Assembly (NCBI RefSeq): GCF_007833275.1
Contig: NZ_CP042241.1
Coordinates: 434,001 to 498,000 of the forward strand
Origin: Salarchaeum sp. JOR-1
GTDB lineage: Archaea; Halobacteriota; Halobacteria; Halobacteriales; Halobacteriaceae
Length of the DNA: 64,000 nucleotides
Direction: 5' to 3'
Part shown: one piece after another, positions 1 to 64,000 of the stretch
How positions within the stretch are numbered: the first letter of the stretch is position 1
Layout: each line of letters begins with the position of its first letter
Notes under the pieces: model-generated
Databases searched by the model: none
Seen by the model: only the letters and a program-made list of their open reading frames with translations
What the model was told of the DNA's origin: nothing
Program-made: the position numbers and the translations under genes

Positions 1-857
1 TTGACGAGGCCGTCCTCGTCGAGGTGCTTGTACGCGTCCTCGCCGCGCGCGCCGCGAACGTCGTCGTCCGGGATCTCGAAGCGGTCCTCCTGGCCGCCGG
101 GGTAGCGCCGCTCCTCGCCCTCGTACGTGCGGAAGAAGTGCGAGCGGGCGAGCGCGCGCTCCACGGAGCCCTTGTTCATGACGAGCGCGTCCTCGATGTT
201 GAACCCCTCGTAGCTCATGACGGCGACCGTGAAGTTCTGGCCGGCGGGCCGGTCGTCGTACCCGATCTGCTTCGTCGTCTGGGTGTTCACCATCGCCTTC
301 TGCGGGTAGTGCATCAGGTGCTGGCGGGTGTCCGGGCGGATCCGATAGTTCGCCGCCGGCAGGCCCAGACTCTGCTTCATCATCCCCGCACCCATCGTAA
401 TCCGCGGGCTGGCGTTGTGCTCGGGGTACGGAATCATCCCCGCGCCGATACCGAAGATGAGCTGCGGGTCGATTTCGAGGTGCGTGTGGTCGTCGGTGAG
501 GTCGTCCTCCTCGACGGCGACGAGAATGTCCTCTTCCTCCTCGGCGTCGATGAACTCGACCTTCCCCTCGTCGACGAGCGTCTCGAACTCGACCTCGCCG
601 TTCTCGAGGGCGTCGATGTCGGACTCGGTAACGAGCGGCTCACCGTCCTCGACGACGAGGAGCGGGCGGCGCGCGCGGCCCGCGTCCGCGTTCACGATGA
701 CTTCGCCCGTGCGTTCTTTCACCGAGACGTTCACCATGTCGCTGATGTCGCCCCGGCGTCGCGCTTCCCGGATGCTCTCGGCGAGCTCGTGCGGGTCGTC
801 GTGCGTCCCGACGAGGCTGCCGTTCACGTAGACTTTGGCTTCCTGTGACTGACTCAT
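1..857 (-). CDS. rpoB1: DNA-directed RNA polymerase subunit B' (partial at window edge)
   Basis: Translation from the ATG at 857 begins [20 protein letters not shown] and continues through blocks typical of the second half of the beta subunit, for example [20 protein letters not shown] and [20 protein letters not shown], so this is the B' fragment of the split haloarchaeal B subunit. It forms the catalytic half that contacts DNA and the active site. The gene runs off the left edge; about 285 codons are present. It starts one base after the rpoB'' stop, so the two are cotranscribed and presumably made in equal amounts. The split B is standard for haloarchaea and is not a frameshift. Confidence 0.97.
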
Positions 858-858
858 G

Positions 859-2421
859 TTAGTCGTCTGCGGAGGTGGGTTCGGTGGTGAGACCGGGCAC
901 GCCCTCGACCCCCATCGAGGAGAGTTCCCGTTTCAAGTCCTGTTCGTCGTCGACGTTCTGTGAGAGCTCCATCGCCTGCGCGAAGTTCTTCACCAACCCA
1001 CAGTTCGGCCCCTCCGGCGTTTCGGAGGGACAGATGCGACCCCACTGGGTCGCGTGCAGGTCGCGCGCCTCGAAGTGCGGCTGCGAGCGCGAGAGCGGAC
1101 TGCGGAGGCGCCGCAGGTGGCTGAGCACGCCCATGTGGTCGGTGCGATCCACGAGCTGGCTCACGCCCGAACGGCCACCAACCCAGTTCCCCGTCGCGAT
1201 GGGGTGTTCGAGGCGTTCCGTGAGCACGTCGGAGCGAACGACCGTGTTCACGGTGAGCTGACGGTTCCGCATGTTCGCGCGTTCGAGCTGGTACTTCACG
1301 TCCCGCGACAGCTTGTTCAGCGCGGTGCGGAACAGGTCGCGCATCAGGTCGCCGCTGACCTTCAAGCGCTTGTTCGCGTAGTGGTCTTTGTCGTCGGACT
1401 CGCGGCGGTCGAGCGCGAGTTCGAAGCACGCCTCCGCCATCCGGCAGAGGTAGAACGCCTTGTTCATCCGCGTCTCCTCCTCCTCGACGCCCTCCTCGTG
1501 GAGGTGCGGGAGCAGGTAGCGGTCGATGACGTAGTTCGCGCGCTTCAGCTGGTAGTTCTTGCCCTGACCGGACGCGACGCGTTTCCCGAGCGTCTCGATG
1601 GCTTCCTCCTGGGTCTGAACGTCGGCCTCCTCCAGGTTTTCGAGCATGAACTTCACGATCTCGGGGTCGTCGCTGACGCGGTGAACGATCTCCTCGTCGG
1701 ATTCGAGGCCGAGCGCGCGAACGAGCGTGACGAAATCGATAGAACCGGAGACGGAGGGGAAGGAGACTTCGAGAAGACCGGAGCGGTTGCGTTCACACAG
1801 CACGAGCGCTCGATACCCGCGTCGCTGACTGAACGTCTTCGCGACCTGAATCTCGTCGCCGTACTTCGAATCGTACTCCGCGAGAATCTTGTTCGGCGCG
1901 AGATCCTCGCTCGTCATCAGCACGCGCTCGCTGCCGTTCACGATGAAGTATCCACCGGGGTCGGCGGGATCCTCGCCGATGTCGATGAGTTCCTCCTCGC
2001 TGAAGTCCGAGATGTTGCACTTATCCGAACCGACCATGATGGGCATCCGACCCACCTTCGTCTCCGTCGTGTCCAGAAGCTCCTCGGGCTCCTCCTCGCC
2101 GCCGCGCTTGATGGACATCTCCATGAACACGGGCGCCGAGTACGTGATGTTCCGCAACCGCGCCTCCTGCGGATACAGGAGCTCCTCGGATCCGTCCGCC
2201 TCACGCACACGCGGTGTCAGGATTCGAACGTCGCCGAGTTCCACCCACACCGGCTCCTCCTCTTCCTTGTCGCCGATGTCCGTGTCGATGGTCTCCTTCT
2301 CGTCAACAACCTCCTGCATCCCGCGCTTCAGGAAGGCGTTGAACGAGCGGTAGTGATGTTCTGCGAGTCGTTCCTTCGAAAAATACGCCTTCGAGAGTGT
2401 GCGCTTGTTGTCGAGTTCCAT
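859..2421 (-). CDS. rpoB2: DNA-directed RNA polymerase subunit B''
   Basis: This 520-residue protein is the N-terminal half of the split B subunit (lobe and protrusion region). It contains the blocks [20 protein letters not shown] and [20 protein letters not shown] near its end, hallmarks of RNA polymerase B. I chose the ATG at 2421, which overlaps the rpoH stop as ATGA; a TTG one codon earlier is possible but less likely. The order rpoH-rpoB''-rpoB' is the usual archaeal transcription operon, with the A' and A'' genes expected beyond the left edge. Confidence 0.97.
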
Positions 2422-2651
2422 CAATCGATCACCAGTCGGTACACAATCGCGGTGTCGGTCGTTCGGGAATCCCGCGTGATCTTCACGACATCGCCGACGC
2501 TCGCCTCGTCCGGGAGCGCCGGGTCTTTCCGCTTGATCTTCGGGAGGTCGGTACGTTCGATATCGTACTCCTCGAGGAGATCTTCGACCGCGTCCTCCTC
2601 GAGAAGCTCGTGCTCGGGTACGAGTTCGTGGTTAGTTACGTCATCTACCAT
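2421..2651 (-). CDS. rpoH: DNA-directed RNA polymerase subunit H
   Basis: This 76-residue protein begins [20 protein letters not shown] and contains [17 protein letters not shown], the conserved core of archaeal Rpo5/H (homologous to the C-terminal domain of eukaryotic Rpb5). It contacts downstream DNA in the polymerase jaw. An upstream in-frame ATG would add 19 residues not seen in the family, so the start at 2651 is preferred. It opens the operon and its stop overlaps the rpoB'' start by four bases. Confidence 0.95.
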
Positions 2652-2798
2652 GGGAACACCTGCCTGGGGGGAGAAGTGGCTCTCACGAGATACTACAGGC
2701 ACGTACACGCGAAGCCCACTTAACCCTTGTTAAAACAACACGCCGTGAGCCCTGATACCGGACGAGACGCCCTCACACGCCGCTCCCGATTGGAAACC

Positions 2799-2805
2799 CT
2801 TATCA
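2799..2805 (+). promoter_or_regulatory. Probable TATA box of tRNA-Asp
   Basis: The sequence CTTATCA lies about 31-37 bases before the first base of tRNA-Asp, with a purine-rich stretch just upstream, matching a haloarchaeal promoter in spacing and composition. Inferred from position only. Confidence 0.4.
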
Positions 2806-2835
2806 GTAACACCCGGCTACGAAAGAGTGCAGGGA

Positions 2836-2908
2836 GCCCGGGTGGTGTAGTGGCCCATCATACAACCCTGTCACGGTTGTGACGCGGGTTCAAATCCCGC
2901 CTCGGGCG
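2836..2908 (+). tRNA. tRNA-Asp (anticodon GTC)
   Basis: A 73-base cloverleaf: acceptor GCCCGGG pairs with CTCGGGC (one G-U), the anticodon stem CAACC/GGTTG encloses CTGTCAC with anticodon GTC, and the T arm is GCGGGTTCAAATCCCGC. The discriminator base is G, as expected for Asp. No intron and no encoded CCA. Confidence 0.96.
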
Positions 2909-2982
2909 CTTTCCTTTCGACACAAACCTCGTATCGACTGTACTGTCCGAACGATTATTCTTCCGGGGTGCGTTTGACGGCT

Positions 2983-3396
2983 GTGCAGAACAGCAAGTCG
3001 GTCGGCGACGAGACGGAGGTGGCGGCGTTGCACGAACTCGTCAGCCATGGGTATCGGGTGTCGATACCGTTCGGGGACAACGACAAGTACGACCTGGTGG
3101 TTGACGACGGGGGGACGCTGTACCGCGTGCAGTGCAAGACGGCGTGGAAGAACAAGCCGCGAACGATTCGATTCAACACGCACTCGCAGACGACGCGGGA
3201 CGGCGAGTACCACGAGACGACGTACGAGGAGGAGATAGACGCGTTCTTCGTCCGGTACCCCGAGACGGAGACGTTCTATTGGATTCCGATAGCGGACGCG
3301 ACGACGCAGAAAATGGAGTTACGGTTCGAGGCGGATATCGATCATCCGTCGATTAATTGGGCGTCGGCGTTCGAGTTTTCGGGGGTTATCGGGTGA
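2983..3396 (+). CDS. PD-(D/E)XK endonuclease-like protein (group I intron endonuclease-type fold)
   Basis: The protein (137 residues from the GTG at 2983) contains KYDLVVDD followed by YRVQCKTAW, which fits the D-(10-20)-(E/Q)-x-K active site of the small PD-(D/E)XK family related to group I intron endonucleases and archaeal resolvase-like folds. Candidate metal or catalytic residues are Asp37, Gln50 and Lys52. A GTG at 2968 is also possible; 2983 was chosen because GATTATT at 2953-2959 lies about 25-30 bases before it, suiting leaderless expression, and because relatives begin just before the KxxGxxTE-like stretch. It sits downstream of tRNA-Asp and overlaps artA tail to tail by 11 bases. 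The substrate is unknown. Confidence 0.7.
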   Translation: MQNSKSVGDETEVAALHELVSHGYRVSIPFGDNDKYDLVVDDGGTLYRVQCKTAWKNKPRTIRFNTHSQTTRDGEYHETTYEEEIDAFFVRYPETETFYWIPIADATTQKMELRFEADIDHPSINWASAFEFSGVIG

Positions 3397-4264
3397 GGCG
3401 GTTTTCGAGGTCGTAGTCGGTTTTGGTGGCGACGTAGAGGGCGTCGTCGAGGAGGGCGGCGAGTTCGGGGATGATGCGGAGGAGGCCGAGGGTGATGAGG
3501 ACGAGGGCGGCGACGGAGAGGCTCTGGGCGAGGATTTTGTCGGCGAAGAGGTAGGAGATGCGGGGTTCGCTGCGGAGTGGAGCGTAGAGGGCGGTGACGA
3601 GGGGGCGAGTCCACTGGAACCACTGGTTGCCGAAGGCGATGGCGATGAAGCTGACGCGGACGACGTTGAGGAGGTAAATGAGAGGGACGACGAGGGAAAT
3701 GGCGGTGAGGCGGCGGCGGATCGGGGCGGTAGTGGCGGCGATGAGGCCGCTGACGATGGCGATGCTGCCGATGCCGCTGCAGGCGAGGAGGATGTTGGTC
3801 GTGATGGGGACGCCGTCGTGGACGAAGACGACGGCGCTGGGATAGGGGTCGGTGACGAACTGGGGAGAGTAGCCGACGAGGGTGATGAGGAAGTACGTGC
3901 TCTCTGCAGTGATGGTGATAGCGGCTTCGGTGAGTGCGGGGATGGTTTGGAAGGGGAGGTAGAGGAGGCCCATCACGGCGATGGCACGGGAGAGCCGGAC
4001 GAGTCGGGGGCGGTCGGTGAGGACGAGGTAGGCGGCGTAGAGGCTGAGGGGGACGGCGAGGGCGGCGAGGAGGCCTTCGATGTAGCTGTTCTGAGAGAAG
4101 AGGAAGTGGTCGATGAGGAGCGCCCAGAAGACGGCGAACACGGCCCACGCGGCGGCTGCAGCGACGCGGGCGGGGTGCTCGTCGTCGCGCGCACCGAGAA
4201 GCGCGCTGAGGGCGAAGGCCGCGACGACGACCCACGCGAGGGTGTCCGTGAGGGCGAGCGACAT
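3386..4264 (-). CDS. artA: Archaeosortase A
   Basis: A 292-residue multi-pass membrane protein with the exosortase/archaeosortase block LLACSGIGSI (Cys162) followed 41 residues later by NVVRVSFIA (Arg203), the same spacing as the catalytic Cys and Arg of Haloferax ArtA. ArtA cleaves PGF-CTERM proteins such as the S-layer glycoprotein and couples them to lipid at the outer face of the membrane. The third catalytic basic residue is either Arg235 or Lys243; I could not assign it. About seven hydrophobic helices are visible. It is 39 bases downstream of the ATPase gene on the same strand and may share its transcript. Confidence 0.9.
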   Translation of the reverse strand: MSLALTDTLAWVVVAAFALSALLGARDDEHPARVAAAAAWAVFAVFWALLIDHFLFSQNSYIEGLLAALAVPLSLYAAYLVLTDRPRLVRLSRAIAVMGLLYLPFQTIPALTEAAITITAESTYFLITLVGYSPQFVTDPYPSAVVFVHDGVPITTNILLACSGIGSIAIVSGLIAATTAPIRRRLTAISLVVPLIYLLNVVRVSFIAIAFGNQWFQWTRPLVTALYAPLRSEPRISYLFADKILAQSLSVAALVLITLGLLRIIPELAALLDDALYVATKTDYDLENRLTR

Positions 4265-4303
4265 TGCCCGTGGATTCGCGGTTCGGGCAGATAGGCGTGA
4301 CGG

Positions 4304-5305
4304 TCAGGTGACGGTGCGGCTTCGGCCGCCGTGCGGGGCGGCGCGCTCGCGGACGGTGATGTCGTGGGCGGTTTCGCCGGTGTCGTCGACGACGAGCGCG
4401 TCGCCGGGCGCTCGGGGGAGCGCGTCGGCGAGTGCGGACTGGAAGTAGGTTGGGCTGGCGGTTTCGAGGGCGTCGATGTCGTCGCGGGCAGTGAGGCGGT
4501 GGGCGACGAGGAGGTCGGCCTGGGAGACGGCGGCCGGGGGGAGCGCGCCGGGACGCTGGGTTGCGAGGACGGTGCTGACGCCGGGTTTGCGGCCGCGGGT
4601 GAGGAGTCGCCGGAGGCCGGGCCAGGCGGCGGTGTCGGTGACGGCGTGAGCCTCGTCTACGAGAACCCAGGGAAGGGCGTCGGTATCGCCCGCGATGGCG
4701 GCATCGTAAACGGTGTCGGTGACGGCGCGGGTGACGGCGGCGAGCGCGGGCCGGGGGAGACCGGCGCAGGCGAGAACGGTCACGCGGTCGGGGTCGAGAA
4801 CGTCCGATCCCTCCGCGTCGAAGACCTCCCAGGAGTCGGCGAGCGCGATGGCGTTCCGGGCGGCGCGCCCGGCGGGCGTGTCGCGGGTCGCGAGGGAGTC
4901 GGCCATCGCGTCGAGCGTCTCGTTCTCGGCGGCGGCCTGCCAGAGGAGCGCGCCGGGCGGCGTGTGCGGCGGGAGGGAGAGCACGTCGCACCACGTGCGC
5001 GGCGGAAGCGCACTCGCAGGAACCCGCGGACGAACGACGGTCGCGGGGACGGCGTCGGGGAGCGTGTCGAACGCCCGCATCGGGTCGAGGACGACAGCGG
5101 TGACGCCGTCGGTGCGGGCGAGCGCTTCGGCGAGTACGCCGAGCGTGTACGTCTTCCCGCTCCCTCGTTTCCCGACGACGAGCGCGGCGTGCGGGCCGTT
5201 CGCGTCCACGCCGACAGGGGAACCGTGGCTGCCGTCGGGCGCACGGAATCGGCCGAACGGGAGGACTGGGTCGGCGGTCTCGTCGGAGCGACCGAGTACG
5301 TACAT
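4304..5305 (-). CDS. HerA/VirB4-like ATP-binding protein
   Basis: This 333-residue protein has an N-terminal LPFGRFRAPDGSHGSPVGVD stretch, a Walker A loop GKRGSGKT, a Walker B strand LPWVLVDEAH and a sensor-like block STVLATQRPGALPP, the layout of DUF87/HerA-type ATPases that move DNA or protein. It is shorter than true HerA, and no nuclease partner such as NurA lies beside it. The ATG at 5305 was chosen because conserved sequence begins right after it. Its job and the link to artA downstream are unknown. Confidence 0.75.
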   Translation of the reverse strand: MYVLGRSDETADPVLPFGRFRAPDGSHGSPVGVDANGPHAALVVGKRGSGKTYTLGVLAEALARTDGVTAVVLDPMRAFDTLPDAVPATVVRPRVPASALPPRTWCDVLSLPPHTPPGALLWQAAAENETLDAMADSLATRDTPAGRAARNAIALADSWEVFDAEGSDVLDPDRVTVLACAGLPRPALAAVTRAVTDTVYDAAIAGDTDALPWVLVDEAHAVTDTAAWPGLRRLLTRGRKPGVSTVLATQRPGALPPAAVSQADLLVAHRLTARDDIDALETASPTYFQSALADALPRAPGDALVVDDTGETAHDITVRERAAPHGGRSRTVT

Positions 5306-5348
5306 CACGTCCAGTTGGTCGCGGCTTCCGGTATCAACGCTCGGGCGA

Positions 5349-5381
5349 GTGTTCAAATACGAGGGCGCGGCCACGAGGGGT
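5349..5381 (+). promoter_or_regulatory. Promoter-like box shared with three intergenic elements
   Basis: GTTCAAATACGAGGGCGCGG begins at 5349 and ends shortly before the ATG at 5382. The first 23 bases are identical to the box at 14308 and close to those at 60467 and, on the minus strand, 47239. The TTCAAATA part is placed like an archaeal TATA box for a leaderless transcript starting near 5382. Confidence 0.5.
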
Positions 5382-5834
5382 ATGTTCCACGAACTGCGGC
5401 GGGACGAGCGGGCGATAGAGGGGCTTCCGGTGCGGTTGCTCATCGCGTTCGTCGTCGGTGTGGCGACGCTCGGCGTGCTCCTCCAGACGGTGTCCGGAGT
5501 CGGGACGCTCGCGACGACCGAACTCAACGTGAAACCGGCTCCGGATGTTGTGGCGCCGGGGGAACAATCGCTGACGCTGTCAGTGGTGGACGCGTCGGGG
5601 AACGGCGTGGCGGGCGCGACGGTGCTCGTGAAGTCGGGAACGGCGCGGGTGGACGGGACGGTGGTCGCCCGCACGAACGAATCCGGGGTGGCAGTAGTGG
5701 ACGTCGCACCCAGGCTCGGCGCGAACCAGGCGGACGGCACGCTCGTCGTGTCGGTGAAACCGCCCGCTAGCGGCGAGTACGTCGACCGCCGCGGGAACAC
5801 GCGAATCCTCGTCGTCAGGGGGTACGAGGGCTAG
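5382..5834 (+). CDS. Membrane-anchored protein with an Ig-like/carboxypeptidase-regulatory-like domain
   Basis: The 150-residue product has a charged N-terminus (ELRRDERAIEGLPVRLL), one hydrophobic helix at about residues 18-38, then a beta-rich exported part with the SLTLSVVDASGNGVAGATV pattern typical of Big_1 or CarboxypepD_reg-like domains. The N-terminus resembles a haloarchaeal family in which RAIEGLPVRL precedes the membrane helix, somewhat like a pilin signal. Probably a surface protein of unknown role. Its stop shares CTAG with the convergent methyltransferase gene. Confidence 0.65.
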   Translation: MFHELRRDERAIEGLPVRLLIAFVVGVATLGVLLQTVSGVGTLATTELNVKPAPDVVAPGEQSLTLSVVDASGNGVAGATVLVKSGTARVDGTVVARTNESGVAVVDVAPRLGANQADGTLVVSVKPPASGEYVDRRGNTRILVVRGYEG

Positions 5835-6571
5835 CGGGCGTCCCAGTCGATCCAGTCCTGCTCCCAGCCGTGGCGGCGCTCGTTGCTCTTGGCGGCGCGC
5901 TCGCGGTCTTCGCGGACAGTTCGGTTACGGACGGGCGCGCTCGCCTGTTCGCCGTCGACGAGCAGCGGCGCGAACTCGATCCCGCCACAATCGCGTCGTT
6001 CGTCCTCCGCGAGGACGACGAGGCGCTGGCGCTGCGTGCCCTCGGGGTAGACGAGGCGTCCGCCCTCGGCGAGCTGGGCGCGGATCGCCCGGGGCGGACG
6101 GACGACGGCCGCTTCGACGAGAATCCGGTCGTAGGGCGCGTACGCGGGCAGGCCGTCCGCGCCGTCGGCGCAGTCGACGAGCACGTCGCCGTAGCCCGCG
6201 TCGGCGAGCGTCCGCCGGGCGTCGTAGACGAGGGAGCGGTCGATGTCGACCGCGTGGACGTGCTTGGCGCCCGCTATCTCCGCGAGCAACGCGACCGTGT
6301 ATCCGACGCCCGCGCCGACGACGAGCACGTCGTTCCCGGGTTCGGGACGAAGTGCTTCGACGAGGCGGGCGGCGGTCGACGGCGCGAGCACGCGCGTTCC
6401 GCGATGTTCGAACTCGCGATCCGCGTAGGCCCGATGTCCGGCGTCCTCGTCGACGAACTCGTGCCGCGGAACGGTCCGCATCGCGTCCGCTACCGCGGGG
6501 TCGTGGACGACGTCCTTCGTGTCGTGTTCGAGGCTCGTCACCATGTCGTCCCGGACCGCCGCGTACTCCAT
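5831..6571 (-). CDS. Protein-L-isoaspartate O-methyltransferase-like protein (divergent paralog)
   Basis: The 246-residue product shares with Pcm the TVPRHEFVDED block and a SAM-binding motif I (DVLVVGAGVGYTVALLAE), so it belongs to the PIMT family. The usual active-site segment G-Q-T-V-S-A-P is replaced by RGTRVLAPS, so the conserved Ser region is altered and canonical isoaspartate repair is doubtful. It also has an unusual basic, Trp-containing tail (RRHGWEQDWIDWDAR). It lies in the same strand cluster as a second methyltransferase and the true pcm. Confidence 0.8.
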   Translation of the reverse strand: MEYAAVRDDMVTSLEHDTKDVVHDPAVADAMRTVPRHEFVDEDAGHRAYADREFEHRGTRVLAPSTAARLVEALRPEPGNDVLVVGAGVGYTVALLAEIAGAKHVHAVDIDRSLVYDARRTLADAGYGDVLVDCADGADGLPAYAPYDRILVEAAVVRPPRAIRAQLAEGGRLVYPEGTQRQRLVVLAEDERRDCGGIEFAPLLVDGEQASAPVRNRTVREDRERAAKSNERRHGWEQDWIDWDAR

Positions 6572-6596
6572 ACGACTGGGTTGGTGCGAGCGACCT

Positions 6597-7511
6597 TCAA
6601 TCGTTCGCGGGGCGGTCGGCGGCGACCGCCTGCGAGCGCGTGCCGGGCACGTCGGAGACCCGCGGCCGTTCGAAGCCGGCGGCGGCGAACCACTCGCCGA
6701 AGTCGGCCTCGGCGTATGCGTCGCCGCCGTCAGTGCGTGCGAACAGCTCCACGGCGAGCAACCCGGGGGTGTCGGCGTGGTCGCGGAGGCGGTCGACGTA
6801 CACGATGGTGCCGCCGGGCGCGACGGCGTCGTAGAGCGCGCCGAGGAGGTGTTCGTTGTCCGCGGGAGAGAGGGTTCGGGCGGTGTTCGCGCAGAACACG
6901 AGGTCGTACGTGCCCTCGACGCCGTCGAGGGGGGTGGTCGCGCGGAGGGTAACGGGTTCGTGCTCGAGGAGGGGTTCGTCCACGTCCACGACCTCCTTGG
7001 TGTCGGCGAGCGTTACGTCGTATCCGCGGCGCGCGAACTCTCGGGAGAACGTGCCGGCGCCGCCGTACGCGTCGAGGACGGTGTCGGCGTCCGGGTGTTC
7101 GTGGACGGCGGCGGTGACGGCGGCGCGCACGTCGCCCTCGTCGAGCGCGGCCATCGCGCCGAGGCGGTTCCGGGTGGCGTCCGGGTTCGGGACGGGACGG
7201 TCGCCGGTCTGCATCGTCTCGGGGAGCGCTATCCAGTCGTCGAGCGTGTCGAGTTGGTGGGGGAGCGATCCGATGGAGCGGAGGTCGGTCTTCGAGAGGA
7301 ACCCGAGCATCCGGTTCGTCGGTTCGAATCCCTCATCGGTGCGGTGGAGGAAGTCGAGGTCGCAGAGCGCCTCGACGCCGATGCGGGCGGCGCGCTCGGT
7401 GACGCCGGTCTCGTCGGCGACGGCGGCGACGGTGTCGGCGTCGGTGACGACGGCGTCGAGGACGCCCGTTTCGCGGATGGCGCGGAGGAACAGGAGTTCC
7501 CGGTAGTCCAT
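6597..7511 (-). CDS. Class I SAM-dependent methyltransferase with N-terminal winged helix
   Basis: This 304-residue protein has an N-terminal helix-turn-helix/dimerisation part (about residues 1-90), then a Rossmann methyltransferase domain with motif I TVLDAYGGAGTFSREFARRG and a later LVFCANTARTL strand. The layout resembles O-methyltransferases of the acetylserotonin or ubiquinone type, but the substrate cannot be read from sequence. It sits between the two PIMT-family genes on the minus strand, 25 bases before the divergent PIMT paralog, which suggests cotranscription. Confidence 0.8.
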   Translation of the reverse strand: MDYRELLFLRAIRETGVLDAVVTDADTVAAVADETGVTERAARIGVEALCDLDFLHRTDEGFEPTNRMLGFLSKTDLRSIGSLPHQLDTLDDWIALPETMQTGDRPVPNPDATRNRLGAMAALDEGDVRAAVTAAVHEHPDADTVLDAYGGAGTFSREFARRGYDVTLADTKEVVDVDEPLLEHEPVTLRATTPLDGVEGTYDLVFCANTARTLSPADNEHLLGALYDAVAPGGTIVYVDRLRDHADTPGLLAVELFARTDGGDAYAEADFGEWFAAAGFERPRVSDVPGTRSQAVAADRPAND

Positions 7512-7541
7512 ACCGGAGCGTCGTCGGGGCAGGGAATAAAA

Positions 7542-8171
7542 TCACTCGCCGCCCTGCATCCGGACGAACCGGACGCCGGTGAGGAACTCGCGGTCGAGCG
7601 TGTCGTCGTGTTTTTCGCCGTAGACGAGCGTCTGACTCACGTCGCCGACGGGCGCGAGTACGCGCCCGCCGTCCCGGAGTTGGTCGATTACCGCGGCCGG
7701 GAGTGACGGCGTCGCACAGGTGAGGTAAGCGGCGTCGTAGGGCGCGTGGTCGCTCCAGCCGTCGTGTCCGTCGCCCTGGCGCACGGAGATGGCGCCGTAG
7801 CCCGTGCGGTCGAGGTTCTCGCGTGCGGTTTCGGCGAGCGATTTCAGGTACTCGACGCTGTAGACGTTCTCGGGCCCGACGAGTTCGGCAGTGACGGCCG
7901 CGTGGTAGCCGCAGCCGGTGCCGATTTCCAGGGTCTGCTCGCCGTCGCGGAGGGTGAGGCGGTCGCACATCGCGGCGACCATGTGGGGCGCGCTGACGGT
8001 CTGGCCGTCCCCGATTGGAAGCGGGCGATCCGCGTACGCGTCCTCGCGCTGCGCGTCGGGAACGAACTCGTGCCGCGGAACCTCGCGGATAGCGTCGAGG
8101 ACGCGCTCGGAAAAGTCGTGTCTGCGTGCGAGGCGGTCCGCGAGGTTGTCGCGGGCGGCCGCGTCGTTCAT
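7542..8171 (-). CDS. pcm: Protein-L-isoaspartate O-methyltransferase
   Basis: A 209-residue protein, the normal family length, with EVPRHEFVPD, the active-site stretch LPIGDGQTVSAPHMVA (Ser60) and motif I LEIGTGCGYHAAV. It methylates L-isoaspartyl residues in damaged proteins using SAM. It follows the HVO_0476-type zinc-finger gene by four bases and precedes the winged-helix methyltransferase by 30 bases, so the four genes probably form a minus-strand operon. Confidence 0.95.
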   Translation of the reverse strand: MNDAAARDNLADRLARRHDFSERVLDAIREVPRHEFVPDAQREDAYADRPLPIGDGQTVSAPHMVAAMCDRLTLRDGEQTLEIGTGCGYHAAVTAELVGPENVYSVEYLKSLAETARENLDRTGYGAISVRQGDGHDGWSDHAPYDAAYLTCATPSLPAAVIDQLRDGGRVLAPVGDVSQTLVYGEKHDDTLDREFLTGVRFVRMQGGE

Positions 8172-8175
8172 TCTC

Positions 8176-8829
8176 TTACCAGGCAGACCAGGCGGTGGAG
8201 GTCTCGTCGTAGCCGTACACGCGCTTGATGTCCTTCGCCATCGCGACGTCGCCGTCGTGACCGATCTTCTGGAAGTCGTAGCGTTCGAGCGCGTCCTTCC
8301 GGACGTGGATGCCCGTGATGGAGAACGCCTCCTCCCCGAACTCGTGAGTCTCGCCGACCGTGAACTCGTAGTCGCCGGGAACGTGAAGCGTGATGCTCCG
8401 CGTCTGGTCGTGCGCGCCGTCCCGCGGATGGAGCGTTACGTCGACCTCGACGTTGTCCACGGCGCGCGTCCAGAACGTCTCCACGTCCTCGGCGTCAGCG
8501 CGAACCTCGCGCGTCTCGTCGCCCGTCTGGAGGTCAGTGATACGGACTTGCATGATGGCTTCGTCGGTCTCGACGATGAACTCCTCGCCCGTCTCAACGG
8601 TCTCGTCCGCCGGCACTTCCACTGTCGCGGTGAACGACTCGCCGCCCTGGGAGACGACGACGTCCCGCTCGACGGTTCGCTCGGACTCCAGGGGTTCCTT
8701 GTGGACGTGCCCGCAGTCCGTGCACTTCACCGTCGCCGTCCCGCCGCCCGTCGTGAGAACCTCGTGTTCGGTTTCGAGGTTCGGCGAACACGACGGACAC
8801 GTCAGTCCGACGCGCTGCTGTTGGCTCAT
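8176..8829 (-). CDS. HVO_0476-family zinc-finger protein
   Basis: The 217-residue protein opens with a zinc ribbon made of LTCPSCSP and VKCTDCGHVH (two CxxC pairs about 24 residues apart) and continues with acidic beta-rich sequence. This matches a conserved haloarchaeal family known by the Haloferax locus name HVO_0476; the biochemical function is unknown. It appears to head the pcm operon. The start at 8829 gives the usual MSQQQRVGLTCP beginning. Confidence 0.85.
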   Translation of the reverse strand: MSQQQRVGLTCPSCSPNLETEHEVLTTGGGTATVKCTDCGHVHKEPLESERTVERDVVVSQGGESFTATVEVPADETVETGEEFIVETDEAIMQVRITDLQTGDETREVRADAEDVETFWTRAVDNVEVDVTLHPRDGAHDQTRSITLHVPGDYEFTVGETHEFGEEAFSITGIHVRKDALERYDFQKIGHDGDVAMAKDIKRVYGYDETSTAWSAW

Positions 8830-8880
8830 ACCGGCTACGAGGGCGCGGAGCCGTAAAAATCCGCGGAGTTAGTCGTCCGC

Positions 8881-8998
8881 GTTCGGAAGCGTGACCGCGT
8901 CCCCGCTCGCGGTGTTCACCGCTCGCCGTTCGGAAGCGTGACCGCGTCCCCGCTCGCGGTGTTCACCGCTCGCCGTTCGGAAGCGTGACCGCGTCCCC
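8881..8998. repeat. 47-bp tandem repeat, two full copies and a 24-bp partial copy
   Basis: Copies lie at 8881-8927, 8928-8974 and 8975-8998 (partial). Each begins GTTCGGAAGCGTGACCGCGT and the full copies appear identical. The unit length is not a multiple of three. The array covers the 3' end of the aminopeptidase-like gene, whose present stop is in copy 2, while an older-looking stop remains at 8869-8871. Looks like slippage or unequal exchange. Confidence 0.9.
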
Positions 8999-9916
8999 GT
9001 CCGCGTAGACGGTGGGGTTCTGAATGATACCGTCGAGGTGGAGGGGGGCGTCGATGTCTCCGCCGATGCCTGCGTCGTCGCCGATGGCGATGTGAACCGT
9101 GCCGGCGGCCTTCTCGTCGAGGAGGACGCTTCCGACGAGGTCGGTGACGGCGACGTTCGTTCCGATGCCGAGTTCGGCGAGGTTGCGCGCGTCCCGCCCG
9201 ACTTCGTCCTCGCCCGCCGCGACCTGTTCGCGCACGTCGTCGTCCGAGATGTGGGTGACGTAGCCGTCCGCGACCTCGAACGTCAGCTCTTGCGTTTCTT
9301 CGAGGCGGCCGTGGGGCATCATCGTGCCGTCCACGACGTACGTGCCGTTCGCGGTTTCGGGGCTGACGAACACCTCGCCTGCGGGGAGGTTCGAGAACTC
9401 GCCGTCCTCGTGGACGATACCCGTGTCCTGCAGCCACTCGCGGTCGCCGGGTTCGAACGTGATGTCGGTTCCGGCGGGCGTGGTGACGCGGACCTCGTCG
9501 GCGTCCGCGACCTGACTGAGCACGTCCGCGCAGTGCCGGCGAATCAGCGTGTAGTCCGCGTCCAGTCCCGTGGTGAACACGTCCTCCGTGATGCCGGGGA
9601 GGGTCGCGCCGCGAGCGCCCGCCTCGTTCGCCCGGGAGCGCGCGCGGGTGTGCGAGAGCGACTTCGTGGTGGGCGCGAGGAACACGTCGCTCTCCCGCAT
9701 CGCCGCCGCGACGGGCGCGGGCGGTTCCGCGCCGTGCTGGTCGCCCGGCGGGAAGCGGAGAATCGTCGCGGCGTCGGTGACCTCGCGGGCGGCGGCGTAC
9801 AGGGCGTCCCCGATGCGTTCGCGCGTGTCGTCGGTGACGACGACGCACGTCTCTCCGGGTTCGACGCCGAGACACTGGACGACCGCCGTCTCCGCGGCTT
9901 CTTCGAGCGTGCTCAT
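8963..9916 (-). CDS. Aminopeptidase (M29/AmpS-related family)
   Basis: This 317-residue protein matches the haloarchaeal aminopeptidase family related to thermophilic aminopeptidases: [20 protein letters not shown] near the start, [16 protein letters not shown] in the middle, and a metal-site-like tail [17 protein letters not shown] plus DAPLHLDGI. It would release N-terminal residues from peptides in the cytoplasm. The C-terminus reads [11 protein letters not shown] because of the 47-bp repeats; the unduplicated reading would be [11 protein letters not shown] and stop at 8869. Confidence 0.8.
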
Positions 9917-9995
9917 ACCGGGGATTTCGCCGGGAGGACGTTATGCGTTGTCTTCTCTCGAAACGGTTATCCGGCGTCCGTGGGGAGTGAGCAGT

Positions 9996-11003
9996 ATGAT
10001 TCGCGTCGGTATCAACGGCTACGGAACCATCGGGAAACGGGTGGCGGACGCGGTCCGCGACCAGCCGGACATGGAGGTCGTCGGCGTGGCGAAGACGCGA
10101 CCGAACTTCGAGGCGGAGCGCGCGGTGGCGCGCGGCTACGACCTCTACGCGGCCATCGAGGGCCGCGCGAGCCGGTTCGCGGACGCCGGCATCGAGACCG
10201 CCGGTCTGGTGGACGAACTCGTCGCGGCGAGCGACGTGGTCGTGGACGCGACGCCGTCGGGTATCGGCGCGGAGAACAAGGAACTCTACGAGGAGTACGA
10301 GACGCCCGCGCTCTACCAGGGCGGCGAGGACGCCGGCGTGGCGGACGTGAGCTTCAACGCCCGCGGGAACTTCGAGGACGCCCGGAACGCAGACCACGTG
10401 CGCGTCGTCTCCTGCAACACCACCGGCCTCAGTCGATTGCTCGCGCCGCTCCGGGAAGAGTACGGCGTCGAGAAGGCGCGCGTCACGCTCGTCCGCCGCG
10501 GCGGCGACCCCGGGCAGACGAGCCGCGGCCCCATCGACGACATCCTCCCGAACCCCATCACGCTCCCCTCCCACCACGGCCCGGACGTGAACACCATCTT
10601 CCCGGATCTCGACATCGACACGCTCGGCCTGAAGGTGCCGGCGACCCTGATGCACATGCACTCGGTGAACGTCACGCTCGACGCCGAACCGAGCGCGGAC
10701 GACGTGCGCGATCTCCTCGAAGGCGAGTCCCGAATCTTCTGCATCCCGCCCGAGTTCGGCATCGACGGCACGGGCAAACTCAAGGAGTACGCGAAAGACT
10801 TGGGTCGGCCGCGTGGCGACGTGTGGGAGAACGGCCTCTGGAGCGAGTCCGTGACGATGGAAGGAACCGACCTCTACCTGTTCCAGGCCATCCACCAGGA
10901 GTCCGACGTGGTGCCGGAGAACGTGGACGCCATCCGCGCAGTCACCGATTCGATGGACGCCGCGGAGAGCATCGAGACGACGAACAACGCGCTCGGCATC
11001 TAG
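9996..11003 (+). CDS. gap: Type II glyceraldehyde-3-phosphate dehydrogenase (archaeal)
   Basis: The 335-residue protein has the NAD(P)-binding start [19 protein letters not shown] and the catalytic segment [14 protein letters not shown] with Cys140, typical of archaeal type II GAPDH. It interconverts glyceraldehyde-3-phosphate and 1,3-bisphosphoglycerate; in haloarchaea the type II enzyme is generally tied to gluconeogenesis. The ATG at 9996 follows a GGTTATCC box by about 27 bases, suggesting a leaderless transcript. The Hsp20 gene follows after 43 bases. Confidence 0.93.
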
Positions 11004-11046
11004 AGACCCCCGAAACCTTATCCCCGGGCCGGCGCTAGCGTTCTGT

Positions 11047-11415
11047 ATGCGCCGCGACGACCGCGACGACCCGTTCGACGACTTCTTCGACGAGATAGAG
11101 CGGATGATGAACGACATGCGCGGCGGGATGGACGAGTCCGGGTTCGGAACCGACACGCACGTCACCGTCTACGAGGAGGACGACGAGGTGCGCGTGGTCG
11201 CCGACCTCCCCGGCGTCGAGAAGGAGGACATCGACCTGAAGTGCGACGGCGAAGTCCTCACCATCAGCGCGGCGACGGACGCCCGCGAGTACGACGAACG
11301 CATCGAACTTCCCGCGCGCGTGGACGAGCACTCGGCGAGCGCGACCTACAACAACGGCGTGCTCGAAGTTTCGTTCGACCGCCTGGAGGACTCCGCGGAC
11401 ATCAGCGTCGAGTAA
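11047..11415 (+). CDS. Hsp20/alpha-crystallin family small heat-shock protein
   Basis: A 122-residue protein with an acidic, Met-rich N-terminus (FDDFFDEIERMMNDMRGGMD), then an alpha-crystallin domain containing VRVVADLPGVEKEDIDLKCD and ending TYNNGVLEVSFDRLE, the conserved A-x-x-x-N-G-V-L motif. It binds unfolding proteins to prevent aggregation. The C-terminal IxI/V tail is weak (DISVE). It overlaps the convergent ATP-grasp gene by 14 bases. Confidence 0.9.
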   Translation: MRRDDRDDPFDDFFDEIERMMNDMRGGMDESGFGTDTHVTVYEEDDEVRVVADLPGVEKEDIDLKCDGEVLTISAATDAREYDERIELPARVDEHSASATYNNGVLEVSFDRLEDSADISVE

Positions 11416-12247
11416 CCCGCACGAGTTCGGCGAGGCGGTCGTAGAAGCCGTCTTCGTACTTCGTTTCTGCGTCTATCGTCGGTCGCGCGTTCGTTTCGTT
11501 CACCACCGTCCGCGCGCCAGTGTCGAGCACGTCCACGCCGAGAAGCGGGATGTCGAGCACGGCAGCAGCGTTCTCGGCCGCGGTTTTGACGCGGTCGGGC
11601 GGGTCGGTTCCGGTGGCGTCCGCGCCGCGGTGGACGTTGTGCTTCCAGCCGGTTCCGCGGCGTTCGACCGCACCGACGTACTCGCCGTCGAGCACCATCA
11701 CGCGGTAGTCCGTCGCGTCCGAGACGTACTCCTGGACGAGATAGGACGTGTCGTCGGTCGCGGGGAACTCGTGAATCAGGTCGAGGTAGTCCGTCACGCC
11801 CAGCGCGGAGTCCGCGTCGCCGAGTTTGGTGACGCCGACCCCCCGGGTCGCGGAGTTCGGTTTGACGACCACGGGATAGTCGAAGCCGGCGAGCGCGTCG
11901 AGCACGGCGTCGTCGTCGGTGGGGTTCGAGACGAACACCGTCTCCGGAACCGAGACGCCCGCGGTTTCGAGGCGCGCGAGCACGCCCGCCTTGTTCCGTG
12001 ATCGCAACACTGCGTCCCGGTCGTTCACCCACGGAACGTCGATAAACGCGTCGAGCACGCCACCCTCCATCAGGCGGCCGGGATAGACGAGACCCACGTC
12101 GAAGTCACCGGGCGAGAATGGAGAGTCGGGGAGCAAGAGCGTTCGCTTTCGATAGTTGACGTAGGAGGCTGAGATACCGCGGTCGGCGAGCGGGCCTCGA
12201 ATCCGGTCGAGGGTCTCCGCGTCGGTCGCGACCGCGAGGGAGAGCAC
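11402..12247 (-). CDS. RimK-type ATP-grasp ligase
   Basis: The 281-residue protein has the ATP-grasp layout: a small N-terminal domain, YPVVVKPNSATRGVGVTKLG (phosphate-binding lysine and loop), YLVQEYVSDATDYRVMVLDG, and a metal-binding end GVDVLDTGARTVVNETNARP. RimK-like enzymes add amino acids or similar amines to carboxylates; the substrate is not evident. A GTG at 12247 is used because it overlaps the L10e stop as TAGTG, giving translational coupling to the ribosomal protein gene. Longer starts would lie inside L10e. Confidence 0.8.
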   Translation of the reverse strand: MLSLAVATDAETLDRIRGPLADRGISASYVNYRKRTLLLPDSPFSPGDFDVGLVYPGRLMEGGVLDAFIDVPWVNDRDAVLRSRNKAGVLARLETAGVSVPETVFVSNPTDDDAVLDALAGFDYPVVVKPNSATRGVGVTKLGDADSALGVTDYLDLIHEFPATDDTSYLVQEYVSDATDYRVMVLDGEYVGAVERRGTGWKHNVHRGADATGTDPPDRVKTAAENAAAVLDIPLLGVDVLDTGARTVVNETNARPTIDAETKYEDGFYDRLAELVRVTRR

Positions 12248-12783
12248 TAGTCGAGCTGCGTAATGAGCTCTTCGCCGCGCTCCACCGAAATCTTGCACGG
12301 CGGCGTGATTTTGTTGTACGCGCGGCGGAAGGCCTCCTTGACGACGGGGGCTTCCTCGGGCTGACACCAGGCGGTGAAGATGCGGTCGCCGGGGTAGATG
12401 CGGGCGGCCGTGCCGACGGGCACGCCGAACGCCTGGCGCATACCGTCAGAAACGCGGTCTGCGCCCGCGCCCGTCGCCTGCTTGTTCTCGCGGAGGATCT
12501 GGTGCGGGAACTTGCGGAGGATCATCTTGTAGTTGCCCTCGCCGAGTTCCTTGATGAGGTGGCGGTTCGCGGAGAGGCGCGCCGCCTCCATCGAACCGTG
12601 ACGGATCTGGCACTCCTCCTCGGTTTCGAGGCTAATCTGGATGGGGTAGTCCTCCGGGTCGGACTGGAGGTCTCCCATCTTGAACTGTGCGATCTTCGAA
12701 CCCGGAATGCCCGTGACGTAGTCGCGACGCGTGTACGAGGGCTTATCGATGGTCCGGTACATGGAAGCCGGATTGTCAGCCAT
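12247..12783 (-). CDS. rpl10e: Large ribosomal subunit protein L10e (uL16 family)
   Basis: A 178-residue protein starting [20 protein letters not shown] and containing [20 protein letters not shown] and [20 protein letters not shown], the conserved archaeal L10e/L16 core that sits near the peptidyl transferase centre and the A-site tRNA. Length and start fit the family. A leaderless-type TATA box is visible about 31 bases upstream. It is followed, overlapping, by the RimK-like gene. Confidence 0.95.
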
Positions 12784-12813
12784 GGTTACTACAGGCGTGT
12801 TCGGTCAGCGCGC

Positions 12814-12820
12814 CCATAAA
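12814..12820 (-). promoter_or_regulatory. TATA box of rpl10e
   Basis: Read on the minus strand, TTTATGG lies about 31 bases before the L10e ATG, the spacing expected for a short or absent 5' leader. It is one of the clearest promoter boxes in the window. Confidence 0.55.
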
Positions 12821-12902
12821 CCCATCCTTTTGCGGCGACCGGAGTACCGGCCAGGATTCCCCGTATCGGTTCGTTTTACCCCGCGGCGCGGGAGGCTGGG
12901 AC

Positions 12903-14135
12903 ATGGCCGAATTCCGCACGCACGGCGAACTCGTAGACGCGGTGGCGGACGCCGACTTCGACCGACCGCCCGCTATCGTCGCGAACGCACACATCACCGG
13001 ACTGGGCGTGGCGCGCGCGCTCTCCGCCGACGACGTGCCCGTCATCGCCGTCGACCGCGTCGGTGACGGCGCCGCGCCCACGTCGGACGCCGTGGACTTC
13101 GCGGGGCGCGTCACCTATCCGCTGGACGACCTCGACGGGTTCCGGGCGGACGTGGAAGCCATCGCTGACGCCGCGGGAACCGACCTCGTGGCGTTCGGCT
13201 GTATGGACGAGTGGGTGCACGCGTTCGCGGACGCGAACCCCGAGGGCGTCCGCCTGCCGTTCGCCGCGGAGCGCGTGGACGCCGTACTCGATAAGAGTTC
13301 GCTCTACCGCATCGCGGACGACCTCGGCGTCCCCTACCCCGAGACGCGGTGGTTGGACGAGACGAGCGCCGCGGACGCTGTCGACGACCTCGGCCTCCCG
13401 CTCGTGGTGAAGCCCGCGCTCAAGCGGGAGTTCGAGGAGGCCGTCGGGACGAACGTCGTCGAGGTCGCGACGGAGGAGGAGTTCCGGGACGTCGTGGAAC
13501 GCGCGGACGAGGAAGGTATCGAGGTTCTGGCGCAGGAGAAGGTGGAGACGGCGACGGGCGAGGACGCGAGCCTCGCGTCCTACGTCCCGCCGGCGGAAAC
13601 GGACGACGCGCTCGGCATCGTGGGGAACGCACGAGTGCGAAAACCGCTCGGGTACGGCACGTCCTGCGTCGTCCGACGCACGGAGAACGACGCGCTCCGC
13701 GAGCGCGCGCTCGACGTGCTCGACGAGACGGACTACTACGGCATCAGCGAGAGCGAGTTCGTGTACGACGAGAACCGCGAGGAGTACGTTCTGCTCGACA
13801 TCAACACCCGGCCGTGGAAGTGGATCGGCCTCCCCGTCCAGGCCGGCGCGAACCTCCCGCTCGCCGCGTACGCGGACGCCACCGACGCCGCCTACGAATC
13901 GGACGGCCTTAACGACGCCACGTGGGTGTTCCTCCCGGACTATCTCGAACTCCTCGCCACCGACCAGTCCCTCGTCGACGTCCTCCAGCCGAGCGACTGG
14001 ACGAGCTTCCTGTCCGGCGACTTCGCGTCCCGAGACGACCTCACCGCGGGCGTCTACCGCCCGGACGACCCCGAGCCAGCCTACGAAGTCCTCCGCAACG
14101 CCCTCGGCATGCAGGACTACTACTGCGCCTGCTAA
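12903..14135 (+). CDS. ATP-grasp carboxylate-amine ligase
   Basis: This 410-residue protein opens with a Rossmann-like domain (PPAIVANAHITGLGVARAL), then an ATP-grasp fold with LGLPLVVKPALKREFEEAVG, an ATP-contacting loop VLAQEKVE and the metal-binding stretch VLLDINTRPWKWIGLPVQAG. It resembles haloarchaeal carboxylate-amine ligases of unknown product. The protein ends GMQDYYCAC, an unusual Cys-rich tail. It is divergent from rpl10e; a TTTTACCCC box about 25 bases before the start may be its promoter. Confidence 0.8.
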   Translation: MAEFRTHGELVDAVADADFDRPPAIVANAHITGLGVARALSADDVPVIAVDRVGDGAAPTSDAVDFAGRVTYPLDDLDGFRADVEAIADAAGTDLVAFGCMDEWVHAFADANPEGVRLPFAAERVDAVLDKSSLYRIADDLGVPYPETRWLDETSAADAVDDLGLPLVVKPALKREFEEAVGTNVVEVATEEEFRDVVERADEEGIEVLAQEKVETATGEDASLASYVPPAETDDALGIVGNARVRKPLGYGTSCVVRRTENDALRERALDVLDETDYYGISESEFVYDENREEYVLLDINTRPWKWIGLPVQAGANLPLAAYADATDAAYESDGLNDATWVFLPDYLELLATDQSLVDVLQPSDWTSFLSGDFASRDDLTAGVYRPDDPEPAYEVLRNALGMQDYYCAC

Positions 14136-14420
14136 CGGACTTTTTGCGGTTCGGGATCGCCTCCGGCGACCCGCTCACCGCAAAAACCTCCACTAAAAAG
14201 GCCGCTCGCCGGAGGCGAGCCGCGAATCGCGCCGCTTCACGGCGCGAATACGTCTCTGACACGCTACGACTCCTGCCTCCGCATTCGTTTTGCTGCCTCA
14301 CGGGAGAGTTCAAATACGAGGGCGCGGCCAGCGGCGGGTATGTCCTGACGAGTCGCCGCGCGGGGTCGGGTTCGGAGGCGGTGACGAGCCTCGCGCGTCT
14401 GCGGTGTCGCCCGAAAGCCA
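14136..14420 (+). repeat. Intergenic hairpin element, copy 1 (full)
   Basis: This gene-free stretch begins with a T-run (CTTTTTGCGG at 14140) a few bases after the ATP-grasp stop. It then has an inverted repeat ending ACCGCAAAAA, the hairpin GCTCGCCGGAGGCGAGC at 14205-14221, the hairpin CGCGCCG-loop-CGGCGCG near 14229-14247, and the shared box GTTCAAATACGAGGGCGCGG at 14308. After the box, similarity to the element at 60467 continues to about 14418. The T-run and hairpins could end transcription; the box looks like a promoter for a short RNA. From 14421 to 14513 I see nothing further that I can name. Confidence 0.7.
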
Positions 14421-14513
14421 TTCTTGCCGGTGTCGGTGACGGACGGGGGGAGACGCCACGCAAACTCGCCGGTGTCCGTCGCTATTAGGCGGTCGCGGCC
14501 GTCGCCGTAGCTA

Positions 14514-15866
14514 ATGAGCGACGGTTACCTGCATCTGAACCTCTTCACGATGAACTCCGTGGAGCACGTGACGGTCGGGTCGTGGCGGTACCCCGGCGAC
14601 CAGTCGCATCGCTACACGAACCGCGAGTACTGGACGGACGTCGCGCGAACGGCCGAACGCGGCGGGTTCGACGCCGTGTTCTTCGCGGACGTCCGCGGCG
14701 TCTACGACGTGTACGACGACTCCGTCGAGCCCGCGATCGAGAGGGCAGTACAGACGCCATCGAACGACCCCGCGTACGTCGTGCCCGCGATGGCCGAGGT
14801 GACGGACGACCTCGGGTTCGCGGTGACGAAGTCCACGTCGTACAACCATCCCTACCAGCTCGCCCGCGAGCTCTCGACGCTCGACCACGTGACGGACGGC
14901 CGCATCGCGTTCAACATCGTCACCTCCTACCTGGAGAGCGCGGCGGCGAACCTCGGGCTCGACGACCGCGTCGAGCACGACGAACGCTACGACCGCGCGG
15001 ACGAGTTCATGGAAGTCTGTTACCGGCTCTGGGAGGACTCCTGGGAGGACGATGCGGTCGTCCGCGACCGCGAATCAGGTACCTTCACAGACCCCGAGAA
15101 GGTGCACGACATCGACTTCGACGGCGAGTACTTCCAGATTCCGGGGCCGCACGGCTGCGAGCCGAGCCCGCAGCGCACGCCCGTCCTCTACCAGGCCGGG
15201 TCGTCCGACAGGGGCCGCGAGTTCGCGGCGCGGAACGCGGAGGCGGTGTTCGTCAGTCAGCCGAACGAGCAGGCGGTCACGGACTACATGGCGGACGTGC
15301 GGGAGCGCGCCGAATCGTACGGCCGCGACCCCGACGCGCTCGAATTCTTCCCGGGAATCGTCCCAATCGTCGGGGAGACCGACGCCATCGCGGAGGCGAA
15401 ACACGAGAGTTACGTCGACGCTATCGACGTGGAGGGCGTGCTCACGCTCCTGTCCGGCTTCGTGGACATGGACCTCTCCGAACTCGATCCCGACCAGAAG
15501 CTCGAACACATAGAGACGGAGGCCATTCAGGGGGTCGTGAACGCGTTCACGACGAACGACGACCGCGAGTGGACGGTGCGGGAGGTCGCGGAGTTCGCGG
15601 GCCTCGGCACCACGTCGCCCGTCGTCGTCGGGACGCCCGAGCAGGTCGCGGACGAGTTCGAGCGCTGGCACGACGAGGTCGGCGTGAACGGCTTCAACGT
15701 GAAGGAAGTCGTGCGGCCGGACACGCTCCGGGACTTCGTCGACCTCGTGGTTCCGGAGCTCCGCGAGCGCGACCTGCTACCGGAGGAGTCGTCGTCGGGG
15801 ACGCTGCGGGAGCGGACGTTCGGCCGCAGCCGGCTGCACGAGAGTCATCCGGCGCGCCAGGAGTAA
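14514..15866 (+). CDS. LLM-class flavin-dependent monooxygenase (NtaA/SnaA/DszA-like)
   Basis: The 450-residue protein has the features of the long LLM branch: an N-terminal LNLFTMNSVEHVTVGSWRYP, the substrate/flavin region FDAVFFADVRGVYDVY, STLDHVTDGRIAFNIVTSYL and a late YQAGSSDRGREFAARNAEAV. Members oxidise small organic molecules such as nitrilotriacetate or dimethyl sulfide using reduced flavin supplied by a partner. No flavin reductase is adjacent. The start MSDGYLHLN fits the family. Substrate unknown. Confidence 0.85.
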   Translation: MSDGYLHLNLFTMNSVEHVTVGSWRYPGDQSHRYTNREYWTDVARTAERGGFDAVFFADVRGVYDVYDDSVEPAIERAVQTPSNDPAYVVPAMAEVTDDLGFAVTKSTSYNHPYQLARELSTLDHVTDGRIAFNIVTSYLESAAANLGLDDRVEHDERYDRADEFMEVCYRLWEDSWEDDAVVRDRESGTFTDPEKVHDIDFDGEYFQIPGPHGCEPSPQRTPVLYQAGSSDRGREFAARNAEAVFVSQPNEQAVTDYMADVRERAESYGRDPDALEFFPGIVPIVGETDAIAEAKHESYVDAIDVEGVLTLLSGFVDMDLSELDPDQKLEHIETEAIQGVVNAFTTNDDREWTVREVAEFAGLGTTSPVVVGTPEQVADEFERWHDEVGVNGFNVKEVVRPDTLRDFVDLVVPELRERDLLPEESSSGTLRERTFGRSRLHESHPARQE

Positions 15867-15902
15867 CGTTCATTCCGGCGGGCGCTCATTCTCCGACGAC
15901 TG

Positions 15903-17480
15903 ATGGAGCCGACGAGCACCGACGAGGAGCACATTCACGTCGGGGAGACGGCGGACGGCACGTCCGTGGAGTTGCCGACCGTCGACATCCTCACGGGGCG
16001 CGCGTTCCTCACGGGGAAGTCCGGGAGCGGGAAGTCGAACACCGCGAGCGTCGTCATCGAGGAACTGCTCGACGCGGGCTTCCCCGTCCTCATCGTGGAC
16101 TGCGAGGGCGAGTACTACGGATTGAAGGAGGAGTTCGAGCTGCTGCACGCGGGCGCTGACGAGGAGTGCGATATCCAGGTCGGCCCGGAGCACGCGGAGA
16201 AGCTCGCGAGTCTCGCGCTCGAACAGAACGTCCCGGTCATTCTCGACGTGTCGGGGTTCCTGGACGAGGACGCGTCGGACGAGTTAGTGCGGGAGACGGC
16301 ACGGCAGTTGTTCGTGAAGGAGAAGAAACTGAAGAAGCCGTTCCTGCTCGTCGTGGAGGAAGTCCACGAGTACATCCCGGAGGGTGCGGGGATGGGCGAG
16401 ACGGGGCGGATGCTGATCAAGGTCGGGAAGCGCGGGCGCAAGCACGGATTGGGCGTGATGGGTATCAGTCAGCGGCCGGCGGACGTGAAGAAGGACTTCA
16501 TCACGCAGGCGAACTGGCTGGTCTGGCATCGGCTCACGTGGGAGAACGACACGAAGGTCGTCGGGCGCATCGTCGGCTCCGAGTACGGCGAGCAGGTTTC
16601 GGAGTTGGACGCGGGAGAGGCGTTCGTGCAGGCGGACTGGACGGACGACGCGGTCTCGCGCATCCAGTTCAAGCGCAAGCGGACGTTCGACGCGGGCGCG
16701 ACCCCGGGGCTCGACGACTTCGAGCGTCCGGAGTTAAAGTCGGTGAGCGAGGGGTTGATGGACGACCTGGCGTCGATTTCGGAGCGCGAGGAGCGCGAGG
16801 AAGACCGCATCGCGGAGCTAGAGGAGGAACTCGCGTCGAAGCGCGAGCGCATCAACGAACTGGAGGAGGAACTCCGGTCGGCGCGGAACGTCTCGATGGC
16901 GGCGCGCCAGATGGCGAACGTGCTGACGGCGGAGGGCGGGCAGACGACGCTTCCGACGGACGCGGACGCAGACGTGGAGGCCTTGCGCGCGAAGGTCGAG
17001 CGACTGGAGGACGCGCTGAACGAGGAGGAGCCCGAGTCCTACGACATCGAGGAGATACAGGAGAAGTTCAAGCAGCGCGGCGAAGAACTCGCTGGCGGCG
17101 AGACCGTCGAGACGTCCTCCGGGGCCGGCGAGGCGGACAACAGCGGGAGCGCTGAACGAGTGGACGCGCTGTTGGAGTCGCCGTCGGTGCGGGTGCGGGT
17201 GGAAGCGGCGATTCGGGAGTCGCAGTGCAACGAGGAGCGCGCGCGACGGCTGCTGGACGAACTCGACGGCGAGCGCACCGCGCACGACCTCTGCGAGGCC
17301 GCGTCCCTACCGATCGGGGACGCGCAGAGCCTGCTCGACGCGCTGCGGAGTCGGCGGCTGGTGACGCGGAACGCGAACCGCGAGTACGCGTTCGACGGCG
17401 AGGAACTGCGGCGGTTAGCGCGCGGTGACGACCCGCGCGGCGCGGTGTCGGAGCTGAGCGAGCAGTGGCGGTTCGACTGA
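15903..17480 (+). CDS. DUF87/HerA-like ATPase with coiled coil and C-terminal winged helix
   Basis: This 525-residue protein has an N-terminal ATPase with Walker A LTGKSGSGKSN (about residues 40-50), Walker B PFLLVVEEVHEYIPEG and a sensor-like ISQRPADVKKDF. A long acidic coiled coil follows at about 285-400 (EEREEDRIAELEEELASKRE), then a C-terminal helix-turn-helix region near 420-500. This matches a haloarchaeal helicase HerA-domain family, perhaps for DNA translocation or repair. It stands alone between the LLM gene and the cold shock gene, and no NurA nuclease is next to it. Confidence 0.8.
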   Translation: MEPTSTDEEHIHVGETADGTSVELPTVDILTGRAFLTGKSGSGKSNTASVVIEELLDAGFPVLIVDCEGEYYGLKEEFELLHAGADEECDIQVGPEHAEKLASLALEQNVPVILDVSGFLDEDASDELVRETARQLFVKEKKLKKPFLLVVEEVHEYIPEGAGMGETGRMLIKVGKRGRKHGLGVMGISQRPADVKKDFITQANWLVWHRLTWENDTKVVGRIVGSEYGEQVSELDAGEAFVQADWTDDAVSRIQFKRKRTFDAGATPGLDDFERPELKSVSEGLMDDLASISEREEREEDRIAELEEELASKRERINELEEELRSARNVSMAARQMANVLTAEGGQTTLPTDADADVEALRAKVERLEDALNEEEPESYDIEEIQEKFKQRGEELAGGETVETSSGAGEADNSGSAERVDALLESPSVRVRVEAAIRESQCNEERARRLLDELDGERTAHDLCEAASLPIGDAQSLLDALRSRRLVTRNANREYAFDGEELRRLARGDDPRGAVSELSEQWRFD

Positions 17481-17563
17481 CGGACAGGTGAGAGCGAAGC
17501 CGTCGCTACGCGGCGTGAATACGTGGAAAATCTGTTTTGCTACCGTTACCGCGGGGTTACGTC

Positions 17564-17761
17564 TTATTCGAGGCGCTTGAGGTTCTTCGCGCGGGGGCCC
17601 TTGGGGGCGTCCTCGATCTCGAATTCGACCTCCTGACCTTCTTCGAGGTCCGGACCGCCAACGTCCTCCATGTGGAAGAAAACGTCCTCGTCCGCATCCT
17701 CAGTCTCGATGAAACCGTAACCGCCAGTGTCGTTGAAGAAATCAACCGTACCAGTTGCCAT
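17564..17761 (-). CDS. cspA: Cold shock protein (CspA family)
   Basis: A 65-residue single cold-shock domain with RNP1-like GGYGFIETED and RNP2-like DVFFHMEDV, ending PRAKNLKRLE. It binds single-stranded nucleic acid. The protein is acidic for a cold shock protein, as usual in haloarchaea. A GGTTATC box 28-34 bases upstream gives a likely leaderless promoter. The DUF87 ATPase gene converges on it across an 83-base spacer. Confidence 0.95.
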   Translation of the reverse strand: MATGTVDFFNDTGGYGFIETEDADEDVFFHMEDVGGPDLEEGQEVEFEIEDAPKGPRAKNLKRLE

Positions 17762-17788
17762 TACGAGTCTATTGAGTGGCTCCTCACT

Positions 17789-17795
17789 GATAACC
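17789..17795 (-). promoter_or_regulatory. TATA-like box of the cold shock gene
   Basis: On the minus strand GGTTATC lies 28-34 bases before the ATG at 17761, fitting a leaderless haloarchaeal promoter. Confidence 0.5.
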
Positions 17796-17822
17796 CTTCC
17801 GCGATAGTTAGTGTCATACCAG

Positions 17823-19265
17823 TTAGTCGTTGGCGGGGGTTCCCGGCCGGAACTCGCGGCTGCGTTCCTTCCAGATACCGGTGGAGAACCACCAGTAGTT
17901 GATTGCGGCGGGGACGAAGGTTTCGGCGACGAGGGAGAGGTAGAGGCCGGCGAGGCCGAGGTCGGTGTACGCGCCGAGCGCGGCGAGCGGGAGCGCGAAC
18001 CCGAACATCCCGACGAGCTGGCTGTAGAAGGGGACGCGGGTGTCGCCGGCGGCGTCGAGCGGGCCGGCGGCCGCGCCCTTCACGGCCTGCGCGAGCACCG
18101 CGATACAGCAGACGTAGACGAACGCGGTGGTGGTGGGGACGGTTCCGGGCGTGGCGTCGGGGCCGATGAACAGGTCGGCGATGGGGTGGGCGAACGCCGC
18201 GACGATAGCGGACGCGACGAGGTACGTGCCGATGGAGAACAGGATGACGTCCTTGGCGACGGCTTCCGCGCCGGCCTCGTCGCCTCGACCGAGGTTCTGG
18301 CCGACGAGGCTGCTGGACGCCAGTCCGAACCCCCAGCCCGGCGTGTTCATCAGGGCGTAGATGCGGCGGGCGACGGTGTAGGCGGCGAGGACGGTGGTGC
18401 CGAAGCTGGCGACGATGGCGAGCAGCGGGATGCGAGCGACGGTCCAGACGCCGTTCCGGCCGACGACGGGCGTGCCGATGCGGACGATGTCGGTAGCGGT
18501 CTCGCGGTCGAAGTAGCGCCCGCGGAGGGAGACGGCAGCGGGAAGCGGATCACAGAAGGGGAGGCGGCCGCGGGCGAGTCCGACGGCGAACGCGGTGGTG
18601 CCGAGGACGTTCGCGAGCACGGTGCCGAGCGCGGCACCGGTGACACCCATACCGAGAGCGAAGATGAAGAGGGCGTTCAGGGCGATGTTGGACACCGCGC
18701 CGCCGCCGCGTACCAGCATCGGCGTGTAGGCGTCGTCCGCGCCGATGTAGATGCGGCTCCCGACGAGGTTCAGGCCGGCGAACGGCACGCCGAACGCGAG
18801 GATGCGGAGGTAGTCCGCGCCGTACGTGACGGTCGCGGGGTCGGCGGCGAGGAGTCCGAGGAGGTCGGTGGGAAAGAAGAACAGGACGGCGGCGAGCGGA
18901 AGCGTGAGTGCGAGCACGACGAGCACGCTGGACCGAATCGCCTGCCCGAACTGGTCGTAGTCCTCCGCGCCGTGGCCCTGAGAGACGAGCGCGATGGTGC
19001 CGGCGGCCATCCCACCGCCGATGGAAAAGGCGAGCCCCCAGAAGGGGGAGGCGAGGCCGACGCCGCCGATGGCGGCTTCCCCGAGGATGACGCCGACCAT
19101 CGCCACGTCGGCGGCGTTCTTCGACATCCGTGCGAGTCCCGTGACCACGCGCGGCCACGAGAGGTCGGTTGTCGAGCGCACGTGCTGACGGTCGACGAGG
19201 CCGACGCGGGCGAGGAGGGCGCCGACACAGAGTATCAGCAAGCGGACGGGGTTCGGAAAACGCAC
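17823..19265 (-). CDS. MATE family efflux transporter
   Basis: The 480-residue product is a 12-helix membrane protein with paired motifs of the MATE family, for example VGVILGEAAIGGVGLASPFW and IALVSQGHGAEDYDQFGQAI in the first half and SSSLVGQNLGRGDEAGAEAV in the second. It would export organic cations or drugs in exchange for sodium or protons. The start is a GTG at 19265; a later ATG (MSKNAADVAMV) is possible but would cut into helix 1. It stands as a single minus-strand unit. Confidence 0.88.
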   Translation of the reverse strand: MRFPNPVRLLILCVGALLARVGLVDRQHVRSTTDLSWPRVVTGLARMSKNAADVAMVGVILGEAAIGGVGLASPFWGLAFSIGGGMAAGTIALVSQGHGAEDYDQFGQAIRSSVLVVLALTLPLAAVLFFFPTDLLGLLAADPATVTYGADYLRILAFGVPFAGLNLVGSRIYIGADDAYTPMLVRGGGAVSNIALNALFIFALGMGVTGAALGTVLANVLGTTAFAVGLARGRLPFCDPLPAAVSLRGRYFDRETATDIVRIGTPVVGRNGVWTVARIPLLAIVASFGTTVLAAYTVARRIYALMNTPGWGFGLASSSLVGQNLGRGDEAGAEAVAKDVILFSIGTYLVASAIVAAFAHPIADLFIGPDATPGTVPTTTAFVYVCCIAVLAQAVKGAAAGPLDAAGDTRVPFYSQLVGMFGFALPLAALGAYTDLGLAGLYLSLVAETFVPAAINYWWFSTGIWKERSREFRPGTPAND

Positions 19266-19316
19266 TACCTCCGACTATTTCGGTTCGAAACAATAGGAGT
19301 TTCCATCCGGACGTGG

Positions 19317-20105
19317 TTAGCGCCCGGAGAAGTCGGGCTCGCGCCCCTCGAGCTGGGCTTCGAATCCCTCGCGGCGGTCGTCGGTGCCGTACACCTCCAT
19401 CGCGAGCGCGTGTTCGTAGTCGAGGCCCTCCTCGAGCGGCACGTCGAACGTGTGGGAGAACGCCCGGAGCGCGTTCTCGACGCCGCGCGGGGCTTTCTCC
19501 GTGAGCGAGTCCGCGAGGTCGCGCGCCCGGTCGTCCACCTCGTCGTCGGGGACGACTTCCGTGACGAGATTGATGCGGTCTGCCTCCGCGGGGTCGACGA
19601 GCTCGCCCGTCAACACCAGTTCCTTCGCCTTCGCGAGGCCGACGAGCCGCGGGAGGCGCTGGGTCGACCCCTGATGGGGGAAGATGCCGAGGTCGACCTC
19701 GATGACGCCGTACTTCGCGTCCGCGCCGAGCACGCGGAAGTCGCAGGGGAGCGTGAGTTCGAACCCGCCCGCGATGCCCGCGCCCTGCACTGCGGCGACG
19801 GTCGGCGTCGTCATCCCGTCGAGCGTGTCGAGGAGCGCGCGGAAGTCCCGGTGGAGCGCGTCGTGTTCGCGCACGTCGTTGTCCGCCATCATCTCCAGGT
19901 CGAAGCCCGCACAGAACACGTGGCCCGCTCCGCGGAGCGCCACCGCGCGAACCCCGTCGTCCGCGTCCACGGCGCGAACCGCTTCAGTGAGGTCGCGAAC
20001 CGCCGCGCCGGTGAGCGCGTTGCGTTTCTCCGGACGCGTGATGACGACATCCGCGCGGGTGGCCTCGACGTCGATTCGCACGTGCTCGCTCTCGATGGAC
20101 GGCAT
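19317..20105 (-). CDS. Enoyl-CoA hydratase/isomerase (crotonase) family protein
   Basis: A 262-residue crotonase with ITRPEKRNALTGAAVRDL, the oxyanion-hole region GAGHVFCAGFDLEMM, and QGAGIAGGFELTLPCDFRVL with a candidate catalytic Glu, then DLGIFPHQGSTQRLPRLVG. It would hydrate or isomerise CoA thioesters in fatty-acid or amino-acid breakdown. The ATG at 20105 (MPSIESEHVRIDVE) is chosen, since sequence further upstream is not conserved coding. The substrate chain length cannot be told. Confidence 0.88.
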   Translation of the reverse strand: MPSIESEHVRIDVEATRADVVITRPEKRNALTGAAVRDLTEAVRAVDADDGVRAVALRGAGHVFCAGFDLEMMADNDVREHDALHRDFRALLDTLDGMTTPTVAAVQGAGIAGGFELTLPCDFRVLGADAKYGVIEVDLGIFPHQGSTQRLPRLVGLAKAKELVLTGELVDPAEADRINLVTEVVPDDEVDDRARDLADSLTEKAPRGVENALRAFSHTFDVPLEEGLDYEHALAMEVYGTDDRREGFEAQLEGREPDFSGR

Positions 20106-20180
20106 ACCGTGGCGTGCACGACAGCCCGTGATAAAAGTACGCACGGCAAACGCTTTGGGCGCGCCCGCCCGACGGCCGGT

Positions 20181-20879
20181 ATGCGACGCGTCGACTACGG
20201 CGGCGGCGACGACCGCATCGTGTTCGTCCTCGGCTGGGGGAACCGCCCCGAACACGACGGCGTTCAGTGGCTCATCGACCGACTCACGGACGCCGGCTAT
20301 CGCGTGAGCGCGTTCGAGCTCCCGCGAACCATCACGGACTTCGAGCGCGAGTACCTCGCGCCAGTCCAGTCGTTCGTGGACGGCCTCGACGACTACCGCC
20401 TCCTCAGTCACAGCACGGGCGGCCTCGTCGCCCGCCACCTCGACACCGACAGCTCCCTCCAGACCCGCACGTACCTCAGTCCCTGGTGGGGGTTCCACGC
20501 CGACCTCCAGAACCCGCTCGTCTCCCTCGCCGCGAAACTCCCCGTCTCCACGCCGATCCTTCCCGCCGAGACGACCCGGGCGGAACTCGGAAGCCTCGCG
20601 AGCGACGCCTGGGTCGCCGACGCACCCGACTACGCCGCCCCCACGTTCCTCCGGGAAGCCAAACGCGCGCAGAACAGCCTCCCGCCGTTCGACGACCGGG
20701 ACGCCGTCTTCTACAACCCCAGCGACCCCATCGTCAGCGGCCCGACCATCGAAGACCATACCCCCGAATCGAACCGCGTCGCGTTCTCCGACGGCCACGA
20801 GCTGTTCAATTCGAGCGCACGCGACGACCACATCGACGCCGTGCTCGCCGCCGTCCGCGACGGCGCGAGCGCGCTCTAA
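20181..20879 (+). CDS. Alpha/beta hydrolase
   Basis: The 232-residue protein starts MRRVDYGGGDDRIVFVLGWG and carries the nucleophile elbow LLSHSTGGLVARH (G-x-S-x-G variant SHSTGG), an acid in NPSDPIV and a late His in SDGHELFN, giving a plausible Ser-Asp-His triad. It is a small cytoplasmic esterase or lipase-like enzyme with unknown substrate. Its TAA stop shares CTAA with the stop of the convergent DoxX gene. Confidence 0.82.
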   Translation: MRRVDYGGGDDRIVFVLGWGNRPEHDGVQWLIDRLTDAGYRVSAFELPRTITDFEREYLAPVQSFVDGLDDYRLLSHSTGGLVARHLDTDSSLQTRTYLSPWWGFHADLQNPLVSLAAKLPVSTPILPAETTRAELGSLASDAWVADAPDYAAPTFLREAKRAQNSLPPFDDRDAVFYNPSDPIVSGPTIEDHTPESNRVAFSDGHELFNSSARDDHIDAVLAAVRDGASAL

Positions 20880-21277
20880 TCGTCCGGACGCGTGTACCAC
20901 CACGCCCACAAGACCAACACAGCCTGCACGGGCAACCGCGCCCACGCCGCCACGTCCACCAGCCACGAGAACCGCGACGGCACTGCATCCCGGAACACGT
21001 CGCTGCGTGCCACGTGGACGTTCGCTGGAAACACCGCCACCAGTAACGCCACCAGTCCCCACGCCGACACCCGTCGCGTCCGCCGAACCAACACCCCAGC
21101 ACCCAGCACGAGTTCCGCGACCCCGGACACGTACACCACCAATCGCGGCCGCGGCAACGACGGCGGCACCACCCGCTGGAACCCGCGCGGCCACAACAAA
21201 TGCGCCACTCCCGCCACCACGTAGAACGCACTCATCACGAACAACAACGGCCGCCGAAACCGCGCAATCGAACCCAT
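20876..21277 (-). CDS. DoxX-like small membrane protein
   Basis: The 133-residue product has four hydrophobic helices and the DoxX-type pattern LLFVMSAFYVVAGVAHLLWP followed by VYVSGVAELVLGAGVLVRRT. Such proteins are often linked to thiol or redox stress, though the role here is unknown. I chose the ATG at 21277 (MGSIARFRRPLLF) since the upstream in-frame part is arginine-rich and unlike the family. Confidence 0.75.
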   Translation of the reverse strand: MGSIARFRRPLLFVMSAFYVVAGVAHLLWPRGFQRVVPPSLPRPRLVVYVSGVAELVLGAGVLVRRTRRVSAWGLVALLVAVFPANVHVARSDVFRDAVPSRFSWLVDVAAWARLPVQAVLVLWAWWYTRPDD

Positions 21278-21389
21278 CGACCAAACCCACTCAATCCGAC
21301 GAAAAGAACGTTCGCCCGGCCAGCCACGCACGGAGGTCACACCCCGCGGTTCAATCGCGTCCCTCGCTCGACGCCCCACAACAGGCGTA

Positions 21390-21463
21390 TGCCGCCTCCC
21401 CGATTTGAACGGGGGACAGCTCGATCTTCAGTCGAGTGCTCTCCCAGTCTGAGCTAAGGCGGC
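21390..21463 (-). tRNA. tRNA-Phe (anticodon GAA)
   Basis: On the minus strand the acceptor GCCGCC pairs with GGCGGC, the anticodon loop in GACTGAAGATC gives GAA, and the T arm is CCCCGTTCAAATCGGGG. The discriminator is A. 74 bases, no intron, no encoded CCA. Confidence 0.96.
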
Positions 21464-21629
21464 GTGCATTCAAACCGAGGGGGAGTGTGTGAAAAAGAGT
21501 TTCGGATTGCCGTCGGACGGCGAGTCGTGACGTGGTGGTGCAGGACGGATCGGCGACAGGCTCGCAGTGCTTCGCTCGCGAAAAGTGGATCCGCTGATCC
21601 CTCGGCTCTTACGCTTGTTCGTCGCGGGA

Positions 21630-21702
21630 TGGGTCCGGGCGGATTCGAACCACCGGCCTCTTCCTTGTAAGGGAAGCGTCATAACCGCTAGACCACGGAC
21701 CC
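21630..21702 (-). tRNA. tRNA-Val (anticodon TAC)
   Basis: On the minus strand the acceptor GGGTCCG pairs with CGGACCC, the anticodon stem CTTCC/GGAAG holds loop CTTACAA with anticodon TAC, and the T arm reads GGTGGTTCGAATCCGCC. The discriminator is A. 73 bases. It lies 166 bases upstream of tRNA-Phe on the same strand. Confidence 0.95.
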
Positions 21703-21800
21703 GTGCGTGAGAGTGATGGGTGGCCGCGGATAACTGTTACCTTCCGGTGCGCGCCGGCAGGGCGGGTAAACTCCTTGCCGGTCGAGTGCGAGACGGGGGT

Positions 21801-22250
21801 ATGGTGCGTCGTTCGACGGTAGTGTCGGTGGTGGTCGTCGCGGCGCTGGCGGGACTCGGCGTGTGGTGGGTGGCGGACGACGGGGCCGACCGGGCGCGCG
21901 TGACAGTGGAGACGGCGAACGGCACCGCGGTGCTGGAAATGGCGGTGGCGGACACGTCGTGGGAGCGCCACGAGGGGCTCAGCGGAACGACCGACCTGCC
22001 CGCGGACGGGATGGTCTTTCGGTACTCGTCGGTGGGTGAGCGAGCGTACGTGATGCGGGGGATGAACTACCCCATCGACATCGTGTTCGTCGCGAACGGC
22101 GAGGTGACGGCGATTCATCACGCGGTGGTCGAAGACCCGCCGCTCACTCGATACCGGGGGCGGGCGCGCTGCGTGCTCGAACTTCCCTACAAGTGGACGG
22201 CAGAACACGGCGTTACCGTCGGAAACGCGGTGGTGTGTTTCGGTTCGTAG
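21801..22250 (+). CDS. DUF192 domain protein, membrane-anchored
   Basis: The 149-residue product has an N-terminal hydrophobic helix (VVSVVVVAALAGLGVWWVAD) followed by a DUF192 domain with the hallmark MVFRYSSVGERAYVMRGMNY and PIDIVFVANGEVTAIHHAVV, ending in a Cys-containing strand (NAVVCFG). DUF192 is widespread and still without assigned activity; this copy faces the outside. It is followed 36 bases later by the ABC exporter. Confidence 0.85.
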   Translation: MVRRSTVVSVVVVAALAGLGVWWVADDGADRARVTVETANGTAVLEMAVADTSWERHEGLSGTTDLPADGMVFRYSSVGERAYVMRGMNYPIDIVFVANGEVTAIHHAVVEDPPLTRYRGRARCVLELPYKWTAEHGVTVGNAVVCFGS

Positions 22251-22286
22251 GAAACCCTTTTGTCGGGGTGTCACTTTCTACGGGTA

Positions 22287-24224
<1,938 letters not shown>

Positions 24225-24265
24225 CGGCCACTAACCGTTTTCCGGCTGCGTTCCACGCCCCGGGT

Positions 24266-25231
24266 ATGGATGTCGGTTTCTTCGCCGCGCACGAGCAGTA
24301 CGCGCCGAGCAGGCTCCTCAACCACGCCGAACTCGCGGAGGACGCGGGGTTCGACTCGGTGTGGACGAGCGACCACTTCCATCCGTGGTGGCACACGGGC
24401 GCGCACTGCGGGGCGGCGTGGCCGTGGCTCGGGTCGGCGCTCGAACGCACCGACAGCGTTCGGATGGGAACGGGCGTCACGCCGCCGGTCGGCCGCTACC
24501 ATCCGGGGTTGCTCACGCAGTTCGCGGCGACGCTCGGGTCGATGTATCCGGGGCGCGTCCACCTGACGCTCGCGACCGGGGAGGCGATGAACGAGCGCCC
24601 GCTCGGGTACGAGTGGCCGGACTACCCGGAGCGCCGCGCGCGCCTCGTGGACGCCTGCCGCATCTACCGGAAGCTGATGAGCGGCGAGTTCGCGGACTAC
24701 GACGGCCACTACTGGAATCTGGACGGCGCGAAGCTCTACACGCGCCCCGCGGAGGACGTGCCGTTGTACGTCGCGGGGAACGGCGTGCACTCCGCGGAGG
24801 TCGCGGGCCGGTACGCGGACGGCTTCCTCACGCTCGCGCCCATCGAGACCTACCAGTCCGAACTCGTGCCCGCGCTCGAAGCCGGCGCGGAGGAGGCGGG
24901 CCGCGACCCGAGCGATATCCGGCGGGTTCGACAGGCCGGCGTCTCCTACGCCGAGGAGTACGCGGACGCGCTGGACGCCGTGGAGTTCTGGACGGGAACG
25001 ATGGCGGTCGGGTTCGACGAGGAGGTGGCCGACCCCCGGGAGATAGAGGCGCGCGGCCGCGACCTTCCGCGCGAGGACTGGGCGGACTGGGGTCTCGTTA
25101 CGGACGATATCGGCGACGTCCGCGACCTGCTCGCTCGCCACGAGGACGCGGGGTTCGACGAGGTGGAGCTACTGTCGAGTAGTCCGCGGCAGAAGGTGTT
25201 CGCGGCGGCGATGCGGGACGAGGTGCTCTAG
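24266..25231 (+). CDS. F420-dependent LLM-class oxidoreductase (TIGR03557 type)
   Basis: The 321-residue protein begins MDVGFFAAHEQYAPSRLLNH and contains DSVWTSDHFHPWWHTGAHCG and VHLTLATGEAMNERPLGYEW, the pattern of the F420-dependent branch related to F420-linked glucose-6-phosphate dehydrogenase. It would transfer hydride between F420 and an unknown substrate. cofE and npdG elsewhere in this window show that the cofactor is made and reduced. Its stop shares CTAG with the next, convergent gene. Confidence 0.88.
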   Translation: MDVGFFAAHEQYAPSRLLNHAELAEDAGFDSVWTSDHFHPWWHTGAHCGAAWPWLGSALERTDSVRMGTGVTPPVGRYHPGLLTQFAATLGSMYPGRVHLTLATGEAMNERPLGYEWPDYPERRARLVDACRIYRKLMSGEFADYDGHYWNLDGAKLYTRPAEDVPLYVAGNGVHSAEVAGRYADGFLTLAPIETYQSELVPALEAGAEEAGRDPSDIRRVRQAGVSYAEEYADALDAVEFWTGTMAVGFDEEVADPREIEARGRDLPREDWADWGLVTDDIGDVRDLLARHEDAGFDEVELLSSSPRQKVFAAAMRDEVL

Positions 25232-25404
25232 GGCGCCCAGCCGCACACCGCGCAGGTGGTGGCGTCGTCGTCGTGGAGTCCGCCGCAGTCCGGACACTGC
25301 TTCTTGTTATAGCTTCGGTCCCACGTCGCGGGCGACGTGTCGTGACCGCGTGCTTCGAGGAACTCGTCGAGGACGCCGTCGGTGGACTCCTGTGCGCTCG
25401 ACAT
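25228..25404 (-). CDS. HVO_0416-family small zinc-finger protein
   Basis: A 58-residue protein: a helical acidic N-terminal part (DGVLDEFLEARGHDTSPATW), a basic linker, and a C-terminal zinc finger KKQCPDCGGLHDDDATTCAV with CxxC pairs, ending CGWAP. This matches the haloarchaeal HVO_0416 family. Function unknown, perhaps RNA or protein binding. Start MSSAQESTD was chosen at 25404; the eight residues before it are not conserved. Confidence 0.82.
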   Translation of the reverse strand: MSSAQESTDGVLDEFLEARGHDTSPATWDRSYNKKQCPDCGGLHDDDATTCAVCGWAP

Positions 25405-25495
25405 ACACGGTATGATATACCACACCACGACTTAAGCGTATCGGGAAGACAGACGATGCGAGAACGGCCGCGCAGAACGGAGCGGAAGGCGAGCG

Positions 25496-26092
25496 CTAGA
25501 TACTGTCGAGAACGCCGCCGACGGCGCCGAGCACGACCGGATAGACGAGACCGGCGAGGAGGACGGCGGCGGAGAGTTTCGGCGCGAGGGATGCCGACGT
25601 GCCCAGAGCGGAGACGCTGTACTCGAAGGCGAACACGCCGACGACGGCGAGCACGAGGTAGCCGCCGACGATCCCCGCGCCGACGCCCGCGGCTTCCAGT
25701 CCGGAGAGGTCCGCGCGGACGCGGCGGGCGGCGAGGACGCCCGCGAGGACGAGCACGACAGCCGGTACGACGTAGTAGACGAGTTTCGGGACGATGCTGG
25801 TGAGCGCGGATATCGCGTCCGTGAGACCGCCGGCCGCCGCGCTCTCCAGGTAGTTCCCGGACGCGGTTCGACCGCCCACCGCGGCCTCGACGTCGACGTT
25901 GTGGGCGTTGTAGAACACCCAGCCCGCGACCTTCCAGCGCGGGATCTCGCCGCCGGACTCGACGCCGTCCACGAGCATGAACGCGTAGACGAGGACGTAG
26001 TTCAGGACGTACGCGGCCGCGCCGATGGCGGCGCTGACGGGGAGGGCTGACGGAACCGCACTGTCGGAATCGGACCGCCGTTTCGTTGCCAT
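25496..26092 (-). CDS. Predicted membrane protein (haloarchaeal, function unknown)
   Basis: The 198-residue product has about five hydrophobic segments, starting after a charged MATKRRSDSD with AAIGAAAYVLNYVLVYAFML and including PKLVYYVVPAVVLVLAGVLA. A short outer loop has GVESGGEIPRWKVAGWVFYN. It resembles a haloarchaeal integral membrane family with no known role. Monocistronic on the minus strand. Confidence 0.6.
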   Translation of the reverse strand: MATKRRSDSDSAVPSALPVSAAIGAAAYVLNYVLVYAFMLVDGVESGGEIPRWKVAGWVFYNAHNVDVEAAVGGRTASGNYLESAAAGGLTDAISALTSIVPKLVYYVVPAVVLVLAGVLAARRVRADLSGLEAAGVGAGIVGGYLVLAVVGVFAFEYSVSALGTSASLAPKLSAAVLLAGLVYPVVLGAVGGVLDSI

Positions 26093-26164
26093 GCGTGAGA
26101 GCGGGACGCCCGCCCACATAAAATCCCGAACGCGCTCGGCGGTGAAAGAGACGCTTTTCGGGCG

Positions 26165-27676
26165 TTAGAGATCGTAGAGGTCGCGGAACTTCGATTCCGC
26201 GTAGTCGAGGAAGTAATCCGCCGTGTAGGGTTCGCCGGTCGCTTCCTCCACGAGTTCGGGCGTCGTGTAGCGCTTCCCGTGCCGGTGGACGTTCTCGCCG
26301 AGCCAGTCGTGGAGGTCGTCGAACTCGCCGGCGGCTACCTTCGCGTCGAGGTCGTCGATGTCCTCGTCGGCGCTCGCGTAGAGCTGGGCGGCGAGCACGC
26401 TGCCGAGCGAGTACGTCGGGAAGTACCCGAAGTTGCCGTGGCTCCAGTGGATGTCCTGCAGGCAGCCCTCCGCGTCCGTGTCGGGGGTGACGCCGAGGTA
26501 CTCCTCCATCTTCTCGTTCCAGACGTCGGGAACGTCCGCGACGTCGAGGTCGCCGCTGATGAGGTCGCGTTCGATCTCGAACCGGAGGATGATGTGCATG
26601 TGGTAGGTGAGTTCGTCCGCCTCCACGCGGATGCGGTTCTCCGGATAGATCTGGTTCGCGGCCTCGTACACGTCCTCGACCGTCGCGTCGTCGAGACCGT
26701 CGAAGTGGTCTTTCAGGTCGTCGAGCACGAGGTCGTAGAACGCGCGACTGCGGCCGATGTGGTTCTCCCAGAGCCGGCTCTGGGACTCGTGGACGGTGAG
26801 GTCGCGGGACTCGCCGAGCGGCGTTCCGTACTCCGCCTGGGGGACGCCGAGGTTGTACTGAGCGTGGCCGTACTCGTGGACGGTGCTCATCAGCGCGCCG
26901 AGGGGGTCTGACTCGTCGAAGCGCGTGGTGATGCGGGTGTCGAACTGATTGCCCGACGTGAAGGGGTGACTGGAGGTGTCGAGTCGGCCGCGCTCGAAGT
27001 CGTAGCCCACCTTCTCCAGGACGTCCCGGCTGAGCGCCTCCTGAGCGTCCTCGGAGTACGTGCCGTCGAAGGGCTGGGCGAGGTCGGCGTCCGCGTCGTT
27101 CAGTTCGTCGATGAGCGGGACGAGTTCGTCGCGCAGCCGCGTGAGCACGCGCTCGGCGGTGTCGAGATCGAGGTAGGGTTCGTAGTCCGCGAACAGAACC
27201 TCGTAGGGGTCGGCGTCGGGATCGATGTGTTCTGCGTACTCGCGCTTGAGTTCCACGAGGTCTTCGAGGTAGGGCGCGAACGCAGAGAAGTCGTCCTCGG
27301 CCTTCGCGTCCTCCCACACCTGCAACGCCTCGCTCGACGTCTCCGAGATCTCCTCGACGAGTTCGACTGGCACGGCGTCCGCGCGCTCGTACTGGCGTCG
27401 AATCTCCCGGACGACCGCGTCCTGTTCGGCGGTGAGGTCGGCGTCGTCGAGTTCGTCCAGCCACTCGCCCACGTCGTCGTCAGTGAGAAGTTCGTGGTGG
27501 ATTGCCGACAGCGCCGACAACTGTTTCGAGCGCGCGGGCGCGCCGCCCTCCGGCATCATCACCTGCTGATCCCAGGAGAGCACGCCGGACGCGCCGCCGA
27601 CGTACGTAAGTCGTTCGTACTGATCGAGCAGTTCCTCGTACGCGGCAGGCGCATCGGTCTCCTCTGCAGTTGCCAT
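26165..27676 (-). CDS. Carboxypeptidase M32
   Basis: This 503-residue metallopeptidase carries the HExxH zinc site STVHEYGHAQYNLG (residues 267-271) preceded by DTRITTRFDESDPLGALMST, and the M32 start region GVLSWDQQVMMPEGGAPARS. It removes C-terminal residues from peptides in the cytoplasm. Length and layout match the Taq/Pfu carboxypeptidase family. The M20 peptidase gene lies just upstream, 26 bases away on the same strand, suggesting a peptide-degradation operon. Confidence 0.93.
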   Translation of the reverse strand: MATAEETDAPAAYEELLDQYERLTYVGGASGVLSWDQQVMMPEGGAPARSKQLSALSAIHHELLTDDDVGEWLDELDDADLTAEQDAVVREIRRQYERADAVPVELVEEISETSSEALQVWEDAKAEDDFSAFAPYLEDLVELKREYAEHIDPDADPYEVLFADYEPYLDLDTAERVLTRLRDELVPLIDELNDADADLAQPFDGTYSEDAQEALSRDVLEKVGYDFERGRLDTSSHPFTSGNQFDTRITTRFDESDPLGALMSTVHEYGHAQYNLGVPQAEYGTPLGESRDLTVHESQSRLWENHIGRSRAFYDLVLDDLKDHFDGLDDATVEDVYEAANQIYPENRIRVEADELTYHMHIILRFEIERDLISGDLDVADVPDVWNEKMEEYLGVTPDTDAEGCLQDIHWSHGNFGYFPTYSLGSVLAAQLYASADEDIDDLDAKVAAGEFDDLHDWLGENVHRHGKRYTTPELVEEATGEPYTADYFLDYAESKFRDLYDL

Positions 27677-27702
27677 GCGAAAAAGTCACTCGTGGGGACG
27701 TA

Positions 27703-28794
27703 TCAATCCTCCCGAACCGGCCAGGCGTTCGCCAGTCCGCGGTAGGTCTCGTAACAGACGTCGAGCGTGTCGAGTGAGACGCTCTCCGTTTTCGTGTGGG
27801 CTTCGCCGGGTTCGCTCGCGCCGCAGACGACGCACGCGGTCCCCTCGTCGGCGAGCCAGCCGGCGTCTGTCGCGTGGGGTTTCGAGACGTGCGCGGGGGT
27901 GCCGGCTTGAGCGGCGTCCGCGGCGTCGAGCACGGCGTCCGCGAACGCGTCGCTCGTACACGCCATCGGCGGGAGGTCCTGGTCGACGCTCCACGAGACG
28001 CCGGGGACGCTGGTGACGCGGTCGAGGTCGACACGCTCCCCGGGAACCGTGCGCTCGTCCACGGTGACCTCGCAGGTGTCGGGGATGACGTTCCACGCGC
28101 TCCCGCCGTCGATACCGGTGACAGCGACGCTCCCCGCGACGCGTTCGCCCATCACGTCGACCGCGGGGACGTCGAGGTCGCGAACCACGTCCACGGCGTC
28201 GCTCGCGCGGTAGATGGCGTTCTCGCCGGACGCTGGTTCGCTCGCGTGCGCGGCGACGCCCTGCGCGTAGATGGTGCTGCCGCGGCGGCCCTTGTGCGCG
28301 ACGACCACGTCGGTGACGCCGTCGGTGGTGTAGCCCGTCGACCCTTCGGCGACGACGGCGTAGTCGGGGGCGTCGTGGCGGTCGAGGTAGTGCCGGACGC
28401 CGATACCGCCCTGTTCCTCGCCGACGAACGAGCAGAACAGGAGTTCGCAGTCCGGGTCGGCGTCCCGGAACGCGACCATCGCCGCCGCGACCGCGCCCTT
28501 CATGTCCGCCGCGCCGCGGCCGTACAGCCGGCCGCCCTCCTCGTAGACGACGTACTCGCCGTCATCGACCTGTTCGTCCGCGGGCGGCACCACGTCGTGG
28601 TGGCCGACGAGCGCGACCGACTCCCCCGACCCCTTTCGAGCGATGATATTTCCGCCGTTCGGGGCGTCGTCCCGGGTCACGTCGGCGTCCGTGTGCTCGC
28701 GGAGCCAGTCCTCGATTTCGTCGCCCGCGGCGGTCTCGTCCTCGTGACTCGGCGTCTCGACGAGCCGTCGCGCCACGTCGTGAACGTCGTCCAT
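27703..28794 (-). CDS. M20-family metallopeptidase (ArgE/DapE/carboxypeptidase G2 type)
   Basis: The 363-residue protein shows the M20 metal sites: VALVGHHDVVPPADEQ, RGAADMKGAVAAAM and FCSFVGEEQGGIGVRHY, with a dimerisation domain in the middle and DAGWLADEGTACVVCGASEP near the end. It hydrolyses an N-acyl amino acid or dipeptide; which one is not visible. It is upstream of the M32 gene on the minus strand and divergent from the PIN-ATPase gene. Confidence 0.88.
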   Translation of the reverse strand: MDDVHDVARRLVETPSHEDETAAGDEIEDWLREHTDADVTRDDAPNGGNIIARKGSGESVALVGHHDVVPPADEQVDDGEYVVYEEGGRLYGRGAADMKGAVAAAMVAFRDADPDCELLFCSFVGEEQGGIGVRHYLDRHDAPDYAVVAEGSTGYTTDGVTDVVVAHKGRRGSTIYAQGVAAHASEPASGENAIYRASDAVDVVRDLDVPAVDVMGERVAGSVAVTGIDGGSAWNVIPDTCEVTVDERTVPGERVDLDRVTSVPGVSWSVDQDLPPMACTSDAFADAVLDAADAAQAGTPAHVSKPHATDAGWLADEGTACVVCGASEPGEAHTKTESVSLDTLDVCYETYRGLANAWPVRED

Positions 28795-28893
28795 AGATAC
28801 GGGTAGGTGCGAGCGGGGAAAAGATGGCCGGACGCGGGCCGGCGGCGTCCGACGACGAACACCCTTATCAGCGGCCCACAGGTATGTGGGGAT

Positions 28894-30771
28894 ATGAAAT
28901 TAGTGCCGGACACGAGCGTCGTCATCGACGGCCGCGTGAGCGCGGGCGTCGAGTCCGGCGAGTACGCTGGCGCGACGGTTGTCGTCCCCGAAGCGGTCGT
29001 GGGCGAGATCGAAGCGCAGGCCAACAGCGGTCGGAGCACCGGCTGGGACGGCCTCTCGGAGCTGCAGCGGCTCGCGGATCTCGCGGACGACGGCGACATC
29101 GACCTGCAGTACGTGGGCGACCGGGCGACGGAGGAGGACATCAAGCGCGCCGCGGCGGGCGCTATCGACGCCATCATCCGCGACGTGGCGGTGGAGTACG
29201 ACGCGACGTTCGTCACGAGCGACATCGTGCAGTCGGAGGTCGCGAAGGCGAAGGGACTCGACGTGCAGTACCTCGAACCGCTGGACGAAGAAGCGGGCGC
29301 GCTCGACATCGAGCAATACTTCGACGACTCGACGATGAGCGTCCACCTGAAGGAGGGCGTGGTGCCGATGGCGAAGCGCGGCGACGTGGGCGACATCACG
29401 TACCAGGAGATCGGGTCGACGGAACTGGACGTTGACACGCTGAAGGAGTACGCGAACGAGATCGTGGACACCGCGAAGCGCACCGACGAGGGGTTCGTGG
29501 AGCTCTCCGAGGAGGGGATGACCATCGCCCAGATCCGGGACATGCGTATCGCCATCGCGCGCCCGCCGTTCAGCGACGGGTTCGAGATCACGGCGGTGCG
29601 GCCCATCGTGAAGACGACGATGGAGGAGTACGAGTTCGCGGGCGAACTCAAGGAGCGGATGCTCGAACGCGACCGCGGCATCCTCATCGCGGGCTCGCCG
29701 GGCGCGGGGAAGTCCACGTTCGGGCAAGCGGTCGCCGAATTCTTGGACGACAACGGCTACGTCGTGAAGACGATGGAGAAGCCGCGCGACCTCCAGGTCG
29801 GCGACGAAGTCACGCAGTACACGGAGCTCGGCGGATCGATGGAGAAGACCGCCGACTCCCTGCTGATGGTGCGGCCGGACTACACCATCTACGACGAGGT
29901 CCGGAAGACGGACGACTTCGAGGTGTTCGCGGACATGCGGCTCGCGGGCGTCGGGATGGTCGGCGTCGTGCACGCGACGCGTCCAATCGACGCGCTCCAG
30001 CGGCTCGTCGGCCGCGTGGAGCTCGGGATGATTCCGCAGATCGTGGACACGGTCGTGTTCATCGAGGCGGGCGACGTGAACACCGTCTACGACGTGAGCA
30101 CGGAAGTGAAGGTGCCGGAGGGACTGATGGAGGAAGACCTCGCGCGGCCCGTGATTCAGGTGTCGGACTTCGAGACGGGCCGGCCGGCGTACGAGATCTA
30201 CACGTTCAACCGCCAGGTCGTCACCGTTCCGCTCGACGAGACGGGCGGCAGTTCGGAGTCGGGCGTCGGAAACCTCGCGAAGCAGGAGATAAAGCGCGAG
30301 ATTCAGTCCGCGACTCGCGGGCCGGTGGAGGTCGAACTCCGCGGGCAGAACACGGCGGTCGTGTACGTCTCTGACGACGAGATCAGTCACGTCATCGGGA
30401 AGGGCGGCGGCCGCATCAACGAGATCGAGGAGCGCCTCGGCATCAGCATCGACGTGCGGACGCTGGACGAACTCCCGGAGACGCCGACGGCGTCCGGAGC
30501 CGGTGGCGCGGACGGGTCGGGCGGCGCGGGCGGCGCGGCGTCACCGGGGGAGGTCGTGACGCCGGACATCACGTCGCGCCACATCAACATCCCCGTGGAA
30601 AGCGCGAGTCCGGGGGACACGGTGGAGGTGCAGGCGGACGGCGATTACCTGTTCACCGCGACGGTCGGTCGCGGCGGCGACATCCAGGTGTCGCGCGGGA
30701 GCGCTATCGCGGAGGAACTGGAACGCGCTATCGACCGGCAGGAGCGCATCACGGTCGTCGCCAACGAGTGA
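28894..30771 (+). CDS. PIN domain, PilT-like ATPase and KH domain protein
   Basis: This 625-residue protein starts with a PIN-type nuclease fold (MKLVPDTSVVIDGRVSAG; acidic Asp6, Glu38 region, TSDIVQSEVAKAKG), then a secretion-type ATPase with Walker A AGSPGAGKSTFGQ (about 267-275), TIYDEVRKTDDFEVFADMRL and HATRPIDALQRLVGR, and a C-terminal KH domain ISHVIGKGGGRINEIEERLG. A Gly/Ala-rich linker and a beta-rich tail follow. The combination is conserved in archaea and points to RNA binding or cleavage coupled to ATP hydrolysis; the substrate is unknown. A CCTTATC box lies about 30 bases upstream of the ATG. Confidence 0.9.
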   Translation: MKLVPDTSVVIDGRVSAGVESGEYAGATVVVPEAVVGEIEAQANSGRSTGWDGLSELQRLADLADDGDIDLQYVGDRATEEDIKRAAAGAIDAIIRDVAVEYDATFVTSDIVQSEVAKAKGLDVQYLEPLDEEAGALDIEQYFDDSTMSVHLKEGVVPMAKRGDVGDITYQEIGSTELDVDTLKEYANEIVDTAKRTDEGFVELSEEGMTIAQIRDMRIAIARPPFSDGFEITAVRPIVKTTMEEYEFAGELKERMLERDRGILIAGSPGAGKSTFGQAVAEFLDDNGYVVKTMEKPRDLQVGDEVTQYTELGGSMEKTADSLLMVRPDYTIYDEVRKTDDFEVFADMRLAGVGMVGVVHATRPIDALQRLVGRVELGMIPQIVDTVVFIEAGDVNTVYDVSTEVKVPEGLMEEDLARPVIQVSDFETGRPAYEIYTFNRQVVTVPLDETGGSSESGVGNLAKQEIKREIQSATRGPVEVELRGQNTAVVYVSDDEISHVIGKGGGRINEIEERLGISIDVRTLDELPETPTASGAGGADGSGGAGGAASPGEVVTPDITSRHINIPVESASPGDTVEVQADGDYLFTATVGRGGDIQVSRGSAIAEELERAIDRQERITVVANE

Positions 30772-30776
30772 ACCGC

Positions 30777-30815
30777 CCCGGGGTCAAGCCCCGAGGCACT
30801 CGGCCTGCCCCGCCT
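30777..30815 (+). other. Double hairpin between genes, possible terminator or mobile-element end relic
   Basis: Just after the PIN-ATPase stop, CGGGGTCAAGCCCCG forms a 5-bp stem hairpin, followed by AGGC-ACTCG-GCCT as a second small hairpin. It may simply end transcription, but paired hairpins of this kind also occur at the right end of haloarchaeal IS200/IS605-type elements. No transposase or tnpB is present. Confidence 0.4.
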
Positions 30816-30896
30816 GTGGATTCGACGAGGATAACAGCCGGTGGTTCGAAAGGTGTCGTATGGCCATCGGTCGCGGCGGAACGGAGGTGAGCGTTC

Positions 30897-31928
30897 GTGG
30901 TTGCTGTCAGCATTGACGGCGTGACGAAGGCGTTCGGCGCGACGACCGCTCTGAACGACGTCTCGCTCGATGTTCGGGACGGCGAGTTCTTCACGCTCGT
31001 CGGTCCCTCGGGCTGTGGGAAGACCACGACCCTCCGCACGGTCGCGGGATTCGAGGAACCGACGGCGGGCGCCGTGCGGTTCGACGGTGAGGACGTCACC
31101 GGGGTGCCCGTGGACGAGCGCGACGTGGGTATCGTCTTCCAGAACTACGCGCTCTTCCCGCACATGACGGTCGGAGAGAACGTCGCGTACGGCCTCCGGT
31201 TCCGGGACGCCCCCGGCGGCGCGAGCAGGGACGAACGCGTCGCGGAACTCCTCGACCTCGTGGATCTCCGGGGGTTCGAGGACCGCGACCCCGCGGAGCT
31301 CTCGGGCGGCCAGCAACAGCGGGTCGCGCTCGCACGCGCGCTCGCCCCCGGCCCGAGCCTCCTCCTTTTGGACGAGCCGATGAGCGCGCTCGACGCACGG
31401 TTGCGGGGGACGCTTCGGCGGCACGTGAAGCGGATTCAGCGCGACCTCGGCATCACGACCATCTACGTCACCCACGACCAGGAGGAGGCGTTGAGCATCT
31501 CGGATCGCCTCGCCGTGATGAACGACGGCGGCGTCGAACAGGCCGGGACGCCCCAGGCGGTGTACCGCGACCCCGGCACTCGGTTCGTCGCGGAGTTCGT
31601 GGGCGACAACAACGTCCTCGACGGCGCTATCGCCGACCGCGAGGGCGGCGTCGCGACGGTGGACGTGGGCGGGGAGACGCTCCGCGTCGCGGGCGTCGGC
31701 GGAGGCGTGGGCGACCGCGTGACGTTCTGCGTGCGCCCCGAACAACTCGCGCGGGACGCCACTGAGAACCGCCTCGACATCGCCGTCGAGACCGCGGAGT
31801 TCCTGGGGGAAACGACGCGGGTGTACGGAACCTGGAACGACCGGCAGGTCGTCGTCCGACTCGACGACGTGCCCGAGACCGACACGCTCACGCTCGGGTT
31901 CGAACCCGAGAGCCCCACAGTGCTATGA
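30897..31928 (+). CDS. ABC importer ATP-binding protein (spermidine/thiamine/iron type)
   Basis: The 343-residue protein has Walker A LVGPSGCGKTTTLR, Q-loop FQNYALFPHMTV, signature LSGGQQQRVALAR, Walker B LLLLDEPMSALDA and a C-terminal TOBE-like beta domain, as in PotA/ThiQ/CysA-type ATPases. The start is GTG with a strong GGAGGTGA ribosome-binding site 6-7 bases before it. No permease or binding-protein gene is in the window, so its partners are elsewhere or lost. It overlaps the next gene as ATGA. Confidence 0.85.
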   Translation: MVAVSIDGVTKAFGATTALNDVSLDVRDGEFFTLVGPSGCGKTTTLRTVAGFEEPTAGAVRFDGEDVTGVPVDERDVGIVFQNYALFPHMTVGENVAYGLRFRDAPGGASRDERVAELLDLVDLRGFEDRDPAELSGGQQQRVALARALAPGPSLLLLDEPMSALDARLRGTLRRHVKRIQRDLGITTIYVTHDQEEALSISDRLAVMNDGGVEQAGTPQAVYRDPGTRFVAEFVGDNNVLDGAIADREGGVATVDVGGETLRVAGVGGGVGDRVTFCVRPEQLARDATENRLDIAVETAEFLGETTRVYGTWNDRQVVVRLDDVPETDTLTLGFEPESPTVL

Positions 31929-32674
31929 TTACGCTCACCTCAGACTTCGGCAGCCCGTACCCGGCGGCGATGAAGGGCGTGATTCTCCAGCGCACCGACG
32001 CCCGCCTCGTGGACGTCGCGCACGACCTCCCCCGGCAGGACGTTCGCGCGGCCGCGTTCTGGCTGCGCGAGGTCGTTCCGTACTATCCGCCCGCGGTTCA
32101 CCTCGTGGTCGTCGACCCCGGCGTCGGCACCGACCGCGCCGCCGTCGTCGTGCGCGTCGGCGACCACGCGTTCGTCGCGCCGGACAACGGCGTCGTCCGC
32201 CCCGCCGCCCGCGCGCTCGACGGCGACATCGACGTGTTCGAAATCGACGACAGCGACGCGGCGAGTTCGACGTTCCACGGCCGCGACGTGTTCGCGCCGG
32301 CCGCCGCCGACGTACACGAAGCCGGCGTCGAGAACATCGAGAACGTGGCGGGTATCACGCCCGCCGCGGACTGCGTCGACCTCGCGCTCCCCGACGCAAC
32401 CGTAGAGGGCGACGTGGCGCACGGCGAGGTGCTGGTCGTGGACGACTTCGGGAACGCCATCACGAACGTTCCCGGCGAGTTCGTCGCGGACGCCGCGTCC
32501 GTCCGCGTGAACGGCGAACGCGCGCCCGTCGAACCGTCGTACGCGCACGTCGGCGTCGGCGAGCGGCTGGTGACGGTAGCGAGCCACGGGAACGTCGAAC
32601 TCGCCGTGAATCAGGGCCGGGGCGCGGACGCGTTCGGCGTCCAACCCGGCGACAGTGTGGACGTGAAGAAGTAG
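31925..32674 (+). CDS. SAM hydroxide adenosyltransferase (DUF62/chlorinase-fluorinase superfamily)
   Basis: A 249-residue protein with the family start ITLTSDFGSPYPAAMKGVIL, VHLVVVDPGVGTDRAAVVVR, the FHGRDVFAPAAADV stretch and VDDFGNAITNVPGEF. Archaeal members hydrolyse S-adenosylmethionine to adenosine and methionine using water or hydroxide rather than halide. The start overlaps the ABC ATPase stop, so the two are cotranslated. It ends directly against the tatA stop on the other strand. Confidence 0.88.
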   Translation: MITLTSDFGSPYPAAMKGVILQRTDARLVDVAHDLPRQDVRAAAFWLREVVPYYPPAVHLVVVDPGVGTDRAAVVVRVGDHAFVAPDNGVVRPAARALDGDIDVFEIDDSDAASSTFHGRDVFAPAAADVHEAGVENIENVAGITPAADCVDLALPDATVEGDVAHGEVLVVDDFGNAITNVPGEFVADAASVRVNGERAPVEPSYAHVGVGERLVTVASHGNVELAVNQGRGADAFGVQPGDSVDVKK

Positions 32675-32881
32675 TCAGTCGTCGTCGCCGGTCGCGGCGT
32701 CGCGGAGTTCGGCTTCGAGCTCCGCGCGGCCGCGTTTGAACTCACCGATGGCCTGCCCGGACGACCGGGCGAGCGCGGGGAGTTTGTTCGCGCCGAACAG
32801 GAGTATCGCGAGCAGCAGGATGACAGCGAGTTCCATGCCGCCGGGCAGTCCACCGATGAACGACGGGAGTATGTCGTACAT
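32675..32881 (-). CDS. tatA: Sec-independent protein translocase subunit TatA
   Basis: A 68-residue protein with a short outer N-terminus, one hydrophobic helix GMELAVILLLAILLFGANKL, the hinge KLPALARSSG and an acidic amphipathic helix GEFKRGRAELEAELRDA, exactly the TatA/TatE layout. It forms the pore of the twin-arginine system, which carries most haloarchaeal exports. It lies about 2.3 kb from a cluster of secreted proteins with twin-arginine signals. Confidence 0.92.
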   Translation of the reverse strand: MYDILPSFIGGLPGGMELAVILLLAILLFGANKLPALARSSGQAIGEFKRGRAELEAELRDAATGDDD

Positions 32882-32944
32882 ATCGAGTGAGAGGACGGGA
32901 CGGACGTTAGGTATGACTCGTCTACCGGTGCGGAAGGGCGACCC

Positions 32945-33490
32945 TCAGTCCTCTTGGGACGGAACGCGGAGCGTGCGGGACGTGAGGTGGTGGACGAGTG
33001 CGGACACGCCGAACGAAAGGGCGGACAGCCAGACGAGAAGGGAGTTTGTCAGCCAGTCGGGCGCGATACCCTGCTGGACGGCGAGCGCGACCGCCGCGGC
33101 GAACGCGGCGAGCAGGCCGTAGTACTCCGCCCACGTGAAGTGGTGTTCGGGGACGACCTCGACGTACACCTCGACCTCGCGCGCGGCGGCCGTGAGCTGG
33201 ACGGTGGTTCGGTGTTGGTCGTACTCGACGACGCCGAGCGAGTCCATCATCGGCAGGTGTGTCTGGTGGAGTGCGGTGTAAACGCGCTTTCGCTGTTGAC
33301 GGGTGAGTTCCGGGGGCGTCACGTCGTTCTCCAGGGCTGCGACGTGCTCGGAGAGGTCGCGGAGGGGGACGGGACTGTCGGCGTCACGGAGGTAGTCGAA
33401 GGCGTAACGGCGTCGCTGATTGCTCATCGTCCGGAACACGTCGTCCGGCGTGAGCGTCGTTTCGAGTTTTGTGAGGAGTTGTTGGGGCAT
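32945..33490 (-). CDS. Winged-helix protein with two C-terminal membrane helices (DUF7344-like)
   Basis: The 181-residue product has an N-terminal winged helix (TPDDVFRTMSNQRRRYAFDY, then LTRQQRKRVYTALHQTHLPM and LGVVEYDQHRTTVQLT) followed by two hydrophobic helices (YYGLLAAFAAAVALAVQQGI and LVWLSALSFGVSALVHHL). It is paralogous in layout to 34360-34872. The family is abundant in haloarchaea and thought to contain membrane-tethered regulators. The ATG at 33490 is preferred over a longer Pro-rich start. Confidence 0.7.
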   Translation of the reverse strand: MPQQLLTKLETTLTPDDVFRTMSNQRRRYAFDYLRDADSPVPLRDLSEHVAALENDVTPPELTRQQRKRVYTALHQTHLPMMDSLGVVEYDQHRTTVQLTAAAREVEVYVEVVPEHHFTWAEYYGLLAAFAAAVALAVQQGIAPDWLTNSLLVWLSALSFGVSALVHHLTSRTLRVPSQED

Positions 33491-33547
33491 GGGCGGGGGA
33501 GGCGAATAGCCGGCATTCACAGGCAGCCGTGATAATTAATGGGTAGC

Positions 33548-34357
33548 TTAGGAGCGGGTTGCCCGAACAGCTTCCGGCGGGAGTTCCACCTCGAAGAGGC
33601 GCGAACCGCACTGCGTGCAGTCCGCGGCGGCGACGTCGACGCTCCGACAGCAGGACGACACCACGTCGGAGCGGAGTTCCACGCGACCGTGGCAGGCGGG
33701 ACAGGTGTCAAGGCAGGCGCGGAGGGCGGCGAGGAGTTCGCCGCGGTGGGTGAGCGGGAGGGCTCTCCAGCCGTCGCGTGCGGCGAGCACGGCGTCCGCG
33801 GTCACGTCGGCGTTGAACGCGGCGGGAGACTCCCAGCGGCCGACGATGTCGGGGCCGCAGAAGACGCTGCACGCGCCGTCGCCGTGGTACCGCACGTCGA
33901 TGTCGTCGGGATCCACGTCGAGGAGCGCGGCGAGGTCGGCGGTTCGGGGAGTCGCGGTGTCGCTGTCGGCGATGCGAACGCGCCATTCGGCGTCGAAGTC
34001 GGGAGCGAGCGCCACGTCACCATCCGCGGTCTCGACGATCGCGTTCAGGGCGGTGAGCGTGCCGAGCACGTCGAGGTCGGCGTCGCCGCGCGGGGATTTG
34101 TCGAACAGGCGGAGGACGCGGTCGGGGAGGTATCGCGCCGTGAGCGCAGGCGTGCCGGGGACGAGGTAGCCGCGGACGTAGATGACCGCGAGCGCGAGGG
34201 CGAACGCGGCGAGCGCGACCGCCGCGGGAGCGACGACGAGGAGCACGAGTGCGCCCGCGGCGGCGAGCACGATGTTCACGCCCGTGCAGGGGAGACAGCG
34301 GTTCTCGCCCGTGTATTCGGGGCGGCGGACGGCGTCGAGGGTCGGGAGTGCGAGCAT
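33548..34357 (-). CDS. Membrane protein with N-terminal CxxC and C-terminal Cys cluster, function unknown
   Basis: The 269-residue protein has RCLPCTGVN near residue 20, two hydrophobic helices (about 25-70), an acidic middle with CSVFCGPDIV, and a Cys-rich end (DTCPACHGR, VSSCCRSVD, DCTQCGSRLFEVELPPE) that looks like a zinc ribbon. I do not recognise a named family. It starts two bases after the stop of the upstream winged-helix gene, so both are in one operon, and the TasA-like cluster lies just beyond on the other strand. Confidence 0.6.
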   Translation of the reverse strand: MLALPTLDAVRRPEYTGENRCLPCTGVNIVLAAAGALVLLVVAPAAVALAAFALALAVIYVRGYLVPGTPALTARYLPDRVLRLFDKSPRGDADLDVLGTLTALNAIVETADGDVALAPDFDAEWRVRIADSDTATPRTADLAALLDVDPDDIDVRYHGDGACSVFCGPDIVGRWESPAAFNADVTADAVLAARDGWRALPLTHRGELLAALRACLDTCPACHGRVELRSDVVSSCCRSVDVAAADCTQCGSRLFEVELPPEAVRATRS

Positions 34358-34359
34358 GG

Positions 34360-34872
34360 TCAGTGGGCCGGGGTGAGTCGGTCGGCGAGCAGTTGGTACG
34401 CGCTCACGGCGGCGAACAGCGCGAGGAAGACGGTCGTCCAGAGGAGCGGCGGGAGCGCGTCGAGCACGGGGAGCGCGAGGAGCGACCCGAGGACGGTGAG
34501 GAAGCCCGCGATTCCGAGGTATTGGTAGCACTCTCCCCAGGTGACGCCGTAGCGCGTGACGAGTTCGAGGTAGAGCGTCACGCCTCTCGCTCGCGGGAGG
34601 ACGCGAACGGTGTTTTCGTCGGGGTCGAACTCGACGAGACCGGCCTCCGCGAGCCGGGGGAGGTGGACCTGGCGGAGCGAGACGTAGACGGCGGTGCGGA
34701 CGGCGTCGGGCGGCGTGTCGGTGCCGGCCTCCTCGGCGGCGACGGCGTCGGCGAGCGCGCGGAGGGTCGTCTCTTCCGTCGCGGCGATGTGCTCTATCGA
34801 CCGGCGGCGACGTTCGTTACTGAGGAGGTCGAACACGTCCGTCTGCGCCACGTATGGTCGAGTAAAGTACAT
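34360..34872 (-). CDS. Winged-helix protein with two C-terminal membrane helices (DUF7344-like), operon head
   Basis: The 170-residue product begins MYFTRPYVAQTDVFDLLSNE, with a winged helix (SNERRRRSIEHI, YVSLRQVHLPRLAEAGLVEF) and two hydrophobic helices near the end (YLGIAGFLTVLGSLLALPVL and WTTVFLALFAAVSAYQLL). The layout matches 32945-33490. It is divergently oriented from the TasA-like genes across a 300-base spacer, a position often taken by regulators of the neighbouring operon. Start chosen at 34872; upstream sequence is not conserved. Confidence 0.7.
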   Translation of the reverse strand: MYFTRPYVAQTDVFDLLSNERRRRSIEHIAATEETTLRALADAVAAEEAGTDTPPDAVRTAVYVSLRQVHLPRLAEAGLVEFDPDENTVRVLPRARGVTLYLELVTRYGVTWGECYQYLGIAGFLTVLGSLLALPVLDALPPLLWTTVFLALFAAVSAYQLLADRLTPAH

Positions 34873-35172
34873 CTGGGACACCACGAGACGTGGGAGGGCT
34901 CTCGCGAGGATAAGTATGAGTTCCCTAGACACGGCTTAGGCCGTTCGTGGGGGGTATGAACGGTTCGGTAGGCAATGACTACCCCATGTAAACCACTCGC
35001 TGTCGGTTGCCGTGAGCGAGCCTATGTATCGTTAGGCCGGTCTCCCGGTCGGTTAGGCCCGCACCCCGTTCCTGTCATTCGAACCATACTTAGGAGGGTG
35101 TCCGTCCTGGAGTCGTAATACCCGAAACCGTCGGCGTCGCCACCGCGGCGCGACCGCGTCGGGCCACAAACA
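34873..35172. other. 300-base divergent spacer between regulator operon and TasA-like cluster
   Basis: No gene of convincing quality lies here. It must hold both promoters. Three short GTTAGGCC or CTTAGGCC motifs occur (near 34936, 35031 and 35052), the last two flanking an imperfect palindrome GGTCTCCCGGTC, which could be operator sites. CATACTTAGG near 35086 is the best candidate TATA region for the plus-strand genes, leaving a leader of roughly 60 bases before the ATG at 35173. Function inferred only. Confidence 0.35.
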
Positions 35173-35991
35173 ATGGAAGACGACAACCAACTGTACAACC
35201 TCTCGCGGCGCAAAGTGCTCGGCGGCCTCGGCGCCGTCGGCCTCGCCAGCGCCGGCGCCGGCCTCGGCACCAGCGCCTACTTCACCGACACCGAATCCTT
35301 CACCGGCAACACGCTCACCGCCGGCGAACTCGACCTCGTTGTGGACTGGTTCACCGACGTCGACCAGGGCTCCGCGACGCCCGAACAACCCACCGCCAGC
35401 GGCACCATCGACGGCAACCCATCGGGCTACGCCTACGAAGTCACGGACGTGAAGCCCGGAGACAGCGGCACGGTCGCGTTCTGTCCGAAGATCGTCGACA
35501 ACCCCGCGTGGCTCTGGTTCGGCAGCGCGGACGGCGTGACCGACTACGAGAACGGCGTCAACGAACCCGAGGGCGACGTCGACAGCTCCAGCGGCGCGAT
35601 GGAGGGCGAACTCAGCGAGAGCATCGTCGTCTCCGTCGCGTACGCGGACAGCGTCGCCATCGAGAACGGCGAAGTCGTCTGCACGAACGAGGCCGTGCTC
35701 GGCTACCCGTCGGACTTCACGCTCGCCGACCTCGCCGCGGAACTCGAATCCGGCTTCCTGCTCGACCCCGACCGCGGCACGGCGGGCGTGCAGGCGTACC
35801 CCGCGTCGCCGGACACCGAGACCCAGACCGGCCCCTGCATCTGCGTCCACTGGGAACTCCCGACGACCGTCGGGAACGAGGTGCAAACGGACTCCCTCAC
35901 GATGGACTTCCAGCTGGTCGCCATGCAGGAACGCCACAACCCGAACGGCGGCAACAGCAGCGTCAACCCGTTCAACACGTCATCCAACTGA
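35173..35991 (+). CDS. TasA/camelysin-like secreted protein with SipW-dependent-type signal
   Basis: The 272-residue product has twin arginines at 12-13 (SRRKVLGGLG), a hydrophobic stretch to about 33, and the SipW-type junction AGLGTSAYFTDTES followed by TLTAGELDL (residues 48-55), diagnostic of TasA, CalY and camelysin. The mature part is acidic and beta-rich, with single Cys at 104 and 170 and PCICVHWELP near 221-230. TasA-type proteins polymerise into surface or matrix fibres. Its first ~50 codons are nearly identical in DNA to the next gene. Processing by the signal peptidase at 39465 is inferred. Confidence 0.8.
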   Translation: MEDDNQLYNLSRRKVLGGLGAVGLASAGAGLGTSAYFTDTESFTGNTLTAGELDLVVDWFTDVDQGSATPEQPTASGTIDGNPSGYAYEVTDVKPGDSGTVAFCPKIVDNPAWLWFGSADGVTDYENGVNEPEGDVDSSSGAMEGELSESIVVSVAYADSVAIENGEVVCTNEAVLGYPSDFTLADLAAELESGFLLDPDRGTAGVQAYPASPDTETQTGPCICVHWELPTTVGNEVQTDSLTMDFQLVAMQERHNPNGGNSSVNPFNTSSN

Positions 35992-36048
35992 ACCCCTGAA
36001 CTCCCGGGTTCGGTTTCCCCACGCCGGTAGCCGGTCACGCGACCGCGC

Positions 36049-36075
36049 GCGGTTCGACTCCGCCGGTGGGCCTCC
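36049..36075 (+). repeat. T-arm-like hairpin spacer repeat, copy 1
   Basis: GCGG-TTCGACT-CCGC folds into a small hairpin and is followed by CGGTGGGCCTCC. The 25 bases from 36051 match those from 37565 with four differences. It lies 21 bases before the start of the vWA-containing gene. Confidence 0.5.
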
Positions 36076-36095
36076 CCCGAACGGGGATCACAGCC

Positions 36096-37526
36096 ATGAA
36101 CGACGACACCAACGACCGACAACTGTACAACCTCTCGCGGCGCAAAGTGCTCGGCGGCCTCGGTGCCGTCGGCCTCGCCAGCGCCGGCGCCGGCCTCGGC
36201 ACCAGCGCCTACTTCACCGACACCGAATCCTTCACCGGCAACACGCTCGCCGCCGGCGAACTCGACCTGAAGCTCGACTACAAGTCCACGTACACGGGCG
36301 GCCCCGGCCGCCTCGAGGACATCCAGGCGATGGGCTACCCGGACGCGGAAGACCTCGGCGACGGCCGCTACCTGCTCGCCCAGACCCCGCGGCCCGGGGA
36401 CGGAATGGGCTGGGAGGACTACCTCCCCGAGTTCGACTTCTGTGCGCCCGAGAACGACCAGTACCTCGTGAACGGCGACGGCATCTCCATCTTCCACCTG
36501 GAGGACGTGAAGCCCGGGGACTCCGGTGAGATGACGGTCAGCATCCACATCTGTGACAACCCGGCGTGGCTGGAGATGGGCGGCGAGCTCAGCGAGAACG
36601 CCGACAACACGATGTCGGAACCAGAGAGCGAAGTCGATTCGACCCCCGACGCGGGCGAGCTCGCGGACGCCATCGAGGTCACCGTCTGGTACGACGAGGA
36701 CTGCGACAACGTCTACGAACCCACGGGCACGGGCGAACAGCAGGAGCTCGAAGTCGCGCTCGTCAGCGACGTCTCCGGGTCGATGAGTCAGGAGATCGGT
36801 GACCTGAAGTCGGCCGCGAAGGGGTTCGTCGACAACCTCTCCAGCCCGGACGAGGCGGCCGCGATCTCGTTCTCGGACGGATCGAGCCTCGACCAGCAAC
36901 TCACGACGAACTACCAGACCGTCAAGGACGCCATCGACCAGTACACATCCGGTGGCGGAACCGACATGGACCAAGGGATCAGCACGGCCGAGACCGAACT
37001 CATCAGTGGTGCGAACGCCACGAGCGGCGCGTCGAAGGTCATGATCGTCCTGACCGACGGCCAGCCGAGCAGCCAGCAGGCCGCGACCACCGCCGCGATG
37101 AACGCCAAGCAGGCGGGCATCCGCATCTTCACCATCGCGCTCGGCTCCGGCGCCGCGACCAGCTACCTAGAGAACAACATCGCGTCCAGCCCGGGCGACG
37201 CGTACGTCGCGCCCGACCCGTCCGACCTCGACACGGTCTACTCGGAGATCGCGCAGGTCGTGCTCGCCGGCGAACAGCTCATCGCGCAGGGCTCGCTCGC
37301 GGACGTCATGGCGCTGCTCGCCGGGGGCGTCGAACTGGACGGCGACCGCACCGAGGAGGGACGGCAGCCGTACCCCGGGAACACGACGCAGTGCATCGGG
37401 TTCGAGTGGGTGCTCCCCACCGACGTGGAGAACGAGGTGCAGACGGACAGCGTCGCGTTCAACGTGGACTTCACCGCGACCCAGTACCGCCACAACCCCC
37501 AGACCACGACCACGGCACCCCAGTAG
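36096..37526 (+). CDS. TasA-like secreted protein with a von Willebrand A domain
   Basis: This 476-residue protein has twin arginines (SRRKVLGG, 15-16), the SipW-type junction GLGTSAYFTDTES and LAAGELDL, then a TasA-like beta-rich part with DVKPGDSGEMTVSIHICDNP. At about 217-390 a vWA domain follows with a complete MIDAS: DVSGS (Asp225, Ser227, Ser229), Thr289 in GGGTD and Asp321 in LTDGQP. The TasA-like part resumes after it (LADVMALLAG, CIGFEWVLPT, RHNPQ), matching the C-terminus of the preceding gene, so the vWA domain is an insertion. Metal-dependent adhesion at a fibre surface or tip is a reasonable inference. It follows the first TasA-like gene by 104 bases. Confidence 0.82.
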   Translation: MNDDTNDRQLYNLSRRKVLGGLGAVGLASAGAGLGTSAYFTDTESFTGNTLAAGELDLKLDYKSTYTGGPGRLEDIQAMGYPDAEDLGDGRYLLAQTPRPGDGMGWEDYLPEFDFCAPENDQYLVNGDGISIFHLEDVKPGDSGEMTVSIHICDNPAWLEMGGELSENADNTMSEPESEVDSTPDAGELADAIEVTVWYDEDCDNVYEPTGTGEQQELEVALVSDVSGSMSQEIGDLKSAAKGFVDNLSSPDEAAAISFSDGSSLDQQLTTNYQTVKDAIDQYTSGGGTDMDQGISTAETELISGANATSGASKVMIVLTDGQPSSQQAATTAAMNAKQAGIRIFTIALGSGAATSYLENNIASSPGDAYVAPDPSDLDTVYSEIAQVVLAGEQLIAQGSLADVMALLAGGVELDGDRTEEGRQPYPGNTTQCIGFEWVLPTDVENEVQTDSVAFNVDFTATQYRHNPQTTTTAPQ

Positions 37527-37560
37527 TATCGCGTCCGAAACCCCGACCCGTGACGGCGTT

Positions 37561-37589
37561 CGGTGGTTCGATTCCACCGGCGGGTCTCC
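37561..37589 (+). repeat. T-arm-like hairpin spacer repeat, copy 2
   Basis: CGGTGG-TTCGATT-CCACCG forms a hairpin, followed by GCGGGTCTCC. It is similar to the copy before the vWA gene and lies about 100 bases before the third secreted-protein gene. A CCTATACCC box at about 37623 might be a further promoter. Confidence 0.5.
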
Positions 37590-37686
37590 ACAGTACGCTC
37601 TCCCTACCGCCGGAGTAGGAGACCTATACCCATGCCTCGGGACGTCCTGAGGACGACCAGACGCGGCCGCAGGCCGCCACCCGACG

Positions 37687-38415
37687 ATGACCCCACACCT
37701 CACTCGACGACACCTGCTCGGCGCGCTCGGCGCGAGCGGTGCGGCCGTGCTCGCCGGTCGCTCCGTGCTCGCCCGCGACCGCACCCCGCCCTATCAGCAC
37801 TACACGTACGCGCAGTCGGACGGCGGGGCGTTCCGAGTGGCGTGGTACGAGGAGTACAACGGCCGCGTGCTGTCGGCGTCGAACGGAACCACTCGGGAGA
37901 GCGCGCTCGACTCGGCGGCCGGGTACGTGGACGACCCCGCGAGCCCCGTCGTCGGCGTGACGAACGCGCTCCCCGGCGACTACGGGTCGGCCGTGTTCGG
38001 CCTGCTCGCGGAGGACGTGCCGCTCGACGTGTGGCTTCGCGTCCGCGCGACCGCGGACGCGGCCGCCCCCGAACCGGACGAGACGGACGCGAGCGCGAAC
38101 CTCGAAGACGTGACGGACGTGTCCGTCTCCCTCGACTCGTGCACGGGCGGATTGAGCGGGGAGTACGCGTACGTCGCGGGCGGGACGCTCCACGGCGTCG
38201 CGGACGCGCTCGCGGCGGGTGTCCGGCTCGAGTTCGACGGCGCGACGGGCTGTCCGGGCGCGCTCCCGATCGGCCAGCCGCGGTGCGTGACGTTCGACTG
38301 GGCGCTCGCGACCGCCGCCGGGAACGGCGCGATGGGCGACAGCGTGACGTTCGACGTGGAGTTCGTCGGCGCGGACTGCACGGCCGGCGTCGCGAACCCG
38401 TGGGGGGACGGATGA
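37687..38415 (+). CDS. Secreted protein with twin-arginine signal, divergent TasA-cluster member
   Basis: The 242-residue product begins MTPHLTRRHLLGALGASGAA (twin arginines 7-8), has a hydrophobic stretch to about residue 29, and an acidic beta-rich mature part with SLDSCTGG and paired Cys near the end (GCPGALPIGQPRCVTFDWAL). The late CVTFDWAL, then DSVTFDVEF, recalls the ends of the two TasA-like genes upstream (CIGFEWVL, DSVAFNVDF), so it is probably a diverged relative. The SipW junction motif itself is not clear. Its stop overlaps the next start. Confidence 0.68.
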   Translation: MTPHLTRRHLLGALGASGAAVLAGRSVLARDRTPPYQHYTYAQSDGGAFRVAWYEEYNGRVLSASNGTTRESALDSAAGYVDDPASPVVGVTNALPGDYGSAVFGLLAEDVPLDVWLRVRATADAAAPEPDETDASANLEDVTDVSVSLDSCTGGLSGEYAYVAGGTLHGVADALAAGVRLEFDGATGCPGALPIGQPRCVTFDWALATAAGNGAMGDSVTFDVEFVGADCTAGVANPWGDG

Positions 38416-39461
38416 GCGGACTGCGCCGCCGCGACGTGCTCGCGGCGGTCGGCGGCGTCGGCCTCGCCGGCGCGTTCGCCGGATCCGGAACTGTCGCGAT
38501 GTTCCGGGAGTCGGAGGCGTTCGCGGCCGGTCTGCGAGCCGGCGCGCTCGACGTGCGCGTCGAGGGCGGCGACGGCTGCGTGGTTCGGAACGACCGGGTG
38601 GCGCTCGACCTCACCGACCTCAACCCGGGCGCGTGCGGGGACGCGACCCTGTGCGGAATCGTGGACGGAAACCCGGCGTGGCTGTGGCTGCGCGCGACCT
38701 GCCCGACGGACGCCGCCGTCTTCGACGCCGTGTTCCTCCGCGTCCGGTACGCGAACGGAACCGTGGTCGTCACGGACGACGGCACCGCGCTGGACGGCAC
38801 CGCGCGCCGCGTGTTCGCCGCGCTCGCGGACGGGGTTCGGCTCGACCCGACCGGCGGGGACGCGCCCGTCGCGCCCGGCGACCGCGTCTGCCTCACCGTC
38901 GAGTGGGGCGTCATCGATATCCACGGCGGCGTCGAGACGGCGTGCGCGGTGGACGCCGACGCGCTCGACGACCCGGCCGCGTTCGCGTTCGAGTTCGGCG
39001 CGCTCCAGGCGCGCCACGCGTCGCCCGCGCTGTCCCCGTGGACTGCGATCGGCTGTCAGTCGGTCGCCGCGCGCTGCGTCGGCTGTCGCGAACTCGGGAA
39101 GGTGGACGACATCGACGGCCGCCTCGTCGCCGGCACCGAGTACGCCGTCGGCGACTCCGGGTACGCGATGCTCGTGGACAACGTCGAATACAAGGACGGC
39201 GACGAGGCGGTAGCGGTTCGCGCGTTCCGCCTCGTCGAGGCCGGAACGGGGGACGCGCCCGTGCTCGGCCCGCCCGTCTGCCGCGTGGACGTGAAGGGCG
39301 GGTCGGGCGGTCGGACGGGAGGGACGCGCACGCACGAGGTGTGTCCGCCGACCGCCGCACCCGCGGGGGAGTTCGACGCACCGACGAACCGGGGCGGGAG
39401 ACGACCCGGAATCAGCCACGTCACGGTCTACACGTGCGGCGTTCCGCCGCGCTGTTGGTAA
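38412..39461 (+). CDS. Secreted SipW-type protein with a Cys-rich C-terminal domain
   Basis: This 349-residue product has arginines 5-7 (LRRRDVLAAVGG), the junction FAGSGTVAMFRESEAFAAGL and LRAGALDVRVE, matching the SipW-dependent signal pattern in diverged form. Residues ~45-205 are TasA-like (LTDLNPGACGDATLCGIVDG, VCLTVEWG, FGALQARH). A separate tail from about 210 carries seven cysteines (215, 222, 225, 290, 311, 342, 348) and a Gly-rich KGGSGGRTGGT stretch; I do not recognise it. It may be a capping or cross-linking subunit. The start overlaps the preceding stop and three bases separate it from the peptidase gene. Confidence 0.7.
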   Translation: MSGLRRRDVLAAVGGVGLAGAFAGSGTVAMFRESEAFAAGLRAGALDVRVEGGDGCVVRNDRVALDLTDLNPGACGDATLCGIVDGNPAWLWLRATCPTDAAVFDAVFLRVRYANGTVVVTDDGTALDGTARRVFAALADGVRLDPTGGDAPVAPGDRVCLTVEWGVIDIHGGVETACAVDADALDDPAAFAFEFGALQARHASPALSPWTAIGCQSVAARCVGCRELGKVDDIDGRLVAGTEYAVGDSGYAMLVDNVEYKDGDEAVAVRAFRLVEAGTGDAPVLGPPVCRVDVKGGSGGRTGGTRTHEVCPPTAAPAGEFDAPTNRGGRRPGISHVTVYTCGVPPRCW

Positions 39462-39464
39462 CTC

Positions 39465-40487
39465 ATGAGAGACAAGATTCGGTCAATCAGTCGGAAACGC
39501 GCGCTCGCCGTCGCGGGAACGCTCCTGCTCGTCGCGCTCGTCGTTCCGTTCGCGGTGTTCGCAGTCCCCCAGCTCGCCGGCGGGAGTCACAGCTACGTCG
39601 TGCTCAGCGGGAGCATGGAACCGGCGATCAGCCCCGGCGACGTGGTCGTCGTGTCGGGCGTCGACCCGGCCGCCATCGGCGTGAACGACGTGGTGACGTT
39701 CCAGCGGGACGCCTCGCCGGTGCCGACGACGCACCGCGTCGTCGAAGTCATCGACGACGGGGGCGCGCTCGCGTTCCGGACGATGGGTGACGCGAACGAA
39801 GACCCGGACGGCGCGGCCGTCCCCGCGAGCGCCGTCATCGGCCGAGTGACGCTCGTGATCCCCTACATCGGGTACGTCATCGAGGCGGCGAACACCCCGG
39901 TCGGGTTCCTCGCGCTCGTCGTCGCGCCGTTCGGCCTGCTCGCGCTCACGGAAGCCTACGCGTACCTCCGGCGGCGCGGGAACGCGACCGCCGACGAGTC
40001 CGGTGACGTGGCCGACGGCGGCCGCGACGCGGGCGAGGACGTGGTCGTCGTGTCGGGGCCGACGCCGGTCTCCGACAGCCCGGACGGGTTCGCGGTGAGC
40101 GACGGGACGCTGAACGCGGTGCTCGGCGTGCTCGGCGCGGCGACGGCGTACGCGCTCGCCGTCGCGTACCTCGTGCGGACGCCGTGGGCGGTCGCGGCGC
40201 TCGTCGCGGGCGTCGTCGGACTCGCGCTCGTCGCGTCCGTCAAGTACGGCGAGCGCGGGGCGAGCGGGCGGGCGACGCACACGGACGGCGGCCTCGGCGC
40301 GGTCGTCGGGTCGGTTCCGGAGCGCTACACCGTCCCCGTCGTCAGCGTGCACACGGCGCGCGACCTGGCGTCGCTCGCCGCCGACCTCGACCGCGTCGTC
40401 GTGTACGACCCCGACCGCCGCCGGTACGTCGCCGTGGACGACGCGGCGGTCTACGTCTACGACGAGGACGTCGGGGGGGCGGAGTGA
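39465..40487 (+). CDS. Signal peptidase I, SipW/ER type, with C-terminal extension
   Basis: The 340-residue protein has an N-terminal membrane helix (about 13-35), catalytic VVLSGSMEP (Ser50), VPTTHRVVEV (His90 in place of the bacterial Lys) and RTMGDANEDPD (Asp109), so it is a Ser-His S26B peptidase like SipW and ER SPC. Unlike the short housekeeping enzyme it goes on past residue 145 with a further helix, an acidic linker, two more helices near 210-250 and a soluble tail. Its place between secreted SipW-type proteins argues that it is their dedicated processing enzyme. Start MRDKIRSISRKRA at 39465. Confidence 0.85.
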   Translation: MRDKIRSISRKRALAVAGTLLLVALVVPFAVFAVPQLAGGSHSYVVLSGSMEPAISPGDVVVVSGVDPAAIGVNDVVTFQRDASPVPTTHRVVEVIDDGGALAFRTMGDANEDPDGAAVPASAVIGRVTLVIPYIGYVIEAANTPVGFLALVVAPFGLLALTEAYAYLRRRGNATADESGDVADGGRDAGEDVVVVSGPTPVSDSPDGFAVSDGTLNAVLGVLGAATAYALAVAYLVRTPWAVAALVAGVVGLALVASVKYGERGASGRATHTDGGLGAVVGSVPERYTVPVVSVHTARDLASLAADLDRVVVYDPDRRRYVAVDDAAVYVYDEDVGGAE

Positions 40488-41233
40488 TGCGCGCCCTCCG
40501 GTTCGCGCTTCCGGTCGCGCTCGCGCTCGCCGTCGTCAGCGGCGGCGTCACGTACGGCCTCTTCACGGACACCGAACAGGTCTCCGGCACCATCGGCATC
40601 GACGCCTCCCAGAACCGCGACTGGGGCCACGGCTGGACCGCCCAGACCGCCGCCGTCACCGCGGACGCACCTCTGAACGACACCGCCGAGAACGGGACGG
40701 CCACGAACGACACGGGGGCTCTCGATCCGTCGAACGAGCCGCTCACGGGCGCGGTGCTCGGGAACGGAACCGCCAACGGCACGGCGACAAACGCTAGCGC
40801 GACGAACGATACGGCGACACCCACAAACGATACCGCGACACCCGCAAACGATACCGCGACACCCACAAACGACACCGCGACACCCACAAACGATACCGCG
40901 ACACCCGCAAACGACACGACGACACCCACAAACGACACGGCCACGCCGCCCGTCGAGGCCGGCGGCGAGAACGAGTCCGTCGGCGGGATCGGCGACACGA
41001 CCGCCAACAACACGACCACGAACGGCGCGGCGGACGCGCCCGTGGAGCCGGCGAACGAAACCGCCGGGAGAAGCGGAGCGGGGGGCGCAGCAGAGAACGA
41101 GACGCCGGGGAACGGCTCGGCGGGGTCTGCCGGCGCTACCGACGGCGAATCAGGCGATGGGGCGGCGCGACTGAGTTACGTCGCGGTTTCGGCTTCGGCC
41201 TCAGCCCCGTCGGCGGACGCGGTGAGTGAGTAG
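40487..41233 (+). CDS. Mucin-like Asn/Thr-rich secreted protein with SipW-type signal
   Basis: The 248-residue product has a hydrophobic N-terminus ending SGGVTYGLFTDTEQVSGTI, the FTDTE junction seen in the TasA-like genes. The rest is low complexity, Asn-, Thr- and Gly-rich, with seven NDTATPT/A units (residues 107-155) and many further N-x-T/S sequons, so heavy N-glycosylation is likely. It ends in a weakly hydrophobic Ala/Ser stretch. It overlaps the peptidase stop as TGATG, tying it to that operon. A stalk, linker or sheath role is inferred. Confidence 0.72.
   Translation: MRALRFALPVALALAVVSGGVTYGLFTDTEQVSGTIGIDASQNRDWGHGWTAQTAAVTADAPLNDTAENGTATNDTGALDPSNEPLTGAVLGNGTANGTATNASATNDTATPTNDTATPANDTATPTNDTATPTNDTATPANDTTTPTNDTATPPVEAGGENESVGGIGDTTANNTTTNGAADAPVEPANETAGRSGAGGAAENETPGNGSAGSAGATDGESGDGAARLSYVAVSASASAPSADAVSE
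40805..40951 (+). repeat. 21-bp tandem repeat encoding NDTATPT/A (seven units)
   Basis: Seven in-frame 21-base units, each close to AACGATACCGCGACACCCAC plus one base, encode N-D-T-A-T-P-(T/A/P), with one unit as NDTTTPT. Units differ at third positions and at the final codon. The repeat number probably varies between strains. Confidence 0.85.
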
Positions 41234-41442
41234 AGGCTCTGGCGGGCGTCGGCGAAGTAGATGTCCTCGTCGACGACTTCGCGTTTCTCGAGGCGTTCGA
41301 GCGCGTACCGGACGGTGCGCGCGGACAGCATCGACTCCTCGACGATTCCCTTCTGCGTTTTCGGACCGTCGTATTCGAGAACCTTATACACGAGTTTCGC
41401 GCTCGGCGGGAGGTCTTCGAGGACGTCCTCTACTGCATCCAT
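41176..41442 (-). CDS. Small winged-helix transcriptional regulator
   Basis: The 88-residue product begins MDAVEDVLEDLPPSAKLVYK and has a compact winged helix (KTQKGIVEESMLSARTVRYA, ERLEKREVVDEDIYF, RQSLYSL), typical of small haloarchaeal MarR/TrmB-like regulators. The ATG at 41442 is chosen because a TTTATGG box sits about 31 bases before it; an ATG at 41460 would be too close to that box. Its last 58 bases overlap the 3' end of the mucin-like gene on the opposite strand, so the two may affect each other. Confidence 0.78.
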   Translation of the reverse strand: MDAVEDVLEDLPPSAKLVYKVLEYDGPKTQKGIVEESMLSARTVRYALERLEKREVVDEDIYFADARQSLYSLTASADGAEAEAETAT

Positions 41443-41469
41443 CGTTACGAATCGAAACATGCCGAGCAA

Positions 41470-41476
41470 CCATAAA
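41470..41476 (-). promoter_or_regulatory. TATA box of the small winged-helix gene
   Basis: TTTATGG on the minus strand, about 31 bases before the ATG at 41442, indicating a leaderless or near-leaderless transcript and deciding between two possible starts. Confidence 0.5.
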
Positions 41477-41510
41477 TCTGCGGGAAAGAGTTGCACGGGT
41501 CGTGGTCACG

Positions 41511-42317
41511 TCACTCCTGCGGGGGCGTGTCCGACTGCAAGAGAACGTCGAACGGCGCGTCCGCCGGTTCGTCGCCCGGGGAAACGTACCCGGTCGCGAA
41601 CGCCGTCCACGCACCGCTCTCCAGCGCGACGGTCGTCGAAGCCACTGGGTCGATCGACGGCTGCGCGTCCGCCGGCCGGATTTCGAGCGTGTACTCGCCA
41701 GTCGGGACGGCCACGTAGTCGGACGCCGCGCCGAACTCGACCCCGGAGAAGAGGGGGTCGTCCGCGCTCCCCGCGACGGCGACGTCGACGGCCGGCGCGT
41801 CCGGGGACGCGTGCACGAGCCGTATCGCCGCGGAGTCGGACGGCACCTCGCCCGGGTCGTCGACGAACGGCGCCACGGTGAACGTCGGGCTGTCGCCGCT
41901 CACCTCGCCGATAGCCGCCGCCGTGTACGCCATCACGTCCAGCGTGAGCGTCTCCTCGAACACCGTAGACCCGCCGTCGGTCGTCCGCACCGCGACCGTG
42001 TGGTCGCCCGGCGACACCGAGAGATAGTCGCTGATAGCGCCGAACGCCACGCCCTCCAGCGCCACCGAACCATCCACGAGCACGTTCACCGCGGGCGCGT
42101 CCGGAGAGAGGTGGGCGACGCGCAGCCACGCCGACGCGGTCTGTGTCGTCGTCTCCTCCGTCGTCGCGTCGGTTGTCGCCTGCGTTGTGGTCGTCGCACC
42201 GTCCGTCGTGCCGTTCGTCGTGCCGTTCGTGTCACCCGTCCCACACCCGGCGACGCCGGTCGTCAGTGCGGTTGCAGCAGCTAGAACGAACCGTCGGCGG
42301 GATGTCTCATCACCCAT
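41511..42317 (-). CDS. DUF4397 domain lipoprotein, Tat-exported
   Basis: The 268-residue protein has a twin-arginine lipoprotein signal (SRRRFVLAAATALTTGVAGC, Cys25), a Thr-rich linker, then two DUF4397 repeats, each starting with a matching phrase: LRVAHLSPDAPAVNVLVDG and IRLVHASPDAPAVDVAVAG. Both repeats have a Y-L/V-x-V-x-x-G-x-x-T/H pattern. It is anchored to the outer face of the membrane; DUF4397 proteins are beta-sandwich surface proteins of unknown role. Monocistronic and next to the surface-fibre locus. Confidence 0.85.
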   Translation of the reverse strand: MGDETSRRRFVLAAATALTTGVAGCGTGDTNGTTNGTTDGATTTTQATTDATTEETTTQTASAWLRVAHLSPDAPAVNVLVDGSVALEGVAFGAISDYLSVSPGDHTVAVRTTDGGSTVFEETLTLDVMAYTAAAIGEVSGDSPTFTVAPFVDDPGEVPSDSAAIRLVHASPDAPAVDVAVAGSADDPLFSGVEFGAASDYVAVPTGEYTLEIRPADAQPSIDPVASTTVALESGAWTAFATGYVSPGDEPADAPFDVLLQSDTPPQE

Positions 42318-42473
42318 ACGCGAGCAGTTCCCCGCCGCGAGTATTGCTATTCGCGACTTACGAAAAGTAAGGGCGAAAACGCGTCGAGTAGGCCGTTCGT
42401 TCGCGGCGGTACGGGTCGCGTATCACGCGGCACAAGCGAACTTCTTTTGAGCGTCCCCCGCGGAGTTTCGGGT

Positions 42474-42776
42474 ATGTCGACCGAGACAGCGCCCCGAATG
42501 GACCCCCATCGCCGCGGCGTGGCCGTGACCACGGTCGCCTGCCTCACCGGCGTGGCGGCGGGCGTCCTGTCGAGCGCGCTCGCGGCCGGTGCGACGGACA
42601 CCACCGGCCTCGGACTCGCCCTCGTCGCGATGCTCGTCAACCTCGGGGTGCTCCGCGTGCTCGGCGTGAACGTCAGCGAGTTCGGCGCGAAAGACCACCT
42701 CTACACCGCGTTCATGACGTTCGCGCTCTGGTTTATCACGTGGGGCATCCTCCTCACTGAATCGGTGAGCCTGTAA
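42474..42776 (+). CDS. EMC6-like small membrane protein
   Basis: The 100-residue product has three hydrophobic segments (VTTVACLTGVAAGVLSSALA, LGLALVAMLVNLGVLRVLGV and LYTAFMTFALWFITWGILLT), matching the EMC6-like family seen beside RLI in haloarchaea. EMC6 in eukaryotes is part of a membrane-protein insertase, so a role in membrane insertion is plausible. It ends one base before the RLI start. The start MSTETAPRMD at 42474 was chosen over a longer one. Confidence 0.75.
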   Translation: MSTETAPRMDPHRRGVAVTTVACLTGVAAGVLSSALAAGATDTTGLGLALVAMLVNLGVLRVLGVNVSEFGAKDHLYTAFMTFALWFITWGILLTESVSL

Positions 42777-42777
42777 G

Positions 42778-44607
42778 ATGGCCCAGGACAGCATCGCGGT
42801 CGTGGACCTCGACAGGTGCTCTCCCGACCGCTGTAACTACGAGTGCTCGAACTACTGTCCCCCGAATCGAACCGGGAAGGAGTGCATCACGCTCCGCGGG
42901 GAGGACGCCGAGACGGGCGGCCCCGACCAGGTGCAGATTTCGGAGGAGATCTGTCTCGGCGAGACGTGCGGTATCTGCGTCGAGAAGTGTCCGTTCGACG
43001 CCATCGAGATCATCAACCTCCCCCAGGAGTTGGAAGACCGCGCGACCCACCGGTACGGCGACAACGCGTTCGCGCTCTACGGGCTCCCCATCCCCGAGAA
43101 GGGGAAGGTGACGGGGCTGCTCGGCCCGAACGGCATCGGGAAGTCGACGGCCGTGAAGGCGCTCGCCGGAGAGATCACGCCGAACCTCGGGCGCGTCGAG
43201 GACGAACCCGGCTGGGACGAGGTCATCGAACACTACCGCGGCACCGAACTCCAGGACTACCTGAAGGGCGTGCGGGACGGCGACACCCAGGTCGCGCGCA
43301 AACCCCAGTACGTCGACCAGATTCCGGAGACGTTCGACGGGAACACGCGCGAACTCCTCGAACGCGCGGACGAGCGCGGCGTGCTCGACGAACTCGCGGA
43401 CCGCCTCTCCATCACGCCCGTGCTCGACCAGGAGATCGACTCGCTCTCCGGCGGCGAACTGCAGCGGGTCGCGCTCGCGGCGACGCTCGCGCGGGACGCG
43501 GACTTCTACTTCGTCGACGAACTCACGCCCTACCTCGACATCGGCCAGCGCGTCACCGCCGCGCGACTCGTCCGCGAACTCGCCGAGGAGGAGGACAAGG
43601 CCGTGCTCGTCGTCGAACACGACCTCGCGGTGCTCGACCTGCTCGCGGACAGCCTCCACGTCGCGTACGGAGAACCGTCCGTGTACGGCGTCGTCACCGA
43701 CCCGAAATCCGTCCGGAACGGCATCAACGAGTACCTCCGGGGCTACCTCGACAACGAGAACATGCGGATTCGCCCGGAAGCCATCGAGTTCGAGGAACAC
43801 GCCCCCCGGCCCGTCACCGAGGCCGAGACGCTCGTCGACTACCCGTCGATGACGAAATCCTACGGCGAGGGCGAGTTCAGCCTCGACGTCGAGGGCGGAG
43901 AGATCCGGAAGAACGAGGTGCTGGGCGTGGTCGGCCCGAACGGCATCGGGAAGTCCACGTTCGCGAAACTGCTCGCCGGCCGCATCGAACCAACCACCGT
44001 GAGGGGCGAGGACACCGACCTCGACGTAGACCTCGACATCGCGTACAAGCCGCAGTACGTCGAGGTCGATCAGCATATGCGGGTCGACGCGTTCCTCTCC
44101 TCGATTACGGACGAGTTCGGCACGAGCTACTGGAACACCGAGATCGCGCAGCCGCTCCAGCTCGAACGCATCATGGAGCAGAACCTCGCCGACCTCTCCG
44201 GCGGCGAACGCCAGCGGGTCGCCATCGCCGCGACCCTCAGCCGGGACGCCGACCTCTACCTGCTCGACGAGCCGAGCGCGCACCTCGACGTGGAACAGCG
44301 CGTGCTCGCGACGCGCGCCATCCGCCGGTACGCGGAGAACCACGAGTCCACGGTCATGGTCATCGACCACGACATCTACATGATCGACCTCGTCTCCGAC
44401 CGGCTGATGGTGTTCGACGGCGAACCCGCCGACCACGGCCGCGCCAGTCCCTCCCAAGAGATGCGCGCCGGGATGAACGAGTTCCTCGCGAACCTCGACA
44501 TCACGTTCCGCCGCGACGAGAACCTCGGCCGGCCGCGCATCAACAAGCCCGGGAGCCAGCTCGACAAGCAGCAGAAGCGCGACGGCGAGTACTACTACAC
44601 GCAGTAG
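42778..44607 (+). CDS. rli1: Ribosome recycling ATPase ABCE1/RLI
   Basis: The 609-residue protein has an N-terminal Fe-S domain with cysteines at 14, 19, 23, 27 and 59, 64, 67, 71, then two ABC domains, each with GPNGIGKST and LSGGE signatures (LSGGELQRVALAAT and LSGGERQRVAIAAT) and Walker B FVDELTPYLD and LLDEPSAHLD. ABCE1 splits ribosomes after termination together with aRF1 or Pelota. Length is typical. It heads a run with the Vms1-like and HflX genes in the same direction. Confidence 0.97.
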   Translation: MAQDSIAVVDLDRCSPDRCNYECSNYCPPNRTGKECITLRGEDAETGGPDQVQISEEICLGETCGICVEKCPFDAIEIINLPQELEDRATHRYGDNAFALYGLPIPEKGKVTGLLGPNGIGKSTAVKALAGEITPNLGRVEDEPGWDEVIEHYRGTELQDYLKGVRDGDTQVARKPQYVDQIPETFDGNTRELLERADERGVLDELADRLSITPVLDQEIDSLSGGELQRVALAATLARDADFYFVDELTPYLDIGQRVTAARLVRELAEEEDKAVLVVEHDLAVLDLLADSLHVAYGEPSVYGVVTDPKSVRNGINEYLRGYLDNENMRIRPEAIEFEEHAPRPVTEAETLVDYPSMTKSYGEGEFSLDVEGGEIRKNEVLGVVGPNGIGKSTFAKLLAGRIEPTTVRGEDTDLDVDLDIAYKPQYVEVDQHMRVDAFLSSITDEFGTSYWNTEIAQPLQLERIMEQNLADLSGGERQRVAIAATLSRDADLYLLDEPSAHLDVEQRVLATRAIRRYAENHESTVMVIDHDIYMIDLVSDRLMVFDGEPADHGRASPSQEMRAGMNEFLANLDITFRRDENLGRPRINKPGSQLDKQQKRDGEYYYTQ

Positions 44608-44647
44608 CGGCCCCGTCGCTTTTCCGAGGGCCGCCGATATCCGGCGT

Positions 44648-45694
44648 ATGGAACAGCGGCTGGATCGCGGGGAGCGCATCGAAACGGTGCGGGAGGCGAG
44701 TGTAGACGACGACCGACTGGTGTCAGTGGCGGTTCCCCCGGGAGAGCTCGGTGAGCACGTCGAACGCGTGGAGGAAGCGCGCGCGGAAGCGGAGTACCTC
44801 GACGGCCCGGCGAGCGAACCGCTCCGGGAGGCGCTGGATCACGCAGTCGACGCCCTCCACGAAGCGGAGGCCGGCGGGGACGGCCTGCTCGTCTACACGG
44901 GCGTCCTCGGTGGCGACCTCCGCACGTTCATATTCACGAACCCACCGGGGGGCGTGACGGACGGCGTCTTCGAGCACGGGAACGCGTTCGTCACGGATCC
45001 GCTCGGCTCCCGGACGACAGACGAGCCCACGATAGGGCTTGTCGTGGTGGAGCGCGGTGGCGCGGCAATCGGCCGGCTCGACGACGGCGTCGAAAGTTTG
45101 GAAGCGCTCGACAGCGAGGTTCCGGGGAAGACGCGGGCGGGCGGACAGTCCGCAGACCGGTTCCGCCGGCGCCGCGAAGAGCGCAAGCGCGAGTTCTTCG
45201 AGGAAGTCGCGGACGCCGCCGAACGGGCGTTCGACGACTCGGACGCGGTCGTGCTCGGCGGGACGCACGTCACCGTGGAGGCGTTCCGGGACGGCGACTA
45301 CCTGCCGGCGTGGCTCGACGACCGGGTCGCGGGTACGTACGCGGTGGAGCACGCCGGCGAGCGCGGCCTCGAACAGCTCGCTGCGAAAGCACGCGGGGAC
45401 GTGACGGACGGCCACGCGGACGCCCGGGACGCCCTCGACGCGTTCTTCGACCGACTGCCGGACGGCGACGTCGTGTACGGCGCGGAGTCAGTGGACGACG
45501 CGCTCACGTACGAGGCGGTCGACCGACTGCTCGTCTCTGAGACCGTGGACGCGGCGGAGCGCGAGGCGTACGCCGAGCGTGCCGAGGACGAGGGCGGCGG
45601 CATGGTCGTCGTGCCCACCGACATCGAGGGCGGAGAGCGGTTCGCGGACGCGTTCGGCGGCGTCGGCGCGCTCCTCCGCTTCCCCGTCGAGTAG
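44648..45694 (+). CDS. Vms1/Ankzf1-type peptidyl-tRNA hydrolase (eRF1-like)
   Basis: The 348-residue protein has an eRF1-like middle with GLVVVERGGAAIGRLDDGVE followed by VPGKTRAGGQSADRFRRRRE; the GGQ at 165-167 is followed by the helix of basic residues typical of Vms1/ANKZF1 release-type hydrolases. A helical region and an alpha-beta-alpha domain (DAVVLGGTHVTVEAFRDGDY, VVVPTDIEGGERFADAFGG) complete it. It likely frees nascent chains from stalled large subunits. It follows ABCE1, which splits such ribosomes, by 40 bases. Confidence 0.85.
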   Translation: MEQRLDRGERIETVREASVDDDRLVSVAVPPGELGEHVERVEEARAEAEYLDGPASEPLREALDHAVDALHEAEAGGDGLLVYTGVLGGDLRTFIFTNPPGGVTDGVFEHGNAFVTDPLGSRTTDEPTIGLVVVERGGAAIGRLDDGVESLEALDSEVPGKTRAGGQSADRFRRRREERKREFFEEVADAAERAFDDSDAVVLGGTHVTVEAFRDGDYLPAWLDDRVAGTYAVEHAGERGLEQLAAKARGDVTDGHADARDALDAFFDRLPDGDVVYGAESVDDALTYEAVDRLLVSETVDAAEREAYAERAEDEGGGMVVVPTDIEGGERFADAFGGVGALLRFPVE

Positions 45695-45836
45695 ACCCAA
45701 GCTTCTTGTATTCCGCCCGAGTCGGTCGAGTCGACATGGAGACCCTTTCTCAGTAGCCGGGGCCGCCGCCCGGTAGCGACTGGGTCGGCCGGCTCACGAC
45801 GCGTTCGTTCGTCGAGCAACCGACACCCAGAATCCA

Positions 45837-47156
45837 ATGTCACGAGAAGACACAGCGATAGTAGCGAAGCGCGTAGACGAGTCTCCGGCGGAAACCGGAG
45901 AGATAAGGGCGCTCGCCCGGTCGGCGGGCTACGCCGTCGACGGCGAGGTCGTCCAGCAACGCCCCCCGCATTCCGGCCACGAATTCGGGGCGGGCGCGAT
46001 TGCGGAGATACGACGCGACGTCCGGGCGGCCGACGCAGACGCCGTCGTGGTTGACAACGACCTCGACGCGAACCGGGCGTTCGCGCTCGCCGACCGCCTC
46101 CCCGACGGCGTCGCGGTGTTCGACCGGAAGCGACTCGTCATCGACATCTTCGGCGAGCGCGCGGAGACCCGGCGCGCCCAGCTGGAGGTGCGGCTGGCCG
46201 AACTTGAGTACGAACTCCCGCGGGCCGAGGAGCGCGCGAAGCGCGGCGAAGACGTCGGTCGTCAGGGCTTCAAGAGCGCTGGCGAGTCTCCGGCCTCGCA
46301 GGTTCGCGCGGCGTACAAGCGCGAAATCAAGCAAGTCGAGGACGCGCTCGCGGAGGTCGAGACCGCGGACGCGTCCCGGCGTGCCGACCGGCACGCGGCA
46401 GGGTTCGACCTGGTCGCGCTCGCGGGGTACACGAACGCGGGGAAATCCACGCTCCTGCGGCGGCTCGCGGACGACCACGTGGTCGGGGAGAACGACCGCC
46501 GGCACGCCGACCTCGCGGGCGTCGCGGAGTCGCACGACGGCCTGTTCACGACGCTAAACACGACGACGCGCCGGGCGACCGTCGGCGACCATCGGTTGCT
46601 GGTGACGGATACCGTCGGGTTCGTCTCCGGGCTCCCGCACTGGCTCGTGGACTCCTTCGAGTCGACGCTCGCATCCGCGTACCGTGCGGACGCCGTGCTG
46701 TTGGTCGCGGATGCCACCGACCCGCCGGAGCGCCTCCGTGAGAAGGTGGCGACGAGCCGGAACGTGCTCGCCGACCATCGGGACGCGGACGGCGGCGTCG
46801 TCCCCGTTCTGAACAAGGTCGACGACGTGGACCGTCTCGACGAGAAGCGGCGGGTCGTCCGAGAGGTCGTCGGCGACCCGGTGTGCGTGAGCGCGCTCGA
46901 CGGCGACGGATTGGACGCGCTCGGTGACCGTTTGACGGCGGCGCTCCCGGCGCGCGAGACGGCGCGGTTCTCGCTCCCGCAGTCTGACGACGCGATGGCG
47001 TTCGTCTCCTGGCTCTACGACCACGCGAACGCGGTCGAGGTCACGCACGGCGAGACGGTAGAAGTCGAGGTCTCAGGGCGACCTGAGATCGTGGCGCGCG
47101 CTCGCGGCCGCGCGGACGACGTAGGGGCTGACACGGCGGCGCGTCGGGACTCGTAG
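45837..47156 (+). CDS. hflX: Ribosome-associated GTPase HflX
   Basis: This 439-residue GTPase has the N-terminal HflX domain (FGAGAIAEIRRDVRAADADA, RAQLEVRLAELEYELPRAEE), a glycine-rich linker GEDVGRQGFKSAGESPASQV, and G motifs GYTNAGKST (197-205), DTVGFVSGLPHWLV, NKVDDVD. HflX binds large subunits and splits stalled ribosomes in bacteria. It lies two genes after ABCE1 with a 142-base spacer, so it may have its own promoter. A later acidic and basic tail (ARARGRADDVGADTAARRDS) is unremarkable. Confidence 0.93.
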   Translation: MSREDTAIVAKRVDESPAETGEIRALARSAGYAVDGEVVQQRPPHSGHEFGAGAIAEIRRDVRAADADAVVVDNDLDANRAFALADRLPDGVAVFDRKRLVIDIFGERAETRRAQLEVRLAELEYELPRAEERAKRGEDVGRQGFKSAGESPASQVRAAYKREIKQVEDALAEVETADASRRADRHAAGFDLVALAGYTNAGKSTLLRRLADDHVVGENDRRHADLAGVAESHDGLFTTLNTTTRRATVGDHRLLVTDTVGFVSGLPHWLVDSFESTLASAYRADAVLLVADATDPPERLREKVATSRNVLADHRDADGGVVPVLNKVDDVDRLDEKRRVVREVVGDPVCVSALDGDGLDALGDRLTAALPARETARFSLPQSDDAMAFVSWLYDHANAVEVTHGETVEVEVSGRPEIVARARGRADDVGADTAARRDS

Positions 47157-47164
47157 CGGGCGCG

Positions 47165-47340
47165 CCGCCGGGTTTCGCGCTCCACGCTACGGCTCGTCTC
47201 AGAGCACGCCGCGTGCTGGCCGCCCGTTCGTATTTGAAGGTTCGTGCGGTCGCGAGAACGGGGCGTGCATTCGCGCCGCTCCGCGGCGCGATTCACCGGT
47301 CGCCTTCGGCGACCGGCATTTTTCCCTCCAAAAAGGTGGG
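47165..47340 (-). repeat. Intergenic hairpin element, copy 2 (minus strand)
   Basis: Reading the minus strand from the archaemetzincin stop: CCCACCTTTTTGGAGG, hairpin CCGGTCGCC-GAA-GGCGACCGG (47296-47316), hairpin CGCGCCGC/GCGGCGCG (47272-47290), then the box CTTCAAATACGAACGGGCGG at 47239 and GTGCTCTGAGACGAG, matching the elements at 14136 and 60308 in order. It ends next to the HflX stop. Probably a terminator plus a short promoter-like or RNA unit. Confidence 0.7.
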
Positions 47341-47862
47341 TTAGAAGACCGAGCGCTGACAGCTCCCGCAGAGAGTCTGTTCTTTGCGGTCGACTTCTTG
47401 GACGGTGGGGGAGAAGCTCATGGCGCAGCGGTTGTTGTCGCAGTGTTCGAGGCCCAAGGTGTGGCCGAGTTCGTGGACGACTTCCTTGCGGACGCGGTCG
47501 GAGAACACTTCGGTGGAGGAGCGTTCGGAGAACCCGCCGTCGCTGGAGGTCTGGAGGCGGTAGGTGGAGACGACGCAGCCGCGGCCGTCGAGGTAGGCGA
47601 GGCCGAAGACGTAGTTTCGGCGGCGGTAGTAGAGGTCGTTCGGGGTGATGGCGATGGCTTTCTCGCCGGTTCCGACGCGTGTGGCGATGTCGATGAGGTC
47701 GCTGGCGCGGTACTGGCCGCGAGAGCTGTCGTAGGCGCCGTCGGGGAGGGGTTGTTCCGTGGCGAGGGTGACATCGCAGTCGTAGATGGAGCGGAGGCCT
47801 GTCGAGGCCTCGCGCTTGACGCTCGCGGAGACGTCCCCGATGGGGACGATGTCGACACGCAT
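47341..47862 (-). CDS. amzA: Archaemetzincin family zinc metalloprotease
   Basis: The 173-residue protein begins MRVDIVPIGDVSASVKREA and has the extended zinc motif EVVHELGHTLGLEHCDNNRC (His130, Glu131, His134, His140) plus four structural cysteines (141, 146, 165, 168), the two-zinc archaemetzincin signature. It is a small soluble protease with unknown substrate. The ATG at 47862 leaves a short divergent spacer to the UPF0146 gene. The hairpin element begins directly after its stop. Confidence 0.9.
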   Translation of the reverse strand: MRVDIVPIGDVSASVKREASTGLRSIYDCDVTLATEQPLPDGAYDSSRGQYRASDLIDIATRVGTGEKAIAITPNDLYYRRRNYVFGLAYLDGRGCVVSTYRLQTSSDGGFSERSSTEVFSDRVRKEVVHELGHTLGLEHCDNNRCAMSFSPTVQEVDRKEQTLCGSCQRSVF

Positions 47863-47901
47863 GGGAACGTCTATGCCGTGGTGTGGCATAAATATCCCGA
47901 C

Positions 47902-48291
47902 GTGAGCGATTTCGCGGGAGAACTGGTGGACGCGCTGGCGGATGCGGAGCGCGTGGTGGAGGTTGGTGTGGGGCGTCGGCCGGACGTGGCGGCGCGGGTG
48001 GCGGCGCGGGGGGTGGCGGTGGTGGCGACGGACGTGATCGAGCGGGAGACCCCGCCGGACGTGGCGTTCGTGGTGGACGACGTGACAGCCCCCGATATCG
48101 GGGTGTACGAGGGCGCGGACGTCGTGTTCGCGCGGAACCTCCCGCCGGAACTCCAGCGGCCCGTCGCGGACGTGGCGAGGCGGGTGGGGGCGGCGTGCTG
48201 GTTCACGACGCTCGGCGGCGACCCGGCGGTGGTGCCGGTGGAGCGCCGGACGCTCGGCCGGGAGACCGTGTTCGTCGCCTCCCGGAACTGA
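47902..48291 (+). CDS. UPF0146 family protein
   Basis: The 129-residue product (GTG start) reads SDFAGELVDALADAERVVEV, then a Rossmann-like VGVGRRPDVAARVAARGVAV, VVATDVIER, DVVFARNLPPELQRPVADVA, matching archaeal UPF0146. Although it looks methyltransferase-like, no motif I glycines remain. Function unknown. A CATAAATAT box just upstream is close to the start, so the exact start is somewhat uncertain. It is followed 27 bases later by a HAD hydrolase. Confidence 0.78.
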   Translation: MSDFAGELVDALADAERVVEVGVGRRPDVAARVAARGVAVVATDVIERETPPDVAFVVDDVTAPDIGVYEGADVVFARNLPPELQRPVADVARRVGAACWFTTLGGDPAVVPVERRTLGRETVFVASRN

Positions 48292-48318
48292 TTTTTCGCG
48301 GGCGGGGCGAGTGAGTGT

Positions 48319-49185
48319 ATGAACGTGGACACGGTCGTCCTGGACGTGGACGGCGTGCTGGTGGACGTGGCGGACTCCTATCGGCGCGCCATCGTGGAGT
48401 CCATCGAATCGGTGTACGGGGAGACGATTCCGAAAGCGGGGATTCAGTCGTTCAAGGACGCAGGAGGCTTCAACAACGACTGGACGCTGACGGACGCGGC
48501 GGCGCTGTTCGTGCTCGCGAAGCGCGAGGGGCTCGCGATGGAGCTGGAGGGGTTCACGGGCGAAATCGAGAAGCGCGGCGGCGGGCTGGCGGCGGCGGAG
48601 GCGGTCGTGTCGGCGGCGCTCCCTGCGGACGCGGAGGAGCGCGTGCGCGAGGCGTGGGCGCCCGACCGTCTCCGAGAGACGTTCCAGGCGCTCTACCTCG
48701 GGAGCGAGTTGTATCGGGAGATCGAGGGCGGGGAGCCCGCGCGGGAGACGCGCGGGTTCATCAACGACGAACCGGTCATCGTCACCGCGGAGACCGTCGA
48801 GCGGTTGACGAGCGAGTACGATGTGTGCGTGCTGACGGGGCGTCCGGAGGCGGAAGCCGAAATCGCGCTCGAACGCGCGGGGCTGGACGTGCCCGCGGAG
48901 CGCCGGTTCACGATGGACGACTGGGAGGAGGGGAAGCCGCACCCGCGCGCGCTGGTGGCGCTCGCGGAGCGCTGCGACAGCTCGGGCGTGGTGTTCGTCG
49001 GGGACACGCTGGACGACATCGAGACCGCGGTGAACGCCGCGGACGCGGACCCCGAGCGCGACTACCACGGCGTCGGCGTCCTCACCGGTGGACTAACGGG
49101 CGCCGAGGGCCGGCGGAAGTACGAGGACGCGGGCGCGACCGCCGTGCTGGACTCCGTGAACGACCTCCCGGACGTCCTCGATTAG
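48319..49185 (+). CDS. HAD-family hydrolase (TIGR01548 type)
   Basis: The 288-residue protein has HAD motif [13 protein letters not shown], motif [11 protein letters not shown], a lysine in WEEGKPHP and motif [16 protein letters not shown], as in the archaeal TIGR01548 group noted for similarity to phosphatase parts of histidine enzymes. It also has a long helical cap (residues ~20-150). It would remove phosphate from a small molecule; a link to imidazoleglycerol metabolism is only suggestive. It overlaps the convergent small membrane gene by four bases. Confidence 0.82.
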
Positions 49186-49364
49186 GGGCCGCGCCACGCG
49201 AGCGCGAACCCGACGGCGGTGAGGAGGACGCCGAGCACGGCGAGCGTCGATGACGTGAGAGCGGCGATGTCACCCGTCCATGTAGTTTCGAGGTAGGCGG
49301 CGAGCGCGGTCGATTGGACGGCGACGAGGAGGAGGGCGAGCGAGCGCCGCGCGTGCGTGTCCAT
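49182..49364 (-). CDS. Small two-helix membrane protein
   Basis: The 60-residue product has two hydrophobic helices ([20 protein letters not shown] and [20 protein letters not shown]) joined by a short loop. I do not recognise a family. The start MDTHARRS at 49364 gives a basic cytoplasmic N-terminus. Its TAG/TTA end overlaps the HAD gene stop, an arrangement repeated at several convergent pairs in this window. Confidence 0.5.
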
Positions 49365-49494
49365 GCAGGAGGGGTGGCGCGGCGCGACTTCGGGGTTGCG
49401 GTCGGTAGTGGCGAGTCTCGCGGATACCTCGTTTCGCCGGTAAATCCGGACGAGGACGGCGTTTCTTTGCCGGTCACGGGCGTGGTGTGTGGTG

Positions 49495-49941
49495 ATGAGT
49501 TCAGAAACGTCGCTGGTGGAGTTCTCGGTGAGCGCCGAGGCAGAGGACCACGCGCAGACGACCGTCTCGACCCGCGGGCACGAGTTCGTCGTGGACGAAC
49601 CGACCGCGAACGGCGGACAGGACGAGGGGCCGACGCCCGTCGAGTACCTGCTCGGCGCGTGGGCGGGCTGTCTGACCGTCACGGGTCACGCGGTCGCGGA
49701 CGACCACGACATCGCCATCGGTTCGCTCGACATCGACCTCGCGGGGGGCCTCGACCCGCGGAAGCTTCAGGGGCGCGCTGACGACGTGCGCGCGGGCTTC
49801 CAGCACATCGAGGTCGAACTCGACGTGGAGTCCGACGCGACCGAGGAGGAACTGGACGCGTGGCTCGCCGCGGTGGAGGAGCGCTGTCCCGTCGCGGACA
49901 ACCTCGCGAGCGAGACGCCGACGACGCTCGGGTTCGCGTAA
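49495..49941 (+). CDS. OsmC family protein
   Basis: The 148-residue product has EFSVSAEAEDHAQTTVSTRG, FVVDEPTANGGQDEGPTPVE, the first catalytic Cys in LLGAWAGCLTVTGHAVADD and the second in VEERCPVADNLAS, the two-cysteine pattern of OsmC/Ohr peroxidases that reduce organic hydroperoxides. I chose ATG 49495 over a GTG six bases earlier. Monocistronic or cotranscribed with npdG 44 bases downstream. Confidence 0.9.
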   Translation: MSSETSLVEFSVSAEAEDHAQTTVSTRGHEFVVDEPTANGGQDEGPTPVEYLLGAWAGCLTVTGHAVADDHDIAIGSLDIDLAGGLDPRKLQGRADDVRAGFQHIEVELDVESDATEEELDAWLAAVEERCPVADNLASETPTTLGFA

Positions 49942-49985
49942 CCGGAGCCCGACATTCTTATTCGCGGCCCGGGTGACGTACCGGT

Positions 49986-50654
49986 ATGCGAATCGCGTTA
50001 CTCGGCGGCACGGGCGACATCGGCGAGGGCCTCGCGCTCCGATGGGGGTACGACACCGACCACGACATCGTCATCGGGTCACGAGACCCGGCGCGCGCCC
50101 GCGAGAAAGCGAACGAGTACGAGACCGAACTCGACAGTCGCGGTATCGACCGGAAGATTACGGGGTTTGAGAACGGGATGGCCGCCGACCGGGCGGACGT
50201 GGTCGTGGCGGCGGTGCCCGCCTACCACCTCAGCGACACCGTAGAGTCGGTTGCGGACAACCTCGACGAGGACACGATTCTGGTGTCGCCCGCGGTGGGG
50301 ATGCAGCGCGACGAGGACGGCTTCCACTACAATCCGCCGGATGCGGGGAGCGTGACGGCGCTCGCGGCGGACGCCGCGCCGGACGACGTGCCCGTGGTGG
50401 GGGCGTTCCACAACCTCGCGGCCGACCGCCTCGCGAACCTCGACGTGGAACTCGACCTCGACACGCTCGTCGTGGGCGACGACGACGATGAGAAGGGGCT
50501 GATCGCGGATCTCGGCGGCGAAATCGAGGGGCTGCGCGTGCTGGACGCGGGGCCGCTCGGCGTCGCGGCGGAGGTCGAGTCGGTGACGCCGCTCGTCATC
50601 AACATCGCGATGAACAACAAGGGCATGCACGACGTCGGCGTGACGTTCGACTAG
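49986..50654 (+). CDS. npdG: Coenzyme F420-dependent NADP oxidoreductase (F420H2:NADP+)
   Basis: A 222-residue protein with the NADP Rossmann start MRIALLGGTGDIGEGLALRW, DIVIGSRDPARAREKANEYE and VVGAFHNLAADRLANLDVEL, plus SVTPLVINIAMNNKG, typical of archaeal Fno/NpdG. It passes hydride between F420H2 and NADP+. Together with cofE and mer it shows active F420 use. Its TAG stop shares CTAG with the thiD stop. Confidence 0.93.
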   Translation: MRIALLGGTGDIGEGLALRWGYDTDHDIVIGSRDPARAREKANEYETELDSRGIDRKITGFENGMAADRADVVVAAVPAYHLSDTVESVADNLDEDTILVSPAVGMQRDEDGFHYNPPDAGSVTALAADAAPDDVPVVGAFHNLAADRLANLDVELDLDTLVVGDDDDEKGLIADLGGEIEGLRVLDAGPLGVAAEVESVTPLVINIAMNNKGMHDVGVTFD

Positions 50655-51967
50655 CGCGGTCGCGCGTCGGCGTCGGCCGCGAGCGCGATGAGGCGGTTTT
50701 CGAGGGCGTCTATCGAGTCCGCGAGGAGGCGGATCATCGGTTCTTTGCCGTGCGCGCCGCCGTCGGCGATAGCCGCGGGTGCGCGCTCACGGGTCCGCAT
50801 CGCGCGGTCGGCGACCCAGTCCATCGTGCCGGGCGCGTCCGGGGGTTCGTTCGCCCGGTCAACGAACACGACGTCGTCGAGGGCTGCGAGCGCGGCGTCG
50901 GTGCGGCGGACGTTCGCGGCCGCGGAGACTGTCGGGTCGTGCTGGCGGACGCCACAGAGGAGCCGCGCGACGTGGCTGGACGCGCCGCGGCGGACGCCCG
51001 CGGGCGCGCGGACGCCGTCGACGGTGCGGGTGAGGCGGCCGTCGGTCGCGACGACTTCCGCGGGTCGCGTCGCGCCGGCGGGGGCGGCGGCGAGCGTCGT
51101 TCCGACCTCGGGAATCAGTCCGGCGGGGGCGGCGCGCTCGACGGCGCGAACGGCGTCGGTCAGGGCGTCCGCGGTTCGCGCGGTGTCGGCGTCGGTGTGG
51201 AGGGGGCCGAGGGGGTTCACGGGGCCGGCGCCCGCGCCCAGGTCGAGGCCGCGTTCGATGGTGCGCACGGCGTAGTCGGTGGCGGCTTCGACGGCGGCCG
51301 GGAGCGCGGTGTCGGCGGCGAGTTCGGCGGCGAGCGCCGCCGAGAGCGTACAGCCGCTCCCGTGAGTGGTTTGAGTGTCGATTCGGTCGTGCTCGAACGT
51401 CGTCGCGTCGTCCGCGACGAGGACGTCCACGGGGTCGCCGTCGAGGTGGCCGCCGGTGACCAGCACGGCGTCCGCGCCGAGGTCGCGGAGTCGCTCGCCC
51501 GCGCGCCGCATGTCGTCTGCGTCCTCGACGGTCGCGTCAGCGAGGAGTTCGGCCTCGGGGACGTTCGGCGTGAGGAGCGTCGCGCGCGGGAGGAGTGTGT
51601 CGCGGACGGCGCGGACGCCGGCGTCGTCGAGGAGCCGGTCGCCGGACTGCGCGACGACGACGGGGTCGACGACGATCGGGAGCTCTGGAAGGGCGGCGGC
51701 GACTGTCTCGACGGTGTCGGCGGACGCGAGCATTCCGGTCTTCGCCGCGGCGACCGGGAGGTCGTCGCAGACGGCGGAAATCTGGGCCTCGACGGTGTTC
51801 GGCGGGACGCGGTGGGTGTCGCGGACGCCCGTGGTGTTCTGCGCGGTGACCGCCGTGACGGCGGACGCGCCGAACGCGCCGCGGGCCTCGATGGCCTTGA
51901 GGTCGGCCTGCACGCCGGCGCCGCCGCCGCTGTCCGAGCCCGCGACGGTGAGCGCGACGGGACGCAT
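50651..51967 (-). CDS. thiD: Bifunctional HMP(P) kinase and thiamine-phosphate synthase (ThiD-ThiN)
   Basis: The 438-residue fusion has an N-terminal ThiD kinase domain ([33 protein letters not shown]-like, [24 protein letters not shown]) and, after about residue 265, a ThiN-type thiamine-phosphate synthase domain ([40 protein letters not shown]). It phosphorylates hydroxymethylpyrimidine and joins it to the thiazole. The Thi4 gene ends one base before its start, so pyrimidine and thiazole branches are cotranscribed. Confidence 0.92.
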
Positions 51968-51968
51968 C

Positions 51969-52892
51969 TCAGTCGTCCGCGGCGGCGGTCGGTTCGACGC
52001 CGAGCTCGACGGGCGGCGCGTCGCGGCCGAGTTCGTCGAGCGCGACCTCGGCGGCGCGCTTCCCGGAGAGGAGCATCGCGCCGAACGTCGGCCCCATTCG
52101 CGTGAGGCCGTGGTAGGTCGCGGTCGAGAGGCCCGCGGTGAGGAGGCCGTCGTGCACGAGGCCGGTCTTCTCGACGACTCTGTCCTCGGAGTCGGAGACC
52201 CACATCGAGTCGTGGCCGGGGGAGTCGTGGCCGGGCGCGCCGTATTCGCCGTCGCCGCTCGTGTCCATCCCGGTCGTCTGCGTGCCGTCGATGCCGGGCG
52301 CGTCGAGCACGCCGCGCTCGTGGAGTTTGGAGACGACGACCGCCTCGTGGCCGGTCGCGTCGACGACGAGGTCGGATTCGACGGCGACGGGGTCGACGCA
52401 CGTCAGTTCGCGGGGGAGCGAGTGGACGGGCGTCCAGTTGAGGACCGCGCCCGCGACTCGGTGGTCGTCGCGGACGACGACGTCCGTGAACTCGGTCATG
52501 TTCTGGACGCGCGCGCCGGCGTCGCAGGCGGCTTCGATGAGCGCGCTGCTGCAGTGGGGGGCGGACGCGACGTAGAGGCCTTCGGACTCCTCGGACGCCT
52601 GATAGGGGACGCCGAGTTCGTCGAGGACGGCCTGGCCGGGGTCGCGGACGGTGAGTTTGTTCATCAGGAAGCCGCCGAGCCAGAACCCGCCGCCGAGGTA
52701 GTTGTTCTTCTCGACGACGGTGACGTCCACGTCGCGCTCCGCGAGTTCTTTCGCCGCCGTGAGGCCGGCGGGGCCGCCGCCGACGATGATGACGTCGCTC
52801 TCGGTGCCGTCCATGAATTCGCCGTGCCACGACTGCGCGATGGCGCGGGTGACCTGTGCCTCGCCGGTGTCCGCGAATCCGTCGAACTCCAT
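51969..52892 (-). CDS. thi4: Thiazole synthase THI4, Cys (suicide-type) haloarchaeal form
   Basis: The 307-residue protein has the FAD/NAD-type start [34 protein letters not shown] and [20 protein letters not shown]. The stretch PRELTCVDP places a Cys at residue 165, the position at which the Haloferax volcanii enzyme donates its own sulfur, rather than the His of sulfide-using methanogen enzymes. It makes the ADP-thiazole half of thiamine from NAD and glycine. A TTTAATTA box 26-33 bases before the ATG is a good promoter. Confidence 0.92.
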
Positions 52893-52917
52893 TACATCAC
52901 TAGGTGGTACAACAGAG

Positions 52918-52925
52918 TAATTAAA
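52918..52925 (-). promoter_or_regulatory. TATA box of the thi4-thiD operon
   Basis: TTTAATTA on the minus strand, 26-33 bases before the thi4 ATG, leaves little or no room for a leader, so a TPP riboswitch before this operon is unlikely. Confidence 0.55.
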
Positions 52926-53114
52926 GGTGTGGGGTCGAACGGGACGGCTCCCGGAGCACCGCGAGATCGGTCATACGCCGACGATAACAGACAGAATAAC
53001 GAGTGCGATCAGTGAGAGCGGTATCGAGCGACGGCGGTGCGAATCCGGACTCGGCGGCGAGACCGACGGAGCGGGGGCTACGCGGTGGCGTGTCGCGAGA
53101 AATATCGGGGTCAG

Positions 53115-53384
53115 TTACGCGCCCGCTTCCTCGAAGGCGGCTTCGAGCTTTTCGGCCTGCGTCACGCCGACGAACCGCTCGACGACGCCGTCCTCGTTCT
53201 CCACGACGATGGTCGGAATGGAGCGAACCTGGTACTCGTTCGCCACGTCCTGGGCTTCGTCCACGTCGATCTTCTCGAACTGAACGCGGTCGCCCCACTC
53301 CTCCTCGAGGTCTTCGAGGATGGGGTCTTGGGTTTTACACGGGCCACACCAGTCGGCGTAGAAGTCCTTGAGGGTGACAGTCAT
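53115..53384 (-). CDS. trxA: Thioredoxin
   Basis: An 89-residue thioredoxin fold with FYADWCGPCKTQD (Cys13, Cys16), DRVQFEKIDVDEAQDVANEY, and the cis-Pro loop VRSIPTIVVENEDGVV. It is the short form, lacking the usual N-terminal beta-alpha unit, as in some archaeal thioredoxins. It reduces protein disulfides in the cytoplasm. The start MTVTLKDF at 53384 puts the active site near the N-terminus, as in close relatives. Confidence 0.93.
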   Translation of the reverse strand: MTVTLKDFYADWCGPCKTQDPILEDLEEEWGDRVQFEKIDVDEAQDVANEYQVRSIPTIVVENEDGVVERFVGVTQAEKLEAAFEEAGA

Positions 53385-53460
53385 CGATCTACCCGGATTT
53401 TGCCGTTCCGCTCGCATAAGGGTTTCTCAGAGCACGTCGCTTGCCGCCACCCATGGAAAA

Positions 53461-53467
53461 GTTTAGG
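53461..53467 (+). promoter_or_regulatory. TATA-like box of the Sec61-beta gene
   Basis: GTTTAGG lies 25-31 bases before the ATG at 53492, consistent with a leaderless transcript. Confidence 0.45.
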
Positions 53468-53491
53468 CGGGCCGAGCCCCGAATACGGGAT

Positions 53492-53653
53492 ATGAGCAGT
53501 GGTCAGAACTCGGGCGGCCTGATGTCGAGCGCGGGACTCGTCCGGTACTTCGACTCCGAGAGTTCGAACGCGATCCGCGTCGGCCCGAAGTCCGTCGTCG
53601 CGTCCGGCGTCCTGTTCGGTATCGCCGTCCTCGTTCTCAGCATGATGGTCTGA
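53492..53653 (+). CDS. secG: Preprotein translocase subunit Sec61-beta (SecG)
   Basis: A 53-residue protein: polar N-terminus [20 protein letters not shown], the conserved [17 protein letters not shown], and one C-terminal helix [17 protein letters not shown], the standard archaeal Sec61-beta layout. It is a small subunit of the SecYE channel. Gene stands alone with its own promoter. Confidence 0.9.
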
Positions 53654-53694
53654 GGTTCGGGGCGCATAAATCACTCCCCCCCGAACCTCCGCGT

Positions 53695-54288
53695 ATGACT
53701 CTGACAGCGGGTGTCGTCGCGGTGCAGGGCGACGTCAGCGAACACGGCGACGCGATCCGGCGAGCGGCCGCGAACCACGGTCGGGACGCCGACGTCGTCG
53801 AAATCAGGAAGTCCGGAATCGTCCCGGAGTGCGACGTTCTCTTGCTGCCGGGCGGGGAGTCCACCGCCATCTCGCGACTCCTCTCCCGGCAGGGTATCGA
53901 CGACGAAATCAAGCGTCACGTCGAGTCCGCGAAGCCCGTTCTCGCGACGTGCGCGGGCCTCATCGTGGCGTCCCGTGACGCGCGCGACGAGCGCGTGGAG
54001 ACGCTCGACCTCGTGGACGCGACCGTGGACAGGAACGCGTTCGGCCGCCAGAAGGACAGCTTCGAGGCGCCGCTCGACGTCGAGGGTCTCGACGAGCCGT
54101 TCCCGGCGGTGTTCATCCGCGCGCCGCTCATCGCGGCGGTCGGGCCGGACGTGGAGGTGCTCGCGTCCTGGGACGAGAAGCCCGTGGCGATTCGGGACGG
54201 CCCGGTCGTCGGCACGTCCTTCCACCCGGAGTTGACGAGCGACAGCCGAATCCACGACCTCGCGTTCTTCGCGGAGGCGGAGGCGTGA
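53695..54288 (+). CDS. pdxT: Pyridoxal 5'-phosphate synthase glutaminase subunit
   Basis: A 197-residue class I glutaminase with AGVVAVQGDVSEHGDAIRRA, LLLPGGESTAISRLLSRQGI, the nucleophile in VLATCAGLI (Cys86) and SFHPELTSDSRIHDLAF with the triad His and Glu. It supplies ammonia to PdxS for making vitamin B6. PdxS is not in the window. Cotranslated with the next gene (stop/start overlap). Confidence 0.94.
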   Translation: MTLTAGVVAVQGDVSEHGDAIRRAAANHGRDADVVEIRKSGIVPECDVLLLPGGESTAISRLLSRQGIDDEIKRHVESAKPVLATCAGLIVASRDARDERVETLDLVDATVDRNAFGRQKDSFEAPLDVEGLDEPFPAVFIRAPLIAAVGPDVEVLASWDEKPVAIRDGPVVGTSFHPELTSDSRIHDLAFFAEAEA

Positions 54289-54740
54289 ACGACCTGTTGG
54301 ACGCCTCCGTGGAGGCGGTGAAGGTCGCGGGAAGCCCGGACGGCCCCGTTCCCGTGCTCGTCCTCGGCGTCGAGGGGCGGCGGGACGTGCTCCCCGTGTT
54401 CATCGCGTTCGAGGAGGCGGAGTCTATCGCGCGCGGCCTGGACGCGGAGGACTTCGGCCGCCCGCTCACCCACGACCTGACGCTCGACATCGTGGAGGAA
54501 CTCGGCGGACGCGTCACTCAGGCCGTCATCCGGGGCGTCGAGGAGGGAACGTTCGTCGCGGACATCCACCTCGACACGCCGCGCGCGAACACGGTCGTAG
54601 ACTGCCGACCGAGCGACGCCGTCGCGCTCGTCGCGCGCACGAACGCCCCCATCAAGGTCGCGCGAGAGGTGTTCGAGGACGCCCGCGAACCGCTTGCGAA
54701 CTACGCGGACTTCGACGACATCCGGGAGGTGGCGCGATGA
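54285..54740 (+). CDS. Bifunctional nuclease family protein (DUF151)
   Basis: The 151-residue product (GTG start overlapping pdxT) has VLVLGVEGRRDVLPVFIAFE, AESIARGLDAEDFGRPLTHD and CRPSDAVALVARTNAPIKVA, the core of the DUF151/BFN family, members of which have reported nuclease activity on RNA and DNA. Its role here is unknown. It overlaps hisE by four bases, making a pdxT-BFN-hisE operon. Confidence 0.82.
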   Translation: MNDLLDASVEAVKVAGSPDGPVPVLVLGVEGRRDVLPVFIAFEEAESIARGLDAEDFGRPLTHDLTLDIVEELGGRVTQAVIRGVEEGTFVADIHLDTPRANTVVDCRPSDAVALVARTNAPIKVAREVFEDAREPLANYADFDDIREVAR

Positions 54741-55027
54741 GCGACGACCTCCTCCGCGACCTCTACGCCGTCATCGAAGACCGCAAGGAAACCCTCCCCG
54801 AGGACTCCTACACCGCGTCATTGTTCACGCACGAGAAGGGCGAGAACGCCGCGCTCGAAAAGCTCGGCGAGGAAGCCACCGAGTTCGTGCTCGCCGCGAA
54901 GGACAGCGACCGCGAGGAACTCGCGCACGAGGGCGCGGACATCGTCTACCACATGCTCGTCGTCCTCGCCCAGAACGACGTGGACGTCGAGGAACTGCTG
55001 GACGAACTCCGGGAGCGACGCGGATAA
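54737..55027 (+). CDS. hisE: Phosphoribosyl-ATP pyrophosphatase
   Basis: A 96-residue protein with LYAVIEDRKETLPEDSYTAS, KGENAALEKLGEEATEFVLA, and DIVYHMLVVLAQNDVDVEEL, the HisE helical fold that hydrolyses PR-ATP in the second step of histidine synthesis. The end of the gene is duplicated just downstream (second copy 55147-55228), including the stop codon. It is separate from HisI, as in other archaea. Confidence 0.93.
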   Translation: MSDDLLRDLYAVIEDRKETLPEDSYTASLFTHEKGENAALEKLGEEATEFVLAAKDSDREELAHEGADIVYHMLVVLAQNDVDVEELLDELRERRG

Positions 55028-55058
55028 CGTCGCCGAACGACGTGAGGCGTTCACGCGC
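54977..55058 (+). repeat. 82-bp direct repeat, copy 1 (hisE 3' end and terminator start)
   Basis: The last 50 bases of hisE and the following 31 bases recur at 55147-55228 with one mismatch seen (GCGACG versus GCGCCG). The copies are offset by 170 bp and flank an 88-bp segment. Confidence 0.9.
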
Positions 55059-55077
55059 ACGGAGTGCGCGCCTTTTT
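55055..55077 (+). terminator. Hairpin and T-run after hisE
   Basis: GCGCAC-GGA-GTGCGC followed by GCCTTTTT is a classic stem-loop with T-run and probably ends the pdxT-BFN-hisE transcript. It sits at the end of repeat copy 1; copy 2 lacks the second half of the stem. Confidence 0.6.
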
Positions 55078-55146
55078 CGTCCAGGGTTTTGCCGTGAGCG
55101 GTGTGCGAGCGCGGCGAGCGCATCCGAGCGGGAAAACGGTGGAACT

Positions 55147-55228
55147 GACGTGGACGTCGAGGAACTGCTGGACGAACTCCGGGAGCGCCGCGGATAACGT
55201 CGCCGAACGACGTGAGGCGTTCACGCGC
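55147..55228 (+). repeat. 82-bp direct repeat, copy 2 (hisE tail duplicate)
   Basis: Repeats the hisE 3' end, coding for DVEELLDELRERRG and TAA if read in frame, but no start or full ORF precedes it, so it is a non-functional gene fragment. Together with the spacer, 55028-55271 holds no gene. Confidence 0.88.
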
Positions 55229-55242
55229 CGAAACAGACTTTC

Positions 55243-55249
55243 TTTTAAG
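55243..55249 (+). promoter_or_regulatory. TATA box of the NOG1-like GTPase gene
   Basis: TTTTAAG lies 23-29 bases before the ATG at 55272, directly after the second hisE-tail repeat, so the duplication left this promoter intact. Confidence 0.5.
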
Positions 55250-55271
55250 TATCGAGTGAGTAGGACGGGGT

Positions 55272-56231
55272 ATGATTTTCGAGGATCTTCCGACGACCCC
55301 GAAGTCGGAGGAACTCATCGACAAGGCGTTCTCGCGCGCGGCGCGGTCGGGGCGAGCGAAGCACGGACGGGAGGCTCAGGAGTCGATGCTGCAGACGGCG
55401 TCGAACATCCTCTCGGACAACCTGGAGAACGTGGTGACGGCGTGGCCGGACTTCGACGAGGTCGACCCGTTCTATCGCGAGCTCGCGGACGCGGTGGCGG
55501 ACGTGGACGAGATCCGATCGAGCCTCTCCGAGGTCGGGTGGGCGTCCCGGAAGACGAAGGAACTCGGCCGCGAGTACCAGGGGAAGCTCCCGGGCGACGT
55601 GGAGGGCGCGCGGAAACTCCGCAAGCAGGGGTTCGCGCGGATGGGGTCGGTGATGCGCGAAATCGAGGACGACCTCCAGTACCTCAACGACGTGCGCAAC
55701 GACCTCGCGAAGCTCCCCGACATCCGGCCGGACGAACCGACTATCGTGGTCGCGGGCTACCCGAACGTCGGGAAGTCGTCGTTCGTGAACACGGTGACGA
55801 ACGCGCGCAACGAGACCGCGGAGTACCCGTTCACGACGACGGGCATCCGAGTGGGGCACGTGGAGCGCGAGCACATCCGCTACCAGCTCGTGGACACGCC
55901 CGGGCTGCTCGACCGGCCGCGCGAGGAGCGCAACGACATCGAGAACCAGGCGGTGTCCGCGGTCGCGCACGCGGCGGACGCCGTGCTGTTCTTCCTGGAC
56001 GCGAGCGAGACGTGCGGATACGAACTGGACGACCAGTACGCGCTCCTCGCGGGGCTTCGCGAGGAGTTCACGGACGCGCCGTTCGTAGTGGCGTGCAACA
56101 AGAGCGACCTCTCGACGGACGCCGAAGCCGATCACTACCTGAGCGTGGAGACGGGCGAGAACGTCGGCGCGGTGCTCGGCGCGGCGGTCGAAGCCGTGGA
56201 CTACGAGCCCGAGTTCCCGTTCGAGGGCTAG
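55272..56231 (+). CDS. NOG1-family GTPase
   Basis: The 319-residue GTPase has a helical N-terminal domain (DKAFSRAARSGRAKHGREAQ) and G motifs VVAGYPNVGKSSFVN, TTTGIRVGHV, VDTPGLLDRP and ACNKSDL, as in archaeal NOG1/OBG-HflX-like proteins. NOG1 is an assembly factor of the large ribosomal subunit in eukaryotes; the archaeal role is probably similar. It ends at a CTAG shared with the convergent DUF389 gene. Confidence 0.9.
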   Translation: MIFEDLPTTPKSEELIDKAFSRAARSGRAKHGREAQESMLQTASNILSDNLENVVTAWPDFDEVDPFYRELADAVADVDEIRSSLSEVGWASRKTKELGREYQGKLPGDVEGARKLRKQGFARMGSVMREIEDDLQYLNDVRNDLAKLPDIRPDEPTIVVAGYPNVGKSSFVNTVTNARNETAEYPFTTTGIRVGHVEREHIRYQLVDTPGLLDRPREERNDIENQAVSAVAHAADAVLFFLDASETCGYELDDQYALLAGLREEFTDAPFVVACNKSDLSTDAEADHYLSVETGENVGAVLGAAVEAVDYEPEFPFEG

Positions 56232-57526
56232 TCGACCGTCTCCACCTCGACGTACCGGATCTGGAGAGAGATGTCGCGACCCGTAGCGCCCTCGACGCGG
56301 CGGTTCAGGACGGACGCGAGGTCGGTCGGCGTCCCCCCGGGAGGGACGCCGATGGCGACGACTGCCCTGGACGGCGTGCGAAAGAGGACGCCCCTCGAGT
56401 ACTGGAACTCGACGCTGAGAACTGTGTACCCCTCGTATTGGGGTTCGTCCAGTGTGTCCTCGATAGTGGTTCGGATGGACTGCTCCGCGGTGGCGGTCTG
56501 GAGCGTGGAGAACGTGACGCCGCCGAGGAAGACTGAGAGCACGAGGATACCGGCGACGAGGACGCCGACCCGTTTGAGCGTGGCGCTGCGTGCATCGTCG
56601 ACGCGAAGCCACTGCTGGGGTCGATAGCCCGAGTACCAGAGGACGACGAGCGCGGCGAGGTTGATAGAGAGGATGTTGACGAGGACGAGGATGGCCGCGC
56701 CGAGCCCGATCGTGGGGAGGCCGAACGCGAGGCAGATGCCGACGGTCGCCGCGGGCGGGACGAGCGCGACAGCGATGGCGACCCCGACGAGCGCGGACGA
56801 GACGCCGGTAGAGAGGCTGAGGACGCCGGCGACGCCGGCGCCGAGCGCGACGACGAGCGAGAGCACGTCGGGCCGGAGGCGCTCTCGTATTTCGGAGATG
56901 GCCAGCACGTCAAGGCCGGGCGGCACGAAGTGCGCGTATCGAACGAACGCGGCGAACGCGCCGGCAGTGACGACCGAGAGGAGGATTCCACCGACCTGGA
57001 GTTTTACGCCGGTGCGGAAGAGGTCGCGGTCGTCGACGACCGTGCCGACGCTCGCCGCCATCGCCGGTCCGATGAGGGGTGCGATAACCATCGACCCGAC
57101 GACGGTCGCGGGGGAGTCAAGGAGCAGTCCGGCGGTCGCGATGAGCGCGCTCACGGCCGTCATCAGGACGTACGTCGGGAGGGAGGGGACGAGACCGGCT
57201 GCGCGGGAATGCAGTTCCTCGCGCGCGATCCTGTCGGTCTGCGCGGAGTCCGCGTCGTCGTACTGTGATTTGAGGGCGTCGAACTTCCGGGAGACGACAG
57301 TCTCCGCGGAGAGGACGACGGTGTACGCGTCCTCCTCAAGTCCGACCTCGTGGAGGCGGGCGAGCACCGGTTCGACCGCGTTCACGGGCAGCGGGAAGTA
57401 GACGACGCCGGTGTACTTGCGCCCGCTTCCTTCTTCGGTGAGCGCGTAGTCGATCCCCTCGTCCTCCAGAACGTCCAGAACGGCCTGCCGTTCCCCCGGG
57501 GGGAGCAAGACCTGCACGAGTCGCAC
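56228..57526 (-). CDS. DUF389/TIGR00341 family membrane protein
   Basis: A 432-residue protein: an N-terminal ferredoxin-like domain (MRLVQVLLPPGERQAVLDVL), six or so membrane helices from about 120 to 340 (LLDSPATVVGSMVIAPLIGP, VGVAIAVALVPPAATVGICL, NILSINLAALVVLWYSGYRP) and a C-terminal soluble part. The P-L-I-G-P and P-P-A-A-T-V-G-I motifs are typical of DUF389, which may be a transporter or membrane sensor; function unknown. It is adjacent to a paralog. Confidence 0.85.
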   Translation of the reverse strand: MRLVQVLLPPGERQAVLDVLEDEGIDYALTEEGSGRKYTGVVYFPLPVNAVEPVLARLHEVGLEEDAYTVVLSAETVVSRKFDALKSQYDDADSAQTDRIAREELHSRAAGLVPSLPTYVLMTAVSALIATAGLLLDSPATVVGSMVIAPLIGPAMAASVGTVVDDRDLFRTGVKLQVGGILLSVVTAGAFAAFVRYAHFVPPGLDVLAISEIRERLRPDVLSLVVALGAGVAGVLSLSTGVSSALVGVAIAVALVPPAATVGICLAFGLPTIGLGAAILVLVNILSINLAALVVLWYSGYRPQQWLRVDDARSATLKRVGVLVAGILVLSVFLGGVTFSTLQTATAEQSIRTTIEDTLDEPQYEGYTVLSVEFQYSRGVLFRTPSRAVVAIGVPPGGTPTDLASVLNRRVEGATGRDISLQIRYVEVETVD

Positions 57527-57558
57527 GGCGGAAGCGACGGTGGACGCGGCTAAATAGG

Positions 57559-58860
57559 TTAGGTCACGCGTGCGGTTTCGAGCTCGATGAACCGGACGTG
57601 AACGACGGCTGATCCGGAAACGCGGTCAGAGAGCCGGTCGGCGAGCCGGTCGGCGAGCCCCCGGTAGGTAGCGTTCGTCGGGGTTCCGACGGTGACGACG
57701 ACGGTCGAGGGGGCTCGGAACAGGGGTTCGCGCTCGTAGCGTACTCTGACGTCGAGGCGGACGAGTTCGTCGTAGGGTTCCTCGGCGAGAGCGTCGTCCA
57801 CCGTGGCACCGACGTGTTGTTCGAAGGATGCGCGGTGGATGGTTCCGAGGGTGACGGCGCCGACGAACGTAGAGAGGACGAGGATGCCGACGACGAGAAC
57901 GCTGATGCGTTTCAGAACGGTCTCGCGGGCCACGTCGGTCTCGAAGAACGACTTGGGGCGGTAGCCGCGTTGCCAGATGACGACGAGTGCGGCGAGGTTG
58001 ATGGAGAGCATGTTCACGAGGAGGAGGACGCCGGCGCCGACGACGACGGCCGGGTTCCCCCACGCGATCCCGATTCCCATGGTGGCGGCGGGCGGGACGA
58101 GCGCGACAGCGATGGCGACCCCGACGAGCGTCGAGGCGACCCCCGAGACGAGCGTCACCGCGCCCGCGACGCCAGCGCCGAGCGCGACGACGAGCGAGAG
58201 GGCGTTCGCGGTCATCCCGCTCCGAACCTGGGAGAGGGAGAGCAGGGAGAGGTCCGGCGGAACCAGCGGTATCGTCTTCGCGAGGAACGCGAACGCGGCG
58301 GCGCTCGCGACAGCGGCGACGAGTCCCGCGACCTGCCGTCTGACGCCCTTCACGAAGAGGTCGCGGTCGCGAACGACCGTTCCGACGCTCGCTGCCATCG
58401 CGGGATCCATGAGAGGGATGATGACGTTCGCGCCGACGACGACGACCGCGGAGTCGAGGAGGACGCCGGCGGCCGCGATGACGGCGCTGACGACGGTGAG
58501 CGTGAGGTATCGCCGCCAGTTCGACGCGAACTCCTCCGCCGTCGACTTGAGTTCGGCGGTCGCGATTTCCGACTCGGTCTCCTCGTCCTTCTCGTAGCGC
58601 TCCCGGAGTTCCTCGAATCGCCGCGAAACCACGGTCTCCGCGTCGATGACGACGGTGTAGGCGTCCTCGTCGAGTCCAGCATCGCCGAGGACGTCGAGAA
58701 CGGGTTCGACGGCGTTCGTCGGGAGGGGGAAGTAGACGACGGCGGTGTACTCGCGGCCGCTCGCTTCCTCCGTGACGACGTAGTCGACGCCCTCGTCGTC
58801 GAGCGCGCCGAGCACCGCGTTCCGCTTTCCGGCGGGAATCGTCACCTGGATGAGTCGCAC
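57559..58860 (-). CDS. DUF389/TIGR00341 family membrane protein, paralog
   Basis: This 433-residue protein aligns end to end with the preceding entry (MRLIQVTIPAGKRNAVLGAL, VVVVGANVIIPLMDPAMAAS, VALVPPAATMGIGIAWGNPA, NMLSINLAALVVIWQRGYRP), so the two arose by tandem duplication. Differences concentrate in the extracellular and C-terminal soluble parts. The pair reads in one direction with a 32-base gap. Role unknown. Confidence 0.85.
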   Translation of the reverse strand: MRLIQVTIPAGKRNAVLGALDDEGVDYVVTEEASGREYTAVVYFPLPTNAVEPVLDVLGDAGLDEDAYTVVIDAETVVSRRFEELRERYEKDEETESEIATAELKSTAEEFASNWRRYLTLTVVSAVIAAAGVLLDSAVVVVGANVIIPLMDPAMAASVGTVVRDRDLFVKGVRRQVAGLVAAVASAAAFAFLAKTIPLVPPDLSLLSLSQVRSGMTANALSLVVALGAGVAGAVTLVSGVASTLVGVAIAVALVPPAATMGIGIAWGNPAVVVGAGVLLLVNMLSINLAALVVIWQRGYRPKSFFETDVARETVLKRISVLVVGILVLSTFVGAVTLGTIHRASFEQHVGATVDDALAEEPYDELVRLDVRVRYEREPLFRAPSTVVVTVGTPTNATYRGLADRLADRLSDRVSGSAVVHVRFIELETARVT

Positions 58861-58899
58861 GCCGCCACCGACGGCGCGCGGGGAGAAATGGTTTCGGGG

Positions 58900-59586
58900 T
58901 TACGCGACGCTGAACGTCACCGAGACGGTGGCGGTCACCGCGACGGAGCCCTGGCGGATGTCGGTGCTGGCGGTCGAGACGCCCTCGCTGTAGACGTATC
59001 CCAGGTCGGACGAGGAGACGGTCTGGACGCCCGTGACGCTGAGGTTCGCGGCGGCGGCGAGCGCGTCCGCGTCACCGCGCGCGTCCGCGACGGCGGCGGC
59101 GAGCGCCTGCCGGTGGAGGCCCTCGCGGGTGTCCTCGCTGAGCGTGAACTGCACGCCGTCCACGCGGTTCGCGCCGTTCGAGAGCGCCACGTCCACGAGG
59201 AACCCGGCGTTCTCCACGTCGCCCGAGGTCACGCGGAACGCGTGGACGCCGCGGTAGGTCTCACCCGTCTCGCGGTCGCGGACGGAGAGGTCGTAGCGTG
59301 ACGTGACGATGTCCTCGCTCGCGACGCCCTGCGCTTCGAGCGAACTCGCCAGGTCCGCGGCCGCGGCGTCGAGCTGGTCGCGCACGTCGCTCGCGGAGTC
59401 ACCGGACGCCTCCACGGCGACGTGGAGCACGACCTGGTCGGGCGTGGCGTAGATGGTTTCCGAGCCGGAGACGTCGATGGTCTTCGCGGACTCGTCGTCG
59501 CCAGCCGCGGCCTGCGCGCCGCCGAGACAGCCGGCGGTCGCGACGAGCACCACGAGTCCGAGCACGGAGAGCAGTTTCTTCGACAT
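58900..59586 (-). CDS. SIMPL domain lipoprotein
   Basis: A 228-residue protein with a lipoprotein signal ending VATAGCLGGA (lipobox Cys), then a SIMPL/DUF541 domain: IDVSGSETIYATPDQVVLHV, LSVRDRETGETYRGVHAFRV and a late VAVTATVSVTFSV. It is anchored outside the membrane; the family forms ring-like assemblies in some bacteria but no role is assigned. The start MSKKLLSVLG at 59586 provides the signal peptide. Monocistronic between DUF389 and engB. Confidence 0.88.
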   Translation of the reverse strand: MSKKLLSVLGLVVLVATAGCLGGAQAAAGDDESAKTIDVSGSETIYATPDQVVLHVAVEASGDSASDVRDQLDAAAADLASSLEAQGVASEDIVTSRYDLSVRDRETGETYRGVHAFRVTSGDVENAGFLVDVALSNGANRVDGVQFTLSEDTREGLHRQALAAAVADARGDADALAAAANLSVTGVQTVSSSDLGYVYSEGVSTASTDIRQGSVAVTATVSVTFSVA

Positions 59587-59689
59587 ACAGCCGTCGAGAG
59601 GACGCCCCGGGGTATCAACCTCGCTATGACTCAAATCGCGGCTTGTGTCACGACGGCAGGCTTACCCGCCGGGACGAAGTACGACGCGT

Positions 59690-60307
59690 ATGTTCGAGAC
59701 GCGGCCGGACCGCACCGACGAGGTCGCCCTCATCGGGCGGTCGAACGTCGGAAAGTCCACGATCATGCGCGAGCTCACGGGCCACACGTTCACCACGGGC
59801 GGGAAACCCGGCGTCACCCGAGAGCCGAACCACTACGACTGGACGAGCGAGGACTTCGTCATCACCGACCTCCCCGGATTCGGGTACATGCAGGGCGTCC
59901 CGGAGGAACGCCAGGAGTCCATCAAGACGGACATCGTCCACTACCTCGAAGAGTACGCGGACAACATCCTCGTCGGCGTCATCGTCCTCGACGGGAAGAG
60001 CGCCGTCGACATCATCGACCGCCACACCACCGAGGAGAGCATCCCGCACACCGTCGAGATGTACCACTTGCTTCGGGAGCTCGGCGTCGACCCCGTCATC
60101 GCCGTGAACAAGATGGACAAGGTGGACGACCGGGACGACCGCCTCGACGCCATCGCCGACCGCTTCGGCCTCCTCCCGCCCTGGAAGCAGTGGACCGACA
60201 CCATCGCCCCCATCACCGCGAAGAAAGGCAACATCGGCGCGCTGGAGGACGCCATCAACAGCCACCTCGAAGACCACAAGCGCCACGACCTCAAGAAGTT
60301 CTTCTAG
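59690..60307 (+). CDS. engB: GTP-binding protein EngB
   Basis: A 205-residue GTPase beginning [20 protein letters not shown] with G1 GRSNVGKST, a threonine-rich switch ([17 protein letters not shown]), [15 protein letters not shown] and NKMDKVDD. EngB takes part in ribosome or cell-division related processes in bacteria; the archaeal role is unsettled. The start at 59690 was chosen as the first position with conserved sequence. The hairpin element begins directly after its stop. Confidence 0.92.
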
Positions 60308-60578
60308 CCCACCTTTTTGTTCGTCGGATTCGCCTTCGGCGAACCACTTCTCGAAAAATCCGAACAAAAAACTCTTGCTCGCTCCGCGAGCGAGTAGGCA
60401 GCGAACGCGTTACCGCACTGCTCCTGCACCGCACCCGAACCAGTTCCGTACCGCGACCAAGTGAACGTTCAAGTATGAGAGCGCGGCCAGCGGGCGGTAT
60501 GTTCTGAGAGTAGGCGCACGGGAGCGGATTCGGTGAGCGGCGGCGAGTCCCGTGCGTGCCGTGTGTCGCCTGAACGCC
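60308..60578 (+). repeat. Intergenic hairpin element, copy 3
   Basis: Begins CCCACCTTTTTGTTCG right after the engB stop, with the hairpin TTCGCC-TTC-GGCGAA (60328-60342) inside a longer inverted repeat that ends AATCCGAACAAAAA, a second hairpin GCTCGC-TCC-GCGAGC (60378-60392), and the box GTTCAAGTATGAGAGCGCGG at 60467. From the box to about 60576 it resembles 14308-14418. It runs into the convergent hydroxyacid dehydrogenase stop. No gene. Confidence 0.7.
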
Positions 60579-61505
60579 CTAGACGACTCGGTTGACGAAC
60601 TCCTCGTCCGCGTTCGCGTGGAGGACGTTCTGTCGGACGAGGTCGGCGATGTGCTCGTAGTAGTCGCGCTCGGCGGCGGCGACGTGCGGCGTGACGAGCA
60701 CGTCCTCGTAGTCCCAGAGCGGCGAGTCTTGGTCGAGGGGTTCGTCCTCGAACACGTCGAGCGCCGCGCCCGCGAGTTCCCCGGCGTCGAGCGCGTCCAC
60801 GAGCGCGTCCTCCTGCACGACCTCGCCGCGCGCGACGTTCACGAGGTAGGCGTCGTCGCGCATCGCGGCGAACTCGTCGGGGCCGAACAAACCCTCGGTG
60901 TCGTCGGTGAGCGGGCACGCGAGCGCGACGAACCGCGCGTCGGCGATGGCGTCGTGGAGGTCTTGCGGGCCGTACACCTCCCGCGTGTGCGGCGTCTTCA
61001 CCGGCGTGCGGCGAACGCCGGTGACGCGCATCCCGACGCCGTCGGCGCGCCGCGCGATGCCCTGGCCGAGCGCGCCCAGTCCGACGACCGTGAGGCGTTC
61101 GTCGAACAGCGTGAACGGCTCGTCCCACGCGGGGCGGTTCCACTCGTTGTGGTGCTGGGCGTCTCGGAACGTGTGGAGGCGGCGCGCGAGCGCGAGCATC
61201 TGCCCGACCGCGTACTCGCCGACAGACGCGCCGTGAATACCGGAGCTGTTCGTCAACGCGACGCCCGCGTCTGCGAACGCATCGAGCGGGAAGCGGTCGT
61301 AGCCGGCCTGAATCGAGTGCACCCACTCGACGGTGTCGAGGAACGCGTCGCGGTGGAGGAACGTCACGACCGCGTCCACGCCGTCGAGATCGTCGTCGCC
61401 GACGATGGACACGGACGGGTCGACGGATTCGAGCGCGTCCCGCAGGCGTTCCGGCGGGAAGACGATGGAGACGGAGTCGTGGATGCCGAGGTGGTCGACG
61501 TTCAT
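60579..61505 (-). CDS. D-2-hydroxyacid dehydrogenase family protein
   Basis: The 308-residue protein has the NAD-binding LTVVGLGALGQGIARRADGV, catalytic Arg in LVNVARGEVVQEDAL, Glu in ALDVFEDEPLDQDSPLW and His in VLVTPHVAAAERDYY. It reduces a 2-keto acid or oxidises a 2-hydroxy acid; closest in feel to haloarchaeal phosphoglycerate-dehydrogenase-like proteins, but the substrate is open. The start MNVDHLGIHDSV at 61505 was chosen over an Arg-rich longer form. Confidence 0.85.
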   Translation of the reverse strand: MNVDHLGIHDSVSIVFPPERLRDALESVDPSVSIVGDDDLDGVDAVVTFLHRDAFLDTVEWVHSIQAGYDRFPLDAFADAGVALTNSSGIHGASVGEYAVGQMLALARRLHTFRDAQHHNEWNRPAWDEPFTLFDERLTVVGLGALGQGIARRADGVGMRVTGVRRTPVKTPHTREVYGPQDLHDAIADARFVALACPLTDDTEGLFGPDEFAAMRDDAYLVNVARGEVVQEDALVDALDAGELAGAALDVFEDEPLDQDSPLWDYEDVLVTPHVAAAERDYYEHIADLVRQNVLHANADEEFVNRVV

Positions 61506-61646
61506 GCGAATATCTACCGAAGGCTGCCGATTGAACGTTGTGGAACGGGCGACTCGGGGAGAAGGCCTCGTCACAAGGGGCTCGGTGGGGGTAACACCTC
61601 GTCACTGTCGCCCACCCGTGGTTCGGCGTCCCCGAGTATAGGCGTT

Positions 61647-62858
61647 TCACTCCCAGTCCGCGAGCCGTCGGTGGCGCTCGGCAACCCGCTTGATTGCGTC
61701 CCCACGCAGCGCGCCGCCCTCGGTGACGATGGCGTCCACGAGGTCGCGCGGAACGGTCTCGAACAGCGGCGCGGCCACGTCGAGGTCGGCGTCGCCGTCG
61801 TAGACGAGCGCATGCTCGCTCTCCTCGGTGGGGTGGGCGCGTTCGGGCGCGACCTTGTCGCGGGCGCAAACGGCATCGAGGGGGACGTCGGCGCGGGCGG
61901 CGGCGAGCGCGAGCGGATAGGTTCCGGTCTTGTTCACGAGGCCGCCGTCGGACTGAACGGCGTCGGCGCCGACGAGCACGCGGTCGGCGTCGGCGAGCAG
62001 ACCGGGCGCGGCGGCGTCCGTGGTGAGCGTCACGTCGCAGTCGTCCGCGAGCGATTCGGCGACCTGAACGCCCTCGAGCTCGGGCCGGGATTCGGCGACG
62101 ACGACGCGGTCGGGGTCGCCGGTTTCGAGCGCCCGCTGAACCGTGCGCGAGCGCGAGAGCGTGACGACCGTCTCCCCCGTGATACGGTCGGCTGCGCGGG
62201 CGGCAGCGTCCTCGTCCGCCACGGCCGCGTCGTCGATGACTGCCTGAATCGCGTCGGGGAATCCGTCGAAGTCATCGGTCGCCATCGCGCGGTTCACGCG
62301 GTTCGCGACGACGACCATGTCGCGGGCGTCCCGGAGATCGCAGGCGAGCGCGACGAGGGCGTCCCGTCTGGCGGCGTCGATGGCGGCGTCGCGGAGGACT
62401 TCGAGCGCGCGGAGGGAGAGCCACGCGGAGCCGTGCTCGCGGTCCTCGCGGACGGTCTCGACGGTCGGCGCGACGCGCCGGTACGACGTCCAGAGGTCGG
62501 GAACTGTCTCGCGGCGGCGTATCTCGACTGGGTTCACCCACTCCCAGTCGGTCGTCTCCTCGTTCGGCGTCACCTGGCGGCGTTCGCAGTCGAAGAGCGA
62601 GGGGTGGACTGTCCAGCGGGTGCCGCGGTCGGTGTCGTCGACCGAAAACGGGTCGCCGCGGCGGACGAGCGTGCAGGCGTCGCGGAGGCCGGTCTCCTCC
62701 TCGATTTCGACCCACGCCTGTTCGTCCGGGGCGCCTTCGGCGTGTCCGGCGACCATCCCCCACCGGCCGGTGTATGAGCCGACGGCGTCGCTGCGTCGGA
62801 GGAGGAGCACGCGGCCGCGGTGGCGGAGGACGCACGTGACGACGTGGACTTCGTCCAT
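61647..62858 (-). CDS. Nudix domain fused to an eIF2B-like (ribose-1,5-bisphosphate isomerase-type) domain
   Basis: In this 403-residue protein residues 1-150 form a Nudix domain (HVVTCVLRHRGRVLLLRRSD, Nudix box ending VEIEEETGL with the usual Arg replaced by Val) and the rest an eIF2B alpha/R15P isomerase-like domain (VVVAESRPELEGVQVAESLA, VLVGADAVQSDGGLVNKTGT). The isomerase nucleophile Cys is not found; its region reads TLSRSRTVQRAL. It may sense or remodel a phosphorylated sugar or nucleotide. The fusion is known in haloarchaea but its task is not. Confidence 0.8.
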   Translation of the reverse strand: MDEVHVVTCVLRHRGRVLLLRRSDAVGSYTGRWGMVAGHAEGAPDEQAWVEIEEETGLRDACTLVRRGDPFSVDDTDRGTRWTVHPSLFDCERRQVTPNEETTDWEWVNPVEIRRRETVPDLWTSYRRVAPTVETVREDREHGSAWLSLRALEVLRDAAIDAARRDALVALACDLRDARDMVVVANRVNRAMATDDFDGFPDAIQAVIDDAAVADEDAAARAADRITGETVVTLSRSRTVQRALETGDPDRVVVAESRPELEGVQVAESLADDCDVTLTTDAAAPGLLADADRVLVGADAVQSDGGLVNKTGTYPLALAAARADVPLDAVCARDKVAPERAHPTEESEHALVYDGDADLDVAAPLFETVPRDLVDAIVTEGGALRGDAIKRVAERHRRLADWE

Positions 62859-62947
62859 ATCGAGGCCTGGGGCGCGGGACACATAGGCGGTGAGGCCGAG
62901 ATGTCCGGTACCGCCGTCTCTTTCACGCGACGGCGAGCAGTGGGAGT

Positions 62948-63709
62948 ATGGAAGCGTTCGCAGTGCCCGGCCTCCCCGAAATCGAGGCGGGCGACGACCT
63001 CGCGGCGCTCGTCGCGGACCGCGTGAGCGTCCGCGAGGACGACGTGGTGTGCGTGGCGAGCACGGTGGTGTCGAAGGCGGAGGGACGGACGGCGTCGCTC
63101 TCTGACTACGCGGCGGGGCCGCGGGCGCGTGAAGTCGCGTCGCGGCTCGAATCCGTCACGGGCGAGGAGAAAGACCCGCGGTTCGCGCAGGCCGTCTTGG
63201 AGGAGTCCACGGACGTTCTGATGGAGTCGCCGTTCCTCCTGACGGAGACGCGGTTCGGGCACGTCGGCGTGAACGCGGGCATCGACCGGTCGAACACGGG
63301 CGGCGACGACCTCCTCCTCCTGCCGAAACGACCCACCGAGAGCGCGGAGCGGATCCGAGCGGGACTGCCAGTGGACTGTCCGGTGCTCGTGACCGACACG
63401 TCGGGGCGGCCGTTCCGGCACGGCCAGCGCGGCGTCACCCTCGGCTGGGCGGGGATGCCGGCGTCCCGGGACTGGCGGGGCGAGTCGGACAGGGACGGCC
63501 ACGAGCTCGAAGTGACGGTGGAGAGCGTGGTGGACGAACTCGCGGCGGCGGCGAACCTCGTCTCCGGCGAGGGCGACGGCGGCACGCCGGTCGTGGTGGT
63601 TCGGGAGTTCGAGTTCGGCGACCACGACGGTTCGCAGGAGCTCTACCGCGAGGTGTCGGGAGACTTCGTGCGGCAGGCGCTCCGGGGGTGGTCGTATGAA
63701 GGGCGTTGA
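62948..63709 (+). CDS. cofE: Coenzyme F420-0:L-glutamate ligase
   Basis: The 253-residue protein has AVPGLPEIEAGDDLAALVAD, DVVCVASTVVSKAEGR, the metal and GTP sites ETRFGHVGVNAGIDRSN and TDTSGRPFRHGQRGVTLGWA, the CofE core that adds glutamate residues to F420-0 with GTP. It overlaps the mer start by 14 bases, so F420 maturation and an F420-using enzyme are cotranslated. Confidence 0.93.
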   Translation: MEAFAVPGLPEIEAGDDLAALVADRVSVREDDVVCVASTVVSKAEGRTASLSDYAAGPRAREVASRLESVTGEEKDPRFAQAVLEESTDVLMESPFLLTETRFGHVGVNAGIDRSNTGGDDLLLLPKRPTESAERIRAGLPVDCPVLVTDTSGRPFRHGQRGVTLGWAGMPASRDWRGESDRDGHELEVTVESVVDELAAAANLVSGEGDGGTPVVVVREFEFGDHDGSQELYREVSGDFVRQALRGWSYEGR

Positions 63710-64000
63710 GCTCACGCCAGAGGTTCCGGTGCGTGAGGTCGCGTCGTTGGCGGCGCGGGCGGAGGACGCGGGGTTCGACGCGGTGTTCGCGTCCTCGCAC
63801 TACAACAACCGCGACCCGTTTCAGGCGCTCGCGCTCGCGGCGGACGCGACGGAGTCGGTTCGCGTGGGTCCGGGTGTCGCGAACCCGTACGAGACGCATC
63901 CGGTGACGCTGGCGTCGAAGGCGGCGACGCTGGACGAGCTGAGCGGCGGGCGCGCGGTGTTCGGGGTCGGCGCGGGCGACGCCTCGACGCTGCGGAACCT
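63696..64000 (+). CDS. mer: 5,10-methylenetetrahydromethanopterin reductase-like LLM protein (partial)
   Basis: The first ~101 codons read MKGVELTPEVPVREVASLAA, then DAVFASSHYNNRDPFQALAL and PYETHPVTLASKAATLDELS with GRAVFGVGAGDASTL, the F420-dependent Mer pattern. In haloarchaea, which use tetrahydrofolate, it presumably reduces methylene-THF. The gene runs off the right edge. Confidence 0.88.
   Translation, partial: MKGVELTPEVPVREVASLAARAEDAGFDAVFASSHYNNRDPFQALALAADATESVRVGPGVANPYETHPVTLASKAATLDELSGGRAVFGVGAGDASTLRN

Follow-up and report, generated by a model that had tools for sequence, protein, structure and literature searches.

TasA fibres build biofilms in Bacillus. SipW processes TasA, and an aromatic residue at P2' makes Bacillus TasA dependent on SipW. 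The archaeal bundling pili of Pyrobaculum, built from AbpA, were reportedly described by Wang et al. in 2022; we are not aware of a t-element arrangement, Tat signals or a VWA subunit in these pili, nor of tRNA-like elements in the sipW-tasA-calY-CapP system of B. cereus. The haloarchaeal locus analysed here resembles the tapA-sipW-tasA operon of B. subtilis (8aur; PMC9674648) in its TasA-like domain, its SipW-type junction with an aromatic P2' residue and the ER-type signal peptidase encoded in the same operon. It differs from that operon in its twin-arginine signals, in having four paralogues of the TasA domain, of which one contains a VWA insertion, in its divergent DUF7344 regulator and in the tRNA-like elements of its spacers. 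No TapA counterpart was identified at the locus.

As cited in PMC9674648, AbpA forms TasA-related fibres by donor-strand complementation. The hosts of AbpA and AbpX are hyperthermophiles, unlike that of the present locus, and the profile match between AbpX (PDB 9sj2) and the relatives of our first subunit, P0001, is weak (E 0.33). The B. cereus system (PMC13082335) likewise combines several SipW-processed subunits with an accessory assembly factor, but belongs to a bacterial host, and a VWA domain is unmentioned in that text. In the literature searched, we found no account of a haloarchaeal SipW/TasA fibre locus. We propose, with a probability of roughly 0.72, that the locus encodes a Tat-exported, SipW-matured fibre of the TasA type with a VWA-bearing adhesive subunit, expressed from an operon mRNA punctuated by t-elements.

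Locus organization

Coordinates refer to the window, i.e. the whole stretch of 64,000 nucleotides that was analysed. All six plus-strand open reading frames that the initial annotation had placed at 35173-41233 were found, and a divergent regulator gene lies upstream:

34360..34932, minus strand: P0008, divergent winged-helix regulator (DUF7344) whose C-terminus holds a membrane segment (PF24035, 8.5e-26)
35173..35991, plus strand: P0001, predicted TasA/camelysin-family subunit with a twin-arginine and SipW-type signal (TIGR04088, AlphaFold model, hhalign)
35180..35336, plus strand: signal-encoding segment with 97% DNA identity to 36112-36268 (repeat search)
36096..37526, plus strand: P0002, TasA-like subunit with an inserted VWA domain (PF00092, 3.6e-21)
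37687..38415, plus strand: P0003, TasA-domain paralogue whose signal is Tat-like but has no SipW motif (BLASTP)
38412..39461, plus strand: P0004, TasA-domain paralogue whose Tat/SipW-type signal has diverged and whose C-terminal extension is rich in Cys (13 Cys) (BLASTP)
39465..40487, plus strand: P0005, SipW-like archaeal type I signal peptidase (TIGR02228, NF046067, invariant triad)
40487..41233, plus strand: P0006, secreted protein rich in N-sequons, whose SipW-type signal lacks the twin arginine (TIGR04088)

The initial observation holds, and its interpretation as a self-contained fibre locus is upheld in part. The Tat signals, the identity of P0003 and P0004 as TasA-domain paralogues, the VWA domain inserted in the TasA-like domain of P0002, the divergent regulator and the tRNA-like elements had not been recorded.

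A genome scan with the SipW-type signal model TIGR04088 (cut-off 19 bits) gave three matches above the cut-off, all of them inside the locus. Since, in addition, 71 of 74 haloarchaeal SipW-like loci carry TasA-like subunits, the arrangement of SipW-type signals with TasA-like genes is not a product of chance. No TasA-like genes were found outside the locus in the 2.5-Mb genome, in agreement with its being self-contained. The 343-kb match, considered as a second complete SipW-like locus, turned out to be a C-terminal remnant. P0007 (41176-41496) was rejected as a member of the module, having no homologue in other loci.

TasA-like subunits

P0001 to P0004 are homologous to one another: P0003 and P0004 match P0001 in BLASTP with E values of 7e-8 and 8e-17, and P0002 without its VWA domain matches it at 45% over 157 aa. 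The top PDB match of the P0001 AlphaFold model is the TasA fibre 8aur (probability 0.97; next best 0.57), with a Foldseek E value of just 6.8e-3 and a TM score of about 0.35. Profile comparison by hhalign connected profile A2 with the haloarchaeal CalY-like profile A8 (probability 99.9, E 1.8e-35), and A8 in turn with TasA over most of its length (E 4.8e-15); the direct comparison of P0001 relatives with TasA was weak (E 0.11). Judged by the model and the profiles, P0001 tests as a member of the TasA/camelysin family with a predicted TasA-like jellyroll, as the initial annotation had suggested.

The Pfam family PF12389, named camelysin metallo-endopeptidase, is matched by 33 of 34 P0001 relatives, which would suit a reading without a fibre, in which the cluster encodes secreted M73 (camelysin-like) metallopeptidases and the signal peptidase that serves them. 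P0001 (21.7 bits) falls just under the cut-off of 22.5, P0002 (20.4 bits) is also below it, and some orthologues exceed it. However, the PF12389 matches examined, like those of the SipW-type model, lie mainly on the signal region, and the HExxH motif is absent from all four proteins. Moreover, the best structural match of P0001 is a structural fibre protein, and several paralogues, one of them VWA-bearing, suit an assembly more than a set of enzymes. With no HExxH and a TasA fold, the metallopeptidase was ruled out as the main reading and is in our view highly improbable.

The VWA domain of P0002 occupies residues 220-382 (nt 36753-37241). Its MIDAS residues D225/S227/S229/T289/D321 (DxSxS...T...D) are invariant among 26 sequences. 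The tip adhesins SpaC (PDB 6m48) and Mfa5 (PDB 6tnj) are also VWA-carrying pilus subunits, but they belong to unrelated backbones (sortase pili and type V fimbriae), whereas the VWA of P0002 interrupts a TasA-like domain. The 'adhesive subunit' that had been postulated thus fits P0002 in part, through the inserted domain and its intact MIDAS; from its sequence, P0002 is a putative adhesive subunit.

Export signals and the SipW-like peptidase

The signal of P0001 reads SRRKVLGG...GTSA|YFTDTE, with the bar at the predicted cut site, and A35 and F37 of the junction are invariant in 34 sequences. TIGR04088 scores of 31.7 bits for P0001 (protein scan) and 28.9 bits for P0002 confirm the two signals that had been called clear. 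Those described as diverged are also recovered: P0006 scores 18.8 bits in the protein scan and 22.6 in the genome scan, and a signal model derived from the locus itself gives P0004 about 44-48 bits. TIGR04088 does not detect a SipW-type signal on P0003 or P0004, with no match at all on P0004.

A twin arginine precedes the hydrophobic stretch in 261 of 266 open reading frames from a search with the mature-domain profile, the other five being fragments or mis-started frames. P0001 and P0002 score under the cut-off of the NCBIfam Tat model TIGR01409. From the conserved arginines we infer that the subunits are exported via Tat.

The signals of P0001 and P0002 are 0.98 identical in nucleotides, compared with an amino acid identity of 0.37 for the mature parts; a recent gene conversion is the probable cause. 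This pair is the sole clear case of signal homogenisation. General concerted evolution of the signals was considered and dropped, because the fourfold-site identities of 0.55 within and 0.46 between loci differ too little given shared codon bias.

The catalytic residues of P0005 are of the Ser-His(-Asp) and not the Ser-Lys type, as had been noted: Ser50 (39612-39614), His90 (39732-39734) and Asp109 (39789-39791) are invariant among 18 relatives. P0005 scores 102.6 bits against the archaeal model TIGR02228 (cut-off 51.85) and 96.4 bits against the SipW model NF046067, compared with 27.8 bits for the general Sec11 of the same genome. By these scores it is distinct from Sec11, which agrees with a dedicated peptidase. 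As 96.4 bits is far under the cut-off of 190 for this Bacillus SipW equivalog, we call P0005 SipW-like rather than SipW. Its C-terminal membrane extension shows weak similarity to DUF5305. The neighbouring P0006 is better described as N-sequon-rich than as mucin-like, with 19 NxS/T sequons and seven 7-residue repeats in 248 aa.

Conservation of the locus

Relatives of P0005 are present in 91 of the 245 Halobacteria genomes sampled. The usual gene order is subunits, P0003-like, P0004-like, peptidase and P0006-like gene; the P0003-like gene precedes the P0004-like one in most loci, and in 63 of 74 the gene after the peptidase is P0006-like or signal-bearing. The tandem TasA-domain paralogues (mean 3.1 per locus), the invariant signal junction and the fixed order with a SipW-like enzyme recall tapA-sipW-tasA (PMC9674648). 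They argue against a set of non-polymerising surface proteins, a VWA adhesin and its partners, that merely share one processing enzyme. VWA proteins are frequently monomeric adhesins, the SipW junction is missing from P0003, and the case for assembly is drawn from homology and not from direct observation; on balance we consider non-polymerising proteins quite unlikely.

In 56 of 71 loci, the subunit genes are preceded by a divergent homologue of P0008, at a distance of 0-548 nt from the first of them; 55 of these 56 homologues have a C-terminal hydrophobic segment. This arrangement suggests that a membrane-anchored DUF7344 regulator probably governs the operon.

tRNA-like elements between subunit genes

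The spacers flanking P0002 contain the following features:

36018..36073, plus strand: tRNA-like element 1, P0001-P0002 spacer, long-linker type (covariance model)
36074..36095, plus strand: predicted processed 5' leader of the P0002 mRNA, beginning with the hairpin CCCC(CGAA)GGGG (fold)
37545..37588, plus strand: tRNA-like element 2, P0002-P0003 spacer, compact, with acceptor stem, GG-bearing linker and T-arm (covariance model)

The covariance model was built on a same-length subset (A6), as the MAFFT alignment (A5) was unfit for structure because of ragged 5' strands. Element 2 scores 59.1 bits, but is itself in the model's seed; its minimum-free-energy fold is the model structure (-20.9 kcal/mol). 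Element 1 carries its T-arm motif GGTTCGACTCC at 36051-36061. Taken alone it is weak: it scores 21.7 bits, with an E value of 0.38 when the locus is searched and 0.66 when the genome is, and its fold is energetically no more favourable than those of shuffled sequences. Searches of the spacers with ARAGORN and Rfam gave neither a tRNA gene nor any known RNA.

All 112 covariance-model matches are in sense orientation, and T-arm elements were located in sense-strand spacers in 108 cases, as against 2 in coding sequence and 3 on the minus strand. A tRNA-like element is present in 86 of 113 subunit-to-subunit spacers. The T-arm has a TTCRANY-type loop and a covarying stem, with 30 cells showing both-sided change versus 8.9 in shuffled data (0/500). 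For the acceptor-like stem, the matched helix without selection was 5.50, compared with 4.82 (sd 0.08) for swapped partners, and all seven pairs are compensatory in the fitted alignment. Over the whole element, 11 of 13 pairs show compensatory change.

The 5S rRNA t-element of Haloferax volcanii (Hoelzle 2008, 2012, as cited in PMC4326828) is a minimal tRNA-like RNA of acceptor stem and T-arm, which is cleaved by tRNase Z (PMC4326828). Searching the genome under study with our model also recovered its 5S rRNA t-element, and the end of the model coincides with the 5S 5' end, so that the next RNA begins at the same position. The spacer elements are of the same kind as this t-element. In contrast to it, they occur repeatedly in mRNA, between the genes of a surface-protein operon, and a CCCC/GGGG hairpin comes after them. 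Such a hairpin starts where the cut is predicted for 91 of 109 elements; in shuffled data the mean was 28 and the maximum 45.

By analogy, the t-elements probably cut the operon message into separate pieces. The elements could instead act as intact structures (mRNA stabilisers, translational controls or protein-binding sites), or be tRNA-derived scars, without any processing. Processing is a step that we infer, the T-arm by itself is the strongest part of the element, and in some copies the linker is long or the acceptor stem weak. Compensatory pairs and recurrence in most spacers are not expected of scars, however, and both the shared model with a tRNase Z substrate and the hairpin position speak for cutting. 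We therefore regard a role without processing as somewhat unlikely.

A model for fibre production

In the fibre model, P0001, P0002 and the paralogues P0003 and P0004 would leave the cell via Tat, probably pre-folded, and P0005 would then cleave the signal ahead of the A|Y-F-T-D junction. The released N-terminal strand could complement an adjoining subunit in the manner of TasA. P0002 would set its MIDAS-bearing VWA on the fibre as the adhesive subunit, and P0003, P0004 and P0006 may be accessory, starter, terminal or anchoring parts. RNase P and tRNase Z would cleave the polycistronic mRNA at the tRNA-like elements, so that the message of every downstream subunit would acquire a short leader that opens with a hairpin at its 5' end; this would permit unequal subunit amounts from one transcript. 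The fuller claim, that tRNA mimics let these enzymes split the transcript behind protected 5' hairpins and so set the stoichiometry of a fibre made of a Tat-exported TasA relative with a VWA adhesin within the subunit fold, is to us evenly balanced.

If the model is true, the TasA family of biofilm fibres reaches the Halobacteria, and export of folded proteins by Tat is paired with a SipW-type peptidase, making donor-strand assembly from pre-folded subunits directly testable. Archaea would also divide operon mRNAs with tRNA-processing enzymes, whose cuts in the literature searched have so far concerned 5S rRNA and engineered constructs. Finally, the haloarchaeal DUF1102-type pilin (PDB 9p0a) has a similar Tat-like N-terminus (NRRNVLVGLG...) but belongs to a different protein family from P0001; at two loci, a t-element lies upstream of a DUF1102-type pilin gene.

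Gene set, fold and signals of the proposed fibre locus

The six plus-strand ORFs that the initial annotation placed in a surface fibre locus are all present, with a divergent regulatory gene upstream:

35173..35991 (+), P0001, TasA-like subunit
36096..37526 (+), P0002, subunit paralogue with a VWA domain
37687..38415 (+), P0003, subunit paralogue
38412..39461 (+), P0004
39465..40487 (+), P0005, SipW-like peptidase
40487..41233 (+), P0006, N-sequon-rich secreted protein
34360..34932 (-), P0008, DUF7344 winged-helix regulator with a C-terminal membrane segment

P0003 and P0004 show homology to P0001 along most of each protein (BLASTP E 7e-8 and 8e-17, respectively). With its VWA domain (PF00092, 3.6e-21) removed, P0002 aligns to P0001 at 45% over 157 residues, and the VWA domain therefore interrupts a TasA-like domain. 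The five MIDAS residues are invariant in 25 P0002 relatives, and the structural matches of the P0002 model, including the pilus adhesin SpaC, fall on the VWA domain. The predicted P0001 model has a mean pLDDT of 74.9, with low values at residues 1-38, which contain the signal. Its best PDB match was the TasA fibre 8aur (probability 0.97, E 6.8e-3; runner-up 0.57). Given the low TM-scores (0.33-0.38), this fold match by itself carries moderate weight. Compared directly with TasA, a profile of P0001 relatives matched weakly (E 0.11). The same profile gave an end-to-end alignment with CalY-like haloarchaeal proteins (hhalign probability 99.9, E 1.8e-35, a score partly due to the shared signal), and these in turn matched TasA with E 4.8e-15.

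SipW-dependent-type signals had been proposed for P0001 and P0002, and the corresponding model TIGR04088 (cut-off 19 bits) recovered both, at 31.7 and 28.9 bits. The diverged forms suggested for P0004 and P0006 were also borne out: the motif is altered to AMFRESE in P0004, while P0006 scored 18.8 bits in the protein scan and 22.6 in the genome scan. P0006 carries the SipW-type junction without a twin arginine, and P0003 has a Tat-like start (RRHLLG) without the SipW motif. Across the genome's two contigs (2.52 Mb), TIGR04088 matches over the cut-off and clear TasA-like matches were found only in this locus. Every strong signal opens with a twin arginine. Among 266 ORFs gathered by a mature-domain profile, which avoids the bias of the signal model, RR precedes the uncharged stretch in 261; the other five are fragments or mis-started ORFs. 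The signal-coding DNA of P0001 (35180-35336) and P0002 (36112-36268) is 97% identical against 37% for the mature proteins, probably owing to recent gene conversion.

The Ser-His signal peptidase assignment of P0005 held up, with Ser50, His90 and Asp109 invariant in 18 relatives. P0005 scored 102.6 bits against the archaeal signal peptidase I model (cut-off 51.85), and 96.4 bits against the SipW model compared with 27.8 for the general Sec11 of the genome. We call it SipW-like since it falls short of the 190 bits set as the SipW equivalog cut-off. The signal junction reads G-T-x-A-x-F-x-D, with A35 and F37 invariant in 34 sequences; if cleavage comes after A35, F37 is the P2' residue. In Bacillus TasA, a P2' phenylalanine is reported to make LepB cleavage poor and to leave processing to SipW (PMC10269814). 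The C-terminal extension of P0005 shows weak DUF5305 similarity (E 1.2e-6, just under the cut-off). A second SipW-like peptidase is represented by a C-terminal remnant at C2:343626-343799, which lacks the Ser/His part and is probably a decayed copy.

tRNA-like elements in the subunit spacers

Both spacers flanking P0002 carry a tRNA-like element (t-element) with the T-arm motif GGTTCGANTCC:

36018..36073, element 1, P0001-P0002 spacer; motif at 36051-36061
37545..37588, element 2, P0002-P0003 spacer; motif at 37565-37575

Within the window the motif occurs four times, where 0.39 matches are expected; ARAGORN and Rfam gave no match in these two spacers. In homologous loci 108 occurrences lie on the sense strand of module spacers, two in coding sequence, three on the minus strand and one outside, and a relaxed form is present in 86 of 113 subunit-to-subunit spacers. 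The strand upstream of the T-arm pairs with a segment 3' of it; without selection, the mean matched helix was 5.50; swapped partners gave 4.82 (sd 0.08) and shuffled sequence 4.43. Covariation in the T-stem exceeded all 500 shuffles.

A covariance model built from ten same-length elements, element 2 among the seeds, gave 112 matches in 1.46 Mb, all 112 of them sense. Compensatory change was seen in 11 of 13 pairs (137 cells against 49.5 shuffled), in an alignment that leans to the model and contains its seeds. The linker holds a conserved GG pair, which may imitate the T-loop-docking GG of the D-loop. Element 2 has a strong structure; element 1 is weak alone and so rests on the family pattern.

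In the genome of the window the model found both spacers, the 5S rRNA leader (C2:549549, 38.4 bits, not among the seeds) and one noise-level match. At E 0.01 or better there were 38 matches in 59 genomes. Among the loci read around these, taken with the weak own-genome matches, 5S rRNA accounted for 14, TasA-like operons for nine and positions upstream of DUF1102-type pilin genes for two; the remainder lay in other spacers or lacked a clear context. The first base of 5S is the last position of the model in most complete 5S contexts. The Haloferax 5S t-element is reported to be cut by tRNase Z (PMC4326828), and t-elements generally to be RNase P and tRNase Z substrates (PMC4326828; PMC4946936). 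By analogy, cuts are predicted close to 36073/36074 and 37587/37588. In 91 of 109 elements the predicted cut is where a hairpin of 4 bp or more begins (28 in shuffles, maximum 45).

The two DUF1102-type cases lie just upstream of Tat-signal pilin genes (L205:950-1550, minus strand; L185:1501-1600, plus strand). In L205 a CCCC/GGGG leader hairpin accompanies the t-element, and the gene product matches PDB 9p0a 'Pilin' (E 2.4e-12). Such elements may be a more general mark of filament genes in haloarchaea. Strong matches also lie between non-fibre genes, around 1501-1544 in L183 (51 bits) and L192 (42 bits).

Proposed assembly

We infer that the subunits would leave the cell pre-folded via Tat, that P0005 would release their N-terminal strand, and that strand exchange would then join them in the manner of TasA (PMC9674648). 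P0002 would contribute a metal-dependent adhesive domain, and P0003, P0004 and P0006 could initiate, terminate or anchor the fibre. Processing at the t-elements would part the subunit messages from one another and from the tightly packed P0003-P0006 genes, making unequal amounts possible from a single transcript. The protein system is a variant, itself new, of the already known TasA/SipW kind, and the RNA elements appear to be of a known kind in a new setting; the literature searched, with incomplete coverage, contained no description of a haloarchaeal TasA/SipW system or of t-elements in a surface operon.

Distribution of the module

Of 245 genomes sampled from the order, 91 contain P0005 relatives, representing 43 of 78 genera. 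Subunits, a P0003-like gene, a P0004-like gene, the peptidase and a P0006-like gene usually follow in this order. At least one subunit gene is present in 71 of 74 haloarchaeal loci and at least two in 65; 58 have a VWA-bearing subunit, and in 63 a P0006-like or signal-bearing gene follows the peptidase. A divergent P0008-like DUF7344 gene lies directly upstream in 56 of 71 loci, with a C-terminal hydrophobic segment in 55 of the 56. Public annotation gives the module genes generic names only, such as 'vWA domain-containing protein' or 'signal peptidase I'.

The module is patchy, since the only sampled genome of the same genus (G118) has small CalY-type genes in its place: three, with twin-arginine/SipW signals, at L048:12120-14109 (minus strand). 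SipW-plus-signal loci also occur, more loosely arranged, in Patescibacteria. In the window, a small convergent winged-helix gene (P0007, 41176-41496, minus strand) overlaps the end of P0006; no counterpart was found in the other loci. A TatA/TatE gene (L209:3669-3923) adjoins the module on plasmid unnamed1 of Halorientalis marina.
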